Shown here piece after piece: positions 1-64,000 of a DNA stretch of 64,000 bases. The position numbers were made by a program, and so were the translations under genes. The stretch's first letter is position 1; the number at the start of each line of letters is the position of its first letter. The notes under the pieces are model-generated. The model searched no databases. It was not told where the DNA came from and worked only from the letters and a program-made list of their open reading frames with translations. The DNA is from Armatimonadota bacterium. GTDB taxonomy: Bacteria > Armatimonadota > Fervidibacteria > Fervidibacterales > Thermosaccharophagaceae. The stretch is taken from the NCBI GenBank assembly GCA_025062195.1, contig JANXAS010000018.1, positions 1-64,000 on the forward strand, in the 5' to 3' direction.

Positions 1-185
1 AAAAAAGCGCATACCACCAACATTTTAAGTAAAGAGCGAAACTGCTTATCCGACAGGAGTTAAACCACAATTTACACAGGCTTATTAAACGGCGTGGACG
101 GCAGCGCGCTTGAATTTTTCAGGTGTCCCTTCATTCGCTTCCTATCATTGCCTGCGGCTTGCTCACAATCCACTTTCGCGTTGCC

Positions 186-1541
186 TCATTTCGGCATGAT
201 GATGTATCGTATGACGAACAGAAGCGAGAAAAGATGGACAAGCCAGTGCACTTCCTTAAATCTCCCAGTTACCAGCTTTAACAGTGAGCATGCTATGAAC
301 GAAAATGCGATTCCCTCGGTTATGCTGAATGTGACTGGCATGATGATGAGCGCAAAGAAAGCCGGCAGTGCCTCTGTTATGTCATCCCACCTGATAAACC
401 TTACGCTGCTCATCATCAAAAAGCCAACGATGACTAACGGCGGTGCAATTATTGGGTGAAGAGTTGCACCACCAACTTTGACCTCGGCGCTGAACATCTC
501 CATGATGGGGCTGAAGAACAGCGAGAGCAAAAGCAGCAACCCGGTTACAACGCTCGCAAGACCAGTCCTTGCACCAACTGTTACACCTGAAGCGCTCTCA
601 ATGTAGCTTGTAACAGTGCTTGTTCCAAGGAGCGCTCCGGCAACTGTTCCAAGGGCATCGCTCAAAAGCGCTTGTCTTGCCCTCGGCAATTTGCCATCCT
701 TCAACAATCCAGCTTGGACGGTAACACCTATGAGAGTCCCAACGGTATCAAACACATCAAGGAAGAAAAGCACAAAGACAATGACGATGAGGTCAAGGAC
801 TCTTTCCCAAGGCAGTTCGTAAAAGCTCAGCTTGAGAAATGTCGGTGCAATTGAAGGCGGCAGCGAGACAACGCCCTTAAATTCCGCTATGCCAGCAAGC
901 CAGCCAGCAACTGCACTCACTATTATCCCAAGCAATATTGCGCCGCGCACATTTAGAGCCATCAGGAACATCGTGACAACTATGCCCAGGATTGAAACAA
1001 GAGTAGGTTTCGCACGGAGGTTCCCCAACCCAACAAGTGTTGCTGGGTTGTCAACGACTATTCCAGCCCACTGCAGCCCGAGCATAGCTATGAGCAATCC
1101 AATGCCGACCGCAATGCCGTGTTTCAACGGCTCCGGTATCGCGTCAACAATCGCCTCTCTAAACCCAACACGAGAAAGCAACACAAACAGCGAACCGGAA
1201 ATGAAAACGCATGCAAGCGCTGCACGCCATGAAAGCCCAAAGCCGCCAACTGAAATAGCACCACAAATTGTGAATGCGAAAAGAGCGTTGTGACCCATCC
1301 CTGGTGCAAGCGCTATAGGATAGTTTGCAAGGAATGCCATGCAAAGCGTTGCTATGGCACTTGAAAGGCAAGTTGCCACCATGACCGCGCCTTTATCCAT
1401 GCCAGCTGCTGATAGTATGACCGGATTGACGAAGATGATGTAGCACATTGTCAGGAAAGTTGTGATCCCGCCAAGCACTTCTCGCCTGACATCCGTGCCA
1501 TGTTCGCTTAACTTGAACAGCCTCTCCGCAAGCCTCATCAT
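186..1541 (-). CDS. NCS2-family purine permease (AzgA/GhxP-like)
   Basis: Predicted inner-membrane proton symporter for adenine, guanine or hypoxanthine. The 451-residue product is almost entirely hydrophobic, with about 12-14 membrane segments, the usual length for the family. Recognisable signatures are GMGHNALFAFT near residue 80 (family form GMGxNAxFAYT), DVFDTVGTLIGV near residue 265 and ESASGVTVGARTGL near residue 315, which match the substrate and ion-binding helices of the AzgA branch. The start is the first of two tandem ATGs, with AGGAGGGT about 11 bases upstream. It is divergent from ffh and shares a roughly 190-bp upstream region with it. I saw no purine riboswitch core there. Exact purine specificity cannot be read from the sequence. 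Confidence 0.88.
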   Translation of the reverse strand: MMRLAERLFKLSEHGTDVRREVLGGITTFLTMCYIIFVNPVILSAAGMDKGAVMVATCLSSAIATLCMAFLANYPIALAPGMGHNALFAFTICGAISVGGFGLSWRAALACVFISGSLFVLLSRVGFREAIVDAIPEPLKHGIAVGIGLLIAMLGLQWAGIVVDNPATLVGLGNLRAKPTLVSILGIVVTMFLMALNVRGAILLGIIVSAVAGWLAGIAEFKGVVSLPPSIAPTFLKLSFYELPWERVLDLIVIVFVLFFLDVFDTVGTLIGVTVQAGLLKDGKLPRARQALLSDALGTVAGALLGTSTVTSYIESASGVTVGARTGLASVVTGLLLLLSLFFSPIMEMFSAEVKVGGATLHPIIAPPLVIVGFLMMSSVRFIRWDDITEALPAFFALIIMPVTFSITEGIAFSFIACSLLKLVTGRFKEVHWLVHLFSLLFVIRYIIMPK

Positions 1542-1665
1542 TGCTGCTATACCCTCCTATCGCTTCAGCTCATAACTGCGCTTAGCCCGATTGCAGTATA
1601 GCATTCTGGACTTGGTGAGCTAACCTTGAATTTGCTATATTGCGCAATCGCATCATACTGCTGCT

Positions 1666-1695
1666 TTGCATCAAATGCCAATTTTGCGATAGTAT
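1666..1695 (+). promoter_or_regulatory. Candidate sigma-70-type promoter for ffh
   Basis: TTGCAT (1666-1671), an 18-base spacer and TAGTAT (1690-1695) lie about 85 bases before the ffh start, in the divergent gap with the purine permease. The match is moderate and there is no independent support. Confidence 0.3.
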
Positions 1696-1779
1696 CTTGG
1701 AGAGCGCTTCACAATCAATTGCCAATTAAAATTTTTGGCGCTGCTGAAAGAGCAAACGGCTGCAAGTGGTGATTTAGAT

Positions 1780-3132
1780 ATGACAATGCTTAAAGGCTTG
1801 ACTGATAAGCTTCAAGGCATCTTCTGGAAACTGCGCGGCAAAGCTCGCCTGACGGAAGAGGATGTTGACAGGGCGTTGCGCGAAATAAGGTTGAGCTTGC
1901 TTGAAGCCGATGTTAACCTTCGTGTTGCAAAGGATTTTCTTGAGCGAGTTAGGGAAAGGGCTATTGGCGAGGAAGTGCTAAAGTCATTCACGCCGGCACA
2001 GCAGGTCATCAAGATTGTCTACGAGGAACTCGTCAAGTTGCTTGGTGGTCAACACGAGCCTTTGAAGTTTTCACATACTCCGCCAACTATCATTATGCTG
2101 ATGGGCTTACAGGGGACTGGGAAGACCACCACAGCAGGCAAGGTCGGCCTTTGGCTTAAGAGGCGTGGGCATCGCGTATTGCTTTTGGCATGCGATGTTC
2201 GCCGCCCAGCTGCTGTTGAACAGCTTGTTCAGGTTGGAAGGCAAGCGGAGTTAGATGTGTTTGAGATGGGCATTCGCGAAAAGCCCGAGCGGATAGCTGA
2301 GCATGGGATCAAGCACGCCAAGGATAAAGGCTATGGTGTTGTAATTGCTGACACAGGTGGCAGATTGCATACCGATGAAGAGATGATGCAGGAGTTGAGG
2401 CGCGTTAAAGAGGCGCTGAATCCAAATGAGGCACTGCTCGTCGTTGATGCGATGATGGGACAAGATGCCGTCAATGCAGCCCGCCAGTTTGACAGCGAAG
2501 TCGGGGTTACAGGTTTCATATTGAGCAAGGTTGACAGCGATGCGAGGGGCGGCGCTGTGCTTTCAATTCGTGCAGTGACTGGGAAGCCAGTGAAGTTCAT
2601 CGGCACAGGCGAAAGATTGACGGACTTAGATGTCTTCCATCCTGACAGGATGGCGGAACGGATCTTGGGGATGGGTGACATTAGGACGCTGCTTGAAAGG
2701 GCTGAAGAGGCACTCTCACAGGAAGAGGCAAGAAAGCTTGCTCAGATGGAAAAGAGGATGCGCGAGGGCAAGTTCAACTTACAGGATATGCTTGAACAAC
2801 TTCAAAGGTTGAAGGCAACCGGTCCGTTTGATCAACTGCTAAAGCTGCTTCCCGGATTTAGCGGGCTGCGCCAACTGCCTTTTGCGATTGATGAGCGCCG
2901 CTTGAAGCAATTTGAGGCAATCATACTTTCAATGACGCCCGAGGAAAGGCTTAACCCTGACATAATTGATGGGAGCAGAAAAAGGCGAATAGCCAGAGGC
3001 AGTGGAACAACCGTGCAGGAAGTAAACATGCTCTTGAAGCAATTCAAGATGATGCGCGAGATGCTTAAGCGCCTTTCAAAAGCGAAGTTAAGCGACGAGG
3101 ATTTACTACGCATGCTCGGCGTGGGCAGGTAA
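1780..3132 (+). CDS. ffh: Signal recognition particle GTPase Ffh (SRP54)
   Basis: Binds signal sequences emerging from the ribosome together with 4.5S RNA and docks with FtsY to deliver membrane proteins. About 450 residues, the family length. The helical N domain opens with LTDKLQ. The G domain carries the P-loop GLQGTGKTTTAGK near residue 108, DVRRPAAVEQL (G2), DTGGR (G3) and SKVDSDARGG (G4). The methionine-rich M domain ends with the usual GSGTTVQEVNMLLKQF. A longer reading frame starts at a TTG at 1735, but the ATG at 1780 has GGTGAT about 8 bases upstream and matches where family members begin. It heads the cluster ffh-rpsP-khpA-rimM. Confidence 0.97.
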   Translation: MTMLKGLTDKLQGIFWKLRGKARLTEEDVDRALREIRLSLLEADVNLRVAKDFLERVRERAIGEEVLKSFTPAQQVIKIVYEELVKLLGGQHEPLKFSHTPPTIIMLMGLQGTGKTTTAGKVGLWLKRRGHRVLLLACDVRRPAAVEQLVQVGRQAELDVFEMGIREKPERIAEHGIKHAKDKGYGVVIADTGGRLHTDEEMMQELRRVKEALNPNEALLVVDAMMGQDAVNAARQFDSEVGVTGFILSKVDSDARGGAVLSIRAVTGKPVKFIGTGERLTDLDVFHPDRMAERILGMGDIRTLLERAEEALSQEEARKLAQMEKRMREGKFNLQDMLEQLQRLKATGPFDQLLKLLPGFSGLRQLPFAIDERRLKQFEAIILSMTPEERLNPDIIDGSRKRRIARGSGTTVQEVNMLLKQFKMMREMLKRLSKAKLSDEDLLRMLGVGR

Positions 3133-3258
3133 AACGCCAGCTTAATTAGATAGCAGCAGGCACACATTAATTGAGCCCGAAAAAATTGGGCGGGCAAAAG
3201 CCCACCTTCGTTCTTGCATCTGATGCTTGCACTACCTAAAACGGGAGGTGATGTCGGG

Positions 3259-3585
3259 TTGCCTGTCCGAATAAGGTTGATGAGAGTTGGAGCGAGGAAC
3301 AACCCTCGCTTCAGATTGGTTGTTGCGGACTCAAAAATGCCGCGAAACGGCAGGTTCATTGAAATAGTCGGATACTACAATCCGACAGCAGACCCTGCGG
3401 AAGTGCAGATTAAATCCGAGAGGGTAATTCATTGGCTTGAACTCGGTGCACAGCCTACGGAGACAGTTCTTTCACTGCTCAAGCAAAAAGGTATATGGCA
3501 AGAGTTTGAAAAAAGGCATGCTGAGAGACTAAGGAAGCGCAAGGAAAAAGAGAAAGCGAGAAGGAAAGCCAAGAAGACAAAGTAG
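3259..3585 (+). CDS. rpsP: 30S ribosomal protein S16
   Basis: Small-subunit protein that helps assemble the 5' and central domains of 16S rRNA. The product is 108 residues. It begins PVRIRLMRVGARNNPRFR and continues with VVADSKMPRNGRFIEIVGYY, the S16 core, then ends in a long lysine/arginine-rich tail (RKRKEKEKARRKAKK). The start is placed at a TTG at 3259 because a strong GGGAGGTGAT lies 6-7 bases upstream and S16 proteins begin at exactly this residue. The upstream in-frame ATG at 3214 would add 15 residues foreign to the family. It follows ffh, the usual bacterial neighbour. Confidence 0.95.
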   Translation: MPVRIRLMRVGARNNPRFRLVVADSKMPRNGRFIEIVGYYNPTADPAEVQIKSERVIHWLELGAQPTETVLSLLKQKGIWQEFEKRHAERLRKRKEKEKARRKAKKTK

Positions 3586-3764
3586 CACTGTTAGCATGGG
3601 ACGAGATATATCAACTCCTGCCTGCAAATTGGGGTAGGTTAAGCGTGCCCCGACCGTCGCTTTAGCGATAGCGATTCAGGTCAAGCGGGAATGAGTTGAC
3701 CAAACTCCCTAAGATAGTGTGCACAGCACATAGAAACCCAAATACCAGTTGGAGGGGTTGGCGG

Positions 3765-4022
3765 ATGATGGAGCTTGTGGAATACATCGTTAGGCAGCTT
3801 GTTGATCAACCTGATAAAGTCCAAGTGAGACAGTTGGAGGGTGAAAGGACAGTCGTAATTGAGATCAAGGTTGCCGACGAAGACCTCGGCAAGGTTATAG
3901 GGCGTAAAGGGCGAATAGCGCAGGCGATAAGGACTCTCGTGCGAGCCGCAGCAACAAAGCGAGGCAAGAAGGTGACGGTGGAAATACTACCGCCAAGCCG
4001 ATCGGGTGGGCATACCTCTTAA
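3765..4022 (+). CDS. khpA: KH-domain RNA-binding protein KhpA
   Basis: Small single-KH-domain protein of the KhpA/YlqC family, which binds RNA and in Gram-positives pairs with KhpB/Jag. About 85 residues. [13 protein letters not shown] is the family N-terminus, and [18 protein letters not shown] contains the GxxG loop (GRKG) that contacts RNA. The start is one of two tandem ATGs at 3765 and 3768, with GGAGG at 3751. The frame opens further upstream, but those residues do not fit the family. Its position between rpsP and rimM is the conserved one. Confidence 0.92.
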
Positions 4023-4850
4023 ACGAATGAGACATGTGCATTTGGCAAATTTTGTAGGGAGACAGATAATAGCCTGCCCACCAAAACTATTTCGGGGTAA
4101 GAGTTGGGCAGTTGAAGTGTAGCGTATGGAATCCGACATAATGTGGTGGATAATCAGTTTCACTTTTTGTGCCACCAAGTCAAGATTGATTCGGCGAAAA
4201 TTTTGACCGTCGTCTAAAGACGGCGCTAAGAGATTTTCGTCAGCTACTATGGGCTAAAGCCCATGGCATGGTTTTGAAAAAGCGTTCATCAAAAACATTT
4301 GAGGTAAAGGGCAAACGAAAAATTGGGGTGCTCTTTACCACGAACTTTGTTGGCTAAGTTCGTAGTTAGCCACGAAGCGATAGCGTAGTGGCGTCAAATT
4401 TGTTACTTGACTTTTGTTCTTCATCCTATTCTTGACGGCACTCCGCTTCGCTTCGTGCCTTACTACGAACCAGTTGGATGGCGAGGCTACTGCCAAGCCG
4501 AAAATTTTTCAGCAAAGAAAAAAATCGTAGGGCAGGGCTACTGTCCTGCCAAAAGTTAAAGCGAAAAAAATCGGCAATCAAGTAGGCTTGCCCTACGAGG
4601 ACAAACAGAAGCCTCACCATCTCAAGATTGGGGGTGAATCTTCCTGTGAGCCCAAAAGTTTGTGTTCGGCAGGGGCATCGCGCTTGCGAGTTTCCGAATG
4701 GATTCAGCGCTCGTCTGTTTCATCATCTGCCCCTCATTGCAAAACTTTGTTGTCGGACATCCTTCAAACCATGCTACGGGCTTCAGGCTGCAGTCGCTGA
4801 TTAGCTTTTGAGCGAAGAGCAAACTCGTTAAGGGGGATGCAGGTCTCCAA
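4023..4850. repeat. Gap filled with copies of a composite palindromic repeat
   Basis: No credible gene lies between khpA and the rimM frame. A minus-orientation copy of an ~85-base module spans about 4194-4285 (GGGCTAAAGCCC palindrome and GTCGTCTAAAGACGGC). A second module at 4359-4419 (TTCGTAGTTAGCCACGAAGC onward) is nearly the reverse complement of 59101-59154. A third at about 4461-4508 (GCGAGGCTACTGCCAAGCC) matches the reverse complement of about 58976-59010. A plus-orientation copy of the first module lies at about 4762-4826. These look like non-coding MITE or REP-type elements and their decayed relatives. Which enzyme mobilises them, if any, is not visible. Confidence 0.75.
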
Positions 4851-4958
4851 ATGGGCAAGCGAAAAGCACACGCACGGCTGCCAGCAACGCATGCAATTAA
4901 TGACTGCGGCAAAAGGCGCATTCCAATACTCCGTGACCCTTTGAAGGAATGGACGAAG

Positions 4959-5453
4959 GTGATAGGTGAGATTGTTTCAACGCACGGTCTTGATGGCAGC
5001 GTGAAACTCATTCCATTGACGGAATTGATGGGCAGGTTCAAAGTTGGCAACCAAGTCTGCTTAGTCAGTCCAACTGAGAGGCGCTTCCTTGCGACAATAG
5101 AGCGCTCCGAAATTAAAGGCAATAGGGTTACACTCAAGTTTGAGGGCATCAATTCCGCCGACATAGCTGAGAGGCTAATCGGGTGGCAAGTGACAGTTCA
5201 CCCAGACGAACCACCGCCACTTGAGAGAGATGAATTTTTGATTTCGGATTTGCTCGGCATGACGATCATTACAACCGATGGAAGGACAGTGGGCGAAGTG
5301 ATTGACATCATGCATTCACCAGCTCACGACTTGTTTGTGACCGAACGAGGGTTGATACCTATAACGAAACAGTTCGTCAGGGAGATTGATTTTGAGGGCA
5401 AGCACATCGTCGTTGATATCCCAGAGGGGTTAATTGATTGGGGTGAGAAATAA
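4959..5453 (+). CDS. rimM: 16S rRNA processing protein RimM
   Basis: Ribosome maturation factor that binds S19 and helps mature the 30S head. It has an N-terminal beta-barrel (IGEIVSTHGLDGSVKLIPLT, then LKFEGINSADIAERLIG) and a C-terminal PRC-type barrel (LGMTIITTDGRTVGEVIDI and ending in IPEGLIDW). The frame is open from an ATG at 4851, which would give 200 residues. I prefer the GTG at 4959 (164 residues): AAGGA sits about 10 bases upstream, family members begin at this motif, and the extra 36 residues are basic, unlike RimM, and adjoin a repeat. The stop overlaps the start of the next frame (TAATG). trmD and rplS, which normally follow, are absent here. Confidence 0.92.
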   Translation: MIGEIVSTHGLDGSVKLIPLTELMGRFKVGNQVCLVSPTERRFLATIERSEIKGNRVTLKFEGINSADIAERLIGWQVTVHPDEPPPLERDEFLISDLLGMTIITTDGRTVGEVIDIMHSPAHDLFVTERGLIPITKQFVREIDFEGKHIVVDIPEGLIDWGEK

Positions 5454-6247
5454 TGGGCGATGTAGAGTGCTCTGTGCACAGGCACTTGATATTGAGCAAA
5501 GGCTTGCGCACCCGCCCGATGATAATCGCTCATAGAGGCTATAGCGGAATATATCCAGAGAATACACTCATCGCATTGCGTGAGGCAATCAAGCTAAATG
5601 TTGATGGGATTGAAGTTGATGCCCGTATCACAAAGGATGGCTGTGTCATTTTGATGCATGATGAGACCGTTGATAGGACAACAAATGGAAGCGGCAAAGT
5701 GGAAGAGTTGACGCTTGAGCAAATAAAGGCTCTTGATGCTGGCTCATGGAAAGGGGAAGAATTTAAGGGTGAGAGCATCCCGACACTCTCTGAGGCGTTG
5801 AGCTGTCTGCCGGATGATATGGTTATGTATGTTGAAGTGAAGCCAAGTAACGCAGCAAGAGAGGTCATTAGCGCAATTGAGGAAGGCGGGGCGTTTGATA
5901 GGGTTGTAATCTGCAGTTTCCATCCCTCTGTGCTCAAGATGGTGAGCGAGCTTCGTCCACACTTGCCAAAGGTTTTGATTGTCGGGGAATGCCAGAGTAT
6001 GAATGAATTCAAGCGGCTGATTAATGTGGCTCTTGAATGTGGAGCTAACGGTCTGAGCATACATTATGGAAGCATAACGGCTGAGTTTGTGAAGCATGCT
6101 CACCAAAGAGCTATAGGCATCGTGGCGTGGACGGTGAATGATCTTAGGACACTCTCGGCAATGCTTAATGTCGGTGTTGATGCGATCGCAACTGACTATC
6201 CAGATATAGTGATCAAAGCCCTTGGGTGCGATAGTGTCACAGATTGA
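5453..6247 (+). CDS. Glycerophosphodiester phosphodiesterase (GDPD)
   Basis: Hydrolyses glycerophosphodiesters to glycerol-3-phosphate and an alcohol. It is a TIM barrel of the UgpQ/GlpQ superfamily. IIAHRGYSGIYPENTL carries the catalytic His-Arg and metal-binding Glu. EVDARITKDGCVILMHDETVDRTTNGSG holds the Glu/Asp metal ligands, catalytic His and GDPD insertion. YVEVKP and WTVND near the C-terminus are also typical. There is no signal peptide, so it is probably cytoplasmic. Translation may start at the ATG overlapping the rimM stop (264 residues) or at an internal ATG at 5519 that directly precedes the conserved IIAHRG. It is probably co-translated with rimM. Confidence 0.9.
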   Translation: MGDVECSVHRHLILSKGLRTRPMIIAHRGYSGIYPENTLIALREAIKLNVDGIEVDARITKDGCVILMHDETVDRTTNGSGKVEELTLEQIKALDAGSWKGEEFKGESIPTLSEALSCLPDDMVMYVEVKPSNAAREVISAIEEGGAFDRVVICSFHPSVLKMVSELRPHLPKVLIVGECQSMNEFKRLINVALECGANGLSIHYGSITAEFVKHAHQRAIGIVAWTVNDLRTLSAMLNVGVDAIATDYPDIVIKALGCDSVTD

Positions 6248-6317
6248 AAGGCACTGTCGGGTTTACGATCTCGCTTGCCTGCATCAAAATAGAAAGTGAC
6301 GATTTGAACGGTTCGGT

Positions 6318-6392
6318 GGGCGGTTAGTTCAGGGGGAGAACGCCGTCTTGACAGGACGGAGGTCGCAGGTTCGATTCCTGCACCGCCCACCA
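6318..6392 (+). tRNA. tRNA-Val(GAC)
   Basis: Acceptor arms GGGCGGT (6318-6324) and ACCGCCC (6382-6388) pair fully and the 3' CCA is encoded. The anticodon stem is CCGTC/GACGG around loop TTGACAG, giving anticodon GAC at 6350-6352. The T arm is GCAGG-TTCGATT-CCTGC. All arms are intact. Confidence 0.96.
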
Positions 6393-6919
6393 TTTTTGTT
6401 GTGTGCCGTAACAACTTCATTTTGCGAGAAGGATACCCTCTGGATGTTGGTTGCATAGAATGCAACCTGAAAAACAATTTGTGGAGAAATAATGTGTGTG
6501 GTTTATCAGCTACCTTAAAGGAGCGCCCGTCATATTGAATCGAACAGAAGTTACGCAGCTGAATGTAGGAGCGGCTATTAAGCTGCCTGCATCTTTCTTT
6601 TTCGGTTTTGCGGACTATCGTCCGCCCTTGCAAAGTAATGCTCGCTTTACAAGCTTGTCGAACTTAATTTGCCTAACTGTATTGAACGCTTATGTGAGTG
6701 AACCACCATAGGCTAAAACCAATAGATTCTTACAGACACACGGCTGGAGCATCCTTGCTGCTAAGCTTCATAAGAGGCGCAAGACCGTCCGCTTGTTACA
6801 AGCGGTAGCGTGCCCTCATGGCGCCGAGATGTTACAACTCATAGGAGGTGGGAGGGCACATTCCCCTGTCGCCTTAAGGTGACAGTTTTGTGTGCCCATT
6901 TTCTATGGAAGTGAGCAAG
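6393..6919 (+). promoter_or_regulatory. Long thrS leader with mutually exclusive hairpins
   Basis: About 530 non-coding bases before thrS. Structures seen: a perfect 8-bp hairpin at 6449-6467 (GGTTGCAT-AGA-ATGCAACC); a 7-bp hairpin at 6789-6805 (CCGCTTG-TTA-CAAGCGG); and two competing pairings of one segment. GAGGGCAC (6852-6859) can pair upstream with GTGCCCTC (6810-6817). Alternatively GGGCACA (6854-6860) can pair downstream with TGTGCCC (6891-6897), enclosing an 8-bp hairpin at 6866-6885 that is followed by TTTT. The arrangement resembles an attenuator or translation switch for thrS. The standard T-box core was not found, so the ligand is unknown. Small frames in the gap look spurious. Confidence 0.5.
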
Positions 6920-8860
6920 ATGCGAATACGGATTCAAATCAGCGATAGCGAGCAAATTGAGATTGAATGCGACGAAGGTGTCACATCATTGCAACTTCTA
7001 AACATGTGCGAGCAATGCACGCGTCTCAGGGACAAAGCACTTGTGGCACTCGCTAATGGTGAGCCTATAGACCTTAACCGTCCAATAACGGGTGATGTCA
7101 CGCTGCGCTTCATCGGATTTGATGACGAAGTCGGCAGGGATGTGTATCGCCATACGACAGCTCACATACTTGCACACGCTGTGAAACAAATTTTCCCAGA
7201 AGCAAAGCTCGGCATAGGGCCGCCAATTGAAAACGGCTTTTATTACGACTTTGATGTGCCAAAGCCATTTGAGCCACACCATATTGAGATGATTGAGCGA
7301 AAGATGCGGGAGTTGATTGAATCTGATACACCAATTGAGCGCATTGAAATGAGCAAGCATGAGGCGAGAGAACTATTTGAGCGGCTCGGCGAACGGTATA
7401 AGGTTGAGCTGATTGACGAGATGGACGAAGACATAGTTTCAGTTTACCGGCAGGGTGAGTTTGTTGACCTTTGCCGAGGTCCACACCTTCCGAGCACCGG
7501 TTGGGTGAAGGCGTTTAAGCTCCTTCACAGCGCCGGAGCATACTGGCGTGGCGATGAGCGCAACCCAATGTTGCAGCGCATTTATGGAACATCATTTCCG
7601 ACTCACGAGCAGCTTCAAGCTTACCTCAATCAGCTTGAGGAAGCACAAAAGCGAGATCATAGGCGCTTAGGAAGGGAGCTTGGGTTGTTCTCAGTTGAGG
7701 AGGATATCGGACCGGGTCTTGTGCTCTGGCACCCTAAAGGGGCGATCATTAGGCAACTGATTGAGGACATGCTGAGGGTTGAGCTGGTTGAGCGCGGCTA
7801 CCAATTTGTCTACACACCGCATATAGCTAAGGTTACTCTATGGCAAACAAGCGGACACTTGAGTTGGTATCGTGAGAACATGTTTGCTGGAATTGAGATT
7901 GAGGGGCAAGAGTATCTTGTGCGCCCGATGAACTGCCCATTTCACATACTCATCTACAAGTCAGCCACAAGGAGCTATAGGGACTTGCCGATGCGGCTTG
8001 CGGAGATGGGCACCGTCTACCGATATGAGCGCTCAGGAACACTTCACGGATTGATGCGCGTAAGGGGGCTTACTCAAGATGATGCACACATCTTTTGCAC
8101 GCCCGAGCAAGTTGGTGATGAGATTGAGGGCTTGATTGAGCTTGCATATCATCTTCTGGGGAGATTTGGGTTTGAGCAGTTTGAAGTCGTGCTTTCTGTG
8201 CGCGACCGGAGCCATCCTGAGAAGTATGCCGGCACACCAGAGGTCTGGGAGCTTGCCGAGAGAGAGCTTGAGAGGGTGCTAAACAAGCTCGGAATTGAGC
8301 ACAAGAGGATTGAAGGGGAGGCTAACTTTTATGGTCCAAAGATTGATGTCTACCTGTTTGATGCCATCGGGAGAAAATGGCAATGCTCAACCATACAACT
8401 TGACTTCAATCTGCCCGAAAGATTTGACCTGACATACATTGGTAGCGACGGAAGAGGGCATCGCCCGGTCATGATACACAGAGCTATACTTGGCTCAATG
8501 GAGCGCTTCATAGGAATACTAATTGAGCACTATGCGGGTGCATTCCCCGTCTGGCTTGCGCCAATTCAAGTTAGCGTTGTTCCTGTTGCGGATAGGCACA
8601 TTGAGTATGCAAGCTCAGTGGCAAGCGAACTTTCAAAGCACGGAATAAGGGTTGAAGTCATTTCGCGCAGCGATACGGTCTCGGCAAAGATACGGGAATG
8701 CGAGTTGCGCAAAGTGCCATATATACTCGTCTGCGGCGACAGGGAAGTTAGAAGCGGGAGTGTTTCAGTGCGCCAGAGAGGACGAAAGGACTTGGGTGAA
8801 ATAAGTGTCGCCGATTTTCTGAGAATGCTCATTGAGCAAATTGAGAGAAAAAACCTTTAA
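6920..8860 (+). CDS. thrS: Threonyl-tRNA synthetase
   Basis: Class II synthetase that charges tRNA-Thr. About 646 residues, full length. Domains in order: TGS (residues 1-60), the editing domain with HTTAHILAHAV (the HxxxH motif), the catalytic core and the anticodon-binding domain (PIQVSVVPVADRHIEYA onward). Zinc and substrate ligands are visible as Cys in MNCPFHILIYKS, His in TQDDAHIFC and His in MIHRAILGSMERFIG. The start is the ATG at 6920 with GGAAGTGA 5 bases upstream; an upstream in-frame GTG at 6890 falls inside the leader stem. It is the first gene of thrS-infC-rpmI-rplT-spoU-pheS, and the leader suggests feedback control. Confidence 0.97.
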   Translation: MRIRIQISDSEQIEIECDEGVTSLQLLNMCEQCTRLRDKALVALANGEPIDLNRPITGDVTLRFIGFDDEVGRDVYRHTTAHILAHAVKQIFPEAKLGIGPPIENGFYYDFDVPKPFEPHHIEMIERKMRELIESDTPIERIEMSKHEARELFERLGERYKVELIDEMDEDIVSVYRQGEFVDLCRGPHLPSTGWVKAFKLLHSAGAYWRGDERNPMLQRIYGTSFPTHEQLQAYLNQLEEAQKRDHRRLGRELGLFSVEEDIGPGLVLWHPKGAIIRQLIEDMLRVELVERGYQFVYTPHIAKVTLWQTSGHLSWYRENMFAGIEIEGQEYLVRPMNCPFHILIYKSATRSYRDLPMRLAEMGTVYRYERSGTLHGLMRVRGLTQDDAHIFCTPEQVGDEIEGLIELAYHLLGRFGFEQFEVVLSVRDRSHPEKYAGTPEVWELAERELERVLNKLGIEHKRIEGEANFYGPKIDVYLFDAIGRKWQCSTIQLDFNLPERFDLTYIGSDGRGHRPVMIHRAILGSMERFIGILIEHYAGAFPVWLAPIQVSVVPVADRHIEYASSVASELSKHGIRVEVISRSDTVSAKIRECELRKVPYILVCGDREVRSGSVSVRQRGRKDLGEISVADFLRMLIEQIERKNL

Positions 8861-8967
8861 CTACAGGGGCGCGCATCTGCAAGACAATAATTTGGTCTGG
8901 CGCAACTGATTTCTGAGCGCGTCAAAATTATGTGTGTAAATTTGCTCACCGATGGAGGTGAATAGTT

Positions 8968-9516
8968 ATCGTAAGGGATGACAAATTACCCTTCAGGTGC
9001 AACGAGCGTATCAGGGTGCCACAGGTGAGAGTTATTGATGAGAACGGACAACAGCTTGGGATAATGCCGACAAGACAGGCACTTCAGATTGCGCGTGAGA
9101 AGGGACTTGACCTTATTGAGGTTGCACCAAATGCATCGCCGCCGGTTTGCAGGATAGTTGATTACGGTAAGTTCCTGTATCAGCTGCGCAAGCGTGAGAA
9201 GGAGGCGCGCAAGCACCAGAAGGGCTTAAAGGAGATAAGGATTCGTCCGCAGACGGACAAACATGACTTGGAGTTCAAAGCGAGGAACGCAACTGAGGCT
9301 CTTCAAGAGGGACACAAGGTGCGCCTTTGCATGATACTTCGTGGGCGTGAGATGGCTCACATGGATATGGCTTACAGCAAATTGAACGAGATTATGGGGA
9401 TGCTATCACACATTGCGCAAGTTGAGGGTGAACCAAAGTTGCAAGGTAGTCAAATTGTGGTCATGCTTGCTCCAAAGCGAGAGGCGCTCAAGGCTCGCCA
9501 CAGCGGGCATGCTTGA
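8968..9516 (+). CDS. infC: Translation initiation factor IF-3 (ATC start)
   Basis: Binds the 30S subunit, prevents premature 50S joining and proofreads the start codon. The core is clear: NERIRVPQVRVIDENGQQLG at the N-terminus, then IDLIEVAPNASPPVCRI-type sequence, the linker YQLRKREKEARKHQ and the C-terminal domain ending in VVMLAPKRE. An in-frame GTG at 9016 would delete the conserved NERIRVP segment. The frame is open back to a TGA at 8959. A perfect GGAGGTGA (8954-8961) lies 6 bases before ATC at 8968, giving 182 residues. A non-canonical AUU/AUC/AUA start is the known autoregulatory device of infC, so this start is strongly preferred. Confidence 0.95.
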   Translation: MVRDDKLPFRCNERIRVPQVRVIDENGQQLGIMPTRQALQIAREKGLDLIEVAPNASPPVCRIVDYGKFLYQLRKREKEARKHQKGLKEIRIRPQTDKHDLEFKARNATEALQEGHKVRLCMILRGREMAHMDMAYSKLNEIMGMLSHIAQVEGEPKLQGSQIVVMLAPKREALKARHSGHA

Positions 9517-9641
9517 GAAAAAAAGAAAGCCACAAGACAAGATAAGGAGCGGTGATGCAGGTAGCAACCACTAAGGTGTCAAGCGCGATGGCTATGTAGG
9601 GTGAGTTTCATCGCCATAAAATTTGGCAGGAGGGCAACAGC

Positions 9642-9836
9642 ATGCCGGGAAAGAAATCAAAGCGCACGGCTAAGAAGCGATTCAAGGTCACAGCGACAGG
9701 GAAGGTAATGCATGTTCGCATGGGCGGCGGACATTACATGCGCCGTAAATGCAAGCGCAGGAAGAGACTGCTAAAGAAGGAAACAACAGTTTACCCAGGT
9801 CAGGTGAAGGCGATCAAGGAGTTGCTGTCGCCTTAG
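9642..9836 (+). CDS. rpmI: 50S ribosomal protein L35
   Basis: Large-subunit protein of 64 residues, normal length, highly basic. It begins PGKKSKRTAKKRFKVTATGK and ends in VYPGQVKAIKELL. AGGAGGG lies about 7 bases before the ATG. It sits between infC and rplT, the universal order. The 125-base gap before it is a plausible site for L20 autoregulation as known in other bacteria; an ATGGC/GCCAT pairing is visible there but no full pseudoknot could be assigned. Confidence 0.97.
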   Translation: MPGKKSKRTAKKRFKVTATGKVMHVRMGGGHYMRRKCKRRKRLLKKETTVYPGQVKAIKELLSP

Positions 9837-9867
9837 CCGCTTTTTCGGCTTGGAGGTGTAAGATAAG

Positions 9868-10233
9868 ATGCGCGTAAAAGGTGGGACTGTAACAAGGCGA
9901 AGGCACAAGAAGATACTCAAACTTGCAAAGGGCTATTGGGGCGCAAAAAGCAGATGTTTTAGGCGCGCAAACGAGGCTGTAATAAGGGCGCTTGCAAACG
10001 CCTATCGTGATAGGAGGCTTAAGAAGCGCGACTTCAGAAGATGGTGGGTTGTCCGAATAAACGCAGCTGTGCGAGAACATGGTCTTTCGTATAACAAGTT
10101 CATTCACGGGTTAAAGCTCGCCGGAATTGAACTTAACAGGAAGATGCTCGCCGAAATGGCTATCAACGACCCTGTAGCATTTTCGGAGATAGTGGGCAGA
10201 GCGAAAGCTGCTCTCTCATCGGCACAGCTTTGA
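9868..10233 (+). CDS. rplT: 50S ribosomal protein L20
   Basis: Early-assembly large-subunit protein and usual repressor of its own operon. 121 residues. [20 protein letters not shown] begins the basic N-terminal extension; [20 protein letters not shown] and [19 protein letters not shown] form the globular domain. GGAGGTG lies upstream of the ATG. The gap to rpmI is 31 bases. Confidence 0.97.
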
Positions 10234-10260
10234 CGACTTCTTCAGAAGTCACCCACCCCC

Positions 10261-11115
10261 ATGAAGCGCCTTCCATGCATCTCAAGCACCGAAAACGAAC
10301 GGTTCAAGTTGGCAAGGGCGCTAACCAAAGGGCACTGGCGCAAGAAGTATGGTCTATTTTTGATTGAGACACCATTGCTTGTTTTAGAGGCGTTAAACAG
10401 CGATTGGCATGTTGAGTGGATGGCGCTCACAACACAGTTTGCGCAAACTGAAAAGGGAGCCAGATTGATTGAGCTTGCGAAGAGACAATCTGTTGATGTG
10501 ATGTTGATGCACGAGGGATTGATGAGGGAGATCTCAACTCTTGAATCGGGTGCATGCGTTATAGCTGTTGTCAGACAGCGCCACCAACACCTTGGCGAGA
10601 TAACCATTGAGGGGCGTTCATGCGTAATTGTCCTTGAGGATGTTCAAGACCCAACAAATGTCGGCTCCATAATCAGGATAGCCGATGCAGTTGGAGCCTG
10701 TGGGGTCATAACAACACCGGGGACGGCAGACAGATACAATCTCAAAGTGATAAGGGCAAGCTCCGGGAGCACCTTCCACATTACCATCGTTAAGGTTGGG
10801 GATGTATCGGAACTTGAGAGATGGCTGATGGAAAACGGTTTTCAAGTGGTTGCCACAGACCCACATAGCGGGGAATGTTGCTACAGGCACCGTTTTGGTG
10901 AGCGCGTGGCTTTGCTGTTTGGAAATGAGGCAAGAGGGCTGAGTGAGAGGATGCGAAGGATTGCCAATGTGACTCTAACTATACCGATGCATGGCAGAGC
11001 AGAGTCGCTTAATGTCTCACACGCATGTGCCATCCTCGCTTACGAAGTCTTGAGGCAATGGCATTATGCCGACATGATGGCGTCCAGCAGGAGAGCAAGT
11101 CAACAAGTCAATTAG
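10261..11115 (+). CDS. SpoU-family RNA 2'-O-methyltransferase (RlmB/TsnR-like)
   Basis: Probably methylates a ribose 2'-OH in rRNA using S-adenosylmethionine. The N-terminal substrate-binding domain (residues 1-110) begins SSTENERFKLARALTKGHWR and is followed by a SPOUT knot domain. Motif 1 is VLEDVQDPTNVGSIIRIADA (catalytic Asn and Arg), motif 2 LLFGNEARGL and motif 3 IPMHGRAESLNVSHACAILA. 284 residues, in the usual range. The ATG has no recognisable Shine-Dalgarno site (CCCACCCCC precedes it), unusual in this window; a 7-bp GACTTCT/AGAAGTC hairpin occupies 10235-10250 instead. The stop is close to the pheS frame, so it is probably in the same operon. The exact RNA target is unknown. Confidence 0.9.
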   Translation: MKRLPCISSTENERFKLARALTKGHWRKKYGLFLIETPLLVLEALNSDWHVEWMALTTQFAQTEKGARLIELAKRQSVDVMLMHEGLMREISTLESGACVIAVVRQRHQHLGEITIEGRSCVIVLEDVQDPTNVGSIIRIADAVGACGVITTPGTADRYNLKVIRASSGSTFHITIVKVGDVSELERWLMENGFQVVATDPHSGECCYRHRFGERVALLFGNEARGLSERMRRIANVTLTIPMHGRAESLNVSHACAILAYEVLRQWHYADMMASSRRASQQVN

Positions 11116-11140
11116 ATTGCTCATTGAGGTGAGCGATAGT

Positions 11141-12178
11141 ATGGAGGTTGAGGGATTGCTCAGCCGCTTTGAAGCGATTGAGGGCGAGGCTATCGGTCAA
11201 ATAGCTGCTGCAAAGACGCTTGAAGAACTTGAAACAGTGCGTCTTCGCTACCTGAGCCGCAAGGGGGAGCTGCAACAGCTTTTGCGAAAGGTTGGTCAGC
11301 TGCCGGTGGAACACCGCCCAAGGGTTGGTGAAGTGGCTAACAGAGTTCGCGAAGCTGTGCAGTCTGCATTTGACGCTCGCAGGCGCGAGCTTGAGGCTGC
11401 AGAGCAAATGAGGATTCTTGAGAGTGAGAAGATTGATGTGACGATGCCGGGCAGAATATGGCGCATCGGCAGCCTACACCCAATAACTCAAACCATCAAT
11501 GAGATATGCGCCATCTTCACAGACCTCGGATTTGAGGTGGTTGAAGGTCCGGAGGTTGAAACCGAGTGGCATAACTTTATAGCCCTAAACATGCCCCCCG
11601 AACACCCGGCAAGAGATGAGCACGATAGCTTTTACATAACTGACCAACTGCTGCTTCGCACCGAGACATCGGCTGTGCAGATAATGGTCATGGAATCACG
11701 CCAACCACCGATCAGGATTGTTTCTCCAGGGCGAGTGTATCGCAGGGATGAAGTTGACAGGACACACTCTCACACATTTCATCAAGTTGAAGGTTTGCTC
11801 GTTGATGAAGATGTGACATTCGCCGACTTAAAGGGAACACTGATGACCTTTGCCAGACGCTTCTTTGGCGAGGATGTAAAAGTGCGCTTTAGACCACACC
11901 ATTTCCCATTCACTGAACCGAGCGCTGAAGTTGATGTGAGCTGCTTAATGTGCAATGGTGCTGGCTGCCCTGTTTGTAAGCACAGAGGATGGGTTGAAGT
12001 GCTCGGATGCGGTATGGTTCACCCGAATGTGCTCCGCAATGTGGGTTATGACATTGAGAGATGGCAGGGATATGCCTTCGGAATGGGTGTTGAGAGATTA
12101 GCCATGCTGCGCTACGGCATTGATGACATAAGGCTGTTCTTTGAGAACGACCTTCGCTTCCTGAGGCAGTTCGTTTGA
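11141..12178 (+). CDS. pheS: Phenylalanyl-tRNA synthetase alpha subunit
   Basis: Catalytic class II subunit of the alpha2-beta2 enzyme. 345 residues. An N-terminal coiled coil binds tRNA (roughly residues 1-85, with RYLSRKGELQQLLRKV). The core includes GSLHPITQTINEICAIFTDL, motif 2 RVYRRDEVDRTHSHTFHQVE and motif 3 FGMGVERLAMLRYGIDDIR. The start is the ATG at 11141 with GAGGTGAG 8 bases upstream; a TTG at 11117 would add 8 residues. The beta subunit pheT, almost always directly downstream, is absent: 124 bases later argD begins. pheT must therefore lie elsewhere. Confidence 0.96.
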   Translation: MEVEGLLSRFEAIEGEAIGQIAAAKTLEELETVRLRYLSRKGELQQLLRKVGQLPVEHRPRVGEVANRVREAVQSAFDARRRELEAAEQMRILESEKIDVTMPGRIWRIGSLHPITQTINEICAIFTDLGFEVVEGPEVETEWHNFIALNMPPEHPARDEHDSFYITDQLLLRTETSAVQIMVMESRQPPIRIVSPGRVYRRDEVDRTHSHTFHQVEGLLVDEDVTFADLKGTLMTFARRFFGEDVKVRFRPHHFPFTEPSAEVDVSCLMCNGAGCPVCKHRGWVEVLGCGMVHPNVLRNVGYDIERWQGYAFGMGVERLAMLRYGIDDIRLFFENDLRFLRQFV

Positions 12179-12302
12179 TATTATCGCCCGCATCATGAGT
12201 GGCGCAGCTATGGCTGCGATGGTTTTAGTTTAGAGTTATTAGGGCTGAAGCACCTCATATCTGCACAGCCATTTGAGCGTTCGGCTTGTGGGGGATGAGT
12301 GA

Positions 12303-13523
12303 ATGAGGCTTGAGGAGATAATGAGGTTAGATGCTGAATATGTCATTCGCACTTATTCGCGCCTGCCTGTGGCGTTCGTCATGGGGAGAGGAAGCCGCCT
12401 TTGGGATACTGAAGGTAAGGAGTATGTTGACTTTGTCTCCGGCATAGGTGTTGCTGCAGTTGGGCATTGCCATCCGAAGATAGTCGCAGCGGTAAAGAAA
12501 CAAGTTGACGAACTTATTCACACATCCAACCTTTACTACATTGCGCCTCAGGCTGAGCTTGCAAGGCGCCTCTGGGAATTGAGCGGCGGCTACAAATGCT
12601 TCTTTTGCAACAGTGGCGCTGAAGCAAATGAAGCTGCAATTAAGCTGGCGCGAAGATATGCCAAGTTGAAGTATGGAGAAGGGCGCTATGAGATCATCTC
12701 CGCACTCGGTTCATTTCACGGGCGCACATACGCAGCAATGACTGCCACTGGACAGGAGAAGTATCACGCTGGATTTGAGCCATTGGTTGGCGGCTTCAAA
12801 TATGTCCCATTCAACGACATTGAAGCCATTCAAGAAGCCATCACCGAAAGGACTTGCGCCATAATGCTTGAGCCAATTCAAGGCGAAAGTGGTGTTCGCA
12901 TCCCGGATGATGACTACCTTCCAAAGGTGGCAGATATTTGTGACCGGCATGGTATCTTGCTCATCCTTGATGAAGTTCAAACTGGTCTTGGGCGCACGGG
13001 TAAGTTATGGGCTCATGAGCACTATAGCATCAAGCCGCACATATTTACTCTCGCAAAGGCAATCGCCGGCGGTGTGCCAATGGGCGTAATGCTCGCTAAG
13101 CCGGATGTAGCTGAGGCATTTGAACCAGCATGCCATGCGAGCACCTTTGGCGGAAACTTCTTGGCATGCGCTGCTGCGCTCGCTTTTTTGGATGTGGTTG
13201 CTCAGGAGAGGCTTGTTGAGAATGCCGCAGCGATGGGTGAGTTGCTGCTCTCAAAGTTACAGGCGGTGACTAAGCAAAGCCGGCTCGTAAAGGAAGTGCG
13301 TGGTAAAGGGTTGATGCTGGCGATTGAGTTTAGTAGCGATGTCGCTAAAGATATGCAGGGCAAGCTGCTTGAGGGTGGCTTAATAGTCAACGCAGTCGGT
13401 GGGAATATAATTCGGATGTTGCCGCCGCTTATCATAACTGAAGCAGAGGTTGAATTTGCTATAAGGGCAATTGAAGGAGCAATTGAAGAATTAGAACGGG
13501 AGTTATTTGAGTGCCGCACTTAA
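12303..13523 (+). CDS. argD: Acetylornithine aminotransferase-like class III aminotransferase
   Basis: PLP enzyme that most likely interconverts N-acetylglutamate semialdehyde and N-acetylornithine in arginine synthesis. 406 residues. The fold-type I class III pattern is complete: FCNSGAEANEAAIKLARRYA (phosphate binding), SFHGRTYAAMTATGQ, LEPIQGESGV, ILLILDEVQTGLGRTGKLWA (Asp to the PLP ring nitrogen) and TLAKAIAGGVPMG with the Schiff-base Lys. The close relatives LysJ and 4-aminobutyrate aminotransferase cannot be excluded, and no other arg genes are in view. It sits on the same strand 124 bases after pheS, in the slot normally taken by pheT. Confidence 0.85.
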   Translation: MRLEEIMRLDAEYVIRTYSRLPVAFVMGRGSRLWDTEGKEYVDFVSGIGVAAVGHCHPKIVAAVKKQVDELIHTSNLYYIAPQAELARRLWELSGGYKCFFCNSGAEANEAAIKLARRYAKLKYGEGRYEIISALGSFHGRTYAAMTATGQEKYHAGFEPLVGGFKYVPFNDIEAIQEAITERTCAIMLEPIQGESGVRIPDDDYLPKVADICDRHGILLILDEVQTGLGRTGKLWAHEHYSIKPHIFTLAKAIAGGVPMGVMLAKPDVAEAFEPACHASTFGGNFLACAAALAFLDVVAQERLVENAAAMGELLLSKLQAVTKQSRLVKEVRGKGLMLAIEFSSDVAKDMQGKLLEGGLIVNAVGGNIIRMLPPLIITEAEVEFAIRAIEGAIEELERELFECRT

Positions 13524-13552
13524 GCCATTACCAACATTGCAATAATTGGGTA

Positions 13553-13581
13553 TTGACGAGTTCGCTTTAAAGTGCTATCAT
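13553..13581 (+). promoter_or_regulatory. Strong sigma-70-type promoter upstream of the secreted barrel gene
   Basis: TTGACG (13553-13558), a 17-base spacer and TATCAT (13576-13581). One of the best promoter matches noted in the window. Transcription would start near 13588 and give a leader of about 200 bases before the gene at 13793. Confidence 0.55.
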
Positions 13582-13612
13582 GATGGTGACCATCATATTC
13601 CTGAGGATGCGC

Positions 13613-13774
13613 ATGGCAATGTGCGCTCACAACACGAGTCGGTTAAAGGAGGTGGTGAGGGAATTTGTCTGCGGCTCTGCCGAGTGTGGAAACATGGAGG
13701 CACACTCGCTTTTAGAGTCGCTTGAGATGAGCCAAAACAAATTTGCAACACTAATGAAGCATGTAAATCCATAA
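13613..13774 (+). CDS. Possible small leader ORF (doubtful)
   Basis: An open frame lies between the promoter at 13553-13581 and the secreted barrel gene. Its first ATG (13580) overlaps the -10 box, so a product could only start at ATG 13613 or 13619, or at GTG 13652/13655. A strong AAAGGAGG at 13645-13652 has no well-spaced start in this frame; the TTG at 13665 in another frame gives only 16 residues. No family is recognised. It could be a short regulatory peptide, or simply leader RNA with a decoy ribosome site. Confidence 0.25.
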   Translation: MAMCAHNTSRLKEVVREFVCGSAECGNMEAHSLLESLEMSQNKFATLMKHVNP

Positions 13775-13792
13775 ACTAAGGAGGGGTTGAAG

Positions 13793-14302
13793 ATGCGGAA
13801 GTTGGCGTGGATGATGACGGCGTTAGTCGCTGTAGCGTTGATTGGTAGCATTGCTGTAGCGCAGGAAGAGAGAGCATATCCGTTTGAGCACAGAATAACG
13901 ATAGCTGCAGATTTGAATCGCTTGTTCGGAGAGAACTCGGAGAAACCGATACAAAATGTATGGTGCTACAGCATAACACTTGGCTACTTCATCTCCCCCA
14001 ACTTTGACATTGCAGCGACATTTGCCGATTGGGAAGGGCAGGGGGCAATGTGGAGCGGTAAGATTCGCTACTGGTTCATCACCGGTCCGGAACGGCCCAA
14101 CCCAACATTTTATGTTGGGGCTGAAGCTGGCAGGACGACTAACCTCCCAAGCAATGCCACAGTGTGGGGAGTTCATGCAGGTGTTGACTGGCTCATCACC
14201 AGCAGGATCAGCATATATGGTGAGCTCGCATGGTGTCATGCAGGCGGCGATGTGGATCAGGATAAGTGGGTTATAGGAGTAGGCATTCGCACATCCTTCT
14301 AA
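13793..14302 (+). CDS. Secreted, outer-membrane beta-barrel-like protein
   Basis: No named family is recognised with certainty. The 169-residue product starts with a clear signal peptide (MRKLAWMMTALVAVALIGS, cleavage after AVA near residue 24). The mature part alternates polar and aromatic residues in strand-like stretches (SITLGYFISPNFDIAATFAD, GKIRYWFI, FYVGAEAG, WGVHAGVDWLI, SIYGELAWC) and ends in an aromatic residue (RTSF), as OmpW/OmpX-type barrels do. AAGGAGGGG lies 6 bases before the ATG. It has its own promoter and a strong hairpin after it, so it is probably a monocistronic, well expressed envelope protein. Confidence 0.6.
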   Translation: MRKLAWMMTALVAVALIGSIAVAQEERAYPFEHRITIAADLNRLFGENSEKPIQNVWCYSITLGYFISPNFDIAATFADWEGQGAMWSGKIRYWFITGPERPNPTFYVGAEAGRTTNLPSNATVWGVHAGVDWLITSRISIYGELAWCHAGGDVDQDKWVIGVGIRTSF

Positions 14303-14325
14303 CGCTGCAGCGACTGGCTTTAGCA

Positions 14326-14359
14326 TTAAGGGCAGGCACTAAGACGTGCCTGCCCTTAA
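14326..14359. terminator. Bidirectional 14-bp terminator hairpin
   Basis: TTAAGGGCAGGCAC, the loop TAAGAC and the exact reverse complement GTGCCTGCCCTTAA lie between two convergent genes. No long T run follows on either strand beyond the TTAA ends, but the position and perfect stem suggest a shared transcript end. Confidence 0.7.
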
Positions 14360-14397
14360 CACTTCAGTGCTCGTGTGTCAGGATATGAAGCGGTATT

Positions 14398-14835
14398 TTA
14401 CAAGCCTCGTTTTATCGCCCGCCTAAGGGCGCTGCACGCCTTCTTAGCATCCTGCGGATTCCCAAATGAAAAGACAGCCCTGAACTTTCTGCCAATGACG
14501 AGTGCACTTACACCGTGGATGTTGATTCCAGCGTCAGCGATCGCCCGAGATAGCTTCTGTCCTAAGCCGGGCTTGTCATCTCCCTCAATCAACACAAATG
14601 GCGATTCGCTAACCTGTTTGAAACCGGCACTCGTTGCCGCATTGATTGCCTTGCGACCAGTTATCGGATAGACAAATATGCTTGCCCTGCCAGGTTCAGC
14701 CTCATGCGCATATGCTTCAACATACTCAAGGTTGACTCCAGCTTCTGCCAATGGCGTAAGAGCATCGGCAAGCGCGCCGGGGCGATCCTCAGTTTCAACT
14801 TTCCATGGCTTTATTTGTGTCACCTTTATAGCCAT
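14398..14835 (-). CDS. Tandem ACT-domain protein
   Basis: About 145 residues made of two ACT small-molecule-binding domains: WKVETEDRPGALADALTPLA (first) and FVLIEGDDKPGLGQKLSRAI (second, following the linker). It carries no catalytic domain. Such proteins are thought to sense amino acids and control enzymes or transport. The start is placed at ATG 14833-14835 (AIKVTQIKPW), because GGAGGTGAC lies 6 bases upstream; a longer frame reaches 14910. It is convergent with the barrel gene. Confidence 0.82.
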   Translation of the reverse strand: MAIKVTQIKPWKVETEDRPGALADALTPLAEAGVNLEYVEAYAHEAEPGRASIFVYPITGRKAINAATSAGFKQVSESPFVLIEGDDKPGLGQKLSRAIADAGINIHGVSALVIGRKFRAVFSFGNPQDAKKACSALRRAIKRGL

Positions 14836-15070
14836 CGCAATGTCACCTCCAAGCGAGTTTTTTAACTTCAACACGCAGCTTTGGGAATCTATGCGAACAA
14901 GCTGCATCAATTAGAAATTTTGTCATTGCACACTTGTTTGGGTGAAGGATGGCTGCAGCTTATAAATTCAGAAATCTAACAGCCGGGCTTGACACAAAGT
15001 TGGCTCGCCGTCATTGTCTTAAAGTGCCACCACTAACATGGGTGAAAATTTAAGGCGAGAGGTGATTGAA

Positions 15071-16420
15071 ATGGAAGAGGGAGCAAAGCATTCAAGGCGT
15101 GAATTTATTGAGAAAGCAATAAGCATTGGCATCATCGGGCTATCGGCAAAGCATATTGCGGCATCCGGAAAAAATGTAAATCCAAACGAACGCATACATA
15201 TCGGTTTAATTGGGTGTGGCGGAAGGGGCAGAGCTATCTTGAATGAGTGCGCTAAGTATCCTGATGTAGTCATCACTGGCGCTTGCGATGTCTGGAAGGA
15301 AAGACTTGATGCAACTGTGGCGCAATTCAAGGGAACATGCAAGCCCTATACTGACTTTAGAGAAATGTTATCAAGTGGCGAAGTTGATGCCGTGATAATA
15401 GCCACCCCACCACACTGGCACACACTGCAGGCAATCGCAGCATGTGAGGCGCGCAAGGACTTTTACATTGAAAAGCCAATGACACTTCACCTTGCCGAGA
15501 GCTTGGCAGTTAGAAATGCTGTTAAGAAACACGGCGTCATAACTCAGGTCGGGACACAGATCCACTCAACCGAAAATTACATTCGCGTGGTTGAGATAAT
15601 CCGTTCGGGTATATTGGGAGATATCGGCATGGTGAAAACCTTCCATGTGCTCAACCAGGGCAAAGAGGGCATTGGAAAACATGCCCCAGTCAAGCCACCA
15701 GAGGGATTGGACTGGGATATGTGGTGCGGACCAGCACCACTATGTCCATATCATCCAGTGCTTGCATTAAGTTCATATCACCATTGCTCATGGATGGATT
15801 ACAGCGGCGGGTGGACTGCCGGGATGGCTCCGCACATAATTGACCTGCCGATATGGGCACTTGAACTTGCTTACCCAACCTTGATATCTTCCGCTGGCGG
15901 CAGATTCGTCATTCAAGATGACGGCGATGCGTATGACCATCACTATGTCCTGTGGCAGTATCCAAAGCTCATCATGAGTTGGTGGACATCAATGACTAAC
16001 AGCTACGGGTTTGATTTTCACGGAGAGCCATTAATAAGGCGCAGGCTCGGAATATACTTTCACGGAACTAATGGAACGCTGTTTGCTGACTATGGTTCTT
16101 TCAAGATAGTGCCTGAGGGCGACAGGATGAAGGGCGCACAGCTGCCTTCGCCGAACTTGCCGCGCCCAAAAGGGCATGTTAGGGAGTGGCTTGATTGCAT
16201 CAGGGAGCGCAAGCAGCCAAGTTGCAGTGTGCTATATCACGTGAAGGTTGATGTGCCCATTGTCTTAAGCTTGCTTTCTTTGAGGTTAGGCAGGGCTATA
16301 AAGTTTGACCCTGCAACAGAAAGCATTGTTGGAGACGAGGAAGCTATTAAACTTGCTGTGCCGGAATATCGCCACCCGTGGAAATTCCCTTCACAGTATC
16401 TTCAATCACCTGCAGCTTAA
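15071..16420 (+). CDS. TAT-exported Gfo/Idh/MocA-family oxidoreductase
   Basis: NAD(P)-dependent dehydrogenase of sugars or cyclitols. The N-terminus carries a twin-arginine-type motif (SRREFIEKA) before a hydrophobic stretch, suggesting export of the folded protein or a lipid-anchored form. The Rossmann motif GLIGCGGRGRA starts near residue 48, followed by TPPHWH and the catalytic-site EKPMT. The C-terminal half is the alpha/beta substrate domain with GGWTAGMAPHIIDLPIWALE. About 449 residues, as in other TAT members. The ATG at 15071 has GAGGTGATT 5-6 bases upstream; a frame from 15038 is less likely. An exact TTGACA lies at 14989, but no good -10 follows. The substrate is unknown. Confidence 0.86.
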   Translation: MEEGAKHSRREFIEKAISIGIIGLSAKHIAASGKNVNPNERIHIGLIGCGGRGRAILNECAKYPDVVITGACDVWKERLDATVAQFKGTCKPYTDFREMLSSGEVDAVIIATPPHWHTLQAIAACEARKDFYIEKPMTLHLAESLAVRNAVKKHGVITQVGTQIHSTENYIRVVEIIRSGILGDIGMVKTFHVLNQGKEGIGKHAPVKPPEGLDWDMWCGPAPLCPYHPVLALSSYHHCSWMDYSGGWTAGMAPHIIDLPIWALELAYPTLISSAGGRFVIQDDGDAYDHHYVLWQYPKLIMSWWTSMTNSYGFDFHGEPLIRRRLGIYFHGTNGTLFADYGSFKIVPEGDRMKGAQLPSPNLPRPKGHVREWLDCIRERKQPSCSVLYHVKVDVPIVLSLLSLRLGRAIKFDPATESIVGDEEAIKLAVPEYRHPWKFPSQYLQSPAA

Positions 16421-16504
16421 ACACTGTGAGGGCGCTCGCATCATCTGCAAATGCCCTCAAAAAGTTCGTTGCACAATTACGCAACCCATGGCTCGGTTTG
16501 GGTA

Positions 16505-16666
16505 TTACCTTGTAATGATCGCACTGTTAACTGTGACGAATAGGTTTCGGACTCGCTCGCCAAGGAGCGCCAAGATGGCGATGCAAACGAGTCCGATAAG
16601 GCTGACGAGCAACCCATACTCCAAAAGCGTCTGTCCACACTCATCTTGAACCAAACTTAAAACCAT
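16505..16666 (-). CDS. Flp/Fap-type type IVb pilin subunit (53 aa)
   Basis: A very short gene. The product begins MVLSLVQDECGQTLLEYGLL, then a hydrophobic helix VSLIGLVCIAILALLG, and ends VNSAIITR. This is the layout of Flp pilins: a Glu-Tyr pair (LLEYGLL) after a Gly-x-x-x segment at the prepilin peptidase site, followed by one membrane helix. GGGAGGTGAG lies 5 bases before the ATG, a strong translation signal. No tad/cpa assembly genes, peptidase or TadE/F proteins are nearby, so it depends on genes elsewhere or is an orphan. Confidence 0.82.
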   Translation of the reverse strand: MVLSLVQDECGQTLLEYGLLVSLIGLVCIAILALLGERVRNLFVTVNSAIITR

Positions 16667-16900
16667 GCTACTCACCTCCCGACAACATCAATGTTATGAC
16701 CGCCGTTTGAATAAGACGGCTTAGCACAGCTTATGCCATTCCAAAAATTAATTAACATGGCCGCCGTTTAAATGGCGAATTGGCGAAAAAACCCACCATT
16801 TAGCATCGCCACTTTTGGGAGATGAAGTTTAAACGACTGTAAGTGAAAAGCCACAGCGCTGCATGGGGTGGATGTTGCTTAATTTTTGAAAACGGTGTTA

Positions 16901-17329
16901 TCACTCATCCCTCACTCGCTTAGCCAAATAGCGCTCTGCAAGAAGTATAGCAGCGTATTGGTCATATGGTTCCGGCGGAGTCTGAAGCGATATCGGGATA
17001 AGGCGACGCAAACCCTTCGGTGGATGCTCTTTAAAATATCTACGCCTTGCCTCAAGGGTTGTAAAACGCTCGTCAGCTACTACAACCAAATTTTTGTCAA
17101 TCCCAGCCCCTGCAATTCGCCTGACAAGCTCCCTTGAGCCAGTGCCGCTGCCAATGACGATGGCATCAGCACCAAACTCCTTGAACAGCCTCGGGATATA
17201 ACTTTCAACCTCATCTACACCAATGATACCACTCCACAGCACACCGCTCTTTTCTCCGACAACAGCTATGCCGCATTTTGCCTTCCCCGGATCTACACCT
17301 ATGACGATACGCTCATCACTTTGTGGCAT
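16901..17329 (-). CDS. YqgF/RuvX-like RNase H-fold protein
   Basis: About 142 residues with an RNase H-like resolvase fold. GVDPGKAKCGIAVV provides the first catalytic Asp, DERFTTLEARRRYF the central acidic motif, and DQYAAILLAERYL the last Asp. This fits the YqgF superfamily, whose best-known members process pre-16S rRNA, though this is a divergent branch and the substrate could differ. The ATG at 17329 has GAGGG 5 bases upstream; the frame extends to 17377. It follows the WecA-like/TagA fusion in the same direction and is likely co-transcribed. Confidence 0.72.
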   Translation of the reverse strand: MPQSDERIVIGVDPGKAKCGIAVVGEKSGVLWSGIIGVDEVESYIPRLFKEFGADAIVIGSGTGSRELVRRIAGAGIDKNLVVVADERFTTLEARRRYFKEHPPKGLRRLIPISLQTPPEPYDQYAAILLAERYLAKRVRDE

Positions 17330-17384
17330 CTTTTCCCTCACTGACTTGCCTCCCATATTTGCTGCTCGGAAGGTCATTCAACAC

Positions 17385-19205
17385 TCACAATCTCCTCACT
17401 ATAGCCTTAGCGACTTGTAACAGCAACTTAGGGATGGCGATCAAACGCTTGAAGCGATATGGCTCACGCAATGCACGATATAACCATTCCATGCAAATGT
17501 ATTGCACCCACTTTGGTGCTCGCTTTACCAAACCGGCATACACATCAAAGCTGCCACCAACGCCTATGCTCACAGGAACACCTATCTCGCTCATGTGCTT
17601 TGCGATCCACTTCTCCTGCTTCGGTATGCCCATTGCGACAAAAAGTATGTGAGGCTTGCTCTCCTTAATGATGCGCACGATGTCCCTTTCCTCATCATCA
17701 CTAAAGTAGCCATGATGCGTTCCAACAACCTGCAACCCGGGATGCATCTGCGATAGCCTCTTCGCAGCCAATTCAGCAACTCCGTTCTTCGCCCCGAGAA
17801 AAAACACCCTGTAGCCCTTTTCAGCTGCGAGCGCACACAGCCTATTCATAAGATCCACACCCGATATCCTTTGCGTTAAAACCTCGCCAAGTAGCCTCGC
17901 TGCCATGACCACACCAATCCCATCCGGTGTGACGAGGTCAGCACCCCTTAAGATGCGCTTAAACTCCTCATCCTCTTGAGCGCGCACAATGGCTGAAGTG
18001 TCCGCTGTGACGATCATATGCGGCGTGCCCTCGGATATGAACTGCATGATACGCTCAAGCGTTTGCTCCCAACCGAGCGTGCTTATCGGTATGCCGAGCA
18101 ATTCAATTGTTGAACGACTTGGCTGCCTCTGTGAGAGCAGCTTTGAGAGAGCGTAAATGAGTGCTACAGCGAAGAACCCAAGCGATAAGAGCACAAGCAG
18201 CTTAAGTGCAAAGTGTATCCGAACGAGCGCCACGAGTGCCATGGCAATGATACAGAGGTATGCGTTTGTGAGCACGAGGACGACCCATAACCTTCTCCCA
18301 ACGAGCCCTTCGCTGATGAGCAATTCAAACAGGCTCATCCTTTTAACTCCGCTCTTGGAAATGAGTGCATCACACAGGGCGCAGGTGACCTCAATGAACG
18401 GGATACCCAATGCCAGCACCGGGACAATTACGATGAGCAGGGCTGTGTTTTTAAGCGCCCCAGAAACACTTATTGCGCTGAGCAATATGCCGATGGAACT
18501 TGCTGTGGCAAATGTTGTCATTGCTTGTCCAAGCATCATCGCCCAAGGCAGAAGACCCATGCAAGCTCCAAATGTGATGCCAGATAGCAACATAGCCAAT
18601 GGTGTCATACGCTGCGGGAGAGCTGCTGCTGCAAATGAAAGCGTCAATGATGAAATAGCACCGATGCCCAAAGATAGGCACGGCACTCTCGCCGTCATTT
18701 GGAATGTGATTGTGAGAAGAGCCATCCAAGCAACGCTAAAAGGGATTGCAAAAAATCCCAACCCGACGAACTTGGTCGTCAAAGGGATCTTGACCACATC
18801 AAACGATATCCCAGAGAGCGCCAACAGTGTCGCACAGGTAGCGACAGCTATTAGACGCAACAGGACTGCAACCTTATGCATCCTCTTCGGAATCAGGACG
18901 ATGAGCCAACCGATAAATGTCAAAAGCACAATTGAGAGAATCAAAGTGAGCAAAATGTTAACTGATGCATTTGCCGGCTCAGCTCCGCTGAATGTGAGCA
19001 ACAAAGCTATCGGCGCTGCAAGTGAGAGGAGGGCTGCCAAGTCACCGCCAAATAATGTGAATCTGCGCTCACACAGCTTTTTCATGTGGATGGCATAAAC
19101 CAACCCGCCACACAAAAGAGCCAACATGAAAGATACACAACCGACAACGATGGCACTTTGCCATACCGCTTTCAATGCTGCCTGTGAGTGTATCTCTGGC
19201 AGCAT
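17385..19205 (-). CDS. Fusion: catalytically degenerate WecA/MraY-like membrane domain + WecG/TagA glycosyltransferase
   Basis: The 606-residue protein has two parts. Residues ~1-375 form 10-11 membrane helices that follow the polyprenyl-phosphate GlcNAc-1-phosphate transferase layout (GALKNTALL, PVLALGIPF and similar). The acidic motifs are gone: the DD motif reads IV, the NxxDGxxG region reads FQMTARVPCLS, the MGDSGS loop reads TTFATAS and the HHR loop is absent. Residues ~380-606 are a normal TagA/WecG domain: TADTSAIVRAQ, LVTPDGIGVV, GAKNGVAELAAKRL, VGTHHGYF, FVAMGIPKQEKWI and RAPKWVQY. It likely adds an acetamido sugar to a lipid-linked sugar, with the dead half as anchor or lipid-binding scaffold. 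Confidence 0.8.
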   Translation of the reverse strand: MLPEIHSQAALKAVWQSAIVVGCVSFMLALLCGGLVYAIHMKKLCERRFTLFGGDLAALLSLAAPIALLLTFSGAEPANASVNILLTLILSIVLLTFIGWLIVLIPKRMHKVAVLLRLIAVATCATLLALSGISFDVVKIPLTTKFVGLGFFAIPFSVAWMALLTITFQMTARVPCLSLGIGAISSLTLSFAAAALPQRMTPLAMLLSGITFGACMGLLPWAMMLGQAMTTFATASSIGILLSAISVSGALKNTALLIVIVPVLALGIPFIEVTCALCDALISKSGVKRMSLFELLISEGLVGRRLWVVLVLTNAYLCIIAMALVALVRIHFALKLLVLLSLGFFAVALIYALSKLLSQRQPSRSTIELLGIPISTLGWEQTLERIMQFISEGTPHMIVTADTSAIVRAQEDEEFKRILRGADLVTPDGIGVVMAARLLGEVLTQRISGVDLMNRLCALAAEKGYRVFFLGAKNGVAELAAKRLSQMHPGLQVVGTHHGYFSDDEERDIVRIIKESKPHILFVAMGIPKQEKWIAKHMSEIGVPVSIGVGGSFDVYAGLVKRAPKWVQYICMEWLYRALREPYRFKRLIAIPKLLLQVAKAIVRRL

Positions 19206-19235
19206 TTTACATCGCCCCGTTGCGCATCGGAAACA

Positions 19236-20498
<1,263 letters not shown>

Positions 20499-22073
20499 TC
20501 ACCTCCGCAACTTCCAGGTCGGTATTGGCGCACCATTCAATCGCCATTCCGGCTGAAGCTCAACAACGCCACCAACAACATTGTAAAGATGGCTATAAGC
20601 TTCGTATCGGAATGGCTCGCCATGCTTTGGGTTGCCACGAGTTGCAATGAAGTATTGCACACCCTTGAGGCGAAGATAATCGGCGAACCTGCCCTGCCCA
20701 AGATACTCCTGATATTCGTAGCTGTTTATCAGCCCATCAAGGTTAATGACTCGCCTCTGTGAATAGTAGCCTATGATTCCAGCATCCTCGGCAATGCAGA
20801 TTGCATCCGGCTCTGTGTTGTTCTTGAGCCACATGGCTTGCTCATATAATTTTCGCAATCCGACATGGCGTGAGGGCAAAGCCAACTTGTTGAAAGCGGC
20901 GAGCAAAACTAAAGCTGCGCACATTGCCACCAATGCAGCTATTCGTTTTGGATGATTAAAAGCGCCCAAAAGCGAAATTAGCGCTGGCAGGGTAAGTGAG
21001 GCGCTGCAAAGCGAGAGCGCAAAATACCACGGGAAGACACCCCAGTCCTGAAGGAAGGCGGTGTAGCATGCATGCAGCAACACATAGATGTTGAGCATAA
21101 GCAGTGGTGGATGGAACTGGCGCAGCCTACTGGAGGGCTTACTTAGCAGAGTCGCAGAAACGTATGCAACAGATGCAGCGAGAGATATTGCCATCCTTAC
21201 AATGACAGGCTTTATGAACAGGTGTCTTGGAATCAAAACAATGCTTGGTATGGTCATCTTCAGAGCACCGCTAATAGGCATCCAATGCCCAAAGTGAAAA
21301 CGATTCCATAGAAGGTAAATGCCAATCAAGAGCGCAAATGGGGCTGAGAATGAGGAAAGCTTCGCCAAGCTGAGCCGTCCCGCTCTAACTCCGAGGGCAA
21401 TGATAACGCATGCGTAGCTCACAAAAACGAAGGCTGCATCAAGCCTTGAAAGCGCAATTAAAGCGAGAAAGACTCCCCAGACAATGTCATCTACACTGAA
21501 CTTGCTTGGCTCAAAGATATGAGGGCGGGAAAGAGCAAAGGCAATCGCAATTAGCGAGACGAAGATGAGCAGATGACTCTCAAGGGCATAAAAACCAGCC
21601 AACCCAACAAAGACATAAAGCAGCAGCGGCGAAAGCAACGCTAAGCAAGTTGGGATATACTGACGCGCCAGTTCAAATGAAAGCCACATTGATGCCAACA
21701 TCAAAAGCACCTCAATGGACAGGACAACTCGCAATGGCAGCTCAACCCCATCAAAAAGCTTGTAAACGGGAACCAACACAAGCATCCAAAGCGGGTGATA
21801 GCCATTGGTTGGATTAATTCGGTCAAATGTTGAACCGCGCCCTGCAGCTATATTCAGAGCTGTGTTGAGGTAGTAATAGGCATCATCGGGTGTAAAACGC
21901 TCAATCACATAAGGGATTGGGCGCCACATCGCAAGCAGCAAAGGCAAGCAAAGGAAGGAAACAAAGGCTAATGCGGCGACTTTCTTAGTTGAGTGCAATT
22001 TATGCACACTGACCATCAAATACGGGCGCAGTGAACTGCCAGCTATAGCCGACAGCGGAATGCACCCTCCCAC
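20499..22073 (-). CDS. GT-C-type membrane glycosyltransferase-like protein
   Basis: 524 residues with about 10-12 membrane helices. The first loop carries FTPDDAYYYLNTALNIAAGRG followed by TNGYHPLW; the acidic pair in a first periplasmic loop is typical of GT-C enzymes (PMT/ArnT-like) that use polyprenyl-phosphate sugars. A soluble C-terminal region (INLDGLINSYEYQEYLGQGR) follows. The protein at 46805-48517 is a clear paralogue, with GDDACYYAAIAFNIANGNG, TNGFQPLW and VINLDGVVNGDAL. The acceptor is unknown. It sits directly upstream of ahcY; the pairing is probably positional rather than functional. Confidence 0.68.
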   Translation of the reverse strand: MGGCIPLSAIAGSSLRPYLMVSVHKLHSTKKVAALAFVSFLCLPLLLAMWRPIPYVIERFTPDDAYYYLNTALNIAAGRGSTFDRINPTNGYHPLWMLVLVPVYKLFDGVELPLRVVLSIEVLLMLASMWLSFELARQYIPTCLALLSPLLLYVFVGLAGFYALESHLLIFVSLIAIAFALSRPHIFEPSKFSVDDIVWGVFLALIALSRLDAAFVFVSYACVIIALGVRAGRLSLAKLSSFSAPFALLIGIYLLWNRFHFGHWMPISGALKMTIPSIVLIPRHLFIKPVIVRMAISLAASVAYVSATLLSKPSSRLRQFHPPLLMLNIYVLLHACYTAFLQDWGVFPWYFALSLCSASLTLPALISLLGAFNHPKRIAALVAMCAALVLLAAFNKLALPSRHVGLRKLYEQAMWLKNNTEPDAICIAEDAGIIGYYSQRRVINLDGLINSYEYQEYLGQGRFADYLRLKGVQYFIATRGNPKHGEPFRYEAYSHLYNVVGGVVELQPEWRLNGAPIPTWKLRR

Positions 22074-22504
22074 CTCCTTAAGCTTAGGCGTGTGCTATTA
22101 GGGCAAGCTGCAGCTCGGAACATGCAGACGGTCTGGCGTTTGCCACCAGTCCGAAATGAGTAACACCATTTTCAGATGATGGAGGATGGTTCTCCTGAGC
22201 CACCGAAAAATTATCGGTGCATCAGAAGATGCATCCTCCAGAAAAAATCATTGGCGGTGAAGACCTGTAACATAGCTTGGCAAAAGCAGCCACAAACAAA
22301 GTTTGTAGTGTAGAGCGACTTTAATTTCTTGAATGGACAAGAGTGCTCAAGACATGCGCCCAAAAGAAGCAGCCGGCTTTAGCCGAACGGCAGTTCACAT
22401 CGCTACCCTGTCACCCTTCCAAAGCATCCTGAACGGCGCAATAAAACAGCAGAGGCAAATGCAAGTGACCTCCGCCATTGCCGAAAAAGAAATGCCACCT
22501 CAAA
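22074..22504. other. Intergenic gap with repeat remnant and four-way-junction sequence
   Basis: No credible gene. It contains the 59-base four-way-junction element (listed separately) and, at about 22270-22325, a stretch (AACAAAGTTTGTAGTGTAGAGCG) that resembles the edge of the dispersed repeats at 59160-59190. A short plus-strand frame at 22333-22563 overlaps the end of the ligase gene and looks spurious. Confidence 0.6.
22181..22239. other. 59-nt perfect four-way-junction (cloverleaf) sequence
   Basis: A closing stem GGAGGAT/ATCCTCC (22181-22187 with 22233-22239) encloses three hairpins joined with no unpaired base: GGTTC-TCCT-GAGCC (22188-22201, one G-T pair), ACCGA-AAAATTA-TCGGT (22202-22218) and GCATC-AGAA-GATGC (22219-22232). 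Apart from the three loops, every base is paired. The fold is possible on either strand. No CCA end, T-loop or anticodon-like loop is present, so it is not a tRNA. It could be a structured RNA, a transposon-end or recombination substrate, or a processing signal. Confidence 0.6.
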
Positions 22505-24037
22505 TCATATCAGCTCTCGCTTTAATACCTTACCGGCTGGATTGCGCGGCAGCTGCTCCCTGAATTCAACTATGTGCGGCACTTTATAGCTCGGAAGTAT
22601 AGATGAGCAATGGCGCTTTATCTCGGCTTCCGTCAGCTTTAAGCCGGGCTTTGGAACAACAACTGCCTTTATCAACTCGCCAAGATATGAAAGCGCACCG
22701 GTAGCTGGCACGCCCACAACTGCAACATCCATTACGCTATCGTGTGACAGAATCGCATTCTCAACCTCAAGAGCGTAGACATTTTCCCCGGCAACGATGA
22801 TCATGTCCTTCTTTCGCCCTTTGAGATACACATAGCCATCTTCATCAATGCATGCCAAATCGCCCGTCCTGAACCAGTCGCCAATCATGGCTTCCTGCAT
22901 AAGCTCAGGTTGATTCCAGTAGCCCTTAACGACATTGCGTCTGTGAAAACACAACTCGCCAACCTCACCCACTGCGACATCGTTTCCATGCTCATCAATT
23001 ATGCGCTGTGCCACTTCGGGAAGCACCTTCCCGATAGACTCCGAATGCGTCAGCGCATCACTATTTGGCAGCACATGAGTCATTGAAATAGTCTCCGTTA
23101 GCCCAAAGAAGTTGTGTAGCCACACCCAAGGGAATAGCTCGCGCAATTTTCTGATCGTCTGCGGCGGCATAGGTGCGCCAGCATAGGCAATCAAACGCAA
23201 GCTTGTTAAATCGTGCTCCTTCAACCTGCGGTATGTGGTCAGGAAGTAAAACAGGGTTGGAACACCAAAGAATGTCGTGCACCTGTGCCGCTCAATTAGT
23301 TCGGCAAGCTCCGGTATGTCCGGGCGTGGCGCTATAACTATCGTGCTCCCAAGATATGCTGAGGCGGGAAGCATGCTATAAAGTGCTGTGGCATGGAACA
23401 TGGGGACAACCAAAAGGTGAATGTCTTCATGCCGCCAACTGTGCGCAATTATAGCCATGCGTATGTTGAAGAGAATATTGCTGTGGGTCACCATGGCGCC
23501 CTTTGGTCTCCCGGTCGTGCCAGATGTATGCATGATGATGACGAGTTGCTCCGGGTCAATATCGCAATATATTGGCAACCTCTCTTCCTGTAGCAGTTCG
23601 TCAAGCTGGACTCCGTCGGATTCCTCAAATCCAATGGTGATAAGCTTGGGTGAGCATTTAGACTCGCTCAAAGCCTTTAAAGCAACATCACGAACACTTG
23701 AATGAACACAAAACACAAGCGGGTCAATGTTCTCAAGCATGTAGCGCATGTCCTCATAAGTCAGGCGAGTGTTTATTGGGACAACAACACCACCACCTTT
23801 GACTATGCCCCAATAGAGCAGGAAGAACTCAATGCAGTTTGGGGCGCATATTGCTATGCGGTCTTCCAAGCCCATTCCGAAGCGCCGCTGCATGCTGGCA
23901 CATATCCTATCAGTCGCATAATCAACCTGCGAGAATGAGTATTCAACACCATGCCATACAACGCATGTTTTTCTTGGGAAGTTGCGCATGTTGTTAACCC
24001 AAAGATCCCTAACATTTTGAAGCATCACGCCATCCAC
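22505..24037 (-). CDS. Class I AMP-dependent acyl-CoA synthetase/ligase
   Basis: Activates a carboxylic acid, probably a fatty or aromatic acid, to its adenylate and then CoA thioester. About 510 residues. Core motifs: IIMHTSGTTGRPKGAMVTHS (A3 P-loop), NFFGLTETISM (A5), GDWFRTGDLACIDEDGYVYL (A7) and GRKKDMIIVAGENVYALEVE (A8). The C-terminal Lys motif is NPAGKVLKREL. The start is uncertain: GTG at 24037 has GGGGTGA about 7 bases upstream, while GTG 24046 and ATG 24025 are alternatives. It is isolated from other lipid genes here. The substrate is unknown. Confidence 0.88.
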   Translation of the reverse strand: MDGVMLQNVRDLWVNNMRNFPRKTCVVWHGVEYSFSQVDYATDRICASMQRRFGMGLEDRIAICAPNCIEFFLLYWGIVKGGGVVVPINTRLTYEDMRYMLENIDPLVFCVHSSVRDVALKALSESKCSPKLITIGFEESDGVQLDELLQEERLPIYCDIDPEQLVIIMHTSGTTGRPKGAMVTHSNILFNIRMAIIAHSWRHEDIHLLVVPMFHATALYSMLPASAYLGSTIVIAPRPDIPELAELIERHRCTTFFGVPTLFYFLTTYRRLKEHDLTSLRLIAYAGAPMPPQTIRKLRELFPWVWLHNFFGLTETISMTHVLPNSDALTHSESIGKVLPEVAQRIIDEHGNDVAVGEVGELCFHRRNVVKGYWNQPELMQEAMIGDWFRTGDLACIDEDGYVYLKGRKKDMIIVAGENVYALEVENAILSHDSVMDVAVVGVPATGALSYLGELIKAVVVPKPGLKLTEAEIKRHCSSILPSYKVPHIVEFREQLPRNPAGKVLKRELI

Positions 24038-24189
24038 TGAAATCACCCCTCTGAGACTTTAACTGCTTATCCTGAACCGTTAAAACCAAAATCTGACGAA
24101 ACATTAAATTGAGCGCAAATGCCATTTTGGGATTGACTTGCCCACCAACCAATATGCCTAAGGGCGCTACATATATTCAATTTGTCCCT

Positions 24190-24219
24190 TTGCAAACGGG
24201 CATGCTCAGACGCTATAAT
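24190..24219 (+). promoter_or_regulatory. Candidate promoter for the Wzt-like ATPase
   Basis: TTGCAA (24190-24195), an 18-base spacer and a consensus TATAAT (24214-24219), 65 bases before the ATG at 24284. Confidence 0.45.
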
Positions 24220-24283
24220 TCCACCAGCAGGGACGGATTAGCAACCGCAAATATTTAATCTATGGCAGGTTGGGAAGGAAACG

Positions 24284-25069
24284 ATGCACACACAATTTGG
24301 ACAAGCAAAGGCAGCTATTCCGCCAGGTAAAACTGCAATACAGGTTCGTCAGCTGCGCAAAGTTTTTACAAGCTATTTTGATCGCCCTGGCACCCTCAAG
24401 GAAACAATATTGCGCCTTGGCAGGGCAAAGGCTGCGCAAGTGGTCGCGCTTAATGGCATTTCATTTGATGTGAGCTTTGGCGAGAGTGTAGCTATCATCG
24501 GACCTAATGGGAGTGGAAAGACAACGCTGCTTGCAATACTTGCCGGAGTTTACAAGCCCACAAGCGGGGAATGTGTGGTGCGAGGTAAAGTTGTGGCAAT
24601 GCTCGGTGTTGCTGGCGGATTCCATCCCGAATTGACTGTCCTTGACAATTTGCTTTTTGTTGGCGTGACTATGGGTATGAGCATATCGGAGGTCAACGAA
24701 AAGCTTGAGAGCATACTTGATTTTGCCGAACTTGACAGAGTGCTGAATGCGCCTATAAGGACGCTTTCAACTGGGATGTGCATCAGACTCGGCTTTTCAC
24801 TCGGCATACATGCATCCCCACAAATACTGCTCATAGACGAGCAACTTCAAGCTACGGATGAGCATTTCCAAAGCAAGGCACTCTCAAAATTGCGCGAATT
24901 GAACGAGAACGGTGTAACGCTCATATTCGTGACGCATTATTTGCCATGGGTGCAGACGCTTGCATCGCGCGTCATTTGGCTTGAGCACGGCGTCATACGA
25001 ATGGATGGCGTTCCAAGGGATGTCGTAGATGCATACCTCAAAGCATCGCACTCACTTATGGGTGCCTGA
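24284..25069 (+). CDS. Polysaccharide/teichoic-acid-export ABC ATPase (Wzt/TagH-like)
   Basis: 261-residue nucleotide-binding subunit. Walker A is IIGPNGSGKTTLLAIL, the signature is LSTGMCIRLGFSLG, Walker B ILLIDEQLQATDE and the H-loop FVTHY. The N-terminal extension and the RTLSTGM-type signature are those of the ABC-2 family exporting O-antigen or teichoic acid rather than of importers. Walker B continues QLQATDE instead of the usual VLAVGD. A good ribosome site (GGGAAGGAAACG) precedes the ATG. The partner permease (Wzm/TagG) is not in this window. The following glycosyltransferase is 24 bases downstream and probably co-transcribed. Confidence 0.85.
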   Translation: MHTQFGQAKAAIPPGKTAIQVRQLRKVFTSYFDRPGTLKETILRLGRAKAAQVVALNGISFDVSFGESVAIIGPNGSGKTTLLAILAGVYKPTSGECVVRGKVVAMLGVAGGFHPELTVLDNLLFVGVTMGMSISEVNEKLESILDFAELDRVLNAPIRTLSTGMCIRLGFSLGIHASPQILLIDEQLQATDEHFQSKALSKLRELNENGVTLIFVTHYLPWVQTLASRVIWLEHGVIRMDGVPRDVVDAYLKASHSLMGA

Positions 25070-25093
25070 ACTGTCAAAAGCGGTGCCAAGAAA

Positions 25094-26041
25094 ATGAGTC
25101 CCACTCCCGACGCACAGCACAAGACAAGCATCAAGCCAGAAAATACTGCAAAGCCATCCATCTCGGTGATTGTCGTTACCTATGCTTCTGAGGATACAGT
25201 TAGAGCATGCCTTGAGAGCATCTTGAACTCAGCCAAACACAGCGGGGCTAAAGTTGAAGTGATCGTTGTAGACAATGCATCCCCTGATGGCACAGTTGCA
25301 ACTGTGCGAGAGCATTTCCCGATGGTGAGGCTCATTGCGTATCACGAGAACTTGGGCTATGCTAAAGCCATAAATGTTGGGTTGAAGGAGTCAAGGGGCG
25401 ATTATGTGCTTATCCTCAATCCCGATTGCATCCTCAGCTCAGATGCCATTCATCAACTTGTTTCATTCGCTGAAAGCAACAACCGCATCGGCATAATCGG
25501 TCCGATGCTCCTAAACCGTGATGGCACATTGCAGCCCTCCGGCAGAAGAGCGCAAAAGCTCATCCACATTGTGCTTTCACTTATTGGCTTACACAGCGCA
25601 GTTGAGGCTTTTCTTTTGGGCAAAGGACGAGACTACAAAGCAGCCTCGGATGTTGAAGAGGTATCAGGCGCAGCCATGTTTTGCAGGCGCAAGGCGCTCG
25701 CGGAAGCTGGCGGTATGGATGAGCGATTCTTCCTATACTTTGAAGATGTGGACTTGTGCGCCCGTGTCCGCAGGCTCGGTTGGCGCATCTCATATTGCCC
25801 ATACGCCAAAGTGATGCATCTGCACAGGAGCTCAACCTCAAAGGTCGGTGAACTTGCAAGGCGCTCGTTTTACGCCAGCGCCTGCATATACCTGAGGAAA
25901 CACTGCGGAAGTGCCGTCATCCCCTTCAAACTCCTCGCCATTGTAAGAGAGAGCATCATAGCCATACTAAAACTTCTCACACACCCATTAGCCGACTGCA
26001 AAGAGCGCTTGAGGACATTAGTCCACATAATCCGATCATAA
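25094..26041 (+). CDS. Family 2 glycosyltransferase (rhamnosyltransferase-like)
   Basis: Inverting GT-A enzyme of 315 residues, probably adding a sugar to a surface polysaccharide. Near the N-terminus it has SVIVVTYASEDTVRACLESI and VIVVDNASPDGTVATVREHF. The nucleotide-binding pattern is YVLILNPDCILSSDAI (DxD equivalent NPD), followed by the acceptor-side motif FLYFEDVDLCARVRRLGWRI, which carries the catalytic EDVD. The C-terminal segment contains basic and hydrophobic stretches that may touch the membrane. It follows the export ATPase. Confidence 0.88.
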   Translation: MSPTPDAQHKTSIKPENTAKPSISVIVVTYASEDTVRACLESILNSAKHSGAKVEVIVVDNASPDGTVATVREHFPMVRLIAYHENLGYAKAINVGLKESRGDYVLILNPDCILSSDAIHQLVSFAESNNRIGIIGPMLLNRDGTLQPSGRRAQKLIHIVLSLIGLHSAVEAFLLGKGRDYKAASDVEEVSGAAMFCRRKALAEAGGMDERFFLYFEDVDLCARVRRLGWRISYCPYAKVMHLHRSSTSKVGELARRSFYASACIYLRKHCGSAVIPFKLLAIVRESIIAILKLLTHPLADCKERLRTLVHIIRS

Positions 26042-26092
26042 GCCGTGGCTTGACTGGACAATATTTGAGTGCTTTCAGCTTGCTTGCGCAGG

Positions 26093-26188
26093 TGGCGGAG
26101 TGGGCGGGATTCGAACCCGCGAGGGACGGTATTCGCCGCCCCTACGGCTTTTCCAGAGCCGCCCCTTCGTCCACTCGGGCACCACTCC
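26093..26188 (-). tRNA. tRNA-Ser(GGA)
   Basis: A 96-base class II tRNA with a long variable arm, read on the minus strand. Acceptor GGAGTGG pairs with CCACTCC, the discriminator is G and the CCA is encoded. The anticodon stem is CGGCT/AGCCG with loop CTGGAAA, giving anticodon GGA. The T arm is GCGGG-TTCGAAT-CCCGC. Confidence 0.95.
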
Positions 26189-26211
26189 TACAAGAGGCAA
26201 CAGCAAAGTGG

Positions 26212-26311
<100 letters not shown>

Positions 26312-26415
26312 AATCTTTCAGTTTAGCGCATCAGCTGCCCCTAAATGTGCGTTCAGTTGCTCTGCCAAAGCGGCGAGTCAAAAGCGCATCACGGATGAGT
26401 GAATAGCGTCTTGCC

Positions 26416-27240
26416 TTATTGTCCCTCAACGATCGCTCTCATCTTTTCAATGCCGACTTGTGCAACCTCTTTTGGATCCCTCTCCCATAACTCTCTGTTA
26501 AAGAGTTCAAGCGATATGGCACCTCTATAACCGCGCCCTATAACATCTCTCACAATTTGGTGCAGCGGCAATATTCCATCACCCGGATAAACTCTATCGG
26601 CGTCGGTAAGGCTCTCCCTCGGAACAGTCGCAGGCACATCGTTGAAATGGAAGACGGCTATGAACTCCCCGGTCAAGTCCGGGACATCATCAAGCGATGA
26701 GCCACCACGATAAAGGTGAAATGTGTCAAGAACAACAGAGCCATCCCTTGCCCCTGACATCTTGACTATCTCCCACGCCTGCTCAACGCGATAGATAACC
26801 TCCGAGAAGCCGAGGAACTCAACTGCCGGAAGAACACCGATGTTCCTTCCAAGCTCAAGCAACTCGTTGTATCTATCTGCCGCCATACCCATATCAAATG
26901 CGCCCTCAGCGCGCACAGGCGGTGTAGCGACGATATGCTTTGCACCTACTTCAGCAGCTTGCTCCATGCGCCTTTTAGCCTCGTCAAGTGCCCTGCAATA
27001 TTCCTCTCCGTGAGTGGTCATCCAATTGTGAACTGCTATGACGGTTGGGACGATAAGACCATAATCTGAGAGCGCCTTCACTATCTCGCTCATACTTCCA
27101 CCGGAGCGCAGATGCTCATCCATTTCGTCATTCCATAGCTCTATTGCTCCATAGCCACACTCACCGGCAACTCTTATCTTGTCAAGCAGCTTAGCCGGAC
27201 GAATTGTGCTTGTGTTAAGGCAATAGATCAAACCATGCAT
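26416..27240 (-). CDS. Sugar phosphate isomerase/epimerase (xylose isomerase-like TIM barrel)
   Basis: 274-residue AP-endonuclease-2-type TIM barrel. Metal-site residues are suggested by GAIELWND near the N-terminus, PAVEFLGF (Glu) in the middle, VVLDTFHLYRGG, AVFHFNDVP (His-Asn-Asp) and AISLELFNRELWERDP (Glu) at the end. It resembles hydroxypyruvate isomerase or inosose-type epimerases; the substrate cannot be assigned. GGGGGTGATTAAGT precedes the ATG. It lies downstream of trmH and a Gfo/Idh/MocA dehydrogenase on the same strand, and epimerase plus dehydrogenase pairs are typical of sugar or inositol catabolism. Confidence 0.82.
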   Translation of the reverse strand: MHGLIYCLNTSTIRPAKLLDKIRVAGECGYGAIELWNDEMDEHLRSGGSMSEIVKALSDYGLIVPTVIAVHNWMTTHGEEYCRALDEAKRRMEQAAEVGAKHIVATPPVRAEGAFDMGMAADRYNELLELGRNIGVLPAVEFLGFSEVIYRVEQAWEIVKMSGARDGSVVLDTFHLYRGGSSLDDVPDLTGEFIAVFHFNDVPATVPRESLTDADRVYPGDGILPLHQIVRDVIGRGYRGAISLELFNRELWERDPKEVAQVGIEKMRAIVEGQ

Positions 27241-27259
27241 ACTTAATCACCCCCCTAAC

Positions 27260-27883
27260 TCAACTCTGTAAGTTTCCAAATCCTGAGCGCCCCTCTCGTT
27301 CTAACCACTCGTTTAGCACCTTTCGCCTCTCAGCATCGTCCATCGTTGGCTCATCATACATTCCGGCTGCGCGCCTTTGTTTCAAAGCCTCGTATAAAAT
27401 CACAGCTACCGATGCGGATACATTCAGGCTCTGAGAGAAACCCATCTGTGGTATAACTATGCGCTCATCGGCGAAGCTTAAAGCAACATCAGATACCCCG
27501 CGCTGTTCATTCCCAAAGACTATGGCAACAGGGCGTGTGTAATCAACCTCGGTGAAGTCCTTTGCCGTCACATCAATTTGCGTGCAATAGATGGCATAGC
27601 CCATGCGCTTAAGCTCGCTCAAGCATTCATCAGTTGAGGTGTGCACCGTCATTGTTATCCATTGATGAGCGCCTTTGGTTATGTCCGCATCAAGCACGAG
27701 TGGCTTTAAGCCGGTGTATATTACATGCACATATTGCACACCAGCACTGTCACAAGTCCTCATGATGGCGGAAATGTTTTTGGGGTTGTGAATCTCTTCA
27801 AGGACAATTCGCAGCGTTGCCTGACGCCTGTTGAGCACCTCCATCATTTTGAGGAGCCTTCCATCGGTTACATGGTGCGACAT
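27260..27883 (-). CDS. trmH: tRNA (Gm18)-2'-O-methyltransferase TrmH
   Basis: Methylates the ribose of G18 in tRNA D-loops. About 207 residues. RRQATLRIVLEEIHNPKNIS and AIMRTCDSAG form SPOUT motif 1 (Asn-Arg), VAIVFGNEQRGVSD motif 2 and IPQMGFSQSLNVSASVAVIL motif 3; the C-terminal tail with RRKVLNEWLERE is TrmH-specific. The start is taken as ATG 27883, which fits the family N-terminus and has AGGTGAAG upstream; the frame runs to a TTG at 27940. Together with the gene at 10261 it is one of two SPOUT enzymes in this window. Confidence 0.9.
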   Translation of the reverse strand: MSHHVTDGRLLKMMEVLNRRQATLRIVLEEIHNPKNISAIMRTCDSAGVQYVHVIYTGLKPLVLDADITKGAHQWITMTVHTSTDECLSELKRMGYAIYCTQIDVTAKDFTEVDYTRPVAIVFGNEQRGVSDVALSFADERIVIPQMGFSQSLNVSASVAVILYEALKQRRAAGMYDEPTMDDAERRKVLNEWLEREGRSGFGNLQS

Positions 27884-27940
27884 CCTTTTGCTCTTCACCT
27901 GCCTTAAAGGCAAGCAGTCTGGCGCTTGCAAAGCATGCAA

Positions 27941-28969
27941 TCATCGCCCAACAAGCGGTAGTTTAACTGGCTCGCCACGCTCAATTGAAATGTAGGCTGC
28001 CTCGGCTATCTCAACCGCAGCCATCCCATCGTAGCCTGTTATTTCCGGCTCACGCCCCTCCTGTATGGCATCAATAAATTCTTTCAACTCCTGCCAAACT
28101 GGTGAACCAAGTGAGCGCTTTGAAAGCTCTTCAACTCTAACGCGCCTTTCGTCACCATCCCATCTTCTTATCATCATTTCCGCGCCCTCACCCCAAAAAG
28201 ACGGGAGCAATATTGAGCCGCCCTCACAATCAACCCTGCACCCATAGCCGCCAATTGCTGAAACTTGGCTTGAGTGCAACACGCCAACAGCACCGCTGCG
28301 ATACCTCAGCGATACGAAGGCACAGTCTGGATAATCCCAATTTTTGCAAATATAGTTTCCGCCACACGCAAAGACACACTCAACTTCGCCACCAACCCAC
28401 CGCATGAAATCAAGCTCATGAGTGTTTATCTCCATTAGCGCACCACCGGATTGTGCCCTTGACCTACGCCATGGCACATCCCAAACGCCGCTGAAAGGAC
28501 CGCCAACTCTGTAAACGAACACCGAGATGAGCTTGCCAAGCTCCCCCGATTCAATTTCATCTTTGACAGCGCGGTGCAAAAGATGATATCGGCATACTTG
28601 ACCGATCATGAGCTTTACACCGCTTCGCTCACAGGCACGAATCATCTCAAGGCAATCGGTTACCGACGGAGCCATTGGCTTTTCACAAAATACATGCTTC
28701 CCAGCTTCAGCTGCTGCAATGGTCAAGTCCCTATGGGTGAATGGTGGTGTTGCAATGACGACTGCATCAAGCTCTTCATGCGCCGCAAAGCCAATCGGGT
28801 CAGTATAAGATGGAACACCAAACTCATTTCCGAGCCTCTCGGCGCTCTCCCTTGAAACATCGCACACGCCAAACAGGAGCGCCCCATCCACCTTTACAAG
28901 CTCCGAAGCAAGCGACCGCCCCATCACACCGCATCCAATTAATCCAACCTTCACCTTCCCGCTTTTCAA
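27941..28969 (-). CDS. Gfo/Idh/MocA-family oxidoreductase
   Basis: NAD(P)-dependent sugar or cyclitol dehydrogenase of about 342 residues. The Rossmann motif is GLIGCGVMGRSLASEL, followed by VVIATPPFTHRDL and FCEKPMA with the catalytic-site Lys. The C-terminal substrate domain has GGALMEINTHELDFMRWVGG. The frame extends 51 residues further upstream, but that part is Cys/Trp-rich and unlike the family. I place the start at TTG 28969, with GGGGGTGGG about 7 bases upstream. It lies upstream of trmH and an epimerase-like gene on the same strand. Confidence 0.83.
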   Translation of the reverse strand: MKSGKVKVGLIGCGVMGRSLASELVKVDGALLFGVCDVSRESAERLGNEFGVPSYTDPIGFAAHEELDAVVIATPPFTHRDLTIAAAEAGKHVFCEKPMAPSVTDCLEMIRACERSGVKLMIGQVCRYHLLHRAVKDEIESGELGKLISVFVYRVGGPFSGVWDVPWRRSRAQSGGALMEINTHELDFMRWVGGEVECVFACGGNYICKNWDYPDCAFVSLRYRSGAVGVLHSSQVSAIGGYGCRVDCEGGSILLPSFWGEGAEMMIRRWDGDERRVRVEELSKRSLGSPVWQELKEFIDAIQEGREPEITGYDGMAAVEIAEAAYISIERGEPVKLPLVGR

Positions 28970-29223
28970 GGCAACCCACCCCCAAGTCAAATTGAGATAG
29001 GATTTGCACCGTTGGATGTGAAGACAGATGTTAAGTTGCCCGCACCAGTTAACTTTGCGATCCGGCGATGCGCACAGCAACCTCCAGCGATAGGCGCATT
29101 GCCTACACCATAGCGCAAACATTTATGTGCGTCAATGATTGTAATGCAACAACTGTCATCCAAAACTAACGGTTACGCATGGAATTAAAATTGCACATAG
29201 CTCCTCCACAGGGAGTGATGGTG

Positions 29224-30042
29224 GTGAGCAAAGTGAGCGTGCTATACAAGCGAGCCGTGAAGCCGGTGCAAACTCAGCTCCCGCCAATCTCAGCCATAAT
29301 TGTGTTGACCTTGTTGGCTTCGTTCAATTCCATATTAGCGCTGCATAGCAAACCATCCGACGAATCATCCACATCAGGCAGCGAAAAAGCCATTGTAAAC
29401 GAGCGCAACATAACCTGCCTGTTTGATGACGATGCTTTCAATGAACGAATAAGGCGCAAACTGCCACTTCTATTTCATATTGCCGAAAAACATGCATCTC
29501 GTGCCGGAAAAGTTGGTATGGAAGTCGGTGTGCTCAGAGAGCAGATACTCATCTCAATGCTGATCTACAAGTTTGGGCGCCCTTATGTTGATGTGAACAC
29601 GCCCTCAAACTTCCCAGAGGCTGATGTAACGCTGTTTGGCAAGCCGGTGTCAATTAAGACTGTGACCGTAAGATCAAACAACATCCCAGCTATAAAACTT
29701 GTATGGACAGTTGATTGGCTGAAGGTTGAGAGCTTCGTGAAAGCTTATGAGCCACGCTCCGATTTGCTTGTTGCAATAATACGATGGAATGGCACAGGTG
29801 GATTGTTTGCTATTCCAGTCGGCGCACAGAGGGAGGTGCTCCAAACGCTCGGCAAGGAAAGATACTTGAAGCTACCGCCGAAAGGCACAAACCCAAGAGG
29901 AGTTGAGTTATCACAAGAGGCGCTCGCAATGCTCCTTAGACACAAACTAACTCGCCACATTGAAATTAAATGGGAGCGCCCAAGCCAATATGATGACCTT
30001 GAACCATACATTCGGTGGTTAGCATACTGGGCTGAAGATTAA
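29224..30042 (+). CDS. ThaI-family type II restriction endonuclease (solitary)
   Basis: The last ~215 residues match the ThaI family, whose founding member cuts CGCG: RIRRKLPLLFHIAEKHASRA, GKVGMEVGVLREQILISMLI, ADVTLFGKPVSIKTVTVRSN, GGLFAIPVGAQREVLQTLG, KLPPKGTNPRGVELSQEALA and IRWLAYWAED. The Glu in MEVGVLRE, the Asp in EADVTLFG and SIK form a variant PD-(D/E)xK active site. About 65 N-terminal residues, with a hydrophobic stretch (PPISAIIVLTLLASFNSILA), are foreign to the family; GTG 29224 has GGGAG 8 bases upstream, but the true start is unsure. No methyltransferase or regulator gene is adjacent. Family assignment is from memory of the motif series. Confidence 0.78.
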   Translation: MSKVSVLYKRAVKPVQTQLPPISAIIVLTLLASFNSILALHSKPSDESSTSGSEKAIVNERNITCLFDDDAFNERIRRKLPLLFHIAEKHASRAGKVGMEVGVLREQILISMLIYKFGRPYVDVNTPSNFPEADVTLFGKPVSIKTVTVRSNNIPAIKLVWTVDWLKVESFVKAYEPRSDLLVAIIRWNGTGGLFAIPVGAQREVLQTLGKERYLKLPPKGTNPRGVELSQEALAMLLRHKLTRHIEIKWERPSQYDDLEPYIRWLAYWAED

Positions 30043-30219
30043 GATGCAGCTTGCACGGGCGATGCGCGGTTGCTTTTCTGCGGCGTTAAAAAGCATGGTA
30101 TACGGAGCTCTGTTTCGTCGGGTGCTTTATTGCGAACCTTTTGACCATCATGCACGATTCGCTCATCGCCCGAATGTTAAAACTCCTCGGGTGAATCAAC
30201 ATAAGAGGGTTTGCATGCC

Positions 30220-32550
30220 ATGAATGAGAAGGTGCTTAGCTTGCTTGAATTTGACAAAGTTGTGGGGATAGTCCTCTCACACGCCCAAACAGCTATTGGG
30301 AAAGAACTCATCGCTTCTTTAAAGCCGTCAAGTTGCTTTGAGGAAGTGATGAGGAGGCTCACCGAAACAACGGCTGTGCGAAGATGGTTTGAGAGACACG
30401 GTGCACCGCCGATTGGCGCTGTGAGAGATGTGCGCGGCGAAATTGAGCGTGCTCGTCATGGTGCTGTGCTTGAGCCGTGGGAGCTGCTTGCCATTGCTGG
30501 GACGCTGTCAGCGGCACTTGATGTAAAGGCTGAACTTAAAAGGCACGGCGAGTTGCCAGAGCCTTTAGCAAGCCTCTCCGAGGAGATAAGCGATCTAAAA
30601 TGGCTTGTCCAACACATCAGAATGTGCATTGATGAGAGGGGAAATGTGGTTGATGATGCATCTGGAAGGTTGCGCCAAGTGAGAAACCGGCTCCGTTCGC
30701 TGCGTGAAACTATTTTGGGTAAGCTGCACGCTTTGCTTGTTGAGCCAGGGATACAGCACGCAATTCAAGAGCCGATAATCACAATCCGTGGCGGAAGATA
30801 CTGCATACCTATAAAAGCATCTCATAGGCACGCTGTGAAGGGTGTTGTGCACGACAAATCTTCCTCCGGATTGACACTATTCGTTGAACCTGAAAGCATA
30901 GTTGAACTTGGAAATGAGTTTCGTGAATTGCAACTGGACGAGGAGAGGGAAGTTCAAAGGATATTGCGCGGCTTGACTGATGATGTAGTTAAATCGCTTC
31001 CCGAGATTGAGCGGGTGATGCGTTCCATAGCCCGCATTGATATGCTTTTTGCGCTCGCCGAATTCTCACGGGCGATGAAATGCGTTGAGCCGGAAGTTCA
31101 TCCCGATGGAGCGACAGTTTTACTCGGCGCTCGCCACCCGTTGCTTGGAGAGGCGGCTGTGCCAATTGATGTCCGTGTTGGCGGCGATTTTAACGCGCTC
31201 ATCATAACCGGTCCGAACATGGGCGGTAAGACCGTCACATTGAAGACGATTGGGTTGCTCACACTGATGGCACAGGCAGGCATGCACATACCAGCAAAGG
31301 AAGGTTCTCGCATACGGGTCTTCCAAAAAGTGTTTGCCGACATAGGTGAGGAGCAAAGCATAGAGTTGAGCTTAAGTTCATTTTCATCGCACATGCTTAA
31401 CATAGCGACCATGCTTGAACATGCCGACAATAAGGCGCTCATTTTGATTGATGAACTCGGAGCCGGCACAGATCCTGAGGAAGGTGCCGCACTGTCAAAG
31501 GCGATCTTGAAGAGGCTCTGCGAGATGGGCGCTGTCGTAGTCTGCACAACACACCTTGGCGAGGTGAAGGCATTCGCTCAGGGTCATCCGAACTTCATGA
31601 ACGCATCAATGCAATTTGACCCGCAGACGCTGCAGCCAACTTACAAGCTCGTCATGGGTTCGCCCGGAGCAAGCTATGCGCTTATCATTGCAAGGAGGCT
31701 CGGCATGCCCACCGAAGTCATTGAAGATGCAGAGCGCATGCGCAAGTCAAGTTTTGCCGAATGGGAGAGGGCTCTAAAAGAGGTTGACAGACAAAGGAAT
31801 GAGTTGGAAAGGCAGCTTGCAGCCATCGAGATGGAGAGGCAAAGCCTTCGTTCTCTCATTGAGCGCTACGAGGATGAACTTCAAAAGTTGAGTGAGGAAC
31901 GGGAGAGATTGTTAAGGCAGGCTCGTGAGGAGGCATTGGGCATTATTAAGCGCGCAAGCGACGAAGTTGAGAGCATCCTGAGAGAGATGCGCAAGCAGAC
32001 AAGTGAAAGTGTGGTGACCGAAAAGCTTCGCAAACGCCTCACGGAATTGAAGCGAGAATTCGCAAGCGAAGTCAAGGGCGCAGCACAAGCATCTTATGTG
32101 CCGAGGGTTGGTGAAAGCGTTTTTGTGCCGAGGATACGAGTGCATGGAACCGTGGTTGAAACGAGGGAAAGCAGTGGACAAGTGCTAATTGAAGTTGATG
32201 GGCTGCGCTTCTGGATGCCATTGGGTGAAGTTCAAGCAGCACATGTCAAGCGAGAGGGGGCATCGGAGCCGCCTACGGCTGCGTTACGCATACGCAAGAT
32301 GTTATCTGTGCCAAACGAATTGAACATTATCGGCAGGACGGTGGAAGAGGCTCTTCAAATCGTTGACAAGTTTCTTGATGACGCATTCTTAGCTGGTCAC
32401 AGAGCCGTCCGCATAATTCACGGGAAGGGAAAGTTACGCCAAGCGGTGCACGGGTTGCTTAAGAAGCACGCGCATGTGGAGTCATTTGAATTGGCACCAC
32501 TGAACGAGGGTGGCACAGGAGCTACGATAGTGAAGTTAAAGGTGGTGTAG
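30220..32550 (+). CDS. mutS2: MutS2 / RqcU-type ATPase with Smr domain
   Basis: About 776 residues. MutS-like core and clamp are followed by the ATPase: Walker A ITGPNMGGKTVTLKTIGLL and Walker B ALILIDELGAGTDPEEGAAL. A long coiled coil (about residues 500-640) and a C-terminal Smr nuclease-like domain (IIGRTVEEALQIVDKFLDDA and IIHGKGKLRQAVHGLL) complete the layout. Members suppress recombination and, in Gram-positives, act on collided ribosomes. The Smr loop is HGKGKLR, shorter than the common HGKGTGxLR. It has no mismatch-recognition domain. ATG 30220 has AAGAGGGT about 9 bases upstream. Confidence 0.94.
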   Translation: MNEKVLSLLEFDKVVGIVLSHAQTAIGKELIASLKPSSCFEEVMRRLTETTAVRRWFERHGAPPIGAVRDVRGEIERARHGAVLEPWELLAIAGTLSAALDVKAELKRHGELPEPLASLSEEISDLKWLVQHIRMCIDERGNVVDDASGRLRQVRNRLRSLRETILGKLHALLVEPGIQHAIQEPIITIRGGRYCIPIKASHRHAVKGVVHDKSSSGLTLFVEPESIVELGNEFRELQLDEEREVQRILRGLTDDVVKSLPEIERVMRSIARIDMLFALAEFSRAMKCVEPEVHPDGATVLLGARHPLLGEAAVPIDVRVGGDFNALIITGPNMGGKTVTLKTIGLLTLMAQAGMHIPAKEGSRIRVFQKVFADIGEEQSIELSLSSFSSHMLNIATMLEHADNKALILIDELGAGTDPEEGAALSKAILKRLCEMGAVVVCTTHLGEVKAFAQGHPNFMNASMQFDPQTLQPTYKLVMGSPGASYALIIARRLGMPTEVIEDAERMRKSSFAEWERALKEVDRQRNELERQLAAIEMERQSLRSLIERYEDELQKLSEERERLLRQAREEALGIIKRASDEVESILREMRKQTSESVVTEKLRKRLTELKREFASEVKGAAQASYVPRVGESVFVPRIRVHGTVVETRESSGQVLIEVDGLRFWMPLGEVQAAHVKREGASEPPTAALRIRKMLSVPNELNIIGRTVEEALQIVDKFLDDAFLAGHRAVRIIHGKGKLRQAVHGLLKKHAHVESFELAPLNEGGTGATIVKLKVV

Positions 32551-32558
32551 CCTGCGCT

Positions 32559-34556
32559 ATGCATTTCTCGGGTGAGTGTGAAAGAAGTCAAACTTGCTCA
32601 ATCAGATGGATGGCTGCTGCAATGCTAATGCTGATATGGGCATGCGCGATGATCATGCACGCCATTTCATTAAGAGATGAACCTACAGCAGCTGTGCATG
32701 CAATTGTGAAGCTGCCCGCCGAATTGGAGAGCGCCACAAAACTGGCGAGCATGTTAAAGGAGTTCAATCAGAGTGGTTTAAAAGTTGAGGGCATAGGCGA
32801 GTTTGAGCTCTCCATGAATGAGGATGTTCAAACAGCCACAACAATGCTAAATAAGATCTCCGAGGTGATGCACCATTCAAGGCAACTCGGGGTTGCGTGC
32901 GCTATTTTGGTGAGCATTGCTGAGTTGCCAAAACTGGTCGGCGAAGAATTGCCCAAGAGCATGTTTGCCACAACCGGAAAGGCTTTAGAATCACCCTCAA
33001 TATTTGCCCCACAAACAATGCGAGCTTGCGCAAAGGCGATAAAGTTGCTCTCAAAGCATTTTGCCAACTTGGTTGATGTGGTCACAGTGAGCATGCCACA
33101 ACTTGCGGCTCAAAATTTGAACGCATCAAAATTCGGCAGGACGATGCTATACGATTTCCTGTGCGGCGACGATTATGCAAAGCTCTCCTTTATGCAACAT
33201 TTAAAAGCCCGCTATCTTGCGCTGAATGCGCTCAACAGGGCGTGGGGAACGAAATATAACTCGTGGGGAGAAATCAGCTACCCAATGGAACGCAGCAACG
33301 AAGATTGGATTGACTCACCTTATGGCATGAGGCGCCACTGGGTTGATTTCATCAACTGGTATGGTCTGGCTAATGCAAAATTTGTTTCTCAACTCCTGCA
33401 TCAAATGAGGGAAGCCTTCACGCAATCAAAGCTATGCATTAGCATCCCAACGAGCATAACACCGCCTGCAAGTTGGCTTATCACTGCGCCTGTAAGAGCC
33501 ATATCCGCACATTACAATGCCTTTATCAGGGTTGATGCGAGCATGCCGCTGCTCAATGCAGCTTTGCTTTCATCGTCATGCGAACTTTATAAGGTGAACA
33601 GTGTCTGCAACCTAAGGTTTAATGATGCGATTCATGGCGAGCGCTCAAACATCGCTTTACATGGCAGCAATGCTATTGGGGCACAGGCTTTCATTGTGGC
33701 ATTACTCCAACCCGAGATGCTCGCCGTGAGCATTGAGGAGTTGCGAAGGCTGCTGCAGATGTTTTTGGATGGCGAACTTGTTGTCCCGAAGCGCGCGCAC
33801 CTTACCGATGTGGCGTTGCTCCTACCGAGCACTTCCCTCGCCATTGAACCAGCCTTGCAGGGTGACTTTGCAAAGTGTATGATGAGCCTTTACGATGTTC
33901 TTCCATGCGACCTGGTTGACGAGCAGCTTGTTTGTGATGGCGCAATTGAAGATTACCGATTGTTAGTTGCCCCGATAGGAAGCACATTCAGCGAACCTTT
34001 ACTGAAACGCGTTTCAAGTTGGGTTGAAAGGGGCGGTTTGTTGCTTATCGGCTCCGATGAAGTATGGACAGATTTGCATGGCTCAAGCGACATCGGGAAA
34101 AGGCTGCTGACAAATGATGCTTTCGTGCACAGGGAGACCTTAAAAACGCTCTCGCATGCATTCTCAAATGCAGCAAAAGTAATGGATGCACCGAACGAGG
34201 CGATAAAAGAGATATTTTTAACCTCAGCTAAGCATGTTGGTGATGGCATCGTTATCTGGCTCCCAATAACAGCAATTGGTGAGAGGGGCTTCTCACTTGT
34301 TGCAGCCGATGTTGCCCTCAACATTTCCGGGTGCGCTCCAATGACGCGGCGGGCTATATCCCCATTCAATATGTGGCGCGAGCTTGTCAACCTCTCAAAA
34401 ATTGACGGCGTGATAGCGCTATGGTATGGCGACTTTGTAACGCTGCTAAACGCATCAAGGTTAACATCGGCTTTATCAGTGCAAACTGGTGTTGGCGAAA
34501 TTAGACGCAAACTTGCGCCACTTGAATTTTCATCCATCACCGTGCGCACTAAGTGA
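32559..34556 (+). CDS. Membrane-anchored GH42-like protein, probably not a normal glycosidase
   Basis: 665 residues. A signal anchor (MAAAMLMLIWACAMIMHAIS) is followed by a TIM-barrel-like region. SFMQHLKARYLALNALNRAW and GTKYNSWGEI strongly recall the segment that follows the catalytic acid in GH42 beta-galactosidases (Fxx WL..KY..L..LN.AWGT.Y..W.EI). The expected Asn-Glu acid/base upstream is not seen (VSMPQL instead), and no clear nucleophile Glu is obvious. A glutamine-amidotransferase-like domain follows (DYRLLVAPIGSTFSEPLLKR, WVERGGLLLIGSD), as in GH42 trimers. It starts 9 bases after mutS2. It may be a carbohydrate-binding or divergent enzyme; function is not assigned. Confidence 0.55.
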   Translation: MHFSGECERSQTCSIRWMAAAMLMLIWACAMIMHAISLRDEPTAAVHAIVKLPAELESATKLASMLKEFNQSGLKVEGIGEFELSMNEDVQTATTMLNKISEVMHHSRQLGVACAILVSIAELPKLVGEELPKSMFATTGKALESPSIFAPQTMRACAKAIKLLSKHFANLVDVVTVSMPQLAAQNLNASKFGRTMLYDFLCGDDYAKLSFMQHLKARYLALNALNRAWGTKYNSWGEISYPMERSNEDWIDSPYGMRRHWVDFINWYGLANAKFVSQLLHQMREAFTQSKLCISIPTSITPPASWLITAPVRAISAHYNAFIRVDASMPLLNAALLSSSCELYKVNSVCNLRFNDAIHGERSNIALHGSNAIGAQAFIVALLQPEMLAVSIEELRRLLQMFLDGELVVPKRAHLTDVALLLPSTSLAIEPALQGDFAKCMMSLYDVLPCDLVDEQLVCDGAIEDYRLLVAPIGSTFSEPLLKRVSSWVERGGLLLIGSDEVWTDLHGSSDIGKRLLTNDAFVHRETLKTLSHAFSNAAKVMDAPNEAIKEIFLTSAKHVGDGIVIWLPITAIGERGFSLVAADVALNISGCAPMTRRAISPFNMWRELVNLSKIDGVIALWYGDFVTLLNASRLTSALSVQTGVGEIRRKLAPLEFSSITVRTK

Positions 34557-34601
34557 TGTGCCGCAACAACACAAGGAGCGTATCACAGGGGGTGACCGGT
34601 A

Positions 34602-35582
34602 ATGGGTGGCGAGATAGGCGTATGTGTGGTTGGGTATGGTATGGGCAAATTCCACTGCGATGCGATAAAGCAGACTGATGGGTTAAAGCTTGTTGCGGTG
34701 TGCGATATTGACCAAGAAAGATTGAGGGTGGCAGTTGAGGAACAGGGAGTAAGAGGCTATGCGAAATTAAGGGAAGCTTTAAATGACGACGAGGTTGAGC
34801 TTGTAGTGCTCGTCACACCGCATGACACACATGCGCCGCTCTCAATTCAAGCCATGGATGCTGGCAGGCATTGCATTGTTGAGAAGGTCATGTGTTTGAG
34901 CGTTAAGGAAGCCGACAAGATGATTGAGGCTCGTGACAGAAATGGCGTCTTGTTATCCGTATTCCAAAACAGGCGTTGGGATAGCGATTACTTGACCGTG
35001 AAGCGCATATGTGAATCTGGCTTGATAGGGGAACCGTTTGAATTCCAATCGTGCGTTGGCGGTTATGGCAAGCCAAGAGGATGGCGTGCCTCAAAGAGGC
35101 ATGGTGGTGGGATGCTTTACGATTGGGGCGCTCATCTCGTTGATCAAGCGCTTCAACTTGTTAGGGGTAATGTTGAGTGGGTCTTTGCAAACTTGCACTA
35201 CAGGCACTGGGATGTTGAAGTTGAGACACACTCTCAGGTGTGGCTTCGGTTTGACAACGGTGTCCTGTTCAATATTGAGCTTTCAAATCTCTCGCGCATT
35301 CAAAGACCGCGCTGGCGCGTTCTCGGAACGAAGGGGACGCTCGTGAAGGAATCGTTTGACCCAAGCGATAGGGCTAAAGTCTCAACAGATGTTGATGGTG
35401 TATCAGTTGAGATGCAGATTGAGAGCGTGCGTGGCAACTGGATTGACTATTACCGCAATATTGCAGATGTGTTGCTTAGAGGCGCTGAATTGATTGTCAA
35501 ACCTGAGGAAACAAGGGAAGTGGTGCGTGTCATTGAGGCGGCACATAAGTCGGCTAAGCTATGTAAGCCGATCAAGCTTTAG
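34602..35582 (+). CDS. Gfo/Idh/MocA-family oxidoreductase
   Basis: 326-residue NAD(P)-dependent dehydrogenase. N-terminal Rossmann motif CVVGYGMGKFHCDAI, then VTPHDTHAPLSIQAM and CIVEKVMCLS: the usual Glu-Lys-Pro is Glu-Lys-Val, keeping the catalytic Lys. The substrate domain has RHGGGMLYDWGAHLVDQALQ. GGGGGTGACCGGTA precedes the ATG by a normal distance. It lies 45 bases after the GH42-like gene, suggesting a shared sugar-related role. The substrate is unknown. Confidence 0.85.
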   Translation: MGGEIGVCVVGYGMGKFHCDAIKQTDGLKLVAVCDIDQERLRVAVEEQGVRGYAKLREALNDDEVELVVLVTPHDTHAPLSIQAMDAGRHCIVEKVMCLSVKEADKMIEARDRNGVLLSVFQNRRWDSDYLTVKRICESGLIGEPFEFQSCVGGYGKPRGWRASKRHGGGMLYDWGAHLVDQALQLVRGNVEWVFANLHYRHWDVEVETHSQVWLRFDNGVLFNIELSNLSRIQRPRWRVLGTKGTLVKESFDPSDRAKVSTDVDGVSVEMQIESVRGNWIDYYRNIADVLLRGAELIVKPEETREVVRVIEAAHKSAKLCKPIKL

Positions 35583-35612
35583 CCCTCGCGGCTGCTTTGT
35601 TAACCCGAAGGA

Positions 35613-35640
35613 TTACAATGGCGAGCGTTTGCGGTAAAAT
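35613..35640 (+). promoter_or_regulatory. Candidate promoter of ssrA
   Basis: TTACAA (35613-35618), a 16-base spacer and TAAAAT (35635-35640). This would give a precursor with a 5' leader of about 40 bases, to be removed by RNase P. Confidence 0.4.
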
Positions 35641-35688
35641 AAAAAGCGGCAAATGCCTGAAGCTGCCGGACATCGTGCGCAGCATAGT

Positions 35689-36041
35689 GGGGGCGAATTG
35701 GGCTCGACGATGAGTATCAAGGTGCTGGCGGCAAGCCGGGTGGGCGCGAGTCCCGTTAAAAACGCGCAAGAACGATAAATGCCGAGCCTGTTGCATTGGC
35801 TGCCTAATTGAAGGCAGCGCGTCTTGCCGGCACTCGCCGGTGGTGCTGGACAAGGCGTCAGATAAGCCGGCTGCGTGGCAGTGAGCGCCTACATAGCTGT
35901 CACTAAGCTGAGTGTAGGCTATCCTGCTCAGCATCCCGCTCGCCGGAGGCTGTGCAGGGAAAACCAAAAGGCGAGCTAAGCTTGTAGATGCCAGTGCTGA
36001 GGTCTCATCGGACGCGGGTTCGATTCCCGCCGCCTCCACCA
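35689..36041 (+). ncRNA. ssrA: tmRNA (tag AEPVALAA)
   Basis: Transfer-messenger RNA of 353 bases that rescues stalled ribosomes. The 5' end GGGGGCG (35689-35695) pairs with CGCCTCC (36031-36037, one G-T pair), followed by ACCA. GGGCTCGACG follows as in the tRNA-like domain, and the T arm is GCGGG-TTCGATT-CCCGC. The tag frame runs GCC (35781) to TAA (35805-35807) and encodes AEPVALAA. The resume codon is assigned because GAACGATAAAT precedes it, as in other tmRNAs, and the tag ends in the proteolysis signal LAA. An in-frame GCA further upstream would give a 13-residue tag and cannot be fully excluded. Confidence 0.95.
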
Positions 36042-36229
36042 TTTTTAGGAAGCGGTCTGATGCACCGATATAACAGGGGTATATGAAACTCGTCCGAAAA
36101 ATAGTGTGAGCTATCCGCTGCGTTAGTGGTTTATCATTCATATTGCTCACACCGCCATCAACAAAGCTACTGATGTTAGAAGCTTAGCAGACTCAAACTA
36201 ACTACGCACCAGTTAGGTGGAGAGCGAGC

Positions 36230-37933
36230 GTGCAATTGAGCCACGGTTGTGACTCTTTTAATGCTCCTTATGAAGAGCATTGGTTAAGAGCGCTATCTTG
36301 CATCCTTCTCTTAGCGCTTTTAGTGGGCTCACAACCGCTTTATGGCACCGAAAGCCTGCGGCTATTTATCCTCGGCAATGATGTGGGACAGCTTGCGTGC
36401 AAGTGGTCTGACAATGATGTATTCGTGCAAGCTGGGGAATGGCTGAAAGTTTTGCCGGTAAAGATTGAATTCATGGACAGCGAGAGGCTCCTGATTAGGC
36501 GTGAGGATGGCAAGCGCATAGAGTTGCGCGCTAATGCTCAAGATGTGCTGATTGATGGCGAGATAGGAAAAATTGAGCCAGCTGTAACCTCGGTTGATGG
36601 TGAGCTTTTCATCCCACTGAAAGCATTCTGTGGACTCCTCAATCTGCCCTTCAGCTTTGATGCCGTCAACAAGGTTGGCTATATATGCGCTGCACTTCTG
36701 CCAGTTGAGGTCAAGCAGGTGGAAGACGGCTGGCGAATTGAGATACCGTTTACTGCCAATACAAGCTACAGCATCAATCGTCTGAGCGGACCGGAAAGAA
36801 TCTACATTGATGCAGCAAACTGCCTTGTCAGTTCACAGATGCATGGCGAGGTCATCGGGAGAAAGGGTTCCATTGAGCGTATACGAGTTGGGCAATACTC
36901 ACTTACACCGCCAACTGCAAGGGTTGTGCTTGATACAGATGTAAAGCTCGGATTTCAAGACATCACCGTTAAAGACGCTCAAGGGAAGACGCAAAGGGTA
37001 GTGCTTTTCGTTCGCGACTTGAAAGTGAGCAAAGCTGGCGAAGCCAGGGCGAAAGTGAGTGCTGTCAAGCTTGAGCCAACTAACGGCATAGTCAGAGGGT
37101 TGATATCGGTTGAAGGTGCGCTCAGGTATCGTGCCTTTACGCTTCGTGACCCATACAGGATCGTTATTGATTTTCGCGGGACCGAATTAGCGCTGCCAAT
37201 TGGGACTCAAGAGATACCGAAGAACGAAATGGTCAAAGAGGTTAGGGTTGGCAACCCTGAGGTTGATGGTGAACTTGTGGCAAGGGTCGTCTTTGAACTC
37301 TTCAAGCCAGTCCGCTACAGGGTGATAGAAAAACAAGCTGGCGGTGGTCTGGCAGTTGAGCTTGGCGCAAGTTCATTAAGCGGTGTGAGCATCGTTATTG
37401 ACCCAGGACATGGTGGACAAGACCCAGGTGCAATTAGCCCCACTGGCATGTTCAAGAGCAAACTCGTTGAGAAGGAACTGACGCTTGACATAGCGCTGAA
37501 GTTGCACAAGCTGCTTACAAATGCCGGGGCAATCGTAACGATGACCCGCTACGGCGATTACTATGTCTCACTTGAGGACAGAGTATACATCGCCAACAAG
37601 TTAAACCCAGCTGCATTTGTCAGCATACATCTCAACTCATTTCCCACGCCCGGGGCAAAGTCTGGCACCGAGACATACTACTTCACACCGCAGAGTGAAT
37701 TGCTTGCAGGAGCAATCCATAAAAACCTGGTAGCCACCCTTGGTCTACCGGACAACGGTATCAGGCAAAGGCGTTTTTATGTGCTGCGCAACACAAATGT
37801 TCCAGCTGTCCTAATTGAGGCATGTTATCTCAACCATCCCGTTGATGGCGCCTTGGTTATGGATGAGCAATTTCGCGAGAAGATAGCGCTCGCCATATTT
37901 AACGGACTTGAGGAGTATTTTAGCAGCCGTTAG
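36230..37933 (+). CDS. N-acetylmuramoyl-L-alanine amidase with AMIN domains (AmiC-like)
   Basis: Periplasmic zinc amidase that cuts stem peptides from murein during cell separation. 567 residues. Signal peptide (ALSCILLLALLVGSQPLYG); a copper-amine-oxidase-N-like beta domain (residues ~40-150); two AMIN-like segments (RIRVGQYSLTPPTARVVLDT and YRIVIDFRG onward); and a C-terminal Amidase_3 domain with VIDPGHGGQDPGA (Zn His), KELTLDIALKL (Zn Glu), FVSIHLNS (Zn His) and LIEACYLNH (catalytic Glu). GGTGGAG precedes the GTG start. The AMIN parts should localise it to the cell wall. Confidence 0.92.
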   Translation: MQLSHGCDSFNAPYEEHWLRALSCILLLALLVGSQPLYGTESLRLFILGNDVGQLACKWSDNDVFVQAGEWLKVLPVKIEFMDSERLLIRREDGKRIELRANAQDVLIDGEIGKIEPAVTSVDGELFIPLKAFCGLLNLPFSFDAVNKVGYICAALLPVEVKQVEDGWRIEIPFTANTSYSINRLSGPERIYIDAANCLVSSQMHGEVIGRKGSIERIRVGQYSLTPPTARVVLDTDVKLGFQDITVKDAQGKTQRVVLFVRDLKVSKAGEARAKVSAVKLEPTNGIVRGLISVEGALRYRAFTLRDPYRIVIDFRGTELALPIGTQEIPKNEMVKEVRVGNPEVDGELVARVVFELFKPVRYRVIEKQAGGGLAVELGASSLSGVSIVIDPGHGGQDPGAISPTGMFKSKLVEKELTLDIALKLHKLLTNAGAIVTMTRYGDYYVSLEDRVYIANKLNPAAFVSIHLNSFPTPGAKSGTETYYFTPQSELLAGAIHKNLVATLGLPDNGIRQRRFYVLRNTNVPAVLIEACYLNHPVDGALVMDEQFREKIALAIFNGLEEYFSSR

Positions 37934-37952
37934 TTGTGTCATCGTAGAGAGC

Positions 37953-39191
37953 TCAACTTGCGAATTCCTCAACCACTCTCATTGCCATTCTCACCCACTC
38001 CCACATCCTCTGTGGCTGCCTGCGGCATGTGTGCAAATCTTTCATAAGCACTTCAACGACACACCCTCTCGCCTTCTCGAGCGCCTCACGCAGCTTTCTC
38101 TCAGCAAGAGCGATGTCCCAATGCTCAATGCTGAATATGCTCGGGTTGGGTTTAAGTGACATGATGTATTTGTTCCCCAAGCCCTCCGCGGCCTTCCCAA
38201 CATCAGCCCAAGGGCTTACGCTCACGCGCCTCAAATTCGGAATAGCCCTCTTTATCACATCAAGCTTGTGATGGAGAGGCTCACAACACCCATAGCTTGC
38301 CAACCCGAAACGGGACAAGAACTGCCTCTCATAACGGAGGGCAAACTCGTCATGCATTTCCGGTGAGACATCAACAAATATTTGTGTTGTGGCATGCCCC
38401 CATTGATCCTTTGCGCGCACATGTGTGCCATCAAAATCAGGCTGCGGTAGTTCATCCGTAAACCCAAGCCCGCCAGGTCCGACATAGTTTGCACCGTTGT
38501 TGAGTGATAGCAATCCAAGCCTCTCATACTGCTCAAGAAGCGAAAGGTGCCAATCCGTCATCCTTTGAAACCAGCTGTGAAGCCATTCGGGACGCTCAAT
38601 CATGTCAATGAACGTGTTCTCAATGCCACGCCATTGGATAAACTGGTCAATGATTGCAAACCAATGCCCAACAACGCCGCGCCTTTCCACTGCGAGTATG
38701 CCGTCGTATATCTCGCATAGCTGCTCATATGTCCTATCGGTTGCTTCCCAATCAACCATCACTTCTGGCATCTTTATCATGCTTGGGTCATCACAATCAT
38801 TGATAACCGGTTTGAAACGGGCTGCTCCAAACTCATGCTCCGGTCTCTCCACATCCGCATCTATTCCATAACCGCTAACCTTGATTGCTATCGGACAATA
38901 GACTTTAGCCTCATAGACATGGTCATCCGGCATGTGCTCAAAGTGATAAAGGCGTGTGCGCAACTGCCATTCCTGTTGGCGCGCAAACTCATCCTCACAT
39001 TTGAGCTCAATCTCGTCTTTGTTCTCGTGCCATGTGTCGTTCAACAGCAGCACCATAGGGCGAACTGGCTCAAGCCTGTTCAATCGCCGCCATAACTCTA
39101 TTTTCTCGTGCTGAGATGGCAGGGAAGCTATCTCGGCGAGCCTATTTGCAAGGTCCCTCAGTATTGCTTTATCCCGTTCAGGTATCGCCAT
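37953..39191 (-). CDS. URO-D-superfamily protein (corrinoid methyltransferase-like)
   Basis: About 412 residues of the uroporphyrinogen decarboxylase-like superfamily, closest in layout to MtaA/MtbA-type methyltransferases and the many unassigned members in Armatimonadota-like genomes. Seen: RPMVLLLNDTWHE, MIKMPEVMVDW, LLSLNNGANYVGPGGLGFTD, ASYGCCEPLHHKLDVIK (a possible zinc-site Cys-His) and RRVSVSPWADVGKAAEGLG. True HemE signatures are lacking, so heme synthesis is unlikely. ATG 39191 has GGCGGTGATTCAT upstream; the frame extends to 39224. It is convergent with the amidase. Confidence 0.72.
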   Translation of the reverse strand: MAIPERDKAILRDLANRLAEIASLPSQHEKIELWRRLNRLEPVRPMVLLLNDTWHENKDEIELKCEDEFARQQEWQLRTRLYHFEHMPDDHVYEAKVYCPIAIKVSGYGIDADVERPEHEFGAARFKPVINDCDDPSMIKMPEVMVDWEATDRTYEQLCEIYDGILAVERRGVVGHWFAIIDQFIQWRGIENTFIDMIERPEWLHSWFQRMTDWHLSLLEQYERLGLLSLNNGANYVGPGGLGFTDELPQPDFDGTHVRAKDQWGHATTQIFVDVSPEMHDEFALRYERQFLSRFGLASYGCCEPLHHKLDVIKRAIPNLRRVSVSPWADVGKAAEGLGNKYIMSLKPNPSIFSIEHWDIALAERKLREALEKARGCVVEVLMKDLHTCRRQPQRMWEWVRMAMRVVEEFAS

Positions 39192-39341
39192 ATGAATCAC
39201 CGCCAAAGATGAATTTGCTCGCATAGCTTTATTCTCGCTATCCTTATGATTGGCTCATCATAGTGCTGTCATCTTCAAATTCAAATTATCGCGCTGTTGT
39301 ATGGTTCGCCGTTTTGCAGCGCGTGGTGAGGTGGTGCAGTT

Positions 39342-41609
39342 ATGGGAACTGATGGTGTAGGTGAGCGTGCCTTTCGCATTGATGCGCCCGCTATGGTGAC
39401 TGGGAAGGCAAAGTATGGCGCTGACATTCATGTGCCGAGCATGCTCCACGGTAAAATTCTTCGGAGCAAATACGCGCATGCTCGCATATTGCGCATAGAC
39501 ACAACTGAAGCGGTTCAGATGAGCGGCGTGAAAGCCGTCATAACAGCCGACGATGTTCGGGGCAGTGACTTGTTCGCCAAAGACTATGTGCGCTTCCATG
39601 GTCAAAAGATCGCAGCGGTGGCTGCTGATAGCGTTCAAACGGCGCTTGAAGCGATTGAGGCGATCAAAGTTGAATATGAACCGCTCACAGCTGTCACAGA
39701 TGTGCGAGATGCTATAAAGCCTGATGCACCGTGCGCATTCATCGGGGGTGAGTTTGAGGAAGTCCGTGACGCTTATGGTCGACCGCTGAGAAACATCTCA
39801 CGGTATCGTGAATTTATCAGCGGTGATGTTGAAGAGATGATGCGCTCCTCCGATGCAGTTGTTGAGGGCGAATTCTATGTCCCATCAGTGCATCAAAGTT
39901 ATCTTGAACCCCATGCTTGCATTGCGCTCCCAATTGGTGGCGGAAAAGTTGAGATATGGACGAGCACGCAGGGACACTTCCAGGTGCGCTCGCTTACTGC
40001 AAGGCTGCTCGGATTGCCACTGCATCACATCAAAGTGATACCCACTTTCATGGGTGGTGGCTTTGGCGGAAGGAACACACAAGTTTACACTGAGCCAGTT
40101 GCCGCCCTGCTCGCGTTGAAGACTGGTCTGCCTGTCCAAGTCATTGACGATAGAAGCGAGGTCATCCTTGACTCCCACCCGGCACCGGCTTGCTATGCAC
40201 GCGCACGCCTCGGCGCAAGCAAGGACGGAACACTTATGGCACTTGATGCTGAGGTGTTTTGGGATGGCGGTGTGAGCGGCTATATTGGCGCTTCGGTTCA
40301 CCTGAGAGGCTTATATCGCCTGCGAAGTTACAGGATTCGCTCATATGGAGTTTATACAAACAAGCCTGCACCGGGAGCATATAGGGCGCCGGATGCCCCG
40401 CAGATGGCATTCGTCAGGGAATCCCTCATGGACATGCTTGCAAGAGAAATCGGAATTGACCCATGGGAGTTGCGGATGAAGAATGCTGTTGAGGAGGGAG
40501 ATACATCAACCGATGGTGTGCCGTTGCCTAAAGTCGGATTTAAAGAAACACTGAAAGCCTTAATGGACTACTCCGCTAAGACGCATGAGCGCTCAAAGGC
40601 AGCTTTTCGCACAGCATCACCAACAGCCCATCTAAACGGGAGCGCACCAAGCAAAGCAGCTTTGGAAATGCTTGGCAGTGGCAATTGGAGAGTCGGAAGA
40701 GGGTTAGCGTGTGGTGAATGGACAAACTATTCGGGATACTCAAGCGCAACCGTCATGCTGAACGAGGATGGCACATTCCAAGTCATAACAGGTTCTTGCG
40801 ATGTTACTGGAACGAACACTCTGTTTGCTCAAATCGTCTCAGAGGAATTAAAAGTGCCCATCAAAAAGGTATCAGTGGTCGTAGGCGATACGGAGTCAGT
40901 CCCATGGCATCATCAAACTGGTGGCAGCAGAGTGGCTTACACGACTGGCATGGCTGTGCTCAAAGCCGCGCAACAATTGCGCGAGCGCATGCTCCAGATA
41001 GCTGCAAAGATACTTGGAGTTGATGCACAGGAGCTTGAACTCGGTGAAGAGTGCATCTGTGTAAAGGACAATCAGAGCCAGAGGGTGAGCTACATAGAGC
41101 TTGGGCGAGCCTGTATTGCCGAATATGGACCTCTGCACGGCTCACACAGCATTGCTTGGATGCCAACTCGCCCAGCGTATGCCGTTGCGCTCGCTGAAGC
41201 GGCTGTTGACTTAGATACGGGCAAGGTGAAGGTATTGCGTTATATCGCTGCTCAAGATGTGGGCAAAGCACTCAACCCGCTCGCAATTGAGGGTCAAATA
41301 CACGGTGCAGTAATGCAGGGCATAGGGTGGGCAACAATGGAGGGCTACAAGTATACCGATGATGGTAGGGTGGCTAACGCCACGCTTGCCGATTACCTTC
41401 TTCCAACGAGCACTGATGCGGCGGAAATAGAGCCAGTCATAGTTGAAGTGCCAAATCCAGACGGACCCTACGGCGCAAAGGGTGTAGGGGAGCCATCAAT
41501 CATTCCATCACTCGCCGCAATTGCCAACGCCGTCTCAGATGCAATTGGAAAGCGGGTAACATCGCTCCCGATGACACCGGAACGCATCGTTATGGTGCTC
41601 ATGCATTAA
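39342..41609 (+). CDS. Molybdenum hydroxylase large subunit (xanthine dehydrogenase/aldehyde oxidase family)
   Basis: 755-residue molybdopterin-cytosine-dinucleotide subunit that hydroxylates an aldehyde or N-heterocycle. GERAFRIDAPAMVTGKAKYG begins the a/b hammerhead domain. FMGGGFGGRN and GAYRAPDAPQ are cofactor-binding loops, QTGGSRVAYTTGMAV follows in the second catalytic domain, and GVGEPSIIPSLAAIANAV holds the catalytic Glu. GAGGTGG precedes the ATG. The FAD and 2Fe-2S subunits (XdhB/C or CoxM/S), normally adjacent, are not in this window, so partners must be encoded elsewhere. The substrate is unknown. Confidence 0.88.
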   Translation: MGTDGVGERAFRIDAPAMVTGKAKYGADIHVPSMLHGKILRSKYAHARILRIDTTEAVQMSGVKAVITADDVRGSDLFAKDYVRFHGQKIAAVAADSVQTALEAIEAIKVEYEPLTAVTDVRDAIKPDAPCAFIGGEFEEVRDAYGRPLRNISRYREFISGDVEEMMRSSDAVVEGEFYVPSVHQSYLEPHACIALPIGGGKVEIWTSTQGHFQVRSLTARLLGLPLHHIKVIPTFMGGGFGGRNTQVYTEPVAALLALKTGLPVQVIDDRSEVILDSHPAPACYARARLGASKDGTLMALDAEVFWDGGVSGYIGASVHLRGLYRLRSYRIRSYGVYTNKPAPGAYRAPDAPQMAFVRESLMDMLAREIGIDPWELRMKNAVEEGDTSTDGVPLPKVGFKETLKALMDYSAKTHERSKAAFRTASPTAHLNGSAPSKAALEMLGSGNWRVGRGLACGEWTNYSGYSSATVMLNEDGTFQVITGSCDVTGTNTLFAQIVSEELKVPIKKVSVVVGDTESVPWHHQTGGSRVAYTTGMAVLKAAQQLRERMLQIAAKILGVDAQELELGEECICVKDNQSQRVSYIELGRACIAEYGPLHGSHSIAWMPTRPAYAVALAEAAVDLDTGKVKVLRYIAAQDVGKALNPLAIEGQIHGAVMQGIGWATMEGYKYTDDGRVANATLADYLLPTSTDAAEIEPVIVEVPNPDGPYGAKGVGEPSIIPSLAAIANAVSDAIGKRVTSLPMTPERIVMVLMH

Positions 41610-41699
41610 TGTATAGGTAGCGACATTGAAAATTCTAAATAGGTCGCACAGGTGAATGGGGCTGTTAAGTCGCCACCATTTTAGCTTGCACCATCATAT

Positions 41700-41859
41700 C
41701 GTTAACTTCTGTTGGGGCAAGCCACGGCGCCACCAACTGTTTGTGTTTTTGCGGTAGCGCCGTCATACACGCCGCAAAGGGAGAGCCTTTGACGAAGCCG
41801 GCGATATTTCCCTTAGCAAGCTGATGACCTCATCTCGGGTATAGCGTGGCGAGAAGATT
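41700..41859 (-). pseudogene. Remnant of an MNT-type minimal nucleotidyltransferase
   Basis: Directly after the HEPN stop, minus-strand translation gives RYTRDEVISLLREISPASSK then ALPLRRV, the typical N-terminus of small nucleotidyltransferases. A frame change is needed to continue with DGATAKTQTVGGAV, aligning to the expected VVLFGSYAKGTQTVGSDVDL. The GS and DxD active-site residues are lost (GA and no Asp pair) and stops follow. It is interpreted as a decayed partner of the HEPN gene. The alignment is short, so confidence is limited. Confidence 0.5.
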
Positions 41860-42229
41860 TTAGCAGAACCGAAGGACTTGCTCGGCATAGCTGATTAGCC
41901 CCTCATCTTCCTGCTGGGTATAGCCTCCTCTTGGCAAACCGGATGAATGAGCACCGGAATAGCGTGTGGGGATATGGGCTTTATCCTATCCCAATGCTGC
42001 CAAGCGCAATTCCTCAGGGACGACTGCCCGCGTGGATAAAGCATCCACCAAGTCAGCAATAGAATAACCACCCTTCCCCGTGCAACTTTTGAAAGGCAGC
42101 TTTTACGGCTTTCTCAGCCGCTTGATGGGCGGAGAGGCATGCCCACTCGTAGAAACCGCTCGCCAAATCGTTACGAGCGTGCTCTAAGTCACCCTGTGCT
42201 TTGTCCGTCCAATCGGCACTGCGTTACAG
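41860..42229 (-). pseudogene. Decayed HEPN-domain gene
   Basis: Minus-strand translation reads RSADWTDKAQGDLEHARNDL, ASGFYEWACLSAHQAAEKAV and KAAFQKLHGEGW: a HEPN domain of the MNT-HEPN type. Near 42070 the frame shifts; the next frame gives YSIADLVDALSTRAVVPEEL, RLAALG, a TAG stop (41986-41988), then DKAHIPTRYSGAHSSGL and ISYAEQVLRFC with an intact final TAA at 41860-41862. The start reads CTG TAA where ATG AAC is expected. One lost start, one frameshift and one nonsense codon make it inactive. The HEPN RNase motif RxxxxH is not evident (AHQAAEKA region only). Confidence 0.75.
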
Positions 42230-42283
42230 GTTAATTTCGCCACCACGCAGAGCCAACCATCCTCCCCAGCACTGGAAAATGTG

Positions 42284-43120
42284 TCACACAAAACGGCGCA
42301 AGTATGCCAACCCTTTGAGCAAACCTTCCTCCCTTGGCAACGCCGTATCCTCATGCTCAATGCTCAACACGCCATTGTAGCCATTGCTCCTGAGCAAACC
42401 GATTAGCTGCCCCCAATCAATCGTGCCAAACCCCGGAATGACATATCGCCACCAACCATGCTCTTGGTTGCCCAAGTATCTTCTCCTGTGCCAAAGTATC
42501 GTTGTATCCTTTGCGTGCACATGAAATATGCGGTTTGAAAACCTCTCGGCAGCATACATGTAGTCAATGTCCTGCCAGACGAGATGCGATGGATCAAAGT
42601 TCAAACCGATGTTGTCGTAGCTTACCACTTCAAAGAAGCGTTCCCAGTGCCTTAGCGATTGCAGGTTGGTCGCATACCAGTTCTCAAGGGCTATCTTAAT
42701 GCCCTTCTCGGCAGCATGTTCACAAATCCTTCTGAAAGCCTTTGGAGCATCCTCTTCAATCGTCTGCATCTTTGTCTTGTTTGGCATAGGCATCCCAGCG
42801 AGCGTGCATACAACTTCAACACCTAAGATAGCTGCCGCATCTATCACCCTGTGTAGGGAGAGCAGGAAACGCCTCCTCTCAGCAAGGTCTGGGTTGAGCG
42901 TATTCCCATACATTGCGAGTGCCGAAATATGCAATCCTGATGATTCAATAAGTTGCTTTACCTTACCGCCACCGGTGCGCAACACTTGTTGGGCATCGAT
43001 GTGTCCCGAACCGACACCACAAACAACTTCAAGCGCTTGGAAACCAACTCGCTTGGCAAACTCAACCACCTTTTCAAATGGCTCACCGCGAAATGGAGCC
43101 GTGTAAAAACCGATATACAT
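42284..43120 (-). CDS. Sugar phosphate isomerase/epimerase (TIM barrel)
   Basis: About 278 residues of the xylose isomerase-like superfamily. GFQALEVVCGVGSGH lies in the first strand-helix units, then VEVVCTLAGMP, IALENW (metal Glu), IGLNFDPSHLVWQ (Asp, His), IFHVHAKDT (His, Asp) and GVLSIEHEDTALPREEG (Glu). This is the inosose dehydratase / D-psicose epimerase pattern. ATG 43120 (MYIGFYTAPF) is chosen because GGAGGTGGTGGTG precedes it; the frame begins five residues earlier. The substrate is unknown. Confidence 0.84.
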   Translation of the reverse strand: MYIGFYTAPFRGEPFEKVVEFAKRVGFQALEVVCGVGSGHIDAQQVLRTGGGKVKQLIESSGLHISALAMYGNTLNPDLAERRRFLLSLHRVIDAAAILGVEVVCTLAGMPMPNKTKMQTIEEDAPKAFRRICEHAAEKGIKIALENWYATNLQSLRHWERFFEVVSYDNIGLNFDPSHLVWQDIDYMYAAERFSNRIFHVHAKDTTILWHRRRYLGNQEHGWWRYVIPGFGTIDWGQLIGLLRSNGYNGVLSIEHEDTALPREEGLLKGLAYLRRFV

Positions 43121-43200
43121 CACCACCACCTCCATGCGATACCATCGCTCAACTCGCCGCTCAAACCTTAACTATGCAAACTCAAAGCTCAAGTCGCCAC

Positions 43201-44370
43201 TCACATGCCTATGCTTTTGAGCAACTCATCAATTGCGTTCCAAACTTCTTCAACCGTTATTGTGCGCATGCATTGATAATCGTTGCACCTGTAATCGTGC
43301 CCCAAGCGCAGGCACGGAACACAATCCAGCCTCGCTTGAATAACCCTGTGAACTCTCCCCAGCGGACGCCATTGAGCTGGATTTGTAGGTCCGTGCAACG
43401 CCACTGTCGGTGTCCCAACTGCGGCAGCAAGGTGCATTATGCCAGTGTTTGGGCACACAACAAATTTAGCCATGCTGACGAGTGCTACCAGTTCGGCAAA
43501 AGATGTTTTGCCAATTAAGTTTAAGACACCATTGCAGCCTGCTAAGCGCACGAGGCGCTCGCCGAAGCGCGCATCATCTTTACCACCTGTTAGGACGACG
43601 AAAAAGCCACACCCACTTAACCTGCGAGCCACCTCAGCATAGCCTTCAATCAACCACATCCTCGGTTCGCCACCAAAACCGCACCCTGGATGTATGATTG
43701 CCACCGGTTGGGCGAAACCGCGCCAACCGGATGAGAGAAGGCGATGATGGACAACCTCAACTTTATCCCTCCGAGGAGAGACGCACCCAAAGAAGTTAGC
43801 ATGGGCTTCACTTACGATGTTGCTCCCAAGAAACTGGGAGGCGAGGCAGGCAAAGGATGTAAGCGTATGCTGCTCAAAGCTGTATGTAACGAAGTTCGTA
43901 TACAGCGCATGACGGTGTTGCATCGGCGTTGAGAAACCATAGCGCAATGCTGCTCCCGAGAGGAAAGAGATAATGGCGCTCACGCGCATCCATTGCTCAA
44001 AATCAATTGCGGCAAGAAAGCGCTCACGGCGCAGCCTCATAACTAAGGCGAGCAACTCACCGGGATTAGAAATGCACTTTCCAAAATCAACTTCATAGAC
44101 AGAGCCATCGCTTGCCAGCCCGAGGTGTTCAACAACTTCGCGCATGCTTGGTGATGTAAGGAGATGCAAACTTGAGTTGCTGCGTTTTTTGATACAATCA
44201 ATCACAGGCTTAAGAAGGATGATGTCACCCATGCCGGCAAATTTCAGAACGAGCACCTTTCCCGTCTCCGCATAGCATGCCGGCTGCAGCCACTTCACCA
44301 ACCAGAGGGCATGCACAATAAAGATGCCAACATGCCTATCAATTGAGCGGACCCATGAAACCTTCCTCAT
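43201..44370 (-). CDS. Family 9 glycosyltransferase (heptosyltransferase-like)
   Basis: GT-B enzyme of 389 residues in the ADP-heptose:LPS heptosyltransferase family. VLVLKFAGMGDIILLKPVID is the N-terminal acceptor-side motif with the catalytic Asp. VAIIHPGCGFGGEPRMW and FVVLTGGKDDARFGE lie in the donor domain, and VVCPNTGIMHLAAAVGTPTV is the donor-binding loop. The N-terminus has a hydrophobic stretch (VGIFIVHALWLVKW) that may touch the membrane. It probably extends LPS core or another surface glycan. It lies at the downstream end of a minus-strand glycan cluster. Confidence 0.88.
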   Translation of the reverse strand: MRKVSWVRSIDRHVGIFIVHALWLVKWLQPACYAETGKVLVLKFAGMGDIILLKPVIDCIKKRSNSSLHLLTSPSMREVVEHLGLASDGSVYEVDFGKCISNPGELLALVMRLRRERFLAAIDFEQWMRVSAIISFLSGAALRYGFSTPMQHRHALYTNFVTYSFEQHTLTSFACLASQFLGSNIVSEAHANFFGCVSPRRDKVEVVHHRLLSSGWRGFAQPVAIIHPGCGFGGEPRMWLIEGYAEVARRLSGCGFFVVLTGGKDDARFGERLVRLAGCNGVLNLIGKTSFAELVALVSMAKFVVCPNTGIMHLAAAVGTPTVALHGPTNPAQWRPLGRVHRVIQARLDCVPCLRLGHDYRCNDYQCMRTITVEEVWNAIDELLKSIGM

Positions 44371-44505
44371 GTTTCAACGACACGCTCACATCCTTTCTGC
44401 CTTGAAAGCAGGGCGGGCAAATGCAAGAGCAATTGCTAAGCCACCCTAATCGGGCTATCGTCCATCGCCACAGAAATGCTGCCAACGGCGTAAGCCACAC
44501 ACAAT

Positions 44506-45918
44506 TCAATATGCCCCCTTGTGGAAGAGCACCTCAAAGAAAGTCTTAATGAGGATCTTTAGGTCAAGCAGCAAAGACCAGTTCTCAACATAGTAGAGGT
44601 CATATTTTGTGCGCTCCTCAATTGGGCAATTGCCACGAAGCCCATTGACCTGCGCCCAACCAGTTATGCCAGCTTTAATCCTATGCCGCTCCATATATCT
44701 CGGGATGCGTTGCGCAAACTGCTCAACAAAGTATGGGCGCTCAGGTCTTGGCCCGACAAGCGACATCTCGCCTTTGAGCACATTGAACAACTGCGGCAGC
44801 TCGTCCAGACTCAACCTTCTGAGCATCTTCCCAATTTTAGTGCAGCGAGGGTCATCTGGCATAGCCCAGATTGGTCCGGTATCATCCTCAGCGCCTTCGC
44901 GCATCGTGCGAAATTTAAGCATCACAAACACCTTGCCATCTTGCCCAACCCTCTCCTGACGGTAAAGAACAGGTCCTTTGGAAGTAAGCTTTATCAACAG
45001 GGCTATGAACAACATCGGCAGCGCAAAAATAACGAGCAGAAGCAAAGATAACGAGATGTCCATTAAACGCTTGGCAAGCGCCCCCCAGGTGCGCAACGGA
45101 AGCCTTGTAACCGTTACGGATGGCATCCCGGCAATCTCCTCAAACTGCCCTCGCCGTTTGATGACATCAACCAAACTGAGCATAAGGCGCACATTGATTT
45201 TGTGCCCTTCAGCCCAATCAAGCAACCGCATCAATGTGCTGTCGGGAAGCGAGTTCTCAGCCACGATAATTTCGTCAAGCCCGCCCATAGCTGATAAACG
45301 ACATTCAAGCCGTTGCCACAGCATCTCGTGGTCTTCGCTCCCAAGTTCGCTTAACTCAACAACCCCAATCACCCTGCATCCATAACCTGTCACAGTAAAT
45401 TGCTCAACGAGGCATTTAGCTTTTGCGCCAACTATGGCAACATTTGAAACTCCGATGCCGGAGCGCCAAAGCATCTGCTCAACAGCTTTGAAAACCATCC
45501 TGCCGATACCGAGCATCAGGATTGTCAGCACCTCAGCCATCACGAAGACAATCCGAGATAGCCATTGATAGCGCAACAGCATGGCGAGTGTCCCGACGAT
45601 AGCGCCGGCAATGAAGCCAGCTACCAATACGCTGTAGAATTCATCAACCGCATGCCTCTCTCGGTATCGCCTATATAGCCCGACAAAGTGAAGGCAAAGC
45701 AACCATGAAAGCACATGAAGGGCAATGAAGCCTGTGTGTATGTTAATCGGTGGTATGCCTTGGTATGGCGGTAGCCATTTAGCTATCAAACCGAAGAAGC
45801 GCAACTGATAGGCAGCTGCGAAACCGATCAGCGCCATGAGAGCGTCTTGCACAAGCAGGATGTATGGGGAAATATGATGCCAACGCAGCCGCCTCTTATA
45901 ACCCTCCGTAGATTGCAT
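44506..45918 (-). CDS. Polyprenyl glycosylphosphotransferase (WcaJ/WbaP-type initiating enzyme)
   Basis: Transfers a sugar-1-phosphate to undecaprenyl phosphate, the first step of polysaccharide synthesis. About 470 residues. Four or five N-terminal membrane helices, a CoA-binding-like Rossmann middle domain (VAIVGAKAKCLVEQF onward), then the catalytic PF02397 domain: KRLMDISLSLLLLVIFALPM, KGPVLYRQERVGQDGKVFVM, LKFRTMRE, LRRLSLDELPQLFNVLKGEM and SLVGPRPERP. ATG 45918 has GGAGGTGATAGAG just upstream; the frame starts at 45975. It sits between the methyltransferase and GT9 genes. Confidence 0.92.
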   Translation of the reverse strand: MQSTEGYKRRLRWHHISPYILLVQDALMALIGFAAAYQLRFFGLIAKWLPPYQGIPPINIHTGFIALHVLSWLLCLHFVGLYRRYRERHAVDEFYSVLVAGFIAGAIVGTLAMLLRYQWLSRIVFVMAEVLTILMLGIGRMVFKAVEQMLWRSGIGVSNVAIVGAKAKCLVEQFTVTGYGCRVIGVVELSELGSEDHEMLWQRLECRLSAMGGLDEIIVAENSLPDSTLMRLLDWAEGHKINVRLMLSLVDVIKRRGQFEEIAGMPSVTVTRLPLRTWGALAKRLMDISLSLLLLVIFALPMLFIALLIKLTSKGPVLYRQERVGQDGKVFVMLKFRTMREGAEDDTGPIWAMPDDPRCTKIGKMLRRLSLDELPQLFNVLKGEMSLVGPRPERPYFVEQFAQRIPRYMERHRIKAGITGWAQVNGLRGNCPIEERTKYDLYYVENWSLLLDLKILIKTFFEVLFHKGAY

Positions 45919-45971
45919 CTCTATCACCTCCGACAGCCATGCAACCATGCCTTCACCGCCGGATGCATCCC

Positions 45972-46877
45972 TCAACGCTTGAACGCGAAAGCCTCAATGC
46001 TGTTTCCGATTTGAATGCCAAGCATCATGCTGAGCGCTGTAGCCATTGCCCAGTAGGCGATGCGCAGCGAGTCAAATAGCCACCTTCGGTAAATGTTCGG
46101 TGCGCCCGGACGGACCTCAATCACTTTAAAGCCGAGCCGATTCAGACCATCCATCAAAGCATTAACGGTGAAGTGATTGACATGATTGCGTGAATCAAGA
46201 CCGATAAAGTTGCCCCTCTTGAGCACCCTCAGAAGCAGAGTTTTCAGCCAGTGAAACTTGAAGTTGGGAACGCGGATGACAAGCAAGCCACCACTTCGCA
46301 ATACACGCTTGACCTCGTTAAGCGTTATTAAAGGCTCAGGGACATGCTCAAGCACATCAATTAAAGTGACCACATCAACACTTTCCCCTTCAAGTGATGC
46401 TTCCTCAAGCGTTCCGGAGAACACCTTTAATCCAAACTGCCTGCGAGCATAGTTTGCCGCTGGCTCGCTTATCTCAACGCCGATGACATCATATCCGATC
46501 TGTCTCGCCATGTTGATGAAGAAGCCAAATGAACAACCGATATCCAGCAAAGTCCCGCCCGGTTTGTATTTCGCTATTCTCGCAAGCAGGCGTCTGTGCA
46601 GCCAAGGGCGTGCCGAAGATAGCTCACTCTCCCAATGGCGCTCATCGGCAAATTGCTCCGTGTAGTAATCCCGTATGCCTTGTAGCGTTGGCACGGTAAG
46701 CGCATATGCTATCCCACAGCACCCGCACTCAACCACAGGCACACCATCGTCAATGATCAAAGGATGCAACTCTTTGGAACTGCACCAAGGACATGAAGCC
46801 CTCGCTACCCGCCTTGTGTGCCCCTCACAAGCTTGTAAACGGACATCTCGCCTGCACGGAGCCGAATGAGCCTCCAT
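45972..46877 (-). CDS. Zinc-ribbon plus SAM-dependent methyltransferase
   Basis: 301 residues. The N-terminal CPWCSSKELHPLIIDDG and VVECGCCGIAY segment forms a four-Cys zinc ribbon, and a class I methyltransferase follows: LLDIGCSFGFFINMARQIGY (motif I), VIGVEISEPAANYARRQFG, VDVVTLIDVLEHVPEPLITL and LRSGGLLVIRVPNFKFHWLK. Such proteins often modify sugars or lipids in polysaccharide clusters. The first in-frame ATG overlaps the upstream GT-C gene by 73 bases. No closer standard start was found, so the true start is uncertain. Confidence 0.82.
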   Translation of the reverse strand: MEAHSAPCRRDVRLQACEGHTRRVARASCPWCSSKELHPLIIDDGVPVVECGCCGIAYALTVPTLQGIRDYYTEQFADERHWESELSSARPWLHRRLLARIAKYKPGGTLLDIGCSFGFFINMARQIGYDVIGVEISEPAANYARRQFGLKVFSGTLEEASLEGESVDVVTLIDVLEHVPEPLITLNEVKRVLRSGGLLVIRVPNFKFHWLKTLLLRVLKRGNFIGLDSRNHVNHFTVNALMDGLNRLGFKVIEVRPGAPNIYRRWLFDSLRIAYWAMATALSMMLGIQIGNSIEAFAFKR

Positions 46878-48517
46878 CTTGAAAGTTCACCCTCCGGCGA
46901 ACGCCCGATGAGAAGCGTTTGAATGAGCTCCTCCCAATCCGCAATGTATGTTATGCCCTGCGAGACAACATATTTGAGCATCTGTTTATCAAGCATCGCC
47001 TTCAAGGCGTCTCCATTGACAACACCGTCAAGGTTAATAACTGTGCGCTCCGATAGATAGCTTGCAGTCCCAGACTGGAACATGCCTATGCGCGCATCTT
47101 TTGGAGTGTGCTCTTTGAGCCATAGCGCCACATTCAAATATTCTTCAAAGCCACCGAATGCGCGAACTTGCATATAATGCCAACCAACATAAAGTTGAAC
47201 AAGCTGCAAAAGAACGATTGCCACAACCGAAAGCGTTGAGATGTGCCTTAACCTGCGCCTGCACGATAGCTTTTCCATGCTCAGCCGTAGCGCCTCGGCA
47301 AGCACCGAACCGACGATAATACCCAAAGGGGTAGCAACAAAGAAGTAGCGCGGGAAGAACCACCAACCGAATTGATATAGCGAATAGACGAGTATGACTA
47401 TGCCGGCATGGAAAATCCAAAACCACAACTTGAAGATGCCGCGCAGCATGCGAACAACCTCATGAAAGTAGCCGACGCGAAACAGCCACAACGAGATAAG
47501 CAATGCCAGTAGCAGCAATGCGGCGATGAAAAGCATTGCCCCATACGACCCAAAAGCGTAAACGAGTTTGGCTTTTATGAAGTTCCATTGCTGTGCCCTT
47601 AGCAGAGTTGAAGCTGCCTGAGCAAATGAATATCGCAGCACACGCCAAGTGATACCCTCATCAACAGCACCGATATAGGCGAGCGATAAGCAGCGCACAG
47701 CCTCACCGCTCTCAGGGATGACCTTGCCGACAACGGTAATGCTGTAAGCGAACCAAGGGAAGAGTGGCAAAGCAAATGCGACTGAGATAGCTATAATGCG
47801 GACGGTAAATGAGTTCACGGAAAACTGTAGGATGCCCTTGAGCGAATTCGGCTGACGGCTGTTGCTGCGTCTTTGCTTTGCCCAACCGGCTGCACACGCA
47901 ATCATGCCAGCAATGGCAAACGGCAACCCATCAATCCTGCTCAAGACAATCAGACTAAGCACAAACCCAATTGCGATGGGCTGAAGCATTGCCGGCTTCG
48001 CATTTGAGCTATGTCGCACAACGAGCAGCGCTGCGACGGAGAGCATGAACACATAGAGTCCGGTTTCCATGCCATTGAGTGATTGCCTTAAGACAGTCGG
48101 TGATGTCATCCAAAAGAAAGCTGTCCAGAGAGCGACACGCTCATCCCACAATTGCTTTGCCAAGAGGAATAGCACTAATCCAGTTAATGTGCTAAGCAAA
48201 GCGAGGGTCGTCATAGCGATGTTGATGGCGCTTTCCTTTGAAGTTCCCAAAGCATATATGGGCACAAGCATGAATGCCCATAGCGGTTGGAAACCATTGG
48301 TCATATGTATGCCATCGGTTGTTGGTCCATTGCCATTAGCTATGTTAAATGCTATTGCAGCGTAGTAACATGCATCATCACCGAATGAGCCGGTTCGTAT
48401 GAGCCAATCCCAAGGCTGCCACGCTATAGCCAATCTAACGCATAGCCCGGATAAGAGAGTGAGCAAAAGGAGCGTCTTTGAGAATCTGCTCAGGAAGATC
48501 ACACCTCCAAATTCCAA
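46805..48517 (-). CDS. GT-C-type membrane glycosyltransferase-like protein
   Basis: 570 residues, about 11-13 membrane helices. SFGDDACYYAAIAFNIANGN and MTNGFQPLWAFMLVPIYALG match the first periplasmic loop of the paralogue at 20499-22073, including the acidic pair, and the C-terminal region repeats the VINLDG motif. It probably moves a polyprenyl-linked sugar onto a surface molecule. The start is unclear: the TTG at 48517 opens the frame, but GGAGGTGTG lies inside it and would suit a start about nine codons later, where only CTG or ATC is available. It is the first gene of the minus-strand glycan cluster. Confidence 0.68.
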   Translation of the reverse strand: MEFGGVIFLSRFSKTLLLLTLLSGLCVRLAIAWQPWDWLIRTGSFGDDACYYAAIAFNIANGNGPTTDGIHMTNGFQPLWAFMLVPIYALGTSKESAINIAMTTLALLSTLTGLVLFLLAKQLWDERVALWTAFFWMTSPTVLRQSLNGMETGLYVFMLSVAALLVVRHSSNAKPAMLQPIAIGFVLSLIVLSRIDGLPFAIAGMIACAAGWAKQRRSNSRQPNSLKGILQFSVNSFTVRIIAISVAFALPLFPWFAYSITVVGKVIPESGEAVRCLSLAYIGAVDEGITWRVLRYSFAQAASTLLRAQQWNFIKAKLVYAFGSYGAMLFIAALLLLALLISLWLFRVGYFHEVVRMLRGIFKLWFWIFHAGIVILVYSLYQFGWWFFPRYFFVATPLGIIVGSVLAEALRLSMEKLSCRRRLRHISTLSVVAIVLLQLVQLYVGWHYMQVRAFGGFEEYLNVALWLKEHTPKDARIGMFQSGTASYLSERTVINLDGVVNGDALKAMLDKQMLKYVVSQGITYIADWEELIQTLLIGRSPEGELSRWRLIRLRAGEMSVYKLVRGTQGG

Positions 48518-48545
48518 AATATGCGTTTGGGGTTAAAGCTGTATT

Positions 48546-49256
48546 TCAAAACAAACTGAGCTGCTCGCCCTGCCCCCTCGGCTGCTCCTTGGCACACCTG
48601 TGTGCACATCGCAAAGGCTCAGGTATGCGATATCCGGCACAACATTTGAGCACAAGCTCAATGGCTGTATTCAAGCTGACTTTATGCCCAACTGAGACGA
48701 ACACTGGTTGAACACCCTTCTTCGTGCGCAGAGTTGCCCCTATAACATCGCCATTTTTCGGGTCAGTTATTGGCGTCCAAGAACCAACCTCGTCCTTTGG
48801 CTCCGTCCATTCGCCATACAAAATACTCTTTGCGCACCCAATTGATGGTATGTCAAGGATTAAACCCATTTGCGAAGCCAGCCCAATTCGCCTTTGATGC
48901 GCTCTGCCCTGCGCATCCCAAAGGATGAAATCAGGGTCTGCTTTAATCTTCTCAAACGCCTTCAGCACCGCCGGACCTTCACGGAAGGCAAGCAAGCCGG
49001 GAATGTATGGGAACGAAACTTCAACCTCAGCGCTGATGCATTCCTCCTCAATAAGCTCCGGGAAGGTAAGCACGCACACAACAGCCCTCATCTTACCGCT
49101 CGGAGTCTGATGGACATCAACTCCGGCGACACGGTGTGCCACAGATAACAGGTCTGGCACAACATCCTCATCAATGACTTGTGGGGCAAGACTGCGTTGT
49201 ATTTCTATCGCCTCTTCCGGTGTCACGCTCCATCTGTGAGGGCAGCTGATCCTCAC
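48546..49256 (-). CDS. nfi: Endonuclease V
   Basis: Cuts the second phosphodiester 3' of deoxyinosine in deaminated DNA. About 236 residues. VAGVDVH (metal Asp), FPYIPGLLAFREGPAVLKAF (Glu and wedge region), FILWDAQGRAHQRRIGLASQ (second Asp) and the C-terminal PVFVSVGHKVSLNTAIELVL are all family motifs. The start is taken as GTG 49256, 8 bases after AGGAGG; the frame begins three codons earlier. The Cys/Arg-rich C-terminal tail (CAHRCAKEQPRGQGEQLSLF) ends in a QLSLF sequence of the type that binds the beta sliding clamp (QLxLF). That last point is inference. Confidence 0.93.
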   Translation of the reverse strand: MRISCPHRWSVTPEEAIEIQRSLAPQVIDEDVVPDLLSVAHRVAGVDVHQTPSGKMRAVVCVLTFPELIEEECISAEVEVSFPYIPGLLAFREGPAVLKAFEKIKADPDFILWDAQGRAHQRRIGLASQMGLILDIPSIGCAKSILYGEWTEPKDEVGSWTPITDPKNGDVIGATLRTKKGVQPVFVSVGHKVSLNTAIELVLKCCAGYRIPEPLRCAHRCAKEQPRGQGEQLSLF

Positions 49257-49268
49257 ATTGCACACCTC

Positions 49269-50264
49269 CTATGGCTCGCACGCTCCCAAGGCACACCCAA
49301 TGTAACTTGAAATGCGCAGCCACTTTTCATCGTTCATGAGCTTATGCACCCATAGGGCATACTCTTCAAGCCCTGTGCGCAACTTCCTTGGCGCATGCAC
49401 ATCATGTAAAAGCAATGTGCCAACCTGCACAGCTGTAGCGCCCACTGAGAGATACTCAACTATGTCTTGTGCCCTCCAGATGCCGCCCGAAGCGACGACT
49501 TGAGCCTTTGCGCCAATTTGACGGAGCCTTCTCACCGCCTCGTATACCTTGCGCAAGACTATCGGCTTTATAGCCGGACCTGATAGACCGCCAACGACGG
49601 CACCGAGCAATGGTTTTGGCGGGAAAGAACGCACATCAAGTCCCATCGCTGGAACTGTGTTTGTAAGCACAAGGATATCGGCACCGGCATCAGAGCAGCT
49701 CTGCGCAATGAGAGCTATATCATGAGCGTTTGGTGACAACTTTACCCACACATCTCCATTCCAATTTCTTCTCACAAGTTCCGTGACCTCGCCGGCTGCT
49801 TTCGGATCAACACCAAACTCAATTCCGCCGCGCTCTATGTTCGGCGAGGAGATGTTGACTTCAATCGCTGCAATGCCACTGCATCCATTTAAAGCATTAG
49901 CGAGCACTGCATATTCTTCTTTCGTTGTGCCTATGATGCTGGCTATAACAGCGCAGGGCAATTCAGCCAACCTCGGCGCAATTCGTTCCATGAATGCGCC
50001 GATGCCTTCATTCTGGACGCCGATTGCATTTAGCATTCCAGCAGTCACTTCTGCGACTCTCGGTGGCGGCTTACCCACCCTCGGCTTTACAGTTATGCTC
50101 TTTAGCACAAGCGCCCCAACATCTTCCCACGGGAAATCATTCACACGCAAAAGCTCAAAGCCATAGCCGCAGCAACCCGAAGCCAATATGATCGGTGTTC
50201 GCAAAGTCAGCTTACCAACTTGCACACTTAAATCCACTTTAGGGACTTTGCTGCCCAACTCCAT
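49269..50264 (-). CDS. pyrD: Dihydroorotate dehydrogenase, class 1-like with catalytic Ser
   Basis: FMN enzyme of pyrimidine synthesis. 331 residues, soluble, without the N-terminal membrane helices of class 2. TPIILASGCCGYGFELLRVN, LKSITVKPRVGKPPPRV and NAIGVQNEG are substrate loops; VKLSPNAHDIALIAQ and VVASGGIWRAQDIVEYLSVG bind FMN. The catalytic loop reads VNISSPNIERGG: class 1A/1B enzymes have Cys (SCPN) here, so Ser is unusual and recalls class 2 or class 1S. No pyrK partner is nearby. It precedes nfi on the same strand by a few bases and is probably co-transcribed. Confidence 0.9.
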   Translation of the reverse strand: MELGSKVPKVDLSVQVGKLTLRTPIILASGCCGYGFELLRVNDFPWEDVGALVLKSITVKPRVGKPPPRVAEVTAGMLNAIGVQNEGIGAFMERIAPRLAELPCAVIASIIGTTKEEYAVLANALNGCSGIAAIEVNISSPNIERGGIEFGVDPKAAGEVTELVRRNWNGDVWVKLSPNAHDIALIAQSCSDAGADILVLTNTVPAMGLDVRSFPPKPLLGAVVGGLSGPAIKPIVLRKVYEAVRRLRQIGAKAQVVASGGIWRAQDIVEYLSVGATAVQVGTLLLHDVHAPRKLRTGLEEYALWVHKLMNDEKWLRISSYIGCALGACEP

Positions 50265-50590
50265 AACTCACCTTGCACCCTCCGCATGCAGTGATATGTG
50301 AAATGTAAATTTTGATAGGGCGCACTAAACGCGCCTAAAAAGCTTTTCAGATTGCCATCTGCACACGCTTTGCATCGCTCACACCGCTGAAGCCCTCATG
50401 GTGGGATGCCCATGCCAAAATATTTGAGCTCCTCCAAAAGAGTGGCTTACAGGTGCAACATACGCCATTGCCTCAGCTCCAGTTAACTACATGCAGCGGC
50501 GCATAGCATCAATCAAATTTTGGCATAATTTGGGTTGAGACTTTCGCGCCTGCATGGCACACAAATACCCGGAATGGAAAGTGAACGACA
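50265..50590. other. Divergent intergenic region, no gene seen
   Basis: 326 bases between pyrD (minus) and an isomerase (plus). A CATAAT box at about 50525 could be a -10 for the plus gene, but no -35 matches. No repeat copy or structured element was recognised. Confidence 0.5.
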
Positions 50591-51403
50591 ATGCGCTTCA
50601 TAGTTTGCTCATCAATGTTTCATAACACTCGCCTGTCGCATCACATTTACAAGCTTGCAAGGGAAGGCGTGAGTTCAATTGAGGTATGGGCTGATGGCGA
50701 ACATCATTTTAACTTCTTTGACGACGCCGAAGTGAACACCCTTCGTATAGCACTGCACAGGAGCGGCGTTAAAGCCTGTGCGCTACACGCACCATACGGT
50801 GGACAATACGACTTAAGTAGTTTGGATCACTCGCACAGACAGCGAGCCATTACAGCTTGCAGGCGCGCAATTGAAGTGGCATGCGCCATCGGTGCCGATA
50901 TTGTAATCATGCATCCCAGCGGAAGATTGCATGATGCAGCTCTTCGTGAAGAAGCTCTTAAGGCATCAATTGACAGCTTTGCAAAGCTTGTTGAGTGGGC
51001 GGAGAAGCACAATACCACTCTCGCCATTGAGAACCTTACGCCGATTGCCATCGGTGATAGCCCATTTGAACTGCTTGAGCTGATCGCGAGCGTATCAAGT
51101 GAGCGGTTGAGAGTTTGCTTTGACACGGGTCATGCAAACATAAGTGCCGAAGGGCTAATACATTCACTCCACATCCTTGCACCACACATAGTCGCAGTCC
51201 ACTGGAATGACAACGATGGGTTTGAAGACCTACACTTGCCCCCCGGCAGAGGACGCATCAACTGGCAACAATTCTTCTCGGAACTCTCAAAGCTCCCAAA
51301 ACCAAAATACATCAGCTTGGAGGCAGCATTGCCACCCAACGCAACACTCACCGGCATTCTCAGGAGTATCCTCTCACTTGCGCCAAAGGATGTGGAGCTT
51401 TAA
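50591..51403 (+). CDS. Sugar phosphate isomerase/epimerase (TIM barrel)
   Basis: 270-residue xylose isomerase-like protein. GVSSIEVWADGEHHF lies in the first unit, then KACALHAPYGGQYDLSS (His), GADIVIMHPSGRLHD (His), TLAIENLTP (Glu), RVCFDTGHANIS (Asp, His), IVAVHWNDNDGFEDLHLPPG (His, Asp) and ISLEAAL (Glu). Metal ligands are complete, closer to the AP-endonuclease-2 pattern than the other paralogues here. The substrate is unknown. The ATG lies at 50591 after GGAATGGAAAGTGAACGACA (a weak GGAAAG ribosome site). Confidence 0.82.
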   Translation: MRFIVCSSMFHNTRLSHHIYKLAREGVSSIEVWADGEHHFNFFDDAEVNTLRIALHRSGVKACALHAPYGGQYDLSSLDHSHRQRAITACRRAIEVACAIGADIVIMHPSGRLHDAALREEALKASIDSFAKLVEWAEKHNTTLAIENLTPIAIGDSPFELLELIASVSSERLRVCFDTGHANISAEGLIHSLHILAPHIVAVHWNDNDGFEDLHLPPGRGRINWQQFFSELSKLPKPKYISLEAALPPNATLTGILRSILSLAPKDVEL

Positions 51404-51493
51404 CGCCGTTTCAAGAAACTAAAGCAATACATACAGTCATCCAGCCCGTGAAAACCTAAGTTGCCTTGAATTTTTAAAATGGTATGAGCGCAA

Positions 51494-54400
51494 TCATCTC
51501 ACAACCAACTTCACTGGCTTCGCTTCAACCTTCGTTTCCTCAGGCGCATAGTATTCGTAGGCGACAGCAGCACCTGAACTTGCCCTAATTGGGTAGGTTG
51601 CCCTCAGACGATAGGATATCGTCACAGTGCCTTGTGGGCGGATTTCGTCAAGGTAGATGATCACCTGTCGCCCTGTCAAGCTGAACTTCTGTATGACCTT
51701 TTGTTCCACAAGCTTCGCCAAGTCCTCAGAGAGGATTTGGAAGCCGGGCGGTATACCGACATCAACGATCACCATCTTCGCCGCAATTGGCTGATTGTTC
51801 CTAACGCTCACTTCGCATCTAACGATATCGTTAACCGAGAGTTCACGCCTGTCGTAATCAACGCTTATATCAAGCGGTTCTTTCTCCTCACCACGAACTA
51901 TGTCCCAAGGCAGGTAATAGCGTGTGGCGACTTGATAGACCGCCGCCCCTTTACCTTGCCATTCAAATGTGACCTCGTTATCGCCTTCCCTTACAAACCT
52001 CTTCAAGTCAACCTGCCGGACGATATCACTATCTTCTGGTGTTATGCGCAGCTTTGCTACATCCTTTCCATTGCACTTTATAGCGATATGAGCATCAATC
52101 TCGCTCGTTGCGCCCTCAGTGGCGAGCAGCAAAGCCTTCAATGACCATATGGTTGCCTGCGTGCTGTGCCATGTGCCATATGCATCCTTGCTGCGCACAA
52201 GGTATGTCAAAGCCTTGTTCACAATGTCGGGATGAGAGCGCGCCTTTAGCAATGCATATGTAGCGAGCGCTGTCGTTTCAAGGTCCGCAGTTATTCCCTT
52301 GCTGTGTGTGAATGTCGGCACGCTTGTGCGCCAGTTGGCTATATCGCCCTCAACATTAGCCATTTTGGCGAGCCTATCAATAATTCGTATCGTCACCTGA
52401 TTGTTCCTGTCCCAACCGACAAACGCATTCGCTATCACAGCAAGCGCATAGGCGTCATCAACGCTCTCAACTCGCCGCCCCATCATGTATTCAACTGCTC
52501 TGCCGACTGAGCGCTTAACCTCTGCATCAGGGATGGTCGTCAATGTCTCGCTAAGCGCCCATGCAATGTATGCCGTCGTTCGCAGCACATCCGTCTGTCG
52601 GTTTATGACTCCCTCACGGATTCCCCCACCCGGTGGCTCCCAAGAGCCATCTTGGCGCTGCCTTGAGATAAGCCACTTGCTTGTCCGCTCTATTACACGC
52701 CTATCAATCTCAAAGACCTTGCTCATGTCGTTGAACTCCATTAAGCCATATGCAGTTAGCACCTCATGTGCTGGCGGATCGCCAAACCACGAGAAGCCGC
52801 CACCCTTGACCTCAAATGTGAGCAAACGTTGGTAGCCCAAGTTGATGTATTGCTCAGCCTTCATCTGTATTTCGGGGTTGATCTGCTTTGTGCGCTTCAT
52901 GTAATCAAGCACGAGCACATTCGGGTATGTGACAGAAGATGTTTGCTCAAAGCATCCGAACGGCATGCGCAGCAATTTGTCTAATCCGTCAACAACCTGG
53001 CTGAACCCACCACCGTAAATGCGCACCAGTATTGTTGAAGCATCGTCAATTGCCTGTGGCGGTATTTTCACAACCTTCTTCACGCTGCCTTTGAGCGTAT
53101 CGCTGACCGACTCCCAAACTTCCTTCCCATTAGGAATGACAAGCACCTGTCGCTTTATAGCATCGCTCATCTTCTCGCCACGGGCAATTACTGTCATGCT
53201 GTTAGTCCCGAGATTTTTAACTCGTATTGGGAAGCGGACAACGCCAACATCGCCAGCATTCATCAACACAGTTTGCTCAATGCTGCTGAGCGGCTCAAAC
53301 CACTCTTCGGGTTGAAGTTGCAGGCGCACAGTTTGAGCCGTTGGCAAGTAGTTGTAAATCGCAATTGGTATTGAGACTTCGTCACCTTGCGTCAGGCTGA
53401 CGGGGAGGTCAATGTCAACAAAGAAGTCTTGAAAGACGCGCAGAGATGCAACGGCGCTACCAAGCAAACCTCTGAGCGAGGATGCCATTACAGTCAACCG
53501 CCATGTTGTAATTGAGTCAGCCATTGCCAGGTTGAGTGATGCCCTGCCACGCTCATCAGTGATGAGTTGCGGAATGAACACAAGTGTTTCAGGGAAGAAC
53601 TGCCTTATGCGAATCTGTTGTGCCTCGGGTGCACCACCACCAAAGCCAGCTGCAGCTTTTGGTCCAGGAGGCCCTTCCGGTCCGCGAGGTCCGACAGGTC
53701 CTTGAGGACCTGCAAGCGCCGCACGCTCTGCTCCAAATGCTCCCAATCCAAGTTGCTGGACAGCTGCTCCCCTATCAAGTATTCTAGTAAACCATATTGA
53801 TTCCTGAGGCATCCTGACATCGTCATTTGTCCCAAAATCACCATCAGGTCCTGCACTGGTGAGCTGTAGGAAGCGCCCCCTTATAAGTTCAGCGCGATAC
53901 TCCCTTCCCAGCGGGTCAAGCACATCCTGACGGCTAATCAACCTCTCGCGAATAAGCGCATCTATGATTTCCTTCTGCTCCGGATAACTACCACGGCGCC
54001 GGCGATATTCCTCAAGCGCGTTGAGCAAACGCGTGTAAACCTTTTGTGCATGCTCAATCCACTTGCCACGAAGCTTCTGTGCCCTTACCTGCCAAGTGTT
54101 CACATACATTGTGTGCAAGTTTGGCATTGCTGCAGCAAAAAGCACCCTTGCAGCCCTCTCTTTTCTCTCATCAATTGTAGCCGGCTGTGGGCGCTCAAGC
54201 GGGAGCAGTCTTAGCGACTTAAGCAGTATAATAGTTGGCTCAAAGCCGCGAATCTGATATTTCGGCTTTAGAAGCTCACGCTCAAGCATGAAGTAAACTT
54301 TCTCAAGTCCCGGCTGCATCTCCTGAAGCGCATAGACCGATTCATCAACTGCGGTTATCCCAAGCGCCGCAAGCATTGGTCTCCCAGATGTATCTGAGAC

Positions 54401-56146
54401 CGAAAGGTCAACGCGAGCCTCCTTGCCCGGAAGATACACATTCTTATCGGGCTTGATGGCGATGCGCAAATCTTCAGCCGGATTGACATAGATGATTTTT
54501 GTGTCTCGGATAATATGACCAGCCTTCGTTATGCGATATGCATGCAGCGTCAATGTGCCCACCATTTGCTCGGTAAGCGTTAACGGGATTGTGTTCCTTG
54601 TGCCATTCATTTCAAGCGACCTTGTGAGCACAGTTTGCCTTCCCCTGATTGCATCAATGTAGACAGTGCCACCACGCCTTGGTGAGAGCACTGTTAATTG
54701 GACTGTCTCGCCAACCCTTGCTATCACCTTGCTCGTCCGCAGCAGTATTGCCTCGTCAATTGCCTCTCCCTCAAGCGTTCTTGTCAAGCGACCTTTGTTG
54801 CCTTGCTTATCTATTGCCTCAACCGCGATGCTGATGCGCCCCTCTGAGGGCACAAACTGCAACTCTGCGATGCCAGTCTCATCTGTCTTTCCAACCCAGT
54901 TAATCCCACCCCCTGTAACCCTCACACTTGTCTCCGCTGGCATTCCATCTGGGTATGTGGTGACGATGAACAGAGTGTTTTGGATGCCTTTAGCAAGTGT
55001 TTGACTGTCTGGTATCACGACGATGCTAATTGCATCCTTTGCTATTGGCAGCGTCTCCGTTATTTGCTCTTCGTGCTCAGCCTTGTCGGTGACTTGAACA
55101 TCAATCTTGAGCAGCGCTTTCCCCTGCTCAAGTGGCAATCCGACAAAGTGCGTCGGTAGGCGATAGCTGAACTTGTAAACTCCACCATCATCAGTGCGCC
55201 CACGAAGCTCGGCAATCTGATTCCATCCGACATCAAATGTTGAGAGCTTAATGATGACCTCGCCATCGGAGACTGGCTTTCCAAAGAAGTAGTTCGCTTT
55301 CACTGTCCCATTGACCTCTTCGCCGGGAAGGTAAAAACGCTTTGATGTCTCAAGTTCAACCTTGAACTTGGGCAGCACATACCTGTCAACTTTGACTGTC
55401 TGCGTTGCTTCACCAACCTCCCTCAATCCGCCTTTAGCATCGGCAACTTGTGCAATTGCTCTAACAGTGTAGTTGCCGAGATTGATTTCGTCAGCGAGCT
55501 GGAAGTCGGCATTGGCAATGCCAAATTGTGATGTCCTCTCCCGCTTCCTGAAGACCTTGTTGCCCTTTGGGTCCTCAACCTCAAATGAGACTTGTATATT
55601 GGGCGACGGCTTCAGTGTCGCCGCGTTTAGGCAAAGCGCACGCATGTGTATGATTTGCGATGGCTGATACAACGGCTTATCAGTGGTTAGCAGTATGCGC
55701 ACCTCTTCTTTCACCGTGACGGTTTCAACAATCTTGTCCTCACCGATCGGCGAGCTGACTGTAACCGAAATTTCGTTCCTGCCAACAGCCCATGGCGGCA
55801 CTTTGAATGTCCCCTCAACGGTCCCGTGCCTATTTGTGCGCTCATTGAAAAGCTCCACCGTCCATCCGCTCTCAGCGTGTTTAAGAGAAACTCTGACTTG
55901 GGCATTCGCTATAGGTTCGTCCTTATCGTGGTTTCGGACGATGACGCGGAGCGACGCAGTTGAGCCGGCAAGCCACTCACGCTGCCCAATAAGATGTATC
56001 TCAAGTGGCGATGGTAGATACTCATTCTGTTGCACCACTCTGGAGGCTGCGCTGCGAGCCAATGCGTAGATGAGAAGCACACCGAGTGCCACACCAAGTG
56101 ATGAACCAAGCACGAAGATGCGCCTTATGGTAACCTTATGCGCCAT
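51494..56146 (-). CDS. Alpha-2-macroglobulin-family protein with GspG-like and collagen-like inserts
   Basis: 1550 residues, anchored by an N-terminal helix (RIFVLGSSLGVALGVLLIYA). Macroglobulin domains occupy ~40-670, including TTDKPLYQPSQIIHMRALCL and KPDKNVYLPGKEARVDLSVS. In the bait-region position lies a module of ~690-785 resembling pseudopilin GspG (LLNALEEYRRRRGSYPE, DPLGREY, SAGPDGDFGTNDD), then a collagen-like run (~805-830, GPQGPVGPRGPEGPPGPK). The A2M domain (SITTWRLTVMAS) and the thioester domain with FGCFEQ (Cys1065, Gln1068) follow. It likely traps attacking proteases in the periplasm. There is no pbpC neighbour, unlike enterobacterial YfhM. GGAGGTGAGTCCTC precedes the ATG. Confidence 0.92.
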   Translation of the reverse strand: MAHKVTIRRIFVLGSSLGVALGVLLIYALARSAASRVVQQNEYLPSPLEIHLIGQREWLAGSTASLRVIVRNHDKDEPIANAQVRVSLKHAESGWTVELFNERTNRHGTVEGTFKVPPWAVGRNEISVTVSSPIGEDKIVETVTVKEEVRILLTTDKPLYQPSQIIHMRALCLNAATLKPSPNIQVSFEVEDPKGNKVFRKRERTSQFGIANADFQLADEINLGNYTVRAIAQVADAKGGLREVGEATQTVKVDRYVLPKFKVELETSKRFYLPGEEVNGTVKANYFFGKPVSDGEVIIKLSTFDVGWNQIAELRGRTDDGGVYKFSYRLPTHFVGLPLEQGKALLKIDVQVTDKAEHEEQITETLPIAKDAISIVVIPDSQTLAKGIQNTLFIVTTYPDGMPAETSVRVTGGGINWVGKTDETGIAELQFVPSEGRISIAVEAIDKQGNKGRLTRTLEGEAIDEAILLRTSKVIARVGETVQLTVLSPRRGGTVYIDAIRGRQTVLTRSLEMNGTRNTIPLTLTEQMVGTLTLHAYRITKAGHIIRDTKIIYVNPAEDLRIAIKPDKNVYLPGKEARVDLSVSDTSGRPMLAALGITAVDESVYALQEMQPGLEKVYFMLERELLKPKYQIRGFEPTIILLKSLRLLPLERPQPATIDERKERAARVLFAAAMPNLHTMYVNTWQVRAQKLRGKWIEHAQKVYTRLLNALEEYRRRRGSYPEQKEIIDALIRERLISRQDVLDPLGREYRAELIRGRFLQLTSAGPDGDFGTNDDVRMPQESIWFTRILDRGAAVQQLGLGAFGAERAALAGPQGPVGPRGPEGPPGPKAAAGFGGGAPEAQQIRIRQFFPETLVFIPQLITDERGRASLNLAMADSITTWRLTVMASSLRGLLGSAVASLRVFQDFFVDIDLPVSLTQGDEVSIPIAIYNYLPTAQTVRLQLQPEEWFEPLSSIEQTVLMNAGDVGVVRFPIRVKNLGTNSMTVIARGEKMSDAIKRQVLVIPNGKEVWESVSDTLKGSVKKVVKIPPQAIDDASTILVRIYGGGFSQVVDGLDKLLRMPFGCFEQTSSVTYPNVLVLDYMKRTKQINPEIQMKAEQYINLGYQRLLTFEVKGGGFSWFGDPPAHEVLTAYGLMEFNDMSKVFEIDRRVIERTSKWLISRQRQDGSWEPPGGGIREGVINRQTDVLRTTAYIAWALSETLTTIPDAEVKRSVGRAVEYMMGRRVESVDDAYALAVIANAFVGWDRNNQVTIRIIDRLAKMANVEGDIANWRTSVPTFTHSKGITADLETTALATYALLKARSHPDIVNKALTYLVRSKDAYGTWHSTQATIWSLKALLLATEGATSEIDAHIAIKCNGKDVAKLRITPEDSDIVRQVDLKRFVREGDNEVTFEWQGKGAAVYQVATRYYLPWDIVRGEEKEPLDISVDYDRRELSVNDIVRCEVSVRNNQPIAAKMVIVDVGIPPGFQILSEDLAKLVEQKVIQKFSLTGRQVIIYLDEIRPQGTVTISYRLRATYPIRASSGAAVAYEYYAPEETKVEAKPVKLVVR

Positions 56147-56385
56147 GAGGACTCACCTCCACTTCTGTGTGCCATACAGCACCTCGCGTAAGCGTTTTGC
56201 TCTCCAGCCACAAATTGAAAATAAAGTGGCAGTGAAAAGCATGATGGGCAGCACTACACTTTGCTGCTTCCATTAATGCGAACCTTTTTAGCACCACTTG
56301 TGATTTGCCCACCGCTTTTGCGTTCATAGTTGTGACGGGCGAGGAGTTGCAATTGTTCCGCAACACCCATTCAGCCAAATCCAAT

Positions 56386-57684
56386 CTATTCCGTTAGCGG
56401 CTTTGTAAACCTTATGCAAACTGGCATTGGAACTGACGAACTGCTGCTACTCGGTGTGAGCTCGCCAGTAGCTTGATCTATTCGGAAGACAACGATGCTG
56501 TTTGAGTTCTGATTGGCAGCGAGCAGGAACTTGCCTGTTGGGTCAACCGAGAAGTTGCGTGGTGTTCTGCCCTGAGTTGCGAAGTGACCGATTGGAGTTA
56601 GCATGCCGCTATGCTGGTCAATTGAAAATGCGGCAATGCTATCGTGGCCTCGGTTTGAGCCATAAAGGAAACGCCCAGATGGGTGGACAACGACCTCGGC
56701 AGTTGTATTCTCGCCGGAAAAGCCCTTAGGCAATGTGCTTACAGTTTGTATCTCCTTTAAAGACCCATTTGCCGCATCGTATGAGAAGGCAGTCACGGTT
56801 GAGTTTAATTCATTGATGACATAGACAAAGCGTCCATTCGGATGAAATGCAAGATGCCTTGGACCTGCACCGGGCGCAACTGTCGCAAACGGCGGTTCGC
56901 TTGGGGTTAACATGCCACCCTCAGCATCATAACGATAAATGAAAATCTTGTCCAAGCCAAGGTCGCAAACCAATGCAAACCTGTTTGAGGCATCCAAGTT
57001 GATTGAGTGCGCATGTGGCGCCTCTTGGCGCTTCGGATTAACACCCTTTCCGGTGTGTTGGATGAATGATGTCGGCATGCCAAGCCTTCCATCAGCGCCT
57101 ATCGGGAGCACAGCAATGCTTCCACCACCATAGTTAGCTACAAGCGCATTCCTGCCGAGAGCATCAACTATGATGTGGCACGGACCTGCACCATACGATG
57201 GAACGCTGTTAAGAAATTTGAGCATCCCGCTGCTTGGTTCAATTTGGAATGCACTCACATTGGGCGTCTCTTTTTGTCTAACAAAAATTTCGTTGACAGC
57301 ATAAAGGAAGCGCCCACTTGGATGGATAGCGATGAACGACGGGTTCACCGTTTCGGCAACAAGGCGCGGCTCGCTCAACCTGCCACTTTCAAGATCAAGC
57401 ACAAGCAAATAGATGCCCTTGCTACCGCCACCAGTGTATGTGCCTACATAAACCCAGAGCAAACCATTCTGCTGCACTATCGGCATCACAATCCCCTTAA
57501 GCGCGAAGGCACAAATGAGTGCGAGGATGATACATAAGAGCGCAATTGATGGCGGGCAATGTGTGGGCTGCAAGCGTGGGCGCATGAAACGCGCCACAAA
57601 AAATTTGGGCGGACTGCCCTCCCTTACCACTTTCGCACCACACGCACTGTTCGCATTAGCGTGCGAACACTTACCTGTGAACAT
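56386..57684 (-). CDS. Lactonase-family seven-bladed beta-propeller (6-phosphogluconolactonase-like)
   Basis: About 432 residues. The C-terminal 370 form repeated propeller blades with the family pattern: VYVGTYTGGGSKGIYLLVLD, FIAIHPSGRFLYAVNE, GPCHIIVDALGRNALVANYG, GPRHLAFHPNGRFVYVINEL and PRNFSVDPTGKFLLAANQNS. A hydrophobic stretch (ALLCIILALICAFALKG) near residue 50 suggests export. If so, the substrate is probably a periplasmic lactone rather than a cytoplasmic phosphogluconolactone. The start is uncertain (ATG 57684, GTG 57696, or a later ATG before the hydrophobic stretch). Confidence 0.83.
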   Translation of the reverse strand: MFTGKCSHANANSACGAKVVREGSPPKFFVARFMRPRLQPTHCPPSIALLCIILALICAFALKGIVMPIVQQNGLLWVYVGTYTGGGSKGIYLLVLDLESGRLSEPRLVAETVNPSFIAIHPSGRFLYAVNEIFVRQKETPNVSAFQIEPSSGMLKFLNSVPSYGAGPCHIIVDALGRNALVANYGGGSIAVLPIGADGRLGMPTSFIQHTGKGVNPKRQEAPHAHSINLDASNRFALVCDLGLDKIFIYRYDAEGGMLTPSEPPFATVAPGAGPRHLAFHPNGRFVYVINELNSTVTAFSYDAANGSLKEIQTVSTLPKGFSGENTTAEVVVHPSGRFLYGSNRGHDSIAAFSIDQHSGMLTPIGHFATQGRTPRNFSVDPTGKFLLAANQNSNSIVVFRIDQATGELTPSSSSSSVPMPVCIRFTKPLTE

Positions 57685-57821
57685 TATAATCACCACTCAC
57701 CATGCTGAGTAAACAATCACTCACTGGATGGGATCCAGCTGGCTACCTTTTCAGGCACAAGGATCATCCTTCGTAAGTGGCATGAAAACCATATGCCATA
57801 AATCATGAGAATCAAAGCTTG

Positions 57822-58676
57822 TTATACAACACTTCCGAAGGCCTTTCGGGTGTATTCAATATTTGCCCTTGTGTCTTGAAAGATGTCGCGAGGGCTTGAT
57901 GTCTCAAGGATATACCAGCCATCATAACCAATCTCTCTTAGCGCTTCTGCACACTTTGGGAAGTCAACATTTGAAGGCTCGCTCAATAGCCTCGGTCCGT
58001 TCTTCAAATGCACTTGGCATATCAATCCTTTAAGCATTCGTATCTCCTTTGGCACATCTCTTCCTCTGTCGGCAGAGTTCTTTAGGTCATAGTAAACTTG
58101 CACAGCCTTTGAGCCAACCTGCTCAACGATTCTCAAGTTATCCTCAGCGCTAAGTGTGTTCTCCAAACCGAGTATGACACCCGCTCTCTCAGCTCTTGGT
58201 GCGAGTTCCTTTAAGACATCAATCACCCGGCTCATTTCCTCTTTGTTTTCGGGGCGCAATTCGCCGCGCCCAAAGAAGGCAAGCAATATCACCTTCGTGC
58301 CCAAGTTCCTTGTCACCTCAATTGCATCTGCCACCCATATTGCAGCCTTTGGCTCCGACTTAAGCGGAACGGAGTTCAACACTCCAAGCGCTGTTGAAGC
58401 GATCTCAACGCCGTGTTTCTTTGAAGCCTCTATGAACTGCTTTTGAACATCTGGGTTGCGAAGGTGACCTGTCGGCGATGGAAAGTGAATGCTTACTTCA
58501 ACCCCATCCAGACCGATCTTTGCCGCAAGTTCAAAGGCATCAACTCTTCCGGCACGCCCCAAGTTCCAGTCGCACATGCCAACCTTTATTGCATTGTCGC
58601 TGCTTACAAAGGCTTTCCTGAACGCAGAGATGGCTGCGACTGCTCCAGCAATCTCTATGAATCTACGCCTCGTCAT
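57822..58676 (-). CDS. TAT-exported sugar phosphate isomerase/epimerase
   Basis: About 284 residues. The N-terminus MTRRRFIEIAGAVAAISAFR has a twin-arginine motif and a short hydrophobic stretch. The TIM barrel follows: GLDGVEVSIHFPSPTGHLRN, VILGLENTLSAEDNLRIVEQ (Glu), AVQVYYDLKNSAD, CQVHLKNGPR (His) and GWYILETSSP (Glu). ATG 58676 has GGGCGGTGAG upstream. An exported epimerase next to an exported lactonase-like propeller suggests periplasmic sugar oxidation or epimerisation, with the TAT dehydrogenase at 15071 a possible partner. This link is inference. Confidence 0.8.
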   Translation of the reverse strand: MTRRRFIEIAGAVAAISAFRKAFVSSDNAIKVGMCDWNLGRAGRVDAFELAAKIGLDGVEVSIHFPSPTGHLRNPDVQKQFIEASKKHGVEIASTALGVLNSVPLKSEPKAAIWVADAIEVTRNLGTKVILLAFFGRGELRPENKEEMSRVIDVLKELAPRAERAGVILGLENTLSAEDNLRIVEQVGSKAVQVYYDLKNSADRGRDVPKEIRMLKGLICQVHLKNGPRLLSEPSNVDFPKCAEALREIGYDGWYILETSSPRDIFQDTRANIEYTRKAFGSVV

Positions 58677-58732
58677 ATCCACTCACCGCCCCTGTCGGAT
58701 AATCAGGTTCGCTCCTTGCTTCAAATGTTTTA

Positions 58733-59205
58733 GTATGCGCTTTCTCACAACCATGCCACGGGCTTTAGCCCATGGTCGCTGACGAATCTTTTAAACGCCA
58801 TCTTAGACGGCGATGAAAATTTTCGCAAAATGAATTTAGCGCTCATTTGCTTCGTCATCAACCACTGGCTGAAGCCAGTGGAATGGATAAACAAACATGC
58901 TTTTTCACAACCATGCCACGGCTTTAGCACATGGTCGTTGACGAATTCTTAGCGCCCTCTTTAGACGGCGAGGAAAATCTTCTTTTCGGCTCGGCAGTAG
59001 CCTCGCCCTCCCAGTTTTGTGGCTAACACGAACATTCCCACCAAAGGAATTTGTAATAAGGCACGAAGCAAAGCGTAGTGCCGTCACGAACAGGACAAGG
59101 AACAAAAGTCAAGTAACAAATTTGACGCCATTACGCTTCGTGGCTAACTACGAACCTAACAAACAAAACTTGTAGTGAAGAGCGACCCGTATAAAATAGT
59201 AGCGT
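58733..59205. repeat. Cluster of dispersed composite palindromic repeats
   Basis: Two plus-orientation copies of the ~85-base module lie at about 58738-58822 and 58898-58985 (CAACCATGCCACGG... GACGAAT... AGACGGCGA). Between them is a perfect 9-bp palindrome, CCACTGGCT-GA-AGCCAGTGG, at about 58862-58881. A further module at 59101-59154 is nearly the reverse complement of 4359-4419, and GGCAGTAGCCTCGCC near 58997 matches 4461-4508 in inverse. No protein is encoded. Confidence 0.75.
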
Positions 59206-59306
59206 CCCATTCGCATGCCTAAATATTCACACGCCGCAATCCCCTGCTGACGAGGTCAAGCCCTTCAAGGCTCATTTGCGGCTTTGCGAGGTTTCCTTCA
59301 ACTTGC

Positions 59307-60050
59307 TCACTTTAGCTGGTTGCCATCCCAACCGCAACCGGTTCGCCACTTGCCGTTCACCCAATGGTCTATAACTGACTCCGCCGAAAACCATTTCACA
59401 TGCCCGTCCAAGAAGAGCACATTTGAGCCACCCAGATGGCGCGCATACTCAGGCGTTTGCCTACTCGGATTGCACTTAGCAGCACAAGTATTTGCGTAGG
59501 CAACACGCCATGGGCTGTTCAGCAAACCCGAGCAGTCAGCGAATATAGGTGTAACTGCATGTTGAGTCCATACAATCAACCGGTGCTGCTCACCACCGCA
59601 ACCGTTCAGGATGCTCTCCATATACCCATATGACATCACGAAGTCTCCCGGCAACACCCCTGCGCTTATTAAATCATTTACTCCGTGATGTGGTATGCTC
59701 CCGTTAGAACATCCAAAAGGAGCTGCGCTCGGGCAAGCCCATATTTGCCAGTTCTTGATGTATGGGGAGAGCGACACTTGTGGTTGAATGTTTGTTCTCG
59801 GATCAGGTCTCCAGCACCATGTGTTTGCTCTCGGCAGCCTTTCATCGTAGTCCTGGGAATACTGCAGCACTGCCATGCCTATCTGCTTCAGATTACTCTG
59901 GCACACCGCATTCCTTGCCTTCTCCCTCGCCCTCGCAAACACAGGAAACAATATTGCTGCCAAGACGGCGATTATAGCAATCACCACAAGCAGCTCTATC
60001 AGTGTAAATCCAACTTCCATTCCTTTACGAATTTCGTTTGTGCGCCTCAT
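59307..60050 (-). CDS. DUF1559-type prepilin-like protein
   Basis: About 247 residues. The type IV prepilin leader ends at [23 protein letters not shown] (peptidase cut before Phe, Glu at +5). The helix continues into [20 protein letters not shown] and [20 protein letters not shown], then a soluble head and the C-terminal H-x9-DG motif ([18 protein letters not shown]). This is the hallmark of the large pseudopilin families of Planctomycetes and Armatimonadota. GGGAGGG lies 6 bases before ATG 60050. No secretion genes are adjacent. It is flanked on both sides by repeat copies. Confidence 0.9.
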
Positions 60051-60056
60051 ACTCAT

Positions 60057-60450
60057 CCCTCCCGATGTTGTGATTAAAAGGCTAAGCTTATCCTTCCAAC
60101 GACGCTTCGTTTATACACAATAGTAAGTATAACTTTTGTCAAGGGGCAGCTGTTGACTCCGATAATGGGCACAGATATCAAATATTTTGAGCCGAACGCA
60201 AACGAACAACTCGTCTCTTTACTGCGAGTGTTGTTGGTGGATACTTTCCCTAACCATGCTATAGGCTTTAGTCCGTAGTCGTTGACGAAAATTCTGAGCG
60301 CCCTCTTTAGATGGAGAGAAGATTTTCGCCGAATAAATTTGGCGCCCGGAAAAATCGCCATCAACCGCTTGCTAAAGCCAAAGGCACGGATGGATAAGAA
60401 GCAACAAACTTATGAGTAAAGGGCGAGCAGCTCAGTTGATGGTGCAGCTA
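60057..60450. repeat. Gap containing a further copy of the dispersed repeat
   Basis: The module lies at about 60243-60331, plus orientation (AACCATGCTATAGGCTTTAG, TCGTTGACGAAAATTCTGAG, CGCCCTCTTTAGATGGAGAG). It is less well conserved than the copies near 58740-58985. The rest of the gap shows no gene. Confidence 0.7.
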
Positions 60451-61581
60451 TCAAGCCTTTGTGCTGCGCGCAAGCAATGCTGTGCCAATAATTAGCGAGA
60501 GCAAATTTGGCAACCAACACCCAACGATGATTGGTATGCGTCCCTGCCTTGCAAGTATCGTTCCGTAATACCACATGAAGTAGTATGAGAGCACAATGAT
60601 GAGACTCAACCCGAGTGCCAATCCTAAGCCAGCTTGCCTTGTGCGCAACCCGAGTGGCGCGCCGAGCAGCGCCATCAGGAAACAAGCCCACGCAAACGCG
60701 AATCTGTTGTGCAGCTCTGTCGCATAGCGAAATTGAGACAGCCTATCGGCACCATGTCGGTGCATGTGCCTTAACTTCAGCCTCAACTCACCTATCGTCA
60801 TCTTGTCAGGCTCAAGTTGCATTGCTTCAACCTTCACATCCTCCAAACTCTTACGCAAAGGCGGTTCTGGTAAGCTGCTCCAATCGCTTGGATGCATTTC
60901 TTCAAACTTATGTGCGAGCGCCACCCTCCACGGCGAGAGCACCTGCCAAAAGCCATCTTTGAGAGTCCAACCATCGCCGCGCCATATCGCCTCCTTCGCT
61001 GAAATGAAAGCCATCGGCTCACCGTCACCGTAAAGGACAATTTGCACACCGTGCATGATGCCTCTTTCCAACTCAAATTTCTCAACAAGGATGAGCTGCC
61101 TCAATCTACCGTAAGGTGGATGGCGAAGTATGACCGATTGCAAGATTGGCTTGCCGCTGATTCGCAAAAGTATGCGCTCTGCAACCCTATCGCTTTGCGG
61201 CACAAGATAATTTCTCATGCCAAATGCGAGTGCCGATGCCAATACGCCGATAAGAAGCAGAGCAGATGATAGCCGCGCAAAGCTGATTCCGCTGCTGAAC
61301 AGGGCAAGTATTTCGTTATCGTGGCTCAGCTGACCAATGACGATGATGGATGCAAGTAGGACAGCCATAGGAAGGCTCATTGTAACTATGTTTGGTAACT
61401 TCAGGACGAAAAATTTTACCGCCTCACTCACTGGCACACCCTGCTCCATCACGAGTTCAAGGAAACGGCGCAACAGCTCACCAACTATGAGGAAGCCAGA
61501 GAATATGCCTACACCCACAAGGAAGGCAAATGCGCCGATTCGGAGCACGTAGCGATCCCAAGTGGTCAACTTGACTGACAC
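60451..61581 (-). CDS. LPS export permease of the LptF/LptG family
   Basis: 376-residue inner-membrane subunit of the Lpt exporter: three N-terminal helices, a periplasmic beta-jellyroll (about residues 130-270) and three C-terminal helices (FAWACFLMALLGAPLGLRTR onward). LPNIVTMSLPMAVLLASIIV and NEILALFSSGISFARLSSAL match the coupling region contacted by LptB. Only one LptF/G gene is present, so it may form a homodimer or pair with one elsewhere. The start may be GTG 61581 or TTG 61569; AGAGGTG fits the latter better. It is the last gene of the operon. Confidence 0.88.
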   Translation of the reverse strand: MSVKLTTWDRYVLRIGAFAFLVGVGIFSGFLIVGELLRRFLELVMEQGVPVSEAVKFFVLKLPNIVTMSLPMAVLLASIIVIGQLSHDNEILALFSSGISFARLSSALLLIGVLASALAFGMRNYLVPQSDRVAERILLRISGKPILQSVILRHPPYGRLRQLILVEKFELERGIMHGVQIVLYGDGEPMAFISAKEAIWRGDGWTLKDGFWQVLSPWRVALAHKFEEMHPSDWSSLPEPPLRKSLEDVKVEAMQLEPDKMTIGELRLKLRHMHRHGADRLSQFRYATELHNRFAFAWACFLMALLGAPLGLRTRQAGLGLALGLSLIIVLSYYFMWYYGTILARQGRIPIIVGCWLPNLLSLIIGTALLARSTKA

Positions 61582-61660
61582 CTCTCATGGTCACTTTACC
61601 CGTCAAGGATATTTGCGGCAGTAAGTGTCGTGGCTAAAGCCACACATACCCTGTAATTAA

Positions 61661-62464
61661 CTACATCCTAAAACTTTCGCCCAAGTAGAATTGGCGTGCT
61701 ATCTCGTCCTCGTAAAGTTGAGCTGCAGTGCCAGATGTCAGTATCTTGCCCTTGTGGATGATGTAACCTCGGTCAATGATGCGCAGTGTCTGATGGACAT
61801 TGTGGTCTGTGATGAGTATGCCAATGCCTTTGTCCCTAAGCTTCAATATGAGCTTCTGCAACTCCTCAACGGCAATCGGATCAACGCCGGTGAATGGCTC
61901 ATCAAGCAAAAGGAAACGCGGTGAGAGCGCTATTGCTCTTGCCACTTCCACACGCCTCTGCTCACCGCCGGATAAATCCTGACCATACTGATGCCTCAAT
62001 TCCTTCAAGTTGAACTCCTCAAGCAGCTGCTCAACAATCTCTTTACGCTCACGCCTCCCATAACCGCGAAGCTCAAGGACTGCGTTCAGATTCTGCTCAA
62101 CAGTCAGCCTACGAAATATTGATGGCTCCTGTGGCAGGTATCCTATGCCCAGGCGCGCGCGCTTATACATCGGCATATGAGTTATATCTTGCCCGTCAAA
62201 GAAAACACGCCCGCCATTGGGCTTTATAAACCCGACAAGCATGTAAAATGTTGTCGTCTTACCGGCACCATTTGGACCAAGCAAACCGACTATCTCCTTT
62301 GGCATCACTGAAACATCAACGCCGTCAACGACTGCCCGCCTGCCATATCGCTTCACCAAACTCCTTCCCTCAAGGCACCCGTTGGGTTGCGAGTCGCCAT
62401 CGCACGCGATGCCGAACGAGCGGCTGTTCATGAGCGCATTACACCACCCTCGTGTTCCTCTCAC
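61661..62464 (-). CDS. lptB: LPS export ABC ATPase LptB
   Basis: ATPase that drives LPS extraction. 267 residues (the GTG start overlaps the stop of the upstream gene as GTGA; ATG 62431 is an alternative). Walker A VGLLGPNGAGKTTTFYMLVG, the Q-loop in YLPQEPSIFRRLTVEQNLNA, signature LSGGEQRRVEVARAIA, Walker B FLLLDEPFTGVDPIAVEELQ, and the H-loop ILITDHNVHQTL are all typical of LptB. It sits between the OstA/LptA-like gene and the LptF/G permease. Confidence 0.95.
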   Translation of the reverse strand: MRGTRGWCNALMNSRSFGIACDGDSQPNGCLEGRSLVKRYGRRAVVDGVDVSVMPKEIVGLLGPNGAGKTTTFYMLVGFIKPNGGRVFFDGQDITHMPMYKRARLGIGYLPQEPSIFRRLTVEQNLNAVLELRGYGRRERKEIVEQLLEEFNLKELRHQYGQDLSGGEQRRVEVARAIALSPRFLLLDEPFTGVDPIAVEELQKLILKLRDKGIGILITDHNVHQTLRIIDRGYIIHKGKILTSGTAAQLYEDEIARQFYLGESFRM

Positions 62465-63114
62465 TGCTTCTTCTCAAGCACCTTCTCAGAAGGCTTTCGC
62501 TCAAACTGCACATTAATTTCTGGGATGAGTTGCTCATCCCCAGGCTCAAAAATCAACTCACCACTCTCAAGATGCATAACTATCTTTCCAGCTTTGCCGA
62601 GCGCCTGCGAGACCTCCGGAGATATGCCACCCACTGTTATCTGCGGCGAGCCAGTCATGATCAAAAGCGATTCTTTAGGGTCAATTTGGAGATGCTTACA
62701 TGAGCCAATTACATGCGCTCTCCGTCCACTCTCAACTTCCACCTTGATATCAAGCTTGACATTACCGATAGCTTCAGCCAAGATGATTGTCCCAAGTATC
62801 CCTTTGCCTTGAACACCCCTTTGAGCCAACTTGGCGATGACGGTATCACTTCGTATCCTGCCTTGTGACCATTCAATCACCGCACCGCCGCGCGCCACAA
62901 CTTCAATCGGCTTGCTGCGGAGCAAGAGCTTAATTGACGAACCCTGTTGCCCCTCACAATAAATTTTCACAAGCTCAAATTGTCCCCCGGAGGCACCCTG
63001 AAATACAGGGGCATTCTCCGTAGCAGTCTCGTGCCACATGAGCATTACAAGCGCACAGCATACTGCAAAAGAAGCCAACAGTATGGCGCACCTGCAAGTA
63101 TGCATGATCATCAT
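62461..63114 (-). CDS. OstA/LptA-like periplasmic LPS-bridge protein
   Basis: 217 residues with an N-terminal signal sequence (CAILLASFAVCCALVMLMW). The mature part is a run of short beta strands of the OstA fold (GGAVIEWSQGRIRSDTVIAK, GNVKLDIKVEVESGRR, HLQIDPKESLLIMTGSPQIT), ending in a charged tail. It is expected to bridge LptC to the outer-membrane LptD. Position, between lptC-like and lptB genes, supports the call more than any single motif. Confidence 0.78.
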   Translation of the reverse strand: MMIMHTCRCAILLASFAVCCALVMLMWHETATENAPVFQGASGGQFELVKIYCEGQQGSSIKLLLRSKPIEVVARGGAVIEWSQGRIRSDTVIAKLAQRGVQGKGILGTIILAEAIGNVKLDIKVEVESGRRAHVIGSCKHLQIDPKESLLIMTGSPQITVGGISPEVSQALGKAGKIVMHLESGELIFEPGDEQLIPEINVQFERKPSEKVLEKKQ

Positions 63115-63131
63115 CCCCTATTGAAATGCAA

Positions 63132-63770
63132 TCAATGCTTGAGCCACTTTGATAGTCTCATGCATAGCGATGGCTTGCCAGATAACTCAACTTCACCAAG
63201 CACAGTGTCAGCATAGGCAGCACCAGCACTGCCGACGAGCCTATCGCCAAATGTGAGTGAGACATTCCCAAAGGCAGCAACCTTGCCGCTCTCCCAACAC
63301 CAGCGCACTTTATCGGATCTGATAACGGCAGAGTGCTTGTGCGACCTAAGCACTACATTGCCGACGAATTCAAGCAATCGGCTGCGCATCACAACGATGA
63401 CGCTGCTGCTTTCAAAGCTCGCCACAATGCCGCTTTCATCTGACACATTGCAAATTGCCTTTCTCAGCTTCAACACCTCGCCAGAATATAAGAGCTCGCT
63501 AAAACCAAGTTCAAAATTCCTTCCGCTTGATAACTCCTTCCCAAACAACCTATCCCCGCGAAGTTTCAACTCACCGACCTGAGAGAGTAACCGCTCCAAG
63601 CCTCTGCGCTGCACGGCATCGTTTCTGCTTTGCACAATCGCACTTACCTGCAACTCCTCTTGCTGCCCCCAATACCTCGCGAGGAAGCCAATGACTATAA
63701 CCGAAACAAGCAGACCAAACCCCAAAAGCGATGTGACTAACCTCCCTACGCGCCTCACCGGCTTATGCAC
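63132..63770 (-). CDS. lptC: LptC-like LPS export protein
   Basis: 212 residues with one N-terminal membrane helix (LVTSLLGFGLLVSVIVIGFL) and a periplasmic jellyroll domain (LKLRGDRLFGKELSSGRNFE, ICNVSDESGIVASFESSSVI, GNVVLRSHKHSAVIRSDKVR, GNVSLTFGDRLVGSAGAAYA). This matches LptC/YrbK. It precedes the LptA-like and lptB genes. Its start overlaps the end of the upstream glycosyltransferase by 8 bases, so the operon is tightly coupled. Confidence 0.8.
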   Translation of the reverse strand: MHKPVRRVGRLVTSLLGFGLLVSVIVIGFLARYWGQQEELQVSAIVQSRNDAVQRRGLERLLSQVGELKLRGDRLFGKELSSGRNFELGFSELLYSGEVLKLRKAICNVSDESGIVASFESSSVIVVMRSRLLEFVGNVVLRSHKHSAVIRSDKVRWCWESGKVAAFGNVSLTFGDRLVGSAGAAYADTVLGEVELSGKPSLCMRLSKWLKH

Positions 63771-64000
63771 CTCTCACACGGCAAAGAAGCATCACATAAA
63801 CCGCCTTCAAACCATCCCAAGGGCGCAACTTCTTCCCCTCAAAGACAGAGCGAGGCTTGTATGAGATGGGAAGCTCAATTATCTCAACACCTTTGAGCCT
63901 TAATAGCGCCGGTATCTCAAAGTCAAGCTCAAATCCCTTTGAGCGCAGCCTTAGCCCCTTTGCGACATCACTCCTCATAAGCTTGTAACATGTTGCGACA
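63763..64000 (-). CDS. Dolichol-phosphate-mannose synthase-like GT2 (C-terminal part, runs off the window)
   Basis: Only the last ~79 residues are in view; the 5' end lies beyond 64000. TCYKLMRSDVAKGLRLRSKG followed by FELDFEIPALLRLKGVEIIE and LPISYKPRSVFEGKKLRPWD matches the end of the catalytic domain of DPM1/undecaprenyl-phosphate glycosyltransferases (GFE.(D/E)xE, P(I/V)xYxxRxxxxGKKI). It probably makes a lipid-linked sugar for the GT-C enzymes encoded elsewhere in this window. That link is inference. Confidence 0.82.
   Translation of the reverse strand, partial: VATCYKLMRSDVAKGLRLRSKGFELDFEIPALLRLKGVEIIELPISYKPRSVFEGKKLRPWDGLKAVYVMLLCRVRGA

Follow-up and report, generated by a model that had tools for sequence, protein, structure and literature searches.

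Why would a bacterium keep a membrane domain that has the fold of a polyprenyl-phosphate sugar-1-phosphate transferase but none of that enzyme's catalytic-motif residues, and why should the domain be joined to a TagA-type glycosyltransferase whose own catalytic residues are all in place? The question is raised by a gene at 17385..19205 on the minus strand (606 amino acids; ATG at 19205, stop codon at 17385-17387) of the window, the 64,000-nucleotide stretch of DNA analysed here. An earlier note, made from the letters of the window, had described this open reading frame as a dead WecA/MraY-like domain fused to TagA; the frame is present, and all features of the gene given below lie on its minus strand. 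A genome search showed the fusion gene to be single-copy in its own genome, and a scan of genome contigs with the window protein returned distant TagAs and nothing closer.

Directly upstream lies ahcY, encoding S-adenosylhomocysteine hydrolase (19236..20492, minus strand), itself adjoined by a gene for a 524-residue multi-pass membrane protein (20499-22073, minus strand) that has no Pfam match and gives the impression, but only that, of a GT-C type glycosyltransferase. Seven bases downstream of the fusion is a RuvX/YqgF-like gene (16901..17377, minus strand), which scores 27.6 bits, just below the cut-off of 29.2, and whose position next to the fusion is not conserved in the stretches compared from other genomes.

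The two halves of the fusion protein

The C-terminal half (residues 364-606; 17388..18116) is a TagA/WecG (GT26) domain with a C-terminal appendage, as judged from Pfam, the match to a TagA of known structure and the model. It scores 228.6 bits against the TagA/WecG/CpsF profile PF03808 (cut-off 27.4), and residues 367-598 match residues 4-235 of T. italicus TagA (7mpk) ungapped with an E-value of 2e-60. In an AlphaFold2 model of the fusion, this half superposes on the TagA structure at Z 31. The offset of the ungapped 7mpk match was used to assign residue equivalences: Thr37, Asp65, Gln167, Arg214, Arg221 and Arg224 of TagA, among the catalytic and appendage residues defined for that enzyme (PMC6493773), correspond to Thr400, Asp428, Gln530, Arg577, Arg584 and Arg587. 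All are present, which bears out the earlier claim that the TagA half retains its motifs. Each of the six is retained in 56 or all 57 of the fusions, the equivalents of Thr37, Asp65, Gln167 and Arg221 being invariant, and the membrane-binding appendage is still hydrophobic. The likeness to the GT26 enzymes TagA/TarA, WecG and CpsF thus spans the whole domain, including catalytic and appendage residues. The difference is one of attachment: characterised TagA is a stand-alone peripheral membrane protein, whereas the TagA of the fusion is tethered to a dead PNPT that spans the membrane many times. Because the half scores below the TarA equivalog cut-off (196 bits against the 350 of NF041710), ManNAc is a candidate donor only.

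Two variations among the phylum's TagAs may be recorded here. At the positions equivalent to TagA 221 and 224 (584 and 587 in the window protein), fusions have Arg at both, whereas the separate TagAs of the phylum mostly have Lys (27 of 29), a difference that touches a catalytic appendage residue. In one family (f36), TagA has a single N-terminal transmembrane (TM) helix before the glycosyltransferase domain (L098, 377-1289, minus strand; L100, 101-1001, plus strand); it is possible that this is a reduced or a parallel form of the fusion.

The N-terminal half (residues 4-328; 18222..19196) has ten TM helices and was assigned as a PNPT-fold pseudo-WecA on fold, homology and motifs. In the window protein it has no Pfam match of its own, the PF00953 cut-off not being reached; the N-terminal half of a sister fusion (L076) passes that cut-off of 27 with 69.3 bits. 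It matches the intact WecA proteins of the phylum with E-values of about 1e-12 (2e-14 with blastp), and a profile built from the N-terminal halves of fusions retrieves the same WecAs with E-values down to 6e-47. The AlphaFold2 model, built on 21 sequences and weak for residues 1-90, has a mean pLDDT of 83.7. Its residues 4-328 superpose on MraY and DPAGT1 (Foldseek, VIA-align) at Z 22-26 over 273-308 residues with an rmsd of 3.4-4.3, the next unrelated matches standing at Z 7. The half thus has the ten-TM fold of the PNPT superfamily, and this fold, together with the profile match to WecA, rules out its placement in another membrane-protein family. The earlier note had taken the first ~375 residues to be PNPT-like; this holds for the kinship with WecA/MraY in both sequence and fold, but not for the boundary, which lies near residue 328, residues 332-357 being an extra TM helix. 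Around the break in TM9, Pro262 and Pro269 are kept in 54 and 57 of the 57 fusions, respectively, and Pro269 adjoins the PNPT lipid groove.

The active site is where the likeness to WecA, MraY and DPAGT1 (PF00953) ends. These enzymes share with the fusion the fold over residues 4-328, the TM9 break and, through the phylum's own WecA, homology, but they have catalytic Asp, Asn and His positions that the window protein has lost entirely. In a single alignment, comprising 57 distinct fusions together with 32 other PNPTs, 16 catalytic-motif positions were scored (DD, NxxDG, GDTG and HxHHR). The window protein keeps none of the 16 letters and the fusions keep 0-6; the other PNPTs keep 11-16, and in the window's own genome WecA (L033) keeps all 16 and MraY (L034) 14. 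So clean a separation on one alignment rules out chance or misaligned motifs. The DD position (residues 106-107; 18885..18890) reads Pro-Lys; its first Asp is lost in 56 of 57 fusions, while the second is still Asp in 38. The NxxDGxDG (residues 167-180; 18666..18707) and GDTG (about residues 224-236; 18498..18537) motifs are likewise lost, the Asp of GDTG surviving in one fusion out of 57. In the HxHHR loop (residues 286-302; 18300..18350), the third His is kept in no fusion and is Glu or Asp in 50 of 57 (Glu294 in the window protein). With the exception of this His, no constant substitute has appeared at the lost catalytic sites, nor do all fusions share any one set of polar residues where the active site used to be. 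The motifs have thus been replaced as the earlier note proposed, though not, as it also held, by neutral or hydrophobic residues throughout: Lys107 stands at the second Asp of DD and Glu294 at the third His. On this alignment, the N-terminal half is to be counted as a dead homologue of the PNPTs rather than as a WecA.

The survey of homologues for active and dead versions that the earlier note had called for found all 57 fusions read to be dead and none with an intact active site. Frames of ~600 residues with an intact PF00953 domain (L078-L084; families f3, f8, f16, f27 and f38) were considered as active fusions and rejected; they combine WecA with other membrane and CoA_binding_3/PglD-like parts and are not WecA-TagA proteins. 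Their WecA, with intact motifs (DD, NxxDNxDG, GDCG and HSHR), is fused to extra TM helices and, as Pfam shows for L078, to a CoA_binding_3/PglD-like domain. Joining the enzyme of the first step to that of a later step in the same lipid-linked pathway is familiar, for instance from monotopic PGTs. In such phosphoglycosyl transferase fusions, L078-L084 included, the PGT half is active or intact, whereas here it is dead in every case read.

Distribution, descent and selection

The fusion occurs in ~66 of 291 genomes of the phylum, spread over 21 of 45 families, and most of the other genomes have TagA alone. It is found on single-contig genomes too (G220, G222), which, with its recurrence in ~66 assemblies, rules out an assembly artefact. 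Among the matches listed, two other phyla (299 + 192 = 491 genomes) showed no fusion, and plasmids showed the TagA half alone, with no record spanning 80% of the query.

The dead N-terminal halves form one clade against all WecA/MraY sequences (SH-aLRT 99). The backbone of the TagA tree was unresolved, and a single origin of the fused TagAs was not rejected (p-AU 0.645). Immediately downstream of ahcY one finds fused as well as separate TagA genes, which therefore look like one locus. ahcY is the upstream neighbour of the fusion in many families and also lies next to separate TagA genes; altogether it stands immediately before TagA or the fusion at ~40 loci in many families of the phylum.

For pairs with >72% identity in TagA, dN/dS was 0.07-0.49 in the N-terminal half and 0.02-0.45 in TagA. 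The dead half is under purifying selection and is held less tightly than TagA. These values and the depth of the clade rule out a recent pseudogene. With its catalytic residues gone and its fold and purifying selection remaining, the half has the hallmarks of a pseudoenzyme, and it is a maintained one. The earlier view that it has been kept agrees with the dN/dS values, its fusion to an active-looking TagA and the separate intact WecA in the genome. We found no account of a dead WecA-TagA fusion in the open-access literature searched; the dead PNPT-GT26 fusion would be a new addition to the pseudoenzyme fusions, which are already known as a kind.

Most genomes with the fusion have two or more PF00953 enzymes. 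The window's own genome also encodes a member of the CsaB-type pyruvyl transferase family and SLH domains, suggesting that the pathway builds a pyruvylated secondary cell-wall polymer. Elsewhere in the phylum, the WecA-like enzymes of three families (f14, f17 and f24; L045, L046, L047, L048, also L153 and L155, in genomes G020, G038, G048, G016, G084 and G042) have altered motifs, with KxxDxxDGLDG for NxxNxxDGLDG and [GS]TVG or GTIG for GDTG, so that the Asp of GDTG is lost. DD and HHR mostly remain, each of these proteins is the only clearly WecA-like enzyme found, and MraY in the same genomes is intact. They have either a re-wired metal site or constitute a second, half-dead WecA.

Topology and the conserved face

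WecA and MraY have ten TM helices, an intracellular active site and both termini outside. Appended directly to the C-terminus of such a protein, a TagA domain would lie outside the cell, away from any UDP-sugar. The additional, eleventh TM helix (residues 332-357; 18135..18212), recognised from the model, from hydropathy and from a gap in the WecA rows of the alignment, would solve this problem by keeping TagA cytoplasmic. The helix is hydrophobic in all fusions (hydropathy 1.76-2.87), and Lys335 and Arg/Lys355 within it are conserved. The predicted cytoplasmic position of TagA rests on the model and hydropathy, with the topology carried over from MraY; the outer-face position of Phe288 on helix 9 of E. 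coli MraY (PMC11812184) agrees with that topology.

Conservation was compared loop by loop as relative entropy, from the intact set to the fusions, and a second weighting gave the same picture. Values fell in the cytoplasmic GDTG (2.97 to 1.01), NxxDG (2.64 to 1.34) and DD (1.88 to 0.85) loops, and rose in the periplasmic TM8-TM9 loop (1.56 to 2.70) and in the loop of the hairpin (1.52 to 1.71); with 2.56 to 2.06, the former HxHHR loop remains fairly well conserved. Periplasmic and cytoplasmic loops differed with a column-permutation p of 5e-5, a generous figure in that columns were treated as independent. The top conserved stretch of the dead half is the TM8-TM9 loop GALKNTAL (residues 249-256, consensus GxLKNTAF; 18438..18461). 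The periplasmic hairpin, with VKIPL (residues 135-149, consensus VKxPF...VxLG; 18759..18803), was found in the alignment and its strands in the model, and its Lys139 is fusion-specific. Other conserved windows are residues 287-294, 298-305, 135-142 (VKxPF) and 328-335. Lys139, Lys252, Lys335 and GxLKNTAF are all more conserved in fusions than in active WecA. As read from these alignments, constraint has moved: the cytoplasmic catalytic loops have become less conserved and the periplasmic loops have kept or gained conservation. Conservation on the periplasmic face, the eleventh helix and the C-terminal TagA, besides the lost active site, set the fusion apart from WecA, MraY and DPAGT1.

What the dead half may do

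Probably the dead half no longer acts as a catalyst and has been retained as a membrane platform or sensor. We envisage a fusion, probably a single event in an ancestor within the phylum, that placed a WecA-type polyprenyl-phosphate sugar-1-phosphate transferase ahead of TagA; the joined protein would have acquired an eleventh TM helix, by which TagA would stay cytoplasmic, and the WecA half would have lost catalysis completely. The separate intact WecA of the genome would make undecaprenyl-PP-GlcNAc, which the TagA half may extend by one sugar, ManNAc or a related one. The dead half would fix TagA in the bilayer where this putative acceptor is produced, its contacts most likely being those of a PNPT-style dimer, formed with a second copy of itself or with the intact WecA, and/or a bound polyprenyl lipid, with the periplasmic face as the working surface. 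MraY offers a precedent in that it dimerises via its N- and C-terminal helices, with C55 lipids in a cavity between the protomers on the outer side (PMC10914600, PMC9046198). Taken as a whole, this account of a one-time joining, an added helix, lost catalysis and a non-catalytic membrane platform for TagA seems to us reasonably probable. Against any need for a platform, TagA stands alone in most of the phylum's genomes, in many cases at the very same ahcY locus; the platform is therefore not needed for TagA chemistry as such. That the membrane-binding appendage of TagA is still hydrophobic in the fusions speaks in the same direction.

How much the dead half does beyond holding TagA in place is where the alternatives part. 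TagA is active only when it reaches the membrane (PMC6493773), and the f36 TagA, with its single TM helix, suggests that an anchor and nothing more can suffice. A dead half that merely holds TagA at the membrane, its fold drifting as far as the stability of a membrane protein allows, would also fit the loss of the catalytic sites without constant replacement (the third His excepted) and the faster evolution of the N-terminal half. Nevertheless, ten TM helices under purifying selection across 21 families make a costly anchor, and polar features far from TagA, namely Lys139, Lys252, Lys335 and GxLKNTAF, exceed active WecA in conservation, so that we consider simple anchoring unlikely. The earlier note had favoured a lipid-substrate scaffold, in which the retained PNPT groove binds undecaprenyl-PP-GlcNAc and passes its head group to TagA. 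The PNPT fold is intact in the model, the prolines at the TM9 break are kept, the old HxHHR loop is still conserved and has a new acidic residue, and MraY is known to bind lipid I, the product it makes (PMC9046198). The cytoplasmic loops lining the head-group site have, however, for the most part become less conserved, and it is the opposite face that is under the strongest constraint; the scaffold is a possibility, but a doubtful one. Since the conserved face is opposite to the TagA-substrate side, the sequences would favour a platform, and within that role the presentation of Und-PP-sugar would be no better favoured than dimerisation, docking to a partner or sensing at the outer face.

Sensing in its specific form would have the dead half bind the flipped lipid-linked product in a periplasmic dimer cavity and regulate TagA. 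The outer-face dimer cavity of MraY has been proposed to sense exported lipid II, and externalised lipid II to inhibit MraY (PMC10914600). The fusion shares the fold and is conserved on a face comparable to that of this cavity with its C55 lipids, and its conserved Lys335 comes just past the position of the MraY C-terminus, where Lys358 forms part of the lipid II cavity (PMC10914600). The MraY site regulates MraY's own active site, however, and the dead half has none; the match of Lys335 to the cavity is one of position alone, the ligand is hypothetical and signal transfer across to TagA speculative, making this reading quite improbable. Still less credence is due to the idea that the N-terminal half has kept or gained some catalysis through other residues. 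The second Asp of DD in 38 of 57 fusions and the acidic residue at the third His in 50 of 57 could be read that way, but there is no shared polar set at the old active site and the window protein has none of the 16 motif letters.

Returning to the non-catalytic platform, a more ambitious form of it can be offered tentatively: the dead PNPT might be a regulatory or docking subunit on TagA that pairs with active WecA, detects the lipid-linked product at the outer face and couples the second step to carrier supply and export. If so, the second step of a surface-glycan pathway would be tied to the supply and export of its lipid carrier across a branch of the phylum. The PNPT enzymes MraY, WecA and DPAGT1 are antibiotic and disease targets, and their fold might have a role other than catalysis, for example in dimer-based lipid sensing. 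In ~66 genomes, a PNPT fold without an active site, fused to the next enzyme and conserved mainly on its outer face, provides a natural separation of the fold from catalysis, and the fusion offers a physical means of studying how substrate passes from the first step of lipid-linked glycan synthesis to the second.

What the first reader, a model, noticed from the sequence alone, without database searches (positions are those of the whole stretch)
51494..56146. Alpha-2-macroglobulin carrying a GspG-like pseudopilin module and a collagen-like linker in the bait region
Seen: between the macroglobulin domains and the A2M/thioester domains (about residues 690-835) are a segment that reads like the C-terminal head of GspG (LEEYRRRRGSYPE, DPLGREY, SAGPDGDFGTNDD) and then six Gly-Pro-x triplets. 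Known: the bait region is the cleavable, fast-evolving part of these protease traps. Inference: the pseudopilin-like module may bind calcium or dock to a secretion or pilus system, and the collagen-like linker may offer a flexible or collagenase-type cleavage site. I know of no described macroglobulin with this insertion.
Basis: partly seen in the sequence, partly recalled or inferred. Interest (0 to 1): 0.8.

Follow-up and report, generated by a model that had tools for sequence, protein, structure and literature searches.

The report
Protease trap carrying pseudopilin-like bait domain
This bacterial gene encodes an animal-like protease trap (alpha-2-macroglobulin) whose trigger region holds a folded, probably calcium-binding domain derived from the type II secretion pseudopilin GspG, an arrangement that recurs across many bacterial phyla and that I found described in no paper I could search.

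Summary
The 1,550-aa protein is a thioester alpha-2-macroglobulin (GCFEQ, Cys1065). A profile of residues 684-790 retrieves GspG structures as its best eight PDB matches (best E 5e-11). The AlphaFold model (pLDDT 90.7) matches GspG structures as its top 11 Foldseek hits. The loop GPDGDFGTNDD fits the published calcium motif exactly and keeps the ligand residues seen in E. coli GspG. All 80 best relatives from genome contigs, spread over about ten phyla, carry the module in the same place: between MG6-beta/LNK and the alpha-prime-NT plug, where animal A2M has its bait region and C3 its anaphylatoxin domain.

The collagen-like run (six Gly-Pro-x triplets) is real but unique to this genome. It lies in a poorly conserved, predicted-disordered linker (793-851), the likely protease-cut site. 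Pilus docking is weakly supported: the membrane helix is missing and the module persists in genomes where no GspG was found.

My preferred mechanism (inferred) is a folded, calcium-stabilised stopper on the bait thread; linker cleavage lets the plug retract and expose the thioester. In passing: some relatives have TGA exactly at the thioester cysteine (probable selenocysteine), others predicted transmembrane helices in the slot.

The parts
51494..56146 (-). CDS, 1,550-aa thioester alpha-2-macroglobulin (residues 1-1550 plus stop)
   Evidence: open frame and Pfam domains
56042..56146 (-). N-terminal hydrophobic segment (residues 1-35), signal peptide or membrane anchor; the only hydrophobic 19-mer above threshold in the protein
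   Evidence: Kyte-Doolittle scan
55445..55696 (-). MG2 domain, residues 151-234
   Evidence: Pfam PF01835 3.3e-25
54227..54337 (-). LNK-like helical segment, residues 604-640, about 60% identity across 80 relatives
53792..54097 (-). GspG/T2SSG-like pseudopilin head, residues 684-785
   Evidence: Pfam T2SSG in 15/15 orthologues; PDB profile search, top eight GspG; AF2 pLDDT 90.7; Foldseek top 11 GspG
53819..53851 (-). calcium loop GPDGDFGTNDD, residues 766-776 (PERCAL motif G-x-D-G-x-x-[GN]-[TN]-x-D-D); D768, T773, D776 align with the side-chain ligands D117, T122, D125 of PDB 3G20
   Evidence: PMC3396595; G-x-D-x6-D-D in 79/81 relatives, strict PERCAL in 24/81
53606..53770 (-). disordered linker, residues 793-847, proposed bait; variable in length (34-93 aa) and sequence (16% identity)
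   Evidence: AF2 pLDDT 38-43
53657..53710 (-). collagen-like (Gly-Pro-x)6, residues 813-830, specific to this genome
53585..53611 (-). alpha-prime-NT plug, residues 846-854 (RIRQFFPET); R848 and F851 align with human A2M R732 and F735
   Evidence: R848, F851, P852, E853 in 81/81; alignment to A2M; PMC9352918
53315..53587 (-). MG7 (Pfam A2M), residues 854-944
   Evidence: PF00207 2.5e-21
52130..53020 (-). thioester domain (TED), residues 1043-1339
   Evidence: PF07678 4.4e-51
52943..52957 (-). thioester motif GCFEQ, residues 1064-1068, Cys codon TGC
51527..51781 (-). receptor-binding domain/MG8, residues 1456-1540
   Evidence: PF07677 2.1e-15

Best explanation
This is a thioester (CXEQ) alpha-2-macroglobulin of an animal-like bacterial subfamily in which a GspG-type pseudopilin head, without its membrane helix, occupies the bait slot between MG6-beta/LNK and the alpha-prime-NT plug. 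Shown by computation: homology and predicted fold of the module, its conserved calcium loop, its position, the disordered linker after it, and the invariant plug residues R848 and F851. Inferred: the protein works as a protease trap by the plug-in-channel trigger. The plug is threaded through the MG2-MG3-LNK channel; the folded, calcium-stabilised head is a stopper on the far side; a protease cuts the exposed linker (793-847, here collagen-like); the plug retracts, the channel collapses, and the Cys1065-Gln1068 thioester is exposed and captures the protease. The head stays tethered to the N-terminal fragment unless the upstream linker (641-683) is cut too, in which case it would be shed like C3a.
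For: Module homology. Calcium loop. Position and disorder: (MG6-beta pLDDT 94-97, module 83-98, residues 793-851 at 38-43). Plug residues invariant in 81 sequences and aligned with human A2M R732/F735, which PMC9352918 describes as partly conserved plug residues, reporting that mutating the plug (F735 above all) and the channel disturbs native A2M. Thioester GCFEQ in the window and in every orthologue whose TED was read except L040, where the Cys codon is TGA. Closest solved structures by sequence are human A2M (1.7e-70), CD109 and A2ML1, not bacterial YfhM. Conservation pattern: LNK-like segment and MG7 60-65% identity, module 26%, linker 16%.
Against: No experiment. The channel threading was not modelled, because the protein exceeds the folding limit and the pTM of the MG6-MG7 model is only 0.41. 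Many relatives in the phylum of G061 have no GspG head in the slot, so the head is not required for the trap as such. Calcium binding is inferred from sequence; only 24 of 81 modules match the motif strictly. Signal peptide and cell location are unproven.
Confidence: 0.5

Rival explanations
1. The pseudopilin head docks the trap onto the T2SS pseudopilus or a type IV pilus, to protect the machinery or to be carried to the surface.
For: The genome has a T2SS locus with a standard GspG (GspG 141.6 bits) and secretin-domain genes, one of them on the same contig as GspG. Among 61 genomes GspG is commoner where the modular A2M is present (17/20 against 23/41, p = 0.04, not corrected for kinship).
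Against: The hydrophobic alpha1-N needed to enter a pilus is missing (mean hydropathy -1.2 against +2.5 for the genome's own GspG). Three modular genomes show no GspG, one of them 98% complete. No conserved neighbour gene.
Confidence: 0.12
2. The head is a releasable signal or effector fragment, like C3a: cuts on both sides free a soluble calcium-binding domain that is sensed elsewhere.
For: Same topological position as the anaphylatoxin domain of C3, with variable linkers on both sides.
Against: No receptor or partner gene recurs nearby; the upstream linker is partly helical and moderately short.
Confidence: 0.12
3. Neutral or purely structural spacer: any compact or membrane-inserted insert tolerated in the slot will do, and the GspG head is one of several.
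For: In relatives the slot holds instead several predicted transmembrane helices or other sequence; the linker is unconstrained.
Against: The calcium-loop residues are nearly invariant over about ten phyla while the rest of the head drifts to 26% identity, which points to a kept function.
Confidence: 0.2
4. Chance resemblance: the segment is an ordinary macroglobulin segment mis-read as GspG.
For: The single-sequence Pfam score in the whole protein is below the curated cut-off, and a single-sequence PDB search gives nothing.
Against: 15/15 orthologues match T2SSG, the profile search and Foldseek both return GspG first, and the calcium ligands are conserved; the genome's other A2M has a short slot without it.
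Confidence: 0.02

Closest known systems
Animal thioester proteins: alpha-2-macroglobulin, CD109, A2ML1
   Same: MG domains, TED and receptor-binding domain in the same order; CXEQ thioester; plug residues R732/F735; closest solved structures by sequence
   Different: Bait region of the solved animal proteins has no GspG-like head (no such hit); GCFEQ instead of GCGEQ (the latter from general knowledge)
Complement C3/C4/C5
   Same: A folded domain (anaphylatoxin) sits in the same slot, before the alpha-prime-NT plug
   Different: The anaphylatoxin domain is unrelated to GspG (general knowledge; no such PDB hit)
Bacterial type I A2M (YfhM/ECAM, Salmonella A2M)
   Same: Bacterial, CXEQ thioester, bait region
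   Different: Far more distant in sequence: the own-genome paralogue L163:4249-9063 hits YfhM first and has a short slot, whereas the window protein hits animal proteins first
GspG/PulG major pseudopilin (Pfam T2SSG)
   Same: Head fold, DPWG-type motif, calcium loop and ligand positions
   Different: No prepilin signal or hydrophobic alpha1-N; embedded in a macroglobulin; shorter loop before the DPWG-type motif

Membership tests
Thioester (type I) alpha-2-macroglobulin | MG domains, A2M(MG7), TED and receptor-binding domain in order | tested here: met
   Pfam
Thioester (type I) alpha-2-macroglobulin | CXEQ thioester motif | tested here: met
   GCFEQ at 1064-1068
Thioester (type I) alpha-2-macroglobulin | alpha-prime-NT plug residues (A2M R732, F735) | tested here: met
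   R848 and F851, 81/81
Thioester (type I) alpha-2-macroglobulin | bait cleavage triggers protease capture | not testable with these tools
   needs purified protein
GspG-type pseudopilin head (T2SSG domain) | T2SSG profile match | tested here: met
   21.5 bits against cut-off 21 in the 350-aa segment, 15/15 orthologues match at E <= 1; 18.5 bits, below cut-off, in the whole protein
GspG-type pseudopilin head (T2SSG domain) | pseudopilin fold | tested here: met
   AF2 and Foldseek, top 11 GspG, TM 0.45-0.63, probability 0.85-1.00, E 0.008-0.07
GspG-type pseudopilin head (T2SSG domain) | calcium-ligand residues | tested here: met
   D768, T773, D776 match 3G20 D117, T122, D125; binding itself not tested
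Functional pseudopilin (pilus subunit) | prepilin N-terminus with hydrophobic alpha1-N | tested here: not met
   helix from residue 684 is hydrophilic, no hydrophobic segment in the slot
Collagen-like protein | long Gly-x-y repeat able to form a triple helix | tested here: not met
   only six triplets, absent from the other 80 sequences

The most novel reading that the evidence does not exclude
The bait slot of this animal-like bacterial macroglobulin subfamily is a cassette site that accepts different folded or membrane-inserted devices (GspG head, transmembrane helices, bare linker). Here the device is a calcium-dependent pseudopilin stopper that gates a protease trap, so that loss of calcium or cleavage springs it; and some members have replaced the thioester by a selenoester (Sec at the thioester Cys).
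Probability: 0.3. Interest if true: 0.88.

Novelty: new variant of a known kind. Interest (0 to 1): 0.7.

Why it matters
Macroglobulins and complement are textbook animal immune proteins, and how the bacterial ones relate to them is unsettled. This subfamily is closer in sequence to solved animal thioester proteins than to the studied bacterial ones, and it carries a folded domain in the slot where complement carries C3a. If the stopper model is right, nature has already built what PMC9352918 proposes as engineering: macroglobulins with alternative triggers. It gives a clean test of the plug-in-channel hypothesis. The probable selenocysteine members, if confirmed, would be the first selenoester known to me in this superfamily.

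Tried and rejected
Single-sequence PDB search of the module: nothing (my typed query had one wrong letter at its start). NCBIfam: no useful match. Conserved gene neighbourhood: none beyond lineage-level synteny. Co-occurrence with GspG: weak, with exceptions. Collagen run as a conserved element: rejected. Module as universal in the subfamily: rejected, because a scan of 199 genomes of the phylum of G061 (Planctomycetota by record title) with the C-terminal half alone finds members without it. L051 (same phylum as the window) looks like a decayed relative: my search for the FP[ED] motif found none, and its slot has two hydrophobic segments. Other T2SSG matches of the phylum lie in about 450-500-aa proteins with a C-terminal GspG-like tail, which shows that the head is reused elsewhere. 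Papers: none holds macroglobulin with pseudopilin or T2SSG; none relevant for macroglobulin with selenocysteine and thioester. The library lacks most subscription journals. A phylogeny with animal sequences was not built.

Full report
What is there. The minus-strand CDS at 51494-56146 encodes 1,550 aa with the domain order of a thioester alpha-2-macroglobulin: MG2 151-234, MG3 255-319, A2M_BRD 469-607, MG7 854-944, TED 1043-1339, receptor-binding domain 1456-1540. The thioester motif is GCFEQ with Cys1065 (codon TGC). One N-terminal hydrophobic segment suggests export.

The module. Pfam T2SSG matches 698-776 weakly in the full protein (18.5 bits, cut-off 21), just above the cut-off in the isolated segment (21.5 bits), and matches all 15 aligned orthologues (best 1.7e-7). 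A profile of 80 homologous segments finds GspG structures as its best eight PDB hits (3g20 5e-11, 1t92 1.5e-9, 5wda 4e-9). AlphaFold2 gives pLDDT 90.7 and pTM 0.80, and Foldseek returns eleven GspG structures first (probability 0.85-1.00, TM 0.45-0.63). The Foldseek E-values are modest (0.008-0.07), but sequence profile and fold agree. The model derived from the A2M modules also scores the genome's own T2SS GspG.

Calcium. The loop GPDGDFGTNDD (766-776) is an exact PERCAL motif, G-x-D-G-x-x-[GN]-[TN]-x-D-D, defined in PMC3396595, which reports calcium binding by a peptide with this motif and calcium coordination at the same motif in E. coli GspG 3G20 (P114 and V119 backbone, D117, T122 and D125 side chains). 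The aligned window residues are D768, T773 and D776. Among 81 relatives D744, G766, D775 and D776 are invariant and D768 is 99%; 79 of 81 fit G-x-D-x6-D-D, 24 the strict motif. The head as a whole averages only 26% identity to the window. Calcium binding is therefore likely but inferred.

Position and linker. In an AlphaFold model of residues 564-945, MG6-beta is confident (pLDDT 94-97), the head is confident (83-98), and residues 793-851 are disordered (38-43) before MG7. The linker holds six Gly-Pro-x triplets at 813-830. No other of 81 sequences has more than one in a row; the usual linker is rich in Ala, Gly, Arg, Pro and Met and 34-93 aa long. So the collagen-like run is a local variant of a flexible linker, too short for a stable triple helix by general knowledge. 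The same genome has a gene with much longer GPPGPEGPRG repeats (L163:9657-11450).

Distribution. Eighteen same-phylum orthologues and all 80 best of 465 relatives in genome contigs carry the module. By record titles they are Armatimonadota, Poribacteria, Hydrogenedentota, WOR-3, Planctomycetota, Cloacimonadota, Acidobacteriota, Myxococcota, Eremiobacterota and others, all metagenome assemblies, so names are approximate. This top-80 sample is biased by a query that contained the module. A scan of 199 genomes of the phylum of G061 with the C-terminal half only finds members with and without it. In several without it the slot holds predicted transmembrane helices (2 to 8 above threshold). The genome's second A2M (L163:4249-9063) is YfhM-like with a short slot.

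Mechanism. PMC9352918 reports that in native A2M-family proteins the segment after the bait region (alpha-prime-NT) is threaded through a channel of MG2, MG3 and LNK, and that cutting the bait lets it retract, collapsing the channel. Its residues R732 and F735 align without gaps with R848 and F851 here, and both are invariant in 81 relatives; the LNK-like segment is also well kept. A folded head just before the plug would act as a stopper, and cleavage between head and plug would free the plug. This is my best explanation; the homology steps are shown, while the trap action, the threading and the role of calcium are inferred. Docking to a pilus is less likely because alpha1-N is absent and the module persists where no GspG was found.

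Relation to known families. By sequence the protein is nearest, among solved structures, to human A2M (1.7e-70), CD109 and A2ML1; YfhM is not among the best 60. It meets the tested features of a thioester macroglobulin and its insert meets those of a GspG head, but not those of a functional pilin. I found no paper that holds both macroglobulin and pseudopilin or T2SSG. Hence: new variant of a known kind.

Side finding. In 23 distinct loci of this subfamily there is a TGA exactly at the thioester cysteine (GUFEQ/GUMEQ), with the frame open on both sides of it, running on for 191 to about 505 codons, some reaching a contig or locus end. They are mostly from the phylum of G061, plus L115 (Abditibacteriales) and L132 (titled Bacillota). 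All 12 such genomes tested for selenocysteine machinery have a strong tRNA-Sec match, a SelB match, or both (in one the SelB is a partial match with no strong tRNA-Sec); of 27 Cys-type genomes 16 have a strong tRNA-Sec match (p = 0.009, my tally, not corrected for kinship). Downstream hairpins are slightly stronger than in Cys members (z -1.08 against -0.61, p = 0.02), which is weak. The window gene itself has Cys.

Noticed in passing
L115:4744-4746, L132, L198, L201, L203, L204, L206-L210, L227-L230, L234, L239, L260, L262, L264, L266, L268, L269: TGA exactly at the thioester cysteine of relatives of the window gene (GUFEQ/GUMEQ), frame open on both sides; genomes tested carry tRNA-Sec and/or SelB. 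Candidate selenocysteine (selenoester) macroglobulins.
   Followed up: partly
L197, L200, L207, L208, L227-L229, L234, L268, L269, L051: The bait slot of these relatives holds predicted transmembrane helices instead of the GspG head, implying a membrane-inserted bait segment (counts are from a simple hydropathy scan).
   Followed up: partly
L163:4249-9063: Second A2M of the same genome, YfhM-like, with a short bait slot and no module; near it lies a gene with long collagen-like repeats before a likely outer-membrane barrel (L163:9657-11450).
   Followed up: partly
L169-L176: About 450-500-aa proteins with a C-terminal GspG-like tail (SVGPDGxDDGG), several in tandem in L169: the pseudopilin head is reused outside secretion systems.
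   Followed up: no
59307-60056 (-): Prepilin-like protein ([32 protein letters not shown]) near the A2M; no evidence of a functional link.
   Followed up: no
L164: T2SS-like cluster of the same genome: GspE-, GspF-, GspG- and further pseudopilin-like genes, with a secretin on the same contig (L165).
   Followed up: no
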